Position numbers and translations under genes: made by a program. The notes under the pieces are model-generated. The model did no database searches and was not told the origin of the DNA. It saw only the letters and a list, made by a program, of their open reading frames with translations. Shown in pieces: positions 1 through 20,362 of a stretch of DNA of 20,362 nt; position 1 is the stretch's first letter; every line of letters starts with the position of its first letter. This stretch comes from a virus: positions 1 to 20,362 of the IMG/VR virus record IMGVR_UViG_3300036846_000313; one strand, 5' to 3'.

Positions 1-604
1 AAAACGCGATGCCGTCCCGCCGGTCGGCGAGCGCCGCGGCACGGCCCTGTTCCACGGTGCCGAGCCACCACGTCGAGGTTGCATCACCCGCGGTCGAACA
101 TTTCAGCACCTGCGCGTTCGGGCGGGTCGCCTGCGTCGGCACGATCGCCTGGTCCAGTTGTTGGCCGCGCACGAAATCGAGCGACCAGCATTCGTCGACC
201 ACCACGAGGTCGGACACTTTCGAGTGAAGCCCGGCCGGCGTCGGCGGGAACGGTCGGATCAGTCCCGCGGTCGGCGACCACCGAATGTGCTCGGACCCGG
301 CGGCCAATCGGAGGTGCGCGACCTCCCCGAACTCGGCGAGGAGCGGCCAATGTTCGTTCACGAGCCAGTCGACCGCGTCCTTACCGGTCTGCATCGTGAA
401 CCACACGCGCGCGCGCCGGACGGTGATACCCCGGTGGTCCATCGTCGCGCCGAACAGCGTCGTTTTTCCCGACTGGCGCGGGACCGTCACTAACACCAGC
501 TTGTAGGGGAACCGGCCGGCGTCGTCGACCTCGAGCGCTACGTCGACCACGTACCGTTGCCACGGCATCAGCGGCCGGCCCTGCGCCGCGGCCATCCGCG
601 CCAC
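1..604 (-). CDS. terL: Terminase large subunit, N-terminal ATPase part (continues at 20235)
   Basis: This is the 5' part of the packaging motor gene; because the contig is circular, it continues in frame at 20235 and ends at 19493, giving about 448 aa in all. Reading the minus strand from the GTG at 604 shows a PLMPWQRYVVDVALEV entry segment, a Walker A motif VPRQSGKTT (residues 41-49) and a Walker B motif LVVVDE (133-138), followed by the motor motif region ending KCSTAGD. TerL proteins cut concatemeric DNA and pump it into the prohead using ATP. Start choice is uncertain: GTG 604 and ATG 595 are both possible, neither has a strong ribosome site, and the TerS stop lies just upstream at 627. 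Identity is secure; the exact start is not. Confidence 0.93.
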   Translation of the reverse strand, partial: MARMAAAQGRPLMPWQRYVVDVALEVDDAGRFPYKLVLVTVPRQSGKTTLFGATMDHRGITVRRARVWFTMQTGKDAVDWLVNEHWPLLAEFGEVAHLRLAAGSEHIRWSPTAGLIRPFPPTPAGLHSKVSDLVVVDECWSLDFVRGQQLDQAIVPTQATRPNAQVLKCSTAGDATSTWWLGTVEQGRAAALADRRDGIAF

Positions 605-626
605 CGCACCACCGAACGTCGGCCGC

Positions 627-932
627 TCAGGACTCCGCCGGGTCGCTAGCGCCGGGGCCGGGCCGAGAGATTTCGGCCAACCACACGTCGAACGCGTCGG
701 CGGTGCGAGTGACAGGACCACCGGTCAAGCCTGCCGCGCGCCGCAAGTCGAGGTACACCGCGTTCGCACGCGAAACACCGTCGGTGTCCGAGGCCGCCTC
801 GGCCCGGTCGACCGCTCGAGCCTGCGCGCGCAGCGCGGCCCGTTCGGCCTTGCCGATTTCCGGTTTCGTGCCGAGCTCCCGGTCGAGTCCGGCCTCGACC
901 CGGCCGGGCCGGGGCCGGTCACGGCCGACCAT
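627..932 (-). CDS. terS: Probable terminase small subunit
   Basis: A 101-aa, highly charged, Ala/Arg-rich protein encoded directly before the large terminase. Its centre (ELGTKPEIGKAERAALRAQA to LRRAAGL) looks helical and resembles the short actinophage small terminases of the P27 type, which recognise the packaging site and load TerL. I chose ATG 932 because it overlaps the end of the upstream small gene (stop 919-921), the spacing style used throughout this genome. A longer frame reaching back to 1070 exists, but its extra N-terminus is Arg/Cys-rich and fully overlaps the gene at 919-1113. The call rests mainly on position and general character; there is no diagnostic motif. Confidence 0.6.
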   Translation of the reverse strand: MVGRDRPRPGRVEAGLDRELGTKPEIGKAERAALRAQARAVDRAEAASDTDGVSRANAVYLDLRRAAGLTGGPVTRTADAFDVWLAEISRPGPGASDPAES

Positions 933-1113
933 GGCCGTTTCGGACTGCCGCCCGGTCGTTCGGGAGGAAAACGGCCGCTGTGTACGGGATGCGCGCGCCT
1001 TCACCACCAAAAACGCGCATGTGCACCTGACGCGCGCGTGCCGGCACGTCGAACGCGCGCAATGCACCATCCTTGAGCAACCGCGCGATTTTTTCTACAC
1101 CGGGGCACGTCAT
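919..1113 (-). CDS. Small hypothetical protein (64 aa)
   Basis: A 64-aa protein of unknown function. It starts with ATG at 1113, sharing an ATGA overlap with the stop of the upstream gene, and its own end overlaps the chosen terS start by 14 bases. The sequence begins MTCPGVEKIARLLKDGALRA and continues with a mixed charged/hydrophobic segment (ARARQVHMRVFGGEGARI), which has the composition of a folded small protein rather than an antisense shadow. No motif was recognised. Its place immediately before the terminase genes suggests a packaging or regulatory accessory, but this is only context. Confidence 0.6.
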   Translation of the reverse strand: MTCPGVEKIARLLKDGALRAFDVPARARQVHMRVFGGEGARIPYTAAVFLPNDRAAVRNGHGRP

Positions 1114-1835
1114 GGTGACTGTGCCTCGGTGCGGGGCCGTCGTCGTGTGTGGCGGCGGGCAGGTGTGGCCGGTGTTGTGGTGACACGACGTAACACGGTC
1201 TCGTCGTCGCGTTGCTCTGCGTACATGCGGTCCTGTAGTCCGAGCACCGCTATCGATTGGTTCAGTGTGGCGGCGGTGATGCCGGCCACGGTGGCGGCGT
1301 CGGCGTCGGCCTGTGCGAACGCTCGCAAGGTGGCACGTGTCGGGCCTGCGTACTGTTCGGGCATGACGTGATAGGTGAGTGTCGAGTCGTCGACCGGGTC
1401 GGTGAGTAGTTGCCAGTCACGTTCGCGCCGTTCTCGTCTGAGCCAGTCCTGGTGCCGGTACACCGACAGGCGGCACTCTTTGCATACCGCTTGTTTGCGT
1501 CGCCGGCCGGTGTTCGGGTCGACCATGAGCTGTGACTCGCAGGTGATGTTGCTACAGGACACGCAGTAGTCGTGTCGGTGGCCGCGGTGGTATCGGTTGG
1601 CGCGGCGTGCTCGAGGACTCCAATACCAGCGCGGCACCTTGTAATGGTTTCGTTCGCGGCGACCCGAACAGGACCAGCCTTCAACGCAGCCGATGCGCTG
1701 CGCGTATCGGGCGGTGAGCCGATATTCGATCCGGTGCGGCCATCGGAAGAATGTGTCGCGGGTGCCGCGGCATTGCCAGGCCCGCCAGCCGGCGAGGACC
1801 AGTAGCGCGAGGACCAGTAGCGCGAGCGTCAGCAT
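1110..1835 (-). CDS. Membrane-anchored protein with a five-cysteine cluster
   Basis: A 241-aa protein with one hydrophobic N-terminal helix (residues 1-17, MLTLALLVLALLVLAGW) followed by an Arg/Trp/Tyr-rich segment and a compact Cys cluster: C91-x2-C94-x4-C99 and C118-x2-C121, which looks like a zinc ribbon. The C-terminal half (about 140-210) is predicted helical by eye. ATG 1835 is the right start because AGGAG sits about 6 bases upstream on the coding strand; an upstream extension to 1880 lacks this. The N-terminal helix is partly encoded by a perfect 15-bp tandem repeat (1794-1823). The stop overlaps the next start (ATGA). If the helix is cytoplasm-facing, the domain would be a membrane-tethered Zn protein. 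No family recognised. Confidence 0.72.
   Translation of the reverse strand: MLTLALLVLALLVLAGWRAWQCRGTRDTFFRWPHRIEYRLTARYAQRIGCVEGWSCSGRRERNHYKVPRWYWSPRARRANRYHRGHRHDYCVSCSNITCESQLMVDPNTGRRRKQAVCKECRLSVYRHQDWLRRERRERDWQLLTDPVDDSTLTYHVMPEQYAGPTRATLRAFAQADADAATVAGITAATLNQSIAVLGLQDRMYAEQRDDETVLRRVTTTPATPARRHTRRRPRTEAQSP
1794..1823. repeat. 15-bp perfect tandem duplication
   Basis: Two adjacent identical copies of gaggaccagtagcgc lie at 1794-1808 and 1809-1823. They are in frame in the 241-aa gene and double the ALLVL hydrophobic block of its membrane helix, so the helix probably grew by slippage. Confidence 0.85.
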
Positions 1836-1843
1836 GGGAACTC

Positions 1844-2113
1844 CTAGAGCGGCGGTGTGTCCTGTATGGGTCGGCCCCATGCGTGGCGGGGCCGGTAGTG
1901 CGGTTCGGCCATGCTGGTGAATCCGTCGAGCGTGTCGAGCCCCTCGAGCGGGCAGTATCCGGGATCACAGAACGGGCACGGCCCACACGCGCAGAGCAGG
2001 TTGTGTGCGGCGTCGGCGAGGTCGACCAGGTTCGTTTCGGTCGGCTTGTCGGCCACGGCCCGGTACGCGTCGGCCCACCGTTGCGCCATTTCGGCGACCT
2101 CGGTGGCGGTCAC
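1844..2113 (-). CDS. Small cysteine-rich hypothetical protein (89 aa)
   Basis: An 89-aa protein with two parts. Residues 1-40 form an amphipathic helical segment (TATEVAEMAQRWADAY, then LVDLADAAHNLL), and residues 41-54 carry a tight cysteine knot, CACGPCPFCDPGYC, with five Cys in 14 positions, likely binding a metal. The GTG at 2113 shares a GTGA overlap with the stop of the HNH gene, so translation is probably coupled; the longer frame up to 2410 runs antisense-style through the HNH gene and has a nonsense-like Arg/Pro composition. No known family was recognised. It is one of several Zn-binding-looking proteins between the origin candidate and the terminase. Confidence 0.75.
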   Translation of the reverse strand: MTATEVAEMAQRWADAYRAVADKPTETNLVDLADAAHNLLCACGPCPFCDPGYCPLEGLDTLDGFTSMAEPHYRPRHAWGRPIQDTPPL

Positions 2114-2376
2114 AGGCGCAGGTCGGTGCCGAGGTTGCGCCGATCGTTCGTGTGCGCTGCGCCGCGCGCGGCGTTGCATGGCCGGCACGCGGCCCGCAGA
2201 TTCGCGGGGTCGAACACCTGCCCGCCGTCGGCGCGGCTGACAATGTGGTCGACCTCGGTGGCGAGCTGTGTGCATTTCGGGCCGCGTATCTGACATTGGC
2301 CGCGGTCGCGGTCGAGGACCCACAGGCGCAGGAGCCGGTAGGCGCGGGTTTGTATTCGTGCGTCCGAGGTCGTCAT
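2110..2376 (-). CDS. HNH endonuclease
   Basis: An 88-aa stand-alone HNH nuclease. Visible motifs are C28 and C35 (RDRGQCQIRGPKC), the catalytic EVDHI (D43-H44), N59 in FDPANLRAACRPCN and the second zinc pair C64/C67, so the beta-beta-alpha metal fold is complete. In cos-packaging phages such as HK97 a small HNH protein near the terminase stimulates specific cleavage by TerL; the position here, four genes before terL, fits that job. ATG 2376 has an AAGGA about 11 bases upstream; a GTG at 2385 would add MRH but sits too close to that site. A homing-type role is possible but less likely, since it interrupts nothing. Confidence 0.9.
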   Translation of the reverse strand: MTTSDARIQTRAYRLLRLWVLDRDRGQCQIRGPKCTQLATEVDHIVSRADGGQVFDPANLRAACRPCNAARGAAHTNDRRNLGTDLRL

Positions 2377-2422
2377 GTGCCGCACAGTCCTTTACCGAGC
2401 GACAGGACACGCAGCGGCCCGC

Positions 2423-2848
2423 TCACAGGTACCGTCCGCTGCCGCCGAGGTCGAGGTCGACCGGCCGTTGTGGTGTGTCGAGCCCCCGGTCGAAATGCAC
2501 CACGACGGTGCTGCCGTCGTCCCGGTCGCGGACCTCGAGGCCGGGCAGCGTCCGATCGGCGATGCGGTGCCGTTCGACCTCGAGGTCGGTGCAGCTGGTG
2601 AGGATTTCGGCGACGAGTCCGGCGAGCCAGTCGGCGAGCTCGGCGGACGGGTCGAGGTCGAGGTCGCCGGTCACCGGTCGGTGTCCCCGTCGAGTCAGGT
2701 CGCGGCCCACGATCCCCGCGATGTACCAGCAATCGGCGCAGGTCACGTCGCGAGGTATCGCGGTGATGCGTCGCGCGCCGGGGTGTCCGCACATGGTGCG
2801 GCCGCGGTTGCGGGTGCCGGTCAGGTGGACGCGCAGAGGTTCAGCCAT
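2423..2848 (-). CDS. Hypothetical protein with N-terminal Zn-ribbon-like motif
   Basis: A 141-aa protein. The first 45 residues (AEPLRVHLTG, then MCGHPGARRITAI, then VTCADCWYIAG) have the C-G-x-n-C-x2-C layout of short actinophage proteins with a treble-clef or ribbon-like metal site. The rest is acidic with a helical stretch (SAELADWLAGLVAEILTSC) and an extended beta-like tail (GSTVVVHFDRG). ATG 2848 has GAGAGG about 8 bases upstream and overlaps the previous stop by 8 bases. The frame extends further upstream to 3043, but that part is a Thr/Arg-rich shadow of the iteron region. Function unknown; DNA or RNA binding is plausible from the motif only. Confidence 0.75.
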   Translation of the reverse strand: MAEPLRVHLTGTRNRGRTMCGHPGARRITAIPRDVTCADCWYIAGIVGRDLTRRGHRPVTGDLDLDPSAELADWLAGLVAEILTSCTDLEVERHRIADRTLPGLEVRDRDDGSTVVVHFDRGLDTPQRPVDLDLGGSGRYL

Positions 2849-3422
2849 CGGTTTCGCCTCTCGGTTCGAGGGCCGCGCGCGCGGCGGCCATTCCGCGCCG
2901 CGCACGTTCCCGTTCGAGGTCGTCGAGCGGCGCGGTTGCTTCCAGGTCGCCGGCTTGGTGGTAGTGGCGCGCGTGTGTGTCACGCGGTGTCGGCGTGTCG
3001 TGCGTGTCACGCGGTGTCGGCGTGTCACGCGGTGTCGTGTCACGCGGTGAGGGGCCAGCGTGACCAGGGGAGGCCGTGACAGGGGGACCCCCCCTTAAAA
3101 GGGGGTCCCCTGTCACGCCCCTGTCACGCTCCGTCTCCGACCAGGGATTTTCCATCTCCGAACGTGACACCGCGTGACAGGTTTTGTCACGCGCTGTCAC
3201 GCTGCCGTTGTCACGCGCTGTCACGCTTTCGTTGTCCCGTTCGCGGTATCGACGCTGCCGATCGCGGGCGACCGCGCGCCGCTGGTCGGCCGCGTCGTCG
3301 ACAGTCAGCGCCCAGATATCCGCGCCGACGCGGACCCAGGCCGCGCCGACCTCGAGCGCGGCGCGTGTCTGCGTCGTCGGATCGCTACCGGGCGGGCACA
3401 CGATCACCAGCGACACGCTCAC
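2841..3422 (-). CDS. Putative replication-associated protein containing the origin-like iterons
   Basis: A 193-aa protein. Residues 1-48 form a small hydrophobic/charged N-domain (SLVIVCPPGSDPTTQTRAAL, then WVRVGADIWALTVDDAADQ). A basic helix RDRQRRYRERD follows at 54-63, then a low-complexity linker (about 65-155) made of SVTARDNG and PTPRDTHDTPTPRDT repeats, then an acidic/basic C-terminal helix (DDLERERARRG). The QRRYRER-helix-plus-VT/RD linker arrangement recurs in phage and actinobacterial replication-region proteins as I know them; no initiator fold is proven. GTG 3422 shares GTGA with the upstream stop. The linker's DNA carries 13 copies of TGTCACG, encoded in more than one frame, so selection seems to act on DNA. 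By analogy with lambda O, the gene may hold its own origin. Confidence 0.65.
   Translation of the reverse strand: MSVSLVIVCPPGSDPTTQTRAALEVGAAWVRVGADIWALTVDDAADQRRAVARDRQRRYRERDNESVTARDNGSVTARDKTCHAVSRSEMENPWSETERDRGVTGDPLLRGGPPVTASPGHAGPSPRDTTPRDTPTPRDTHDTPTPRDTHARHYHQAGDLEATAPLDDLERERARRGMAAARAALEPRGETDG
2978..3225. repeat. Iteron array: 13 copies of TGTCACG, candidate replication origin
   Basis: The heptamer TGTCACG, or its complement CGTGACA, occurs with first bases at 2978, 3005, 3023, 3038, 3075(-), 3111, 3122, 3163(-), 3173(-), 3185, 3195, 3209 and 3219. Several neighbours are spaced exactly 10 bp apart (3163/3173, 3185/3195, 3209/3219), one helical turn, which is typical of protein-binding iterons. 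The left part also contains a 27-bp period (about 2977-3026). The array lies wholly inside the 193-aa gene. The same heptamer is read as VTA, RDT and CHA in different frames and orientations, so it is not a simple amino-acid repeat. An origin or partition-like site is inferred; no experiment supports it here. Confidence 0.7.
3075..3117. repeat. Large dyad centred in the iteron array
   Basis: The left arm is CGTGACA followed by GGGGGACCCCC (3075-3092). The right arm is GGGGGTCCCC followed by TGTCACG (3101-3117). The arms are reverse complements apart from one extra G on the left, and the centre is ccttaaaa. Each G/C block is itself nearly palindromic. The dyad is bounded by inverted iterons and can form a long cruciform or hairpin on either strand. 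It is embedded in coding sequence (GVTGDPLLRGGPPVTA), so a terminator role is unlikely; an origin dyad is the preferred reading. Confidence 0.75.
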
Positions 3423-3646
3423 AGGATCAGCTCGAGCCGCGGGTGGTGTTCGGTGTCGGCGTGCCGTTGCGCGGCGGTGTAGGTGCGGTGCAGCGCCCCA
3501 CAGGTGACGCAGCGGAACCGGCCCGGAACAGAAGGATGATTCCGGGCCGGTCCGCCGGCCGGCGCAGGACAACCAGCCGCGCCGGAGGTCGCCGGCCCGG
3601 TGCCCGGTGATGCCCGCATTTTCGGCGGCAGGTCGGCGAGGTTCAC
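3419..3646 (-). CDS. C2H2 zinc-finger-like small protein
   Basis: A 75-aa protein with a flexible Gly/Pro/Ala-rich first half and one finger-like motif at residues 46-68: C46-x2-C49-x12-H62-x4-H67, within FRCVTCGALHRTYTAAQRH. This matches the classical C2H2 spacing, including an aromatic residue before the first Cys (F44) and hydrophobic or aromatic residues inside. Such fingers bind nucleic acid or protein. GTG 3646 shares GTGA with the upstream stop; an in-frame GTG at 3667 would add seven residues but overlaps the upstream gene more. Its stop overlaps the start of the iteron-bearing gene, so the two are translationally coupled; a DNA-binding partner at the origin is conceivable but unproven. 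Confidence 0.7.
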   Translation of the reverse strand: MNLADLPPKMRASPGTGPATSGAAGCPAPAGGPARNHPSVPGRFRCVTCGALHRTYTAAQRHADTEHHPRLELIL

Positions 3647-3744
3647 TCGTGCCGCCGGTCGTACCACAGGACTGCGCCGATCAGGATGAGGACCAGCACC
3701 GCCGCGCCGCCGATGGTGTCGAGCAGGTAGTAAGCAACGTTCAC
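3643..3744 (-). CDS. 33-aa single-pass membrane peptide
   Basis: A very short gene supported by coupling and composition. GTG 3744 shares GTGA with the preceding stop and the stop (TGA) shares GTGA with the next start. The peptide is VNVAYYLLDT then IGGAAVLVLILIGAVLWYDRRHE: one transmembrane helix at about residues 8-27 with a basic/acidic C-terminal tail, suggesting an N-out/C-in topology. Function is unknown. Phage peptides of this type act in superinfection exclusion or membrane effects, but that is only a possibility. The frame remains open far upstream (to 4086), where the predicted sequence is Arg/Pro-rich shadow. Confidence 0.6.
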   Translation of the reverse strand: MNVAYYLLDTIGGAAVLVLILIGAVLWYDRRHE

Positions 3745-3950
3745 CGGTGACCTCCGAGCAGTCGGGCCGGCGCGCATGCTTCCAGGTATTTCGCGAGGTC
3801 GACTCCGCCGTAGATCGCGGCGAGGGGTTCGTCGTCGGCCCACAGGATCAGCGTGCCGTCCTCGGCCCGGCGGTGGGTCCACGGTCCGGCCGGGACCTCG
3901 GCCGCGAGCTCGGCGAGCCGTTCGTGTTCGGGGCCGTCGTCGAGGATCAC
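3741..3950 (-). CDS. Small acidic hypothetical protein (69 aa)
   Basis: A 69-aa soluble acidic protein starting with GTG 3950 (GTGA overlap with the stop of the upstream membrane peptide) and ending in a GTGA overlap with the next gene. It reads MILDDGPEHERLAELAAEVP, then a beta-type core (GPWTHRRAEDGTLILWADDEPLAAI cut between residues 22 and 46), then GVDLAKYLEACAPARLLGG. The layout of a helix, a W..R..DGTLI strand pair and a terminal helix is common in short actinophage proteins of unknown function (the AALRAAAPALL-type tail). No assigned role. Confidence 0.7.
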   Translation of the reverse strand: MILDDGPEHERLAELAAEVPAGPWTHRRAEDGTLILWADDEPLAAIYGGVDLAKYLEACAPARLLGGHR

Positions 3951-4111
3951 CGGGGCACCTTGCGCACGGTCGGCGGCGGTGCGGGGACGGCCACCCGCCA
4001 GCGGGGCCAGGTGTGGTCGCGGCGGTGGCGGGTTCGGCCGGCGGCGGTGAGGCCGACACCGAGGCCGAACAGGACCGCGCCGACACCGAACAGGACCGCG
4101 CCGGCCAGCAT
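3947..4111 (-). CDS. 54-aa small membrane protein
   Basis: Starts at ATG 4111, which shares its A with the TGA stop of recT (TGATG), and ends with a GTGA overlap into the next gene. Residues 1-25 (MLAGAVLFGVGAVLFGLGVG and LTAAG) form one Gly/Val/Leu-rich transmembrane helix; the remainder is a basic, Pro-rich tail (RTRHRRDHTWPRW to VRKVPR), likely cytoplasmic. No family recognised. The tight coupling on both sides is the main reason to accept it as a gene. Confidence 0.6.
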   Translation of the reverse strand: MLAGAVLFGVGAVLFGLGVGLTAAGRTRHRRDHTWPRWRVAVPAPPPTVRKVPR

Positions 4112-5067
4112 CACCGGTCGGCCTCCTCGTCGCCGTCGAGCTCGGCCGGGGTCGACTCGAGGTATTCGATCAGGTGGTCGGCCTCGGTGGCGGTGAGGTC
4201 CGCGGCGGAGGTGAGGTCGCGGCCGACCACCTCGCCGGACAGGCGGAGCCGTTCGGCCCGGTCGGTGATGCCCCGGTCGCGGAACAGGCCATGCATGCGG
4301 TTGCGTTGCGCGTTGCGCATGCGCATCGGTTCGGCCTCGACCTCGTCGGCCTCGACCTCGGTGTCGGGCAGCTCGCCGGGCAGAGGTGGCAGCGCCGGAA
4401 CCGGCGCGGCCACAGGCTTGACCGGTCCCGGCACCGCCGTCGGCGGCGACTGGTCCACCCCCATGCGTCGCCGTCGCCGTGAGGTCGCGGCCGGCGGAGC
4501 CATGGGAACCCCGTCGGCCGCGACACCTTCGTCGGCCGCGACACCTTCGTCGGCCTCCTCGAGCGCGCCGAGGCCGGCGACCACGTCCGAGAACATTGCC
4601 CGGACCAGCTCGGCCGACGCGCGCGCGGACAGCATCTGCCGCGGGTACGCGCGCCACGACGGTTTCCCCTCGAGCCGGGCGCGGCGTGCGTCGTCCATGG
4701 TCCAGGTGATGCGGGTGACCTCGGGGGTGCCGGCCCGCTGCCCGCACCACGTCACCTTGGTGTTCGTGGCCTCGTCGAGCCACAGCTTGTGCCCGGCGGC
4801 GAGGACGAGCGCCCGTTGTGATTCGGCCGCGATGAATGGCCGGCCTTCGATCACCGCGATTTTCGCGAGCGATTGCATGGGACCGAGGCCGACCTCGTCG
4901 CCGTACAGGATCGCCGCGGAAATCGCGGCCGCGTTGTTGCGCATCGGGCGGGGCACGAAATCGGTTGCGGCAATCGCCTTCGCGAGCTCCACCGCCGGGG
5001 CCATGAGATCGACCCACGAACGCCGGGCCGGCGCGTCGACCTCGAGCGGGAGCCGGGCGAGCGTCAC
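4111..5067 (-). CDS. recT: RecT-family single-strand annealing protein
   Basis: A 318-aa phage recombinase that would anneal single strands produced by the neighbouring exonuclease. Residues about 20-165 carry the RecT-like core: LAKAIAATDFVP, then AAILYGDEVGLGPMQSLAKI, the conserved EGRPFIAAESQRALVLAAGH, then YPRQMLSARASAELVRAMF. A Pro/Ala/Glu linker follows (about 170-250), then a C-terminal helical domain, NRMHGLFRDRGITDRAERLR to TATEADHLIEYLE, often found at the C-terminus of actinophage recombination proteins. GTG 5067 is chosen because it shares GTGA with the upstream stop; the much longer frame to 5649 is antisense-like. An 18-bp tandem repeat in the linker is noted separately. Confidence 0.9.
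   Translation of the reverse strand: MTLARLPLEVDAPARRSWVDLMAPAVELAKAIAATDFVPRPMRNNAAAISAAILYGDEVGLGPMQSLAKIAVIEGRPFIAAESQRALVLAAGHKLWLDEATNTKVTWCGQRAGTPEVTRITWTMDDARRARLEGKPSWRAYPRQMLSARASAELVRAMFSDVVAGLGALEEADEGVAADEGVAADGVPMAPPAATSRRRRRMGVDQSPPTAVPGPVKPVAAPVPALPPLPGELPDTEVEADEVEAEPMRMRNAQRNRMHGLFRDRGITDRAERLRLSGEVVGRDLTSAADLTATEADHLIEYLESTPAELDGDEEADR
4513..4548. repeat. 18-bp tandem duplication in the RecT linker
   Basis: The unit gtcggccgcgacaccttc occurs twice in tandem (4513-4530, 4531-4548), with a partial third copy after it. In the protein it gives ADEGVAADEGVAAD in the disordered linker, so it is a neutral in-frame expansion. Confidence 0.85.
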
Positions 5068-5384
5068 GGCACCGACCACACGATCGCCCGCCGACCGGAC
5101 CGCAGGCGCACGCGCTGCCCGGTATCGATCACCAGCCCCGCCGCGGTCAACTCGCTCCGGCGGGTGCGGAGCCCCGACGCGGACTGGTGCGGGTCGCCGG
5201 GGTAACGGTCGACGAGCGCGGTGTCGGTCATCGGTCCGCAGTCGCGCAGGAATCGGAGCACCGCTTGTTGGGAACGCCGAACGTAGGCCGGGTGCAGACT
5301 TTCGGCGGCCTCGAACGACGTGTGCGGGTCGCTGCGCCGGGCGCGGGTCCGGGCCTCGAACAGCGGCAATTGTTCCACGGTCAT
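5064..5384 (-). CDS. Winged-helix DNA-binding-like protein
   Basis: A 106-aa protein between the exonuclease and recT, coupled to both by ATGA and GTGA overlaps. After a short lead (MTVEQLPLFEARTRARRSDP) it has HTSFEAAESL, a helix SQQAVLRFLRDCGPMTDTAL, the recognition-type helix SASGLRTRRSELTAAGL and a wing strand pair VIDTGQRVRLRSGRRAIVWS. This is the layout of phage winged-helix proteins (HTSxxAA...R..EL...G.I), which are often annotated as replication or transcriptional regulators. It could be a DNA-binding cofactor of the recombination pair or the only visible regulator in the early operon; the sequence does not decide between these. Confidence 0.8.
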   Translation of the reverse strand: MTVEQLPLFEARTRARRSDPHTSFEAAESLHPAYVRRSQQAVLRFLRDCGPMTDTALVDRYPGDPHQSASGLRTRRSELTAAGLVIDTGQRVRLRSGRRAIVWSVP

Positions 5385-6145
5385 GCGACCGCCACCTCGG
5401 GCAGGATCGGCGCACCGACGGTCGCGGTGCGCTCGAGCGCCCGGAACGCGGCGACCTGTTGCGCGTACAGAAACGCGCGGAACGTGCCCGCGCCGATATC
5501 GAGCGGGAGCACGTCATAACCATCGGCGCGCAGGTGCACCGCCGCGGCGCGGGTCGGGGTCGGCATCGGCACCTCGGTGCCGTCGGCGTCGAGCATCGTC
5601 GCGCAATGCGCGTACGCGGCGGCCTGTAGCGCGGCCTCCGGCCACACACCGGACGCGGAGGTCTTCCAATCGAGGACCCACACCTCGGCCGCTCGGCCGA
5701 GCCGGGCGAGGAGGTCCGCCGCGCCCATGTACCGGTACTCGCGATTGATGACGGTGCACTCGACCGCGAGCTCGGCGACCTGCCAGTCGGTGAGAAACGC
5801 GAGGCATTGGTCGACGTGGTCGACGTAGGGTTCGGGGACGTCGACCTCGGCTCCGCCGATCAGCGCGGCCGCGTACTCGTGGACTTTTGTGCCGCGCACG
5901 GTCGCCGCGCCCCACGACTCGAACCGGCCTTTTTCGATCTTGCGGAGCCGTTGCGAGACGCCGAGCTCGGCGAGCTCGGCCCAATTGTTCACCGCGTAAT
6001 TCGCGGTTTCGCGCGCGGCGGCGTCGATCAGCGCCGGTTTCGGGACGCCTTCGCCGATGATGCGGGTGACCCCGTCGACCGGTTCGCCGTCGAGGAGGTA
6101 GCTGTGTCCGCTACCACGATTGATTCGCCGGGTCGCGCCGGGCAT
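5381..6145 (-). CDS. Cas4/RecB-like (PD-(D/E)XK) phage exonuclease
   Basis: A 254-aa nuclease that would resect double-stranded ends for RecT. The fold's signature is visible: GTKVHEYAA with H89 and E90, E129 in LAVECTVINREYRYMGAADL, D144 in MGAADLLARL, D159-x-K161 in VLDWKTS, and Q174/Y178 in AALQAAAYA. The N-terminus GSGHSYLLDGEPVDGVTRII is typical of actinophage Cas4-like exonucleases. No C-terminal iron-sulfur cysteine cluster is visible, unlike true Cas4. It begins at ATG 6145, nine bases after the excisionase stop, and ends in an ATGA overlap with the winged-helix gene. Together with recT it forms a two-component recombination system. Confidence 0.92.
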   Translation of the reverse strand: MPGATRRINRGSGHSYLLDGEPVDGVTRIIGEGVPKPALIDAAARETANYAVNNWAELAELGVSQRLRKIEKGRFESWGAATVRGTKVHEYAAALIGGAEVDVPEPYVDHVDQCLAFLTDWQVAELAVECTVINREYRYMGAADLLARLGRAAEVWVLDWKTSASGVWPEAALQAAAYAHCATMLDADGTEVPMPTPTRAAAVHLRADGYDVLPLDIGAGTFRAFLYAQQVAAFRALERTATVGAPILPEVAVA

Positions 6146-6154
6146 GGCGCGCGC

Positions 6155-6343
6155 CTACCCGGCGGTCTGCGCCGGCCGGAGGAGGTCGTCGAGCACCCGT
6201 TTGGGGATGCGGTACTCCCGGCCGACGCGCATGTACGTCAGCTTCCCGGCCCACAGGAGCCGGTAGATCACCTTCGGATGCACGCCGAGCTCGGCGGCCA
6301 TCTCGTTCACCGTGAAATAAGAGGTTTCGTGGCGTGTCGGCAT
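6155..6343 (-). CDS. xis: Excisionase-like MerR/Xis helix-turn-helix protein
   Basis: A 62-aa DNA-binding protein with the standard excisionase domain: FTVNEMAAELGVHPKVIYRL forms the helix-turn-helix (about 10-29), followed by the wing KLTYMRVGREYRIPKRVLDD. Such proteins bend attachment DNA to bias the integrase towards excision, or act as early regulators. ATG 6343 is preferred since the domain starts just after it; a GTG at 6385 would add 14 residues of unlikely sequence. The gene is the first of the leftward early operon and lies just across a 247-bp gap from the end of the integrase gene, so int and xis are adjacent on the circle but transcribed one after the other. Confidence 0.88.
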   Translation of the reverse strand: MPTRHETSYFTVNEMAAELGVHPKVIYRLLWAGKLTYMRVGREYRIPKRVLDDLLRPAQTAG

Positions 6344-6590
6344 GATGCTGGCGGACCCCCCAGAATGGTCGCCGTTGCGCTCCACCGGTCCCCGTTACCG
6401 CGTGCGCCGCGTGGTAGGACTGTGCCCCCATGTGGATCAGGAGCCTAAACAGGCCCGTCCAGCCCGGTCGAGAGAACACTCGGGGCCACTTTGGCCGCCA
6501 ATGTCCTGTAGTGGTCTTCAGTACCGTGGAGTACCGAAACTCTGCCCGATTGGGCAGTTAGTCAGTCCGGACTAACTCGACAGAAGACCG
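6344..6590. promoter_or_regulatory. Intergenic gap between int and xis: probable early promoter region
   Basis: This 247-bp gap is one of only two large non-coding stretches. It separates the integrase stop from the excisionase start, both genes reading the same way, so it should hold an int terminator and the promoter of the early operon. It contains two hairpins (listed separately) and a direct repeat AGTACCG at 6520-6526 and 6530-6536, ten bases apart, which could be a regulator-binding pair. I see no convincing -35/-10 pair; the AT-richer bits near 6440-6455 (tttagg on the minus strand) are only suggestive. Confidence 0.5.
6542..6576 (-). terminator. Tandem hairpins downstream of integrase
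   Basis: Two adjacent perfect hairpins follow the integrase stop. One is GTTAGTC/GACTAAC (6557-6576, 6-base loop that continues the palindrome AGTCCGGACT). The other is CTGCCC-gatt-GGGCAG (6542-6557). They share one base. There is no long T-run, as is common for actinobacterial terminators. Either or both could instead be protein-binding palindromes. Confidence 0.5.
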
Positions 6591-7709
6591 TCAGGCCGTG
6601 ATCCGGTCGAGCATCGCACCCATGGCCGCGGCCGCGTTCGCGTGCAGCACCGGCCGCATTTTCGCGTAGACCTTGTGCGTCACCCCGATGTTCGCATGGC
6701 CGAGCATCACCGAGATGTTCTCGAGCGACTCGCCGGCCTCGCGCCACAGCGTCGCGGCGGTGTGGCGGGTCGCGTGGAAGGTGAGCCGGCCGAGCCCGGC
6801 GGCCTCGGTGTGGTCCTGCCACCAGTCGAGGAGTTTGCGGCCGGTGTGCGCGGTGCCGATCGTCGTGGCGAACACCACGTCGGGGTCGTCCCATATCAGC
6901 GCCGCGGCGCGTTCGGCGAGCTGCGCCGTCCGATGCTGACGCAGCGCGGCGACGGTGCGCGCCGGCAGCGTGAGGGTGCGGCGGCCGGCCTTCGTCTTCG
7001 CGGTGGTCACCTTGAGTGTCGGCGGCACCGCGTCGAGGTCGAGGTCGGACCACCGTAGGTTCACACACTCACCGCGCCGCAGGCCGGTACTGATCGCGAC
7101 CTCGGCCAGCGCGGCGAGCCGGTCGCCGCGCACCTGATCGAGCGCGGCGCGTATCTCGTGGTGCTCGAGCGCGTCGTCGATACGCGGTTCGGTTTCGGGC
7201 GGCGGATCGGTGCGCGTCACCGCGTTGTAGGGAACGAGCGGCGGGTCCTGCCGCAGCGCGATATTCAGCGCCCGCGACAACGCGAACCGGGCCTGCGCGA
7301 TCGTCGAGTCGGACAGGCCGCGCTCCTCCATGGTCCGCATCATGCGTTCCACGTCGACCGGTTGGAGCTTCGCGAGCGGGATCGGTCCGAGCTCGGGCAC
7401 GAGGTACAGGCGCACCGCCCGCCGGTAGGCGCGGCGCGACTCCTCGGCCAGCTTGCGGGGCAGGAGGTCGGCCGCCCACAGCTCGAGCCACCGGCCGACG
7501 GTGTACCGGGCCGAGGTGATCGGCCGGCCGGCGTCGCGGTTGGCTTGCAGCGCCCGCATGTTCGCGAGCATCTCGGATTTCTTGCGGCCGGTGACGCGTC
7601 GCCGGTTGCGTTTCCCCGGCGTCGTCGGCGGCAGCTCCACCGTCCCGATCCACAGCTGCCGCGCCTCGTCGAACTGGACTCCGCCTTCGCCGTATCGTCT
7701 CGTGGCCAT
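6591..7709 (-). CDS. int: Tyrosine integrase
   Basis: A full-length 372-aa phage integrase. Residues 1-60 form an arm-binding-type N-domain (RRYGEGGVQFDEARQLW to GRKKSEMLANM), 65-165 the SAM-like core-binding domain (YTVGRWLELWAADLL), and 180-372 the catalytic domain. All active-site positions are present: R211 in STGLRRGE, a Lys in TAKTKAGRR (K238 or K240), H312 and R315 in FHATRHTAA, H338 in MLGHANIGV and Y348 in HKVYAK. ATG 7709 has GAGGAGAGGATC upstream. It would integrate the circular phage DNA into a host site, with Xis needed for the reverse. The 5' flank contains the attP candidate. Nothing suggests decay. Confidence 0.96.
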   Translation of the reverse strand: MATRRYGEGGVQFDEARQLWIGTVELPPTTPGKRNRRRVTGRKKSEMLANMRALQANRDAGRPITSARYTVGRWLELWAADLLPRKLAEESRRAYRRAVRLYLVPELGPIPLAKLQPVDVERMMRTMEERGLSDSTIAQARFALSRALNIALRQDPPLVPYNAVTRTDPPPETEPRIDDALEHHEIRAALDQVRGDRLAALAEVAISTGLRRGECVNLRWSDLDLDAVPPTLKVTTAKTKAGRRTLTLPARTVAALRQHRTAQLAERAAALIWDDPDVVFATTIGTAHTGRKLLDWWQDHTEAAGLGRLTFHATRHTAATLWREAGESLENISVMLGHANIGVTHKVYAKMRPVLHANAAAAMGAMLDRITA

Positions 7710-7745
7710 GTGATCGATCCTCTCCTCGGCCCCACGTCGTGTCTA

Positions 7746-7766
7746 GTGGTGCCGTTCGGTGGTGCC
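7746..7766 (+). repeat. Paired GTGGTGCC repeats, int-proximal (possible arm sites)
   Basis: GTGGTGCC occurs at 7746-7753 and 7759-7766, separated by gttcg (period 13). The same pair, with the same gttc spacer, recurs at 7935-7954. Paired direct repeats of this type on both flanks of a core fit integrase arm-type binding sites. Confidence 0.55.
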
Positions 7767-7847
7767 AACGGCCACCAGGAGACTAACCGCGAACGTAGGA
7801 ACTAGGCGGCACGTAGGGGTACCGACAGGTACTAGAATGTCCTGCTT

Positions 7848-7868
7848 CCGGTATGTGACACATACCGG
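7848..7868. promoter_or_regulatory. Perfect 21-bp palindrome (operator or att core)
   Basis: The arms CCGGTATGTG (7848-7857) and CACATACCGG (7859-7868) are exact reverse complements around a single base, a. This is the most perfect palindrome seen in the gap. It may be an operator for a dimeric repressor acting on the int promoter. It could also be read as an att core with CCGGTAT arms and a GTGACAC overlap, though a symmetric overlap would not fix orientation. Confidence 0.6.
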
Positions 7869-7918
7869 CCCGGCCACCTCGGCGCGCGCGTCAGGCCAGG
7901 TCAGAGGCCGTTTCCGGG

Positions 7919-7938
7919 CCACCTCGAGGCCGAGGTGG
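7919..7938 (-). terminator. Terminator-like hairpin after the holin
   Basis: CCACCTCG (7919-7926) and CGAGGTGG (7931-7938) form a perfect 8-bp GC-rich stem with a 4-base loop about 30 bases downstream of the holin stop, at the end of the whole late operon. There is no U-tract, so it is a candidate intrinsic terminator of the actinobacterial style. It overlaps the first base pairs of the second GTGGTGCC pair. Confidence 0.5.
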
Positions 7939-7954
7939 TGCCGTTCGTGGTGCC
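7935..7954 (+). repeat. Paired GTGGTGCC repeats, holin-proximal (possible arm sites)
   Basis: GTGGTGCC occurs at 7935-7942 and 7947-7954, separated by gttc (period 12). The similarity to the pair at 7746-7766 extends into flanking bases (the following residues read atcgg here and aacgg there). The two pairs lie about 190 bp apart in the same orientation. Confidence 0.55.
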
Positions 7955-7968
7955 ATCGGTCGCGATTT

Positions 7969-8145
7969 CTAGACCAGGAACGCGAGCGTCAGCGCGACCA
8001 GGCCGGCGCAGATAATCGACCGCCAGAGGTCGCGCGCGTAGGCCGCGAGCATGCCCGCGACACCGAACAGGACCGCGGCCACGATCAGGTAGACCAGCAC
8101 CGCGCCGGCCGGCTTGTTTGCCAGGTAGCTGATTGCCGCGAACAT
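7969..8145 (-). CDS. Putative holin (58 aa, two membrane helices)
   Basis: A 58-aa gene directly after the endolysin. Its ATG at 8145 shares the A of the endolysin stop (TGATG), and it ends with TAG at 7969-7971. The product starts [14 protein letters not shown], then a first membrane helix (AVLVYLIVAAVLFGVAGMLA, about 15-34), a short basic loop (AYARDLWR) and a second helix (SIICAGLVALTLAFLV, 43-58). Size, two hydrophobic helices and position next to the lysin are those of a small phage holin that opens the membrane for the amidase. No other holin candidate is seen in this lysis cassette. The alternative is an unrelated membrane peptide; the context makes holin much more likely. Confidence 0.8.
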   Translation of the reverse strand: MFAAISYLANKPAGAVLVYLIVAAVLFGVAGMLAAYARDLWRSIICAGLVALTLAFLV

Positions 8146-8807
8146 CACAGGTCCGTCGGTGCGCCGTAGAACCGGGCCGCCCCGAACGCGAACACTCCGC
8201 CGTCGGCGGCCACGAGCCAGTAGCCGTCACCGTCGGGAGTCGCGCTCATGCCGACCACCGGTGCGGCGAGCGCCTCGCCTCCCATCGATCCGTAAAACCG
8301 GGCATCGCCGTAGGCGAACACTCCGCCGTCGGCGGCCGCGATCCAATATCCGAGCCCGCTCGGTGTGCTGACGATTTCCACCGCGCCACCTTTCGTCGGG
8401 GCCGGCGAGCTCGCGCCGCCGGCCATGCATGCATCGACAATCGCCGGCCATACGTCCATGGTCCGGTCGCCGGGGCACACGGTCGAGCTGCCCGGCGAGT
8501 CACGATGGGCGCGCACGGTCGGCGCGTCGACCACGTAGCCGCGGGCGCGTGCGTCGGCGACCGCGCCGCCGATCAGGTCCACGTCGGCGTCGGACACCTG
8601 GTGTTCCATCCGGTTGCCGGACAGGCACACGTCCACGCTGTCGCCGTTGTAGTTCAGCGTGCCGAACGAGTCCCACACCGTCCTCAGGTGTTCCCAGGCG
8701 GTCGCGCCGATCCAATAGGTGTAGCCGCCGTCCGCGCCGCGGGCGGTGTCTGACGGTGCGCCTGCGCCTTCGTGGTGGACGGTGACGAGGTCGACCGGCG
8801 CGGGCAT
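8145..8807 (-). CDS. Endolysin: N-acetylmuramoyl-L-alanine amidase with GYW-repeat wall-binding tail
   Basis: A 220-aa lysin. Residues 1-130 are an Amidase_2/PGRP-type zinc amidase: VTVHHEGAG with ligand H11, AHRDSPGSS with H101, and VCPGD with C111, as in T7 lysozyme-like amidases that cut the sugar-peptide bond of peptidoglycan. After a Pro/Ala/Thr linker (132-145) come two copies of a repeat, [20 protein letters not shown] (153-172) and [20 protein letters not shown] (195-214). Repeats of this GYW-x-DGG-F-FYG kind are abundant in secreted actinobacterial proteins, notably of Acidimicrobiia, and likely serve for wall binding. ATG 8807 shares TAATG with the stop of the preceding tiny gene. 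No signal peptide is seen, so the holin is needed. Confidence 0.93.
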
Positions 8808-8938
8808 TAGCCGGCGGCGTCGTCGTCGTCAGGCTCGGGGTCCGGTGCCGGTGCCGGTGCCGGTTCGGTCACCGGCCATTCGCCGGTGTCGACCTCGTCG
8901 CCGTGTTCGCCGTTGTCGGGAGTTTCGGTCGGTGTCAT
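8807..8938 (-). CDS. Tiny acidic Pro/Glu/Asp-rich protein (43 aa)
   Basis: A 43-aa protein, mostly acidic: [20 protein letters not shown], then a [15 protein letters not shown] tail. ATG 8938 has a good GAAAGG ribosome site eight bases upstream, the same signal used by the major tail gene, and its stop shares TAATG with the endolysin. Such disordered acidic proteins between minor tail and lysis genes are common in actinophages, but their role is not known. The sequence is low complexity, so the main evidence is the ribosome site and the coupling. Confidence 0.65.
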
Positions 8939-8952
8939 GGTGTCGCCTTTCG

Positions 8953-9912
8953 TTAGTTCGGAGGAGGAGTGCTGCCCGCGACCGGGCCGATATCTTCGAC
9001 ATACATTTCCCGCCACGGCGCGTTCAGCGTCACCGGGACATAGGTACTGGTCCCGAGAGCGCGCGAGTTGAACCGGGCGAACGTGTGCGGCCCGGCCGTG
9101 AGCGCGCCGACCTCTTTGGAAAAGTCAGACATGAACCGGCCTGCCGATCCGGATGCGTAAAACACGATCTGATGTTGCGCGACCAACGGCGACGCGACCG
9201 TCGGGGACGCGGCCCCGCCGTCGCGCACGTTCAAATACCAGTCGTCGCCCGCCCCGCCGTTCGCAACCTCGTTTTGTTGCACCACGCGGTAACGCCGGTT
9301 CGCTACCGCGGTAAACGCCAGGTCACCTAATACCGCGTCTTTCGTTTCCGCGCCGGGAGACGTGGTGCCGTTCACGGTCGATACCAGCGGCGGCGCGACC
9401 AACCCCCACGGAACATTCCACGGCCGGTTCGTCGGCAGCGCGAGGCCGGACACCGGCCGCCGGTCGGCGATGTTGCCGGCGACGATCGAGGATGAGCCGC
9501 CGGCGACGTAGACCTGCGCGAGCGCGACCGCGCCCGCCGGGATCGCGGGCACGGTCGGTGTCGCGGCCACAACTCCCGCGATCGCGCTGAACACGAAATC
9601 GTTATTTACTCCGCCGTCGAGGTCGTTGCCGCGCGCCTGACACACGATCAGGTCAATGCGATTGTTACCCGCGGCCGGGGCCGCGATCAGGTTGACCGGT
9701 TCGGGCGCGTCCGAGGTGCACAACGTCGTGCCGGTGTTATTCGGGGTCGGGACCGCGACCTGTCCCGGTGCGACGGAGACGGCCATGCCCGCGCCCGGTG
9801 TGACCGCACAGCCCGAACAGGCGGGGATCGGCCACAGCGCGCCGAGGAGCCGCCGGTCGACCCCGGCCGCGTAGGACGAATTCTGTAACCATTGCGGCGC
9901 ATACCTGGTCAT
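8953..9912 (-). CDS. Minor tail protein (probable receptor-binding/tail tip)
   Basis: A 319-aa protein at the end of the tail module. The N-terminus TRYAPQWLQNSSYAAGVDRR and the AGMAVSVAPGQVAVPT strand region, then NNRIDLIVCQARGND and PAGAVALAQVYVAGG, are characteristic of siphovirus distal minor tail proteins of actinophages. The second half (about 185-319) is beta-rich (NRRYRVVQQNEVANGG, AGPHTFARFNSRALGTS) and is likely the part exposed for host binding. ATG 9912 has GGAGGTGACGGC directly upstream. It is followed by the acidic small gene and lysis genes. Receptor binding is inferred from position; no enzyme motif is seen. Confidence 0.85.
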   Translation of the reverse strand: MTRYAPQWLQNSSYAAGVDRRLLGALWPIPACSGCAVTPGAGMAVSVAPGQVAVPTPNNTGTTLCTSDAPEPVNLIAAPAAGNNRIDLIVCQARGNDLDGGVNNDFVFSAIAGVVAATPTVPAIPAGAVALAQVYVAGGSSSIVAGNIADRRPVSGLALPTNRPWNVPWGLVAPPLVSTVNGTTSPGAETKDAVLGDLAFTAVANRRYRVVQQNEVANGGAGDDWYLNVRDGGAASPTVASPLVAQHQIVFYASGSAGRFMSDFSKEVGALTAGPHTFARFNSRALGTSTYVPVTLNAPWREMYVEDIGPVAGSTPPPN

Positions 9913-9916
9913 GCCG

Positions 9917-11206
9917 TCACCTCCGAGTGAGCGCGGATATGTCGCGGTTCACGCGCCGGAACGCGGACCGCAACGTCGCGAGGACTTTGCCGACGGTCAA
10001 CTCGACCTGTTCGTCGCCGTCGTCGCCGATACCGAAATTGATACCGAGGACCCGAACCCCGGTGTTCACGTTCAGGCGGCCGGATTGGACTACGAGCTGC
10101 ACCGTGTCGCCCATGTTCGGCTGGCCGTACTGGTAGGTGCCCGGTGTGAGCACGAGCGTGTACGCGGGGAGGAGCGTCGCCCACAACGCGAGGTCGCCCG
10201 CCGCGTGCTGCACGAGGGTGTTCGTGTCGGTCACGTCGGCGAGATTGTTACCGACCATGAACAGGCCGACGAGCGGCGCGCTCGAGGTCGCTTCCGGGTC
10301 CCACGCGTCGCGCGTCACCTGTAATGCGTCGGCGGCGGAGCTCTGACTGTTGCCGAGCTCGCGGACGTAGTTCGCGTAATCAGCGCTGGTGATCGAGCGG
10401 GTGAGGCCGGCGACGTTCGTGCCGTAGACCAGCGCCATATCGGATCGGATGACACCTTGCGCGGGATAGAACAGGCGCAGGACGTCGGTGCCGGCCGGTG
10501 TGCCGAGCGCGGCCGCCTCGGGTGCGGGCAGCACGTCATAGTCGAACCCGGACTGCACCTTCGCGAGCAGGTCGACCGCCTCGAACACGGTGGAGTCGCC
10601 GTAGTAGGTGCGTTGCCGTATCTGGCCGGACAGGCCGCGTGCTGCGCCGGCCGGCGTCACCGGCGCGGCGATGAGCGGCAGATAGCTGCCCGGCCGCAGG
10701 TCGGTGCCGCCGGTGGTGACCTGTTGCGATGCGAGCTGCACGAGCTGGCCGACAAGCGTGTCCTGGTCGACGTTGTACGGGGTCGGCGCGTTCGAGGTGA
10801 ACATGCGCCGCTCGAGCATCGCGAGATAATCGTGCGCGGTGAACGTCACGACGTGCGAGTCGGCGGTGACCTGGTCTTCGGATTGTGTGATCGGCCCGCG
10901 GAACATGCACACGTCGCGGCCGGCGGCGTCGGACCACCGCCAGGCGAGCACGTCATGTTGGAGCTCTTGGATCAGCGCCGCGGCCGGACTGTGTCCGTCG
11001 AGGGTGAACGTCAGCTGCGCGGCCGCGTCCCACGACTGTTCGAGCCGGCGGCCGCGGGCCTCGTCCAGCTCGAGCATGATCGTTTGTTGCCACGTCGGCG
11101 CAGGTTGCCCGAACGTGGCGAACGTCCGGTCGTGCAAGGTGAGCCGCCACCGGCCCCGGCCGGGTGGCATCACCGCCCGCGCGTCGAGCTCCTCGAGGAC
11201 GGTCAC
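9917..11206 (-). CDS. Tail/baseplate hub protein (minor tail, Gp37-like)
   Basis: A 429-aa protein following the Dit-like gene. The N-terminal third (VLEELDARAVMPPGRGRWRL, then AAQLTFTLDGHSPAAALIQE, then DVCMFRGPITQSEDQV and VVTFTAHDYLAMLERR) resembles siphovirus tail-tip proteins of the Gp37-like (ReqiPepy6) group, in which a beta-barrel hub domain like phage gp27/Tal is expected. The C-terminal part ends in a beta strand and helix segment (TGVRVLGINFGIGDDGDE to VGKVLATLRSAFRRV). GTG 11206 shares GTGA with the Dit stop; the longer frame to 11503 runs over Dit and is nonsense-like. It would close the tail tube at the baseplate. Confidence 0.82.
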   Translation of the reverse strand: MTVLEELDARAVMPPGRGRWRLTLHDRTFATFGQPAPTWQQTIMLELDEARGRRLEQSWDAAAQLTFTLDGHSPAAALIQELQHDVLAWRWSDAAGRDVCMFRGPITQSEDQVTADSHVVTFTAHDYLAMLERRMFTSNAPTPYNVDQDTLVGQLVQLASQQVTTGGTDLRPGSYLPLIAAPVTPAGAARGLSGQIRQRTYYGDSTVFEAVDLLAKVQSGFDYDVLPAPEAAALGTPAGTDVLRLFYPAQGVIRSDMALVYGTNVAGLTRSITSADYANYVRELGNSQSSAADALQVTRDAWDPEATSSAPLVGLFMVGNNLADVTDTNTLVQHAAGDLALWATLLPAYTLVLTPGTYQYGQPNMGDTVQLVVQSGRLNVNTGVRVLGINFGIGDDGDEQVELTVGKVLATLRSAFRRVNRDISALTRR

Positions 11207-12099
11207 GAGAGGTAGCCGTCCTGCCAGGTCGCGACCACCTGACTGACGCCGGTGGTCGACGTGCCGGAAATTGTCATGCCCCAATCGGTGTTCGGGGCGA
11301 GGAGCGGCCACGCGTTCGCGGACCAGTCGATCGCGGTGAGCATGTTCTGTGCCGGGTCGCCGTTGTAGTAGGCGGTGTGCTGGCGGGTGTCCACGTCGAC
11401 ATAGCTGCCGCTCGCGACCATGAACGTGGACAGGAACGCGACCCGGAACGTCGGCCCGGCCGGCGGACTGAACACCACGACGGGGCCGCCGATCGGCCCC
11501 CATATCCGCAGGGTCGGTTGTATCGGCACGTCACCGGGACTGTGCAGCGTGGCGGTGTTCGGACTGCCGCCGGTGCCGGGATACACACGGTCGAAGGTGA
11601 GCGGGTAGGTGCGGCCGGGGATCGTGGCCGAACCGGCCCACGCGATCGCCTGCCGCACGGTCGGGTCCCGCGCGATCGGGTCCGCCGCGACCCACGCGAG
11701 GTGCACGTCGCGTTGCTGGTCGCCGATCAGCTGCCAGTCATAACTCGCGGGCCGCACCGTGAGTGTGTGCTCGAGGCCGGCCGGTGTTCCCACGTCGAGG
11801 ACGTAGTGAAGGACCGGCCGGGCCGATGGGAGCATGAACGGGCCGAACATGCGGGCCACGTCGTCGATCACCGCGCCCGCGCCGGCGAGCGCGGTGATAT
11901 CGGCCGACACCGCGCGCGGCCCCATGAATTGGGTTCGGTCGATTGCGCCGTCGGCGTCGGGCAGGTTGTCGATCACCTCGCGCACGGTCGGCGCGCCGAG
12001 GTCGAGCGCCGAGCAGAAATAGCCGGCCGATTCGTCCTCGAGCGGCACGGTGTTTCCCTGCCAGGTGAGCCACGCGGCCCGGACGCACACCACGGTCAC
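11203..12099 (-). CDS. Distal tail (Dit-like) protein
   Basis: A 298-aa protein immediately after the tape measure gene, coupled by GTGA (12096-12099). The place is the normal one for the distal tail protein in siphoviruses. Visible stretches fit this family: GYFCSALDLGAPTVREV, FGPFMLPSARPVLHYVLD, RTYPLTFDRVYP with the following TATLHSPGDVPIQPTLRIWG (the usual P..P.i.i.G strand of the galectin-like half), and NMLTAIDWSANAWPLL. It would join the tail tube to the baseplate hub. No odd features are seen. The function is assigned by position and by strand pattern, not by a catalytic motif. Confidence 0.84.
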   Translation of the reverse strand: MTVVCVRAAWLTWQGNTVPLEDESAGYFCSALDLGAPTVREVIDNLPDADGAIDRTQFMGPRAVSADITALAGAGAVIDDVARMFGPFMLPSARPVLHYVLDVGTPAGLEHTLTVRPASYDWQLIGDQQRDVHLAWVAADPIARDPTVRQAIAWAGSATIPGRTYPLTFDRVYPGTGGSPNTATLHSPGDVPIQPTLRIWGPIGGPVVVFSPPAGPTFRVAFLSTFMVASGSYVDVDTRQHTAYYNGDPAQNMLTAIDWSANAWPLLAPNTDWGMTISGTSTTGVSQVVATWQDGYLS

Positions 12100-13973
12100 A
12101 CCTGCCGCGATCGGGTGAGGTTGCCGAGCCGTTGTGTGAGTACGTCGAGGTCGACCGGTTCCACGAACGTCGCGTGTTCAATGTGGAGGACCGGGCCGAG
12201 CCGCCCGCGCGGTAACGGTGTGATCGCCTCACCCGCGTGCGCGAACACCAGGCCCGATTGTGTGATGAGCCCACCTTGGGCGAGGTGGTCGATGTGCGGG
12301 AGTCCTACGTCCGCGGATGGCGCGGTGAACGGGCCGAGTTTCCATCCGCCGATGTGAATTTTCGGGAACGCGTCCCACAGGTCGATCAGCGCGTTTATCG
12401 CGGCGCGGAACGCGCCGGTGATTCCGTTGAACATGCCGTCGAACGTGTGGACCAGCTGGCCGGGCAGACCTTCGAGCCACGTCTTGAACGTGTCCCAATA
12501 TCCCTTCACGTCTGAGATAACGGTGGTGGCCGCGGATTTCGCCTTGTCGAACAGGCCGGACAGGACACCACCCACCCGGCTGACCAGTCCGCCGAACCAT
12601 CCGACGATCGTGTCCCATATCGACTTGATGAACGCGACCGCGTCCGCGGCGAGTGACTTGATCTTGTCGAAATTCTTCCATATGAGGTAGGCGGCGAGCG
12701 CGATCGGCCCGGTGATGATCGCGAGGAGCAACGGCCAATTGTTCTTGATCCAATCCCATACCACCGAAATTGTCTTTTTGATCGCGCCCCATATCGTGTC
12801 CCAATTCTTGTAGAGGAGCACGCCGATCAGGATGAGACCCGCGACCGCGGCAACGATCAGGAGTATCGGGCCGAGCGCGAGTCCTTCGCCGGTGGCCATG
12901 AGCGCGCCGCCGGCCTCGAAGATGGTGCCGGCGGCCATGATCGCGACCCCGGCGAGCTGCAACGCGGGACCGTATTTCTGGCCGAACGTCGCGACCTGGT
13001 CGGTGATCTTCGCTTTGAGCGCGTTCAGCTTGCCGCCGAACGTGTCGGCCGCCGCGCTGGCCTGACCTTTTGTGACCGCGGCCACCTTCCCGATCGCGGT
13101 TGCGCCGGTGTTGGCAGAATTTTTCACCTGATCTTGTGCGGCGGCGAGCCGGTGGTGTGCGCCGAGCGCGGTGAGCGCCGCGCCGTTCACCTTGTCTTGC
13201 GCGTTGCGGAGCGCGATCGCGGCGGACACCGAAAGTTTCTTTTTCGTCGCGTCGATGGTTTGGAGGTCGTTCAGTCGCCGTTTCGCGGCCGCGTACCGGG
13301 TGTCGGCGGACTCGGCGAGTTTCGTGTCCTTGAGCACCGCGGCCTGCGCGCTGCCCGATTTCACGACGGTGACTCCGAATTCTTTCAGTAGTCGGGTGTT
13401 GCCGTTGTAGACCTTGCCGAGCTGGCCGGCGGCGGAGCTCAGGTCTTCGTGTTTCGCGGCGGACACGTCGAACGCGGTGTTCAGGATCGTCAGCGCCTTC
13501 GCCGGGTCGTGTGTCGCCTGCGTCAGAGTCTGCAACGCGTTTTGCGTCTCGGCCGCGCCTTTGCCGTACTTTTCGCCCTTCTTAATCGCGCCATCGATCT
13601 GCTTGCCGTACTCGGACCAATCGTGCCCCGACGCGTCGATCGCCGCGGAAAGTTGCTGGTGTGCGGCCTGTTCGTGTGAACCGAGGCCGGAGAGGAGCGC
13701 GCCGACACCGGCGACACCGGCCCCGGCACCGAGGAGCGCCGGCCCGATTTTCTTGCCGTTCGTGATGATCGAACCAATGGCATCATTGATTCCGGCGAGC
13801 GCGTTGCCGAACGGGCCGAGCGTCCCCGACGCGTTCAGCGTGCCGAGCATTTTCCCGAAACCGGCCTGCGCTTTCGACGCGGCGGACTGCGCCGCGGTGC
13901 CGGCACCGGCCATCGACTGGCCGAGGCCGCGCAAGTCGCCGAGAATCCGGACAACTACTGACGGGCCGGCCAT
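12096..13973 (-). CDS. Tape measure protein
   Basis: At 625 aa this is the largest gene in the window and sits between the assembly chaperones and Dit. It has an Ala/Gly/Lys-rich helical N-terminus (about 1-330, with TAFDVSAAKHEDLSSAAGQL), a hydrophobic section with two membrane-like helices (about 362-388, GPILLIVAAVAGLILIGVLL; and 414-431, LLLAIITGPIALAAYLIW), then W-x-I-x amphipathic repeats (WDTIWGAIKK, WDWIKNNWP, IKSIWDTIVGWFGG) and a C-terminus with GGLITQSGLVFAHAGEAI. The TMP sets tail length and is ejected into the membrane. At about 0.15 nm per residue the tail would be near 95 nm. No lytic enzyme domain is visible. ATG 13973 lies three bases after the chaperone stop. Confidence 0.94.
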   Translation of the reverse strand: MAGPSVVVRILGDLRGLGQSMAGAGTAAQSAASKAQAGFGKMLGTLNASGTLGPFGNALAGINDAIGSIITNGKKIGPALLGAGAGVAGVGALLSGLGSHEQAAHQQLSAAIDASGHDWSEYGKQIDGAIKKGEKYGKGAAETQNALQTLTQATHDPAKALTILNTAFDVSAAKHEDLSSAAGQLGKVYNGNTRLLKEFGVTVVKSGSAQAAVLKDTKLAESADTRYAAAKRRLNDLQTIDATKKKLSVSAAIALRNAQDKVNGAALTALGAHHRLAAAQDQVKNSANTGATAIGKVAAVTKGQASAAADTFGGKLNALKAKITDQVATFGQKYGPALQLAGVAIMAAGTIFEAGGALMATGEGLALGPILLIVAAVAGLILIGVLLYKNWDTIWGAIKKTISVVWDWIKNNWPLLLAIITGPIALAAYLIWKNFDKIKSLAADAVAFIKSIWDTIVGWFGGLVSRVGGVLSGLFDKAKSAATTVISDVKGYWDTFKTWLEGLPGQLVHTFDGMFNGITGAFRAAINALIDLWDAFPKIHIGGWKLGPFTAPSADVGLPHIDHLAQGGLITQSGLVFAHAGEAITPLPRGRLGPVLHIEHATFVEPVDLDVLTQRLGNLTRSRQV

Positions 13974-13976
13974 CGA

Positions 13977-14449
13977 TCAGCGCCGTTTCGCGTCCGCGAT
14001 CGCCCGCTGTGTTTCGCGCGCGTCGCGTTCCATGTGCCGCACGAACGCGCTATACGTGTCGTCGTCGAGCGCGTCGACCTCGGCCGGTGTCATGCGCCAG
14101 TAGTGGCAGAACGCGGCGAGGTTGCCGAGGACTCGCGCCCGGTAGGGTCCGCGATCTGCAACACCTCGGTGTCGACCGAGAATGCGAGGTCGGCGCGGCC
14201 GGACCACTCCCATAAGGTCGCCGCGTCGGGCATGTGCCCGGACCGGTCGGCGCGCCGGTACAGCTCGCCGAACGCGGTGGCCTGCCACCGGGTCGCGTCG
14301 TCGTCGGGGTCCTGGAGTATGTCGGTGAGGGTGCGGCCGGACGCCTTGTGCATCGCCCGCATTGCGTCGGCGGACAGGCGCAGCGGTTTATTCACGTCGA
14401 TCGCGACCTCCTCGAGCGCCCAGCCGGGCCGCTTCGCGGTGTCAGTCAT
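13977..14449 (-). CDS. Tail assembly chaperone, frameshifted long form (GT)
   Basis: Many siphoviruses make a longer chaperone by slipping into an overlapping frame. Here the second frame, running to 13977, contains the typical continuation RVLGNLAAFCHYWRMTPAEV followed by DALDDDTYSAFVRHMERDA, with no own ribosome site. It is in the -1 frame relative to the short form. The most likely slip is at C CCT ACC (14147-14141), where Pro-tRNA can move from CCT to CCC, giving about 157 aa and joining ADP to YRARVLGN. The heptamer is not the canonical XXXYYYZ, so the exact site is a guess, but the need for a frameshift is strong. Confidence 0.75.
14090..14449 (-). CDS. Tail assembly chaperone, short form (G)
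   Basis: A 119-aa protein just before the tape measure. It has KRPGWALEEVAIDVNKPLRL, then a helix ADAMRAMHKASGRTLTDILQ, DDDATRWQATAFGELYRRAD and ATLWEWSGRADLAFSVDTEV, the composition usual for the lambda gpG-like chaperone in actinophages that binds the tape measure during tail assembly. ATG 14449 has a strong GGAGGTGCGGTAC ribosome site and overlaps the end of the gp10-like gene by eight bases. The frame ends at 14090 after a poorly structured tail (GRESSATSPRSATTGA), as expected when the useful sequence continues in the other frame. Confidence 0.85.
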   Translation of the reverse strand: MTDTAKRPGWALEEVAIDVNKPLRLSADAMRAMHKASGRTLTDILQDPDDDATRWQATAFGELYRRADRSGHMPDAATLWEWSGRADLAFSVDTEVLQIADPTGRESSATSPRSATTGA

Positions 14450-14912
14450 GTACCGCACCTCCGTCGTTCGTGGTGTTCGTCCACACCGTGTCGGTATTGA
14501 GCACTCGGCCAATCGCGGCCGAGTAGCTCTCGGCGGCGGTGCCGGCCAGCTGGCGCGCCGCGGGGAACAGGTACCGTCCGGACGCGACAAATTGGCGGGC
14601 GGAGCCGTCGGGACGGTGGCCGCCGAACTCGACCCAGCCGGCCCACGGCACCTTCGGTGAGCCCATGCGGACCGCGGCACCGGTCCGGGTCCCCGACGTG
14701 CGGACACTGTCGAGGAGCCCACCGGCGTCGGTGCTCCGGTCCTCGCGCGGCAACGTCGAGCGGGTCAGCTGCGCGACCGGTTCCGCGGCCTGACGGCCCG
14801 CCTCCTGTATCGCCGCGTACAGCGGACTCGACACATCGGTCGCGAGCCGGTTCAGGTCGCGCCGCAGCGCGGCCATGCCGACTACACCGACGATCGGATC
14901 GGAGCCGGCCAT
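14442..14912 (-). CDS. HK97 gp10-like neck/tail completion protein
   Basis: A 156-aa protein with the features of the HK97 gp10-like family: VGMAALRRDLNRLATD, a helix SPLYAAIQEAGRQAAEPVAQ, GLLDSVRTSGTRTGAAVRMG, then the conserved PWAGWVEFGG turn and ASGRYLFPAARQLAG. The family caps or completes the tail where it meets the head. In most siphoviruses its gene comes before the major tail gene; here it follows it, which is unusual but not unique. ATG 14912 follows the major tail stop by four bases, and the gene overlaps the chaperone start. Identity is fairly sure; the precise role (tail completion) is from the family. Confidence 0.78.
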   Translation of the reverse strand: MAGSDPIVGVVGMAALRRDLNRLATDVSSPLYAAIQEAGRQAAEPVAQLTRSTLPREDRSTDAGGLLDSVRTSGTRTGAAVRMGSPKVPWAGWVEFGGHRPDGSARQFVASGRYLFPAARQLAGTAAESYSAAIGRVLNTDTVWTNTTNDGGAVHD

Positions 14913-14916
14913 CGGT

Positions 14917-15393
14917 TCAGCTGGTGACCTCGGCCGGCGGCGCGTCGAAAATCCAATCGATATCGACCTCGGACGCGGTGCCGGCGGTGCCGCCGATCAG
15001 CGTGAACGCCTGCGGGATCACATCGCCCTCGAATGACGGGTTCGTGACCGCGACCGGCCGGCCTTTGTAGGCGCGGACCTTGACCGGGCACAGCGTCCCC
15101 GCGGACTGGTACGCGGTCAGCGCGGTACTCAAGGTCTCATACGTCGCGCCCGCGTCGAACGCCTGCGCAAGCTTCGCCTTGAAATGCCATTTCACCGAAC
15201 CGGGGTACTCCTTCTCCCCGCAGAACGTCACCTGATCGATCGGCTTGTTTTCCGGTTCGACTGACACCTCGAGGCCGAGACAGGACAGGTTCGCCGCGCC
15301 GATCTCGACATATGCGTCGGTCATCATCACCGGCGAGGCCACCGGCGGTGTCGGGTCCACCCGCGGGGCGGGCGCGTAGTCGGTGTCTGTCAT
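14917..15393 (-). CDS. Major tail protein
   Basis: A 158-aa protein that would form the tail tube. It has the strand-rich make-up of siphovirus tube proteins: MMTDAYVEIGAANLSCLGLE, the PENKPIDQVTFCGEKEYPGS turn, KWHFKAKLAQAFDAGATYET, then LCPVKVRAYKGRPVAVTNPS and a final EVDIDWIFDAPPAEV strand. The repeated W-H/F-x-K strand and the loop before it are common in this family. ATG 15393 has GAAAGG nine bases upstream; the frame's extension to 15477 is an Arg-rich shadow of the tail terminator gene. Its position before the chaperones and tape measure supports the call. Confidence 0.88.
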   Translation of the reverse strand: MTDTDYAPAPRVDPTPPVASPVMMTDAYVEIGAANLSCLGLEVSVEPENKPIDQVTFCGEKEYPGSVKWHFKAKLAQAFDAGATYETLSTALTAYQSAGTLCPVKVRAYKGRPVAVTNPSFEGDVIPQAFTLIGGTAGTASEVDIDWIFDAPPAEVTS

Positions 15394-15407
15394 CGGTTCA
15401 CCTTTCG

Positions 15408-15794
15408 TCACATGAGAATTCGGAGGAGCAGGTCGGCGGCGAGCACGTCGACCCCGGCGACTCGGAGGAGCCGCCAATTGTCCTGAGGTCCGGGGTCGAC
15501 GAGCTGCACCAGCCCGCCGAGCGTCGAGTCGGCGGCGGTGAGCGCGTCGTACGCGAGCTCGAGGAGTTGGTCGACCCGGTCGACCTCGCCGGCACCACCG
15601 GCGGCGAGCATCGGGAGCATGGCCTCGTCGGTGCCGAAATGTGGTGTGCGGTAGTTCACGGTGCGCGGATACCCGACGATGTACGCGGGCGGGTTGAACG
15701 TTTCCGGCGGTGACGCGAACGCGGGAACGGTGTCATCAATCGCGGCGAGGATCGGCACGAGCGCCGCCGCGACCGGTGCCCGCTGCCACGTCAC
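15408..15794 (-). CDS. Tail terminator protein
   Basis: A 128-aa protein between the head-tail connector and the major tail gene. It begins TWQRAPVAAALVPILAAIDD, passes through FNPPAYIVGYPRTVNY and MLAAGGAGEVDRVDQLLELA, and ends GGLVQLVDPG then VAGVDVLAADLLLRILM. The layout of helix, PPAYIVG strand, a regulatory V-D-x-L-x-E-L helix and a terminal beta hairpin is that of siphovirus minor tail/tail terminator proteins (gpU/gp9-like), which stop tube growth and join tail to head. GTG 15794 shares GTGA with the connector stop. Assignment is by position and pattern. Confidence 0.78.
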   Translation of the reverse strand: MTWQRAPVAAALVPILAAIDDTVPAFASPPETFNPPAYIVGYPRTVNYRTPHFGTDEAMLPMLAAGGAGEVDRVDQLLELAYDALTAADSTLGGLVQLVDPGPQDNWRLLRVAGVDVLAADLLLRILM

Positions 15795-16138
15795 CCGAAC
15801 ACCAGCGGCGCATAGCCGGAGTACAGCGCGTCGATATCGGCGTCGAACCGGCCCACGCGGATGACACCGGTGTCACCCCATCCGATGGTCCCGTCGATCG
15901 AGTCGCGCCGCCGGTACAGGCGGCCGGCGTGGAACATGCACGCCTCGTGGCATGGGTCCGGCAACGTCGTGGTATCGCCGGGATAGATCGGCAGGCCGGT
16001 CGTTGCATCCTTGCCGAGATGGTCGATGCCGTAACCGATGGCCGCGGCCAACGCGGTACCGAGCAGCGCGTCACTGTCGGGGTCCACCGCGAGCCGGAGA
16101 AACTTGCGGACCTCCGGCAATGTCGGCCACGCGGCCAT
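15791..16138 (-). CDS. Head-to-tail connector (adaptor) protein
   Basis: A 115-aa protein directly after the capsid gene. The helical N-terminus WPTLPEVRKFLRLAVDPDSD and the following LLGTALAAAIGYGIDH, then HEACMFHAGRLYRRRDS and the C-terminal DADIDALYSGYAPLVFG, are the pattern of HK97 gp6-like head-tail adaptor proteins, including the A-rich helix, the LYRRR-S segment and the D-x-x-I-x-x-LL/Y end. These form a ring under the portal. ATG 16138 has a strong GGGGAGGTGTGATCG ribosome site. No second connector gene is seen before the tail terminator, so the neck is minimal unless the gp10-like protein fills that role. Confidence 0.82.
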   Translation of the reverse strand: MAAWPTLPEVRKFLRLAVDPDSDALLGTALAAAIGYGIDHLGKDATTGLPIYPGDTTTLPDPCHEACMFHAGRLYRRRDSIDGTIGWGDTGVIRVGRFDADIDALYSGYAPLVFG

Positions 16139-16155
16139 CGATCACACCTCCCCGG

Positions 16156-17508
16156 TCAGGTCCGGCGGCGGCCACCGCCGGTCGACCCACCGGCGCTCGA
16201 GTCGTCGACGTCGGCCTCCTCGGCCTCGGCCATGGTCGGCAGGTTCGTCACCGCGGACAGGTCGAGCGGCACGAACGCGGCCGTGGACAGCGACCCGTAC
16301 GCGATGTAGCCGCCGTACGCGACTTGCACACCGAGGATCGACGGTTCGATCACCGACAGGAGCCCGAGCACCTCCTCGTACGGTTCGTACAGGGTCGAGT
16401 TACCGACGATGCACGTTTTCGCGGGGAGGAGCGGGACCACGATCCGGGGCAGGCCGAGAATGTCGCCGCGGAAATCGGCGAGCGAGCTGCCACCAATGTC
16501 GAACCCGTCGGTTGAGTCACCGCCGACTTTCGCGTCGGGCGGCAGGACCACGCGCGCGGTGTCGACCAGCGAACCGAGCGCGGCCCACACGTCCAGCGAA
16601 CACCACATGCGGTCCGGCATCCTCTGCCCGGCGCTGTAGGCGTGCATCGCCGCGGTGTAAAGCGCGTGGGTCCAGTCGCCGAGGACGGGCGTGGCCGGAA
16701 GCGCGGGCGGTTTGGTGCCGAGCGCGGCGGTCGCGAACGCGGCCGCCACCGCGGTTTCGGTTTCGATCGCGTACTGTTGCGCGAGGTCGCGCACGAGAAT
16801 GTCCCACGCCGCGGGTGAGGTCCAGTCGATGTCCTGGCGGGAAATGTCGACGTAGCCGCCGTGCGTTTCCTTCGTGAACGTCAGCGGCGCGATCGTCATT
16901 TTCCGCGACGGCAGCGCGGTTTTTTCTGCCGTCTGTTTCCCCGACTGCGTGTGAACGGTCACCTTCGGCCGCGAGAATTGTGTGCCGGGAATGCCGCCGA
17001 GCGCCTTCGCGCCACCGAGCGACGTAATCAGCGGCCGGTTCGCGTCGACCAGCGAAACGACCTGGCCGACGATCGGTTGCGGCAGAATGCCGGGCGTGTC
17101 GCCGGTTGTCTGATCGGCGCGTTGCGCGTACGCGAGCCGGGCCGCGGCCTGATCGTCGGGCACGCCCCGTTCCATGATGCCGTGCGCGCGGAGGTAGTCG
17201 ACCAGGAACGCCCCCGCGGTGCGGTACTGCACCCGGTCGCCGGACAGGTCGGCGCGCCGGCCGGCCGCCTCGACTGTCGGGTGCGGCAGCGCGGCGACGG
17301 TCGAGTCGTGCGTCGATCGGAGCTGCTCATACTCCTCGAGCGGGTCGATCTGTTCGTCGAGGAGCCCGATACGTTTCCGGGCCGACTCGAGCAGGCCGCG
17401 TTCGGCCTCGGACAAGTCGCGGTTTTCGACCTGACCCAGAATTGAGTCCATGGTCGAAATCTGTTCGGCGCGCTCGGCGCGCTTCGCCTCGAGGACGGGA
17501 TTAGGCAT
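16156..17508 (-). CDS. Major capsid protein (HK97 fold, with N-terminal delta domain)
   Basis: A 450-aa capsid protein. Residues 1-75 are a charged coiled-coil delta/scaffold domain (EAKRAERAEQISTMDSILGQ, SARKRIGLLDEQIDPLEEYE), expected to be removed by the protease. The fold proper contains DTPGILPQPIVGQVVSLVDA, the long E-loop/spine segment (TQFSRPKVTVHTQSGKQTAE, KMTIAPLTFTKETHGGYVDI), SRQDIDWTSPAAWDILVRDL and a C-terminal LPRIVVPLLPAKTCIVGN to YGSLSTAAFVPLDL. ATG 17508 follows a good GAGGTGATCCC. The last 25 residues are acidic then Gly/Arg-rich and probably disordered. There is no separate scaffold gene, as in HK97. A 130-bp gap with no clear gene separates it from the protease. Confidence 0.94.
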   Translation of the reverse strand: MPNPVLEAKRAERAEQISTMDSILGQVENRDLSEAERGLLESARKRIGLLDEQIDPLEEYEQLRSTHDSTVAALPHPTVEAAGRRADLSGDRVQYRTAGAFLVDYLRAHGIMERGVPDDQAAARLAYAQRADQTTGDTPGILPQPIVGQVVSLVDANRPLITSLGGAKALGGIPGTQFSRPKVTVHTQSGKQTAEKTALPSRKMTIAPLTFTKETHGGYVDISRQDIDWTSPAAWDILVRDLAQQYAIETETAVAAAFATAALGTKPPALPATPVLGDWTHALYTAAMHAYSAGQRMPDRMWCSLDVWAALGSLVDTARVVLPPDAKVGGDSTDGFDIGGSSLADFRGDILGLPRIVVPLLPAKTCIVGNSTLYEPYEEVLGLLSVIEPSILGVQVAYGGYIAYGSLSTAAFVPLDLSAVTNLPTMAEAEEADVDDSSAGGSTGGGRRRT

Positions 17509-17638
17509 GGGATCACCTCGCGTGTTTCGACGTGTCGGGGCCGCTAGGTGCTGGCGCACGACTGCCGAACATGCGGTGACCTCGAGCCGTGCCGAGGTGG
17601 CGGCGGCGAGGTCGGCCGGTTGGCGGGTCGGCCGCGGT

Positions 17639-18268
17639 CTAGTGCTCCGGTGAGCGTAACGCGTCGAGCTCGGCGCGCCAGCCATCTAACAGCGGTGTGC
17701 CGGCCGGGCCGCCGGGCCGGTCGTCGGACCGGTACGCGGACCGAACCATGGTCACCTCTGCGCCGGTGAACGCCGGTACCGGTGTGAGTGACACCTCGAG
17801 CAGTCGGGACTCGGCGCGCGTCAGCCAATCTTTATGTTCGGGGCCGAGGTCCGGAGCCCACGACTGCGCCTGTTTCGTGACCTCCGACCGGATCGGTTGA
17901 AACCCGATCGAGAGGCCGAACGCACCGTCGGCGGCCCCCCGCGCGGCCCGTTGCGCCTCGTCGGTGTCGGCCAGTTTCCACACCCCGGTCAGGCCGTCAT
18001 CATGTTTCCACGACTCGGCCAGGCCGACCGGGAACGCGGCCCGGTCATGGAACATGAGTAACGGCAGATTCTTGCCGCTCCCGGCCTTCGTCGACTGCAG
18101 AAACGACCGTTGCGCATGCCGTTCCATGAACAGGCCGAGGTCGGCCCATTCGTCATAGGGCACCGCGCGGCCTTCGAGGTACCGGTACACGCGGCCGGCA
18201 CCGACCGCCTGCGCGTCGCGCAGCTCGAGCCGGGCGACGTAGGTGCGGAGCTCTGGCGCGTCGATCAT
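17639..18268 (-). CDS. Prohead protease (HK97 family, S78)
   Basis: A 209-aa serine protease that matures the prohead. The family's pattern is visible: YLEGRAVPYDEWADLGLFME, the catalytic His in LPLLMFHDRAAFPVG, the Ser in DGAFGLSIGFQPIR and the acidic partner in RLLEVSLTPVPAFTGAEV. It lies between portal and capsid genes as is standard. ATG 18268 shares ATGA with the portal stop and has GGGAGG upstream. It likely removes the capsid delta domain. Compared with typical family members of similar length it is complete; its last 30 residues are Gly/Pro/Arg-rich. Confidence 0.93.
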   Translation of the reverse strand: MIDAPELRTYVARLELRDAQAVGAGRVYRYLEGRAVPYDEWADLGLFMERHAQRSFLQSTKAGSGKNLPLLMFHDRAAFPVGLAESWKHDDGLTGVWKLADTDEAQRAARGAADGAFGLSIGFQPIRSEVTKQAQSWAPDLGPEHKDWLTRAESRLLEVSLTPVPAFTGAEVTMVRSAYRSDDRPGGPAGTPLLDGWRAELDALRSPEH

Positions 18269-19461
18269 TGCGGACCTCCCATCTCGCCTTCGGGTAGTGG
18301 CGCGTTCGGGTCGGCCGGCGTGGCCGGTTCGAGGTCGGCACCGACCCCGGTTGCGCCGGGCATGTCGGGCGGTAGACCTATCTCAATTCGGGCCTCGGCC
18401 AACGTCATCAGCCCCGCCTGGTAGGCGGCGACCGCGGCGGTGGTCGAGGTCGCGAGGTCTTCGCGTAGGAGCTGGGACCGCCGGAACCGGATCGAGGTCC
18501 CGCGCGGGAGCCATGCGTCGGACCACACGTCCTCGAAATCGGACAGGATCGGTTCGAGCGACGTGCGCAACACCTGTTGGTATTGCGGCCCCGCGGTGCG
18601 GTACGTCATGCCCGCGACCGGTGCGCCGAGCCAGTAGCCGTCAAGGTTGAACATGTTGGCCACGTCGAGGAGCGACAGGCGGCGCGCTTCGGCGAGCTGC
18701 GTGTCGGTCGGTGACCACGCGAGCGGGATCACCTGCGTCCCCGCGGGGAGGAACACCGGTTCGCGTTGCGGGCCGGCGAACTTGTCCGCCCATCGGGCCT
18801 TCGCGTCGTCGGCAATGTCCTGCGTGATCTGCGCTTGCGGTGTGATGACGGCCACCGACGGGACCGCGCCACCTTCGAGCGCGCCCCGTTCGTACTCCTC
18901 CTCCATCGCGACCCGGTCGAGGGTGGAGAGATACTCCTCGACCACACCGACACCACGCACCGGGTACAGGCGGTCCGCGCCGCGCCGAACGTGGACCACG
19001 TCGGCGAGCGGAAGCTCGCGACCGAGGTACGTGTACGTGATCGCGGTTTCGTTCCACGGTTGCCACACGATGTAGACCCAGGAGGCCGGTAACCACGTCA
19101 CCGCGAGCGGCCAGCCGTCCGCGCCGCGGGCGGTGACCAGGCTCACCGCGTTGCCGGACAGGAGGTAGTCCTCCACGTTCACTTGCACGAACCAGGACCC
19201 CGCGCGCGCGGGGTCGGGCCGTTGACACAGCCGCGGGGTCGGCGCGATCCGGGTGAACGTCCGGTACGCGTCGATCGGCATTTGTTTCGTGAGCCCGCCG
19301 AACAGCTGCAACGCCCGGCCCACCGCGGGGATACGCCGCGCCGAGGTGGTGTCATACACATACGGGCCGGGTGTGCCGTGACTGGCAATACCGGGCGGCG
19401 GGATGATCGATGCGCCGCCACCTTGCCGCCAGGCGACCTGCCGCGCGGGCGCGGCGAGCAT
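18265..19461 (-). CDS. Portal protein
   Basis: A 398-aa HK97-type portal. It has the usual segments: RRIPAVGRALQLFGGLTKQM, VQVNVEDYLLSGNAVSLVTA, the WLPASWVYIVWQ strand, the VVHVRRGADRLYPVRGVGVV loop, DRVAMEEEYERGALEGGAVP, the ADKFAGPQREPVFLPAGTQV strand and the clip/crown helix VLRTSLEPILSDFEDVWSDA to LATSTTAAVAAYQAGLMTLA. The portal forms the dodecameric gate through which DNA enters and leaves. ATG 19461 is chosen; a GTG six bases earlier (19467) is equally possible, as neither has a ribosome site. The stop overlaps the protease start. About 25-30 bases separate it from terL, with an 11-bp direct repeat. Confidence 0.94.
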   Translation of the reverse strand: MLAAPARQVAWRQGGGASIIPPPGIASHGTPGPYVYDTTSARRIPAVGRALQLFGGLTKQMPIDAYRTFTRIAPTPRLCQRPDPARAGSWFVQVNVEDYLLSGNAVSLVTARGADGWPLAVTWLPASWVYIVWQPWNETAITYTYLGRELPLADVVHVRRGADRLYPVRGVGVVEEYLSTLDRVAMEEEYERGALEGGAVPSVAVITPQAQITQDIADDAKARWADKFAGPQREPVFLPAGTQVIPLAWSPTDTQLAEARRLSLLDVANMFNLDGYWLGAPVAGMTYRTAGPQYQQVLRTSLEPILSDFEDVWSDAWLPRGTSIRFRRSQLLREDLATSTTAAVAAYQAGLMTLAEARIEIGLPPDMPGATGVGADLEPATPADPNAPLPEGEMGGPQ

Positions 19462-19504
19462 TACCACACGCGCAGACTAGACCCGCGTTCTACTACCACA
19501 CGCG
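19462..19504. repeat. 11-bp direct repeat between terL and portal
   Basis: taccacacgcg occurs at 19462-19472 (just before the portal start) and 19494-19504 (the last codons of terL), 32 bases apart. It may be a remnant of a small duplication that produced this junction; no function is apparent. Confidence 0.6.
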
Positions 19505-20362
19505 GAAGCTGCCGAGGTCGACCGGTGCGTGATCGTAGGCCCACACCGCGCACGTCGCGGCGGTGAGCGGCGCGATCGACACCGACGATTGCCGGCGGCC
19601 CCACGCCCACGCGTCGGCGAGGGTGCGCCGGGCGGCCGACGCGGCCGCGGCGTCGAGACTGGCATGCGGCCGGTACCGGACCGCGGGCGGGTCCGCGACG
19701 AGCGCCTCGAGCAGTCCCGCGCACGCGGCCGAATATTCGCGGGCCTTGAGGCCGATCAGGTCGAACCCGGCCCGCTCGAGCTGGTCGGCCACGTCGAGCG
19801 CCGGACCCGCGGCGTCATATCCGAGCGCGCGGGGCCGCCACCGGTCGACGAGCTCGGCCATACGTTCGGGGACCCATCCGACACCGGGCCGGCAGTCCGC
19901 GACCTCGAGCTCGAGCCCGCCGGCCGGGTCGCGCCAGGCGGCCACGATCGCCGCGTCGGACCGGTCGACCGCCACGTCGAACGCGAGCGCCACCGCGCCC
20001 ACCTCCGGCAGCGGCAGGTCCGGGTCGGCCGCGGCCCGCCAGGCGGTGAGCGGAATCACTCGGGCCACCGTCGAGGTCCACCGGTTCCCATACGCGCGGG
20101 CGAACTCGTCCGGGCCGAGGAGGTCGAGCGCGGCGTGCATCGCCGGTTCACCGATCGTGCGGCCGTAGGCGGGGTGATATTCCGGCCAGCTCGCCGGGTC
20201 GACCGGGTCGAGGCCGTCGGGGCAGGACCAGTCGAAAAACGCGATGCCGTCCCGCCGGTCGGCGAGCGCCGCGGCACGGCCCTGTTCCACGGTGCCGAGC
20301 CACCACGTCGAGGTTGCATCACCCGCGGTCGAACATTTCAGCACCTGCGCGTTCGGGCGGGT
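19493..20362 (-). CDS. terL: Terminase large subunit, C-terminal part incl. nuclease (joins 604-1)
   Basis: This is the 3' portion of the gene whose 5' part is at 604-1; bases 20236-20362 duplicate 1-127, so the gene runs 604 to 1 then 20235 to 19493. The segment begins with the end of the ATPase domain (KCSTAGDATSTWWLG), a GLDPVDPASWPEYHPAYGRT linker, FARAYGNRWTSTVARVIPL, and then an RNase-H-like nuclease domain: acidic residues in AFDVAVDRSDAAIVAAW (D288 and neighbours of the joined protein), in ALGYDAAGPALDVAD (D342), and a final WAWGRRQSSVSIAPLTAATC segment. It cuts the DNA during headful or cos packaging. It ends TAG at 19493-19495, just before the portal start. Confidence 0.95.
   Translation of the reverse strand, partial: TRPNAQVLKCSTAGDATSTWWLGTVEQGRAAALADRRDGIAFFDWSCPDGLDPVDPASWPEYHPAYGRTIGEPAMHAALDLLGPDEFARAYGNRWTSTVARVIPLTAWRAAADPDLPLPEVGAVALAFDVAVDRSDAAIVAAWRDPAGGLELEVADCRPGVGWVPERMAELVDRWRPRALGYDAAGPALDVADQLERAGFDLIGLKAREYSAACAGLLEALVADPPAVRYRPHASLDAAAASAARRTLADAWAWGRRQSSVSIAPLTAATCAVWAYDHAPVDLGSFRVW
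20236..20362. repeat. 127-bp terminal direct repeat (copy of 1-127)
   Basis: Bases 1-127 and 20236-20362 are identical over their full length, and the terL frame is continuous across either copy. A repeat of exactly 127 bases equals a common maximal assembler k-mer, which points to a circular assembly rather than a genuine terminal repeat. It lies inside terL coding sequence, another argument against a biological end. Confidence 0.9.

Follow-up and report, generated by a model that had tools for sequence, protein, structure and literature searches.

A probable iteron origin inside a phage gene

In plasmids, iterons of the RepA/RepE type are direct repeats of about 17–22 bp arranged in helical phase. 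In phage lambda and the Stx phages, the iterons lie in the middle of gene O, beside an AT-rich tract (oriLambda); lambda has four of them and the Stx phages six, longer than the sites described below and accompanied by a clear AT-rich tract (PMC7466680). RNA-based prophage origins also exist and are known from mycobacteriophages (PMC7157519). The DNA analyzed here (the window, a whole stretch of 20,362 nucleotides) harbors an array of 13 heptamers within a small gene, and this block is probably a cis-acting phage replication origin of the iteron kind. An earlier sequence-only reading of the same DNA had proposed an origin of a previously undescribed type; that wording is too strong, because lambda already shows an iteron origin inside a phage gene. 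What is new here is a carrier gene without a recognizable initiator domain, a conserved hairpin and the concerted change of the repeat unit among relatives.

A closed phage genome and its early operon

The first and last 127 bases of the record (1–127 and 20236–20362) form an exact direct repeat, and the gene of the large terminase subunit (TerL) is divided between both ends of the record, which is therefore closed, with a genome length of about 20,235 bp (~20.2 kb). The phage is a complete, ~20-kb one of putative actinobacterial type. The L254 record (25,225 bases), with a 97-bp terminal direct repeat, adds another closed genome from this phage group. The genes recognized with Pfam and PHROG, all of them on the minus strand, encode a portal, a head protease, a major head protein, a tape measure protein, an integrase, an excisionase-like helix-turn-helix (HTH) protein, an exonuclease, RecT and an HNH nuclease. 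The genes that matter for the array are the following:

5381–6145, minus strand, exonuclease (phrog_298, E 6.7e-31)
4111–5040, minus strand, RecT-like annealing protein (phrog_4171, E 4.8e-46 for the part searched)
3741–3950, minus strand, 69-aa gene, function unassigned, conserved in relatives
3419–3667, minus strand, 82-aa Cys/His gene, zinc-finger-like by eye, directly upstream of the carrier and conserved in several relatives
2841–3422, minus strand, 193-aa carrier ORF of the array, its GTG start overlapping the stop of the upstream gene, with homologues in ten related records
2110–2385, minus strand, HNH gene, between the array and the terminase genes
627–1070, terminase small subunit, placed by synteny only

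The array gene belongs to the early operon, behind the exonuclease and recT. In most relatives, the 69-aa and 82-aa Cys/His genes also stand between recT and the array gene. In the closest relative, a DUF6551 protein (PF20188; L246:4800-5738) is found between the HNH and terminase genes.

No helicase, primase, polymerase or initiator was recognized among the window proteins scanned against Pfam and PHROG, nor were ParA or ParB genes, and an integrase is present. Additionally, profiles of DnaB-like proteins (phrog_19) and primase/helicases (phrog_239), which were positive in 14 of 14 control genomes, had no match in the window or in eleven related records. The sequence-only reading had remarked that no helicase, primase or polymerase was visible, and in the closed genome both kinds of scan agree with it.

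The heptamer array

The array and its elements, with the blocks numbered in coding-strand order, are arranged as follows:

2978–3225, unstranded, array of 13 TGTCACG/CGTGACA heptamers in both orientations
3163–3225, unstranded, repeat block 1, six heptamers, three 10-bp pairs
3138–3160, minus strand, short AT-rich spot (coding strand GGAGATGGAAAATCCCTGG) separating block 1 from the hairpin
3072–3120, unstranded, central inverted repeat with arms ending in the heptamer (folded as DNA, z -6.4)
2978–3044, unstranded, repeat block 2, four heptamers with TGTCACGCGGTG context

All 13 exact copies fall at 2978–3225 and none elsewhere in the 20,362 bases; ten read TGTCACG and three CGTGACA on the plus strand, with starts spaced by 27, 18, 15, 37, 36, 11, 41, 10, 12, 10, 14 and 10 bases. 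On the coding (minus) strand they occupy five of the six combinations of orientation and phase; in the sixth, the heptamer would introduce a TGA stop. When the whole window is shuffled with its dinucleotides kept, 4.75 ± 1.91 heptamers arise, at any position, and none of 100 shuffles reaches 13. This excess is not due to the peptide, because neither synonymous-codon permutation of the 193-aa ORF (mean 3.2, maximum 8 in 2000 trials) nor synonymous codons drawn by phage usage (mean 0.92, maximum 5) ever reach the observed 13; shuffling the codon order of the ORF gives a mean of 0.36 and a maximum of 4. The description first given of the array, 13 copies within 248 bases, is confirmed by the count over the genome, and its placing of copies in both orientations, several frames and both strands is borne out by ten against three copies in five orientation/phase combinations. 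The remark that several lie exactly 10 bp apart applies to three pairs, but the array overall is not regularly phased (spacings 10–41). The expected minimum of the cumulative GC skew near 3100 was found instead near 1101, with no extremum at the array.

Block 1 also holds a 17-nt inverted pair (3163–3179/3185–3201). The most AT-rich 13-mer outside the hairpin is the comparable spot, of about 13 nt, in eight of the eleven related phages (ties included), a recurrence of position that is suggestive only.

Unit replacement around a conserved hairpin

Relatives were reached through RecT and exonuclease searches of viral contigs, and ten of them hold the corresponding region (L246, L247, L248, L249, L253, L254, L255, L257, L259 and L261); L250, L256 and L258 break off inside recT or shortly beyond it and were left out of the array count, and the more distant L251, L252, L260 and L262 were left out of the comparison. 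In all ten, an array occupies the corresponding position, in a small ORF that lies two or three genes downstream of recT and is homologous to the 193-aa protein. The two align over the N-terminus, over a basic RxRQRRYRxR stretch that precedes the array and over a short helix that follows it; L253, inspected by eye, is not part of this alignment. The unit itself varies: GCGTCAC with GTTAC in L246 and L253, GCGTCAC in L259, GTTAC/GTCAC mixtures in L255 and L247, CGTAACG in L249, CGCGACGCG in L254, L257 and L261, and CGCGGACA in L248. For each of the five relatives tested, the count of its unit is higher than in any of 2000 synonymous permutations. The layout is common to the window and its ten relatives and consists of a repeat block, a central hairpin of variable sequence and a second repeat block. 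Since the eleven keep this layout with differing units, the conserved item is DNA, and the unit is replaced in concert; a joint exchange of sites in different frames and on both strands, with the layout preserved, is what one expects of a putative DNA-binding array and not of a peptide repeat. The sequence-only reading had reached the same view of what is conserved, now strengthened by the shuffles exceeded and the units swapped in concert across frames and strands. It had regarded homologues that keep the amino-acid repeats and vary the heptamer as evidence to the contrary; half of this holds, in that the heptamer does vary, but it does so in concert across frames and strands, and the peptide changes with it.

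The central inverted repeat (3072–3120) is strong and was absent from the earlier reading. A hairpin stands between the two repeat blocks in all eleven phages, with folding z values of -2.8 to -8.2, and its sequences differ among them with pairing kept. These values come from folding the central segments, as an ungapped hairpin search was swamped by repeat-to-repeat pairing. No central hairpin was found in the TGTCACG arrays of other phages (0 of 34 loci), so this part of the architecture is the one without a known origin counterpart.

The carrier protein as candidate binder

The AlphaFold2 model of the carrier (mean pLDDT 62.5) comprises a small N-terminal β-α-β-β region, a long and confident basic helix (residues ~43–71) and a C-terminal helix (168–185), and the stretch encoded by the array (residues ~72–145) is predicted to be disordered, in accordance with the earlier placement of the array in the linker of the 193-aa protein. 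The carrier has no Pfam or PHROG match, and Foldseek returned no fold match with this weak model. By tblastn, no relative was confirmed for the 193-aa protein among viral contigs or for its L246 homologue among GenBank phages.

Among relative pairs with an exonuclease identity of at least 66%, the carrier N-termini are 43–72% identical where the unit is shared and 29–35% where it differs, a comparison of ten non-independent, overlapping pairs devised after the data had been seen. Shared and differing units are not told apart in this way by the identities of RecT or of the zinc-finger-like and excisionase-like genes, and only weakly by those of the 69-aa gene (75–89% shared versus 65–71% different, where known). 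As the N-terminus diverges when the unit changes, the N-terminal domain of the carrier may be the binder, and the pattern suggests that the carrier product reads the array; this assignment is rated lower than the origin function itself. A 106-aa gene (5064–5384) was set aside as the binder, being absent from the relatives examined. A universal host factor reading TGTCACG is weakened as a candidate because close relatives swap the unit and such arrays are rare in Actinobacteria (17 of 396 genomes, mostly tandem).

TGTCACG arrays elsewhere and the probable function of the block

Raw matches with three TGTCACG in a short stretch were as many as those of two control heptamers among the matches listed from the viral collection; raw counts are therefore uninformative, and only array quality differs. 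When near-duplicates were removed and at least six copies, non-tandem flanks and both orientations were required, 25 arrays of TGTCACG were left among the matches listed versus one for each of the two control heptamers. A broader set comprises 35 non-tandem, two-orientation TGTCACG loci with at least four copies among the matches listed, all in unrelated viral contigs; at least 18 of them lie inside initiator genes (ten loci, several PHROG families) or adjoin or edge primase/helicase genes (eight loci). The ten come from one chosen batch, in which ten of ten array-overlapping genes match replication-initiation, replisome-organizer, O-like or primosomal families, and in 14 initiator genes the TGTCACG count is above synonymous permutations in nearly all. 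Half of the genes at control-heptamer arrays (5 of 10) are initiators too, which shows that TGTCACG is not the sole unit and supports the idea that such arrays mark origins; in general, short arrays of this non-tandem kind within phage genes seem to be a sign of initiators, with TGTCACG as one common unit. In the literature searched, which was covered in part, TGTCACG/GTGACA arrays were not found described for phage initiator genes.

Some other repeats were observed along the way. TCACGTG arrays, a second iteron-like unit, lie inside initiator-family genes (phrog_2447/1882) in L420, L438, L482 and L515, and an array-bearing gene of a prophage family (L124:10293-11375) has a C-terminal DnaT domain (PF17948). 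TGTCCCC..TTGTCACG repeats are scattered in large number over the Coriobacteriales genome of L149 (G006) and probably represent an interspersed repeat of an unrelated kind.

Because comparable arrays occupy initiator genes or adjoin primase-helicase genes, a replication origin is the best-supported reading of the block. The origin had already been proposed in the sequence-only reading, and DNA-level constraint, the linker position, the missing enzymes and the comparable arrays speak for it; the skew gives no help, and the lack of a recognizable DNA-binding fold in the carrier, the hairpin without a counterpart in other phages' arrays and the few loci beside terminase genes count against it.

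The main rival is a packaging site, in which array and hairpin would be recognized, as a pac/cos-type site, by the HNH nuclease or by the small subunit of the terminase. The early operon indeed passes the array, then the HNH gene and then the terminase genes, and three or four of the 35 loci among the matches listed lie directly beside terminase genes (L053, L041 and L083, and L035 by eye), the first three of which are possibly packaging sites. The array of the window, however, lies ~1.9 kb upstream of the small subunit as placed by synteny, with several genes between, and is neither adjacent to it nor inside it; the corresponding distance in L246 is also about 1.9 kb, and most comparable arrays are found in initiator or primase-helicase contexts. 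Packaging is an unlikely reading.

Slightly less probable still is an array that binds a regulator (a repressor, an antitermination or a partition factor) and is no origin. Thirteen sites with a hairpin inside coding sequence are unlike an operator, and comparable arrays associate with replication genes, even though clusters of short sites in both orientations are also known from operators and centromeres, and a Cys/His protein and an excisionase-like HTH protein are encoded in the operon of the array. For partition, the integrase and the absence of recognized ParA/ParB in the window point the other way.

It is improbable that hairpin and repeats act as an RNA element in the early mRNA, in translation, stability or as a replication-control RNA. 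The inverted repeat pairs equally in the transcript of the gene, and the mycobacteriophage prophage origins provide a precedent (PMC7157519), but the two orientations of the heptamer are more in keeping with a DNA-binding protein than with a site on RNA, and the Rfam scan gave no family match above the gathering score. Least credible of all is a coding artefact, an RD/VT-rich low-complexity linker grown by slippage and devoid of DNA function: such repeats are frequent in linkers predicted to be disordered, but these copies are non-tandem, in five phases and two orientations and above synonymous permutations, and in the relatives arrays of other units surround a hairpin whose pairing is kept.

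A possible minimal replicon

The origin would consist of iteron-like protein-binding sites that flank a strong hairpin and a short AT-rich spot within a small early-operon gene. A phage-coded protein, most likely the carrier product through its N-terminal domain and basic helix, or alternatively a neighboring phage protein, would bind the heptamers co-operatively; the bound protein would distort or open the DNA, with strand opening at the hairpin or the AT-rich spot, and would recruit the host replisome, after which RecT and the exonuclease may support recombination-dependent replication. We infer that the sites are bound, which protein binds them, that the strands open and that host enzymes are recruited. 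A bolder version, which we offer tentatively and regard as doubtful, is a minimal replicon of a new design, a ~20-kb genome whose only recognizable replication functions are the exonuclease/RecT pair and the short array gene. An initiator of no known fold would here read a repeat-hairpin-repeat origin in its own linker, the unit and the N-terminal domain being swapped wholesale between phages.

The origin reading would give a handle, from sequence alone, on the start of replication in phages without recognizable replication proteins, and non-tandem, two-orientation heptamer arrays inside short genes could guide the search. With at least three classes of unit among them, the eleven related arrays may serve as a natural system for the joint change of initiator and site under coding constraint, and the carrier may be a lead to a novel family of very small initiators.

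Comparison with known origins

Unlike a ParABS centromere, the array has no parA or parB recognized among the window proteins scanned. It resembles the origins of iteron plasmids in having repeated, putatively protein-binding sites, and differs from them in its 7-bp unit, its two orientations, its irregular spacings (10–41) and the absence of an adjacent Rep initiator in the Pfam/PHROG scan. The RepA-like initiator gene of the Mycobacterium prophage prophiT36-2a and gp58 of Rhodococcus phage Sleepyhead stand, like the carrier, downstream of an exonuclease and recT, and their proteins have a basic stretch followed by a hydrophilic linker; unlike the carrier, they are longer, with N- and C-terminal domains of their own, and a dense array was not found in either gene. 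The arrays in phage initiator genes (phrog_3729, 2509, 5968, 8540, 678 and others) come closer, since their TGTCACG copies are likewise non-tandem, in both orientations and intragenic, often after a basic RKRRQRE-like stretch as in the window, whereas their proteins have a recognizable N-terminal initiator domain and the arrays lack a central hairpin. With respect to oriLambda, the window has 13 heptamers of mixed orientation around a GC-rich hairpin and, in place of the clear AT-rich tract, only a spot of ~13 nt, comparably placed in eight of eleven (with ties), and its carrier is without a recognizable initiator domain. As the carrier encodes no recognizable initiator, the array is called lambda-like in its working and not a member; what it shares with oriLambda is a cluster of repeated short sites inside one coding gene, constrained at the DNA level.
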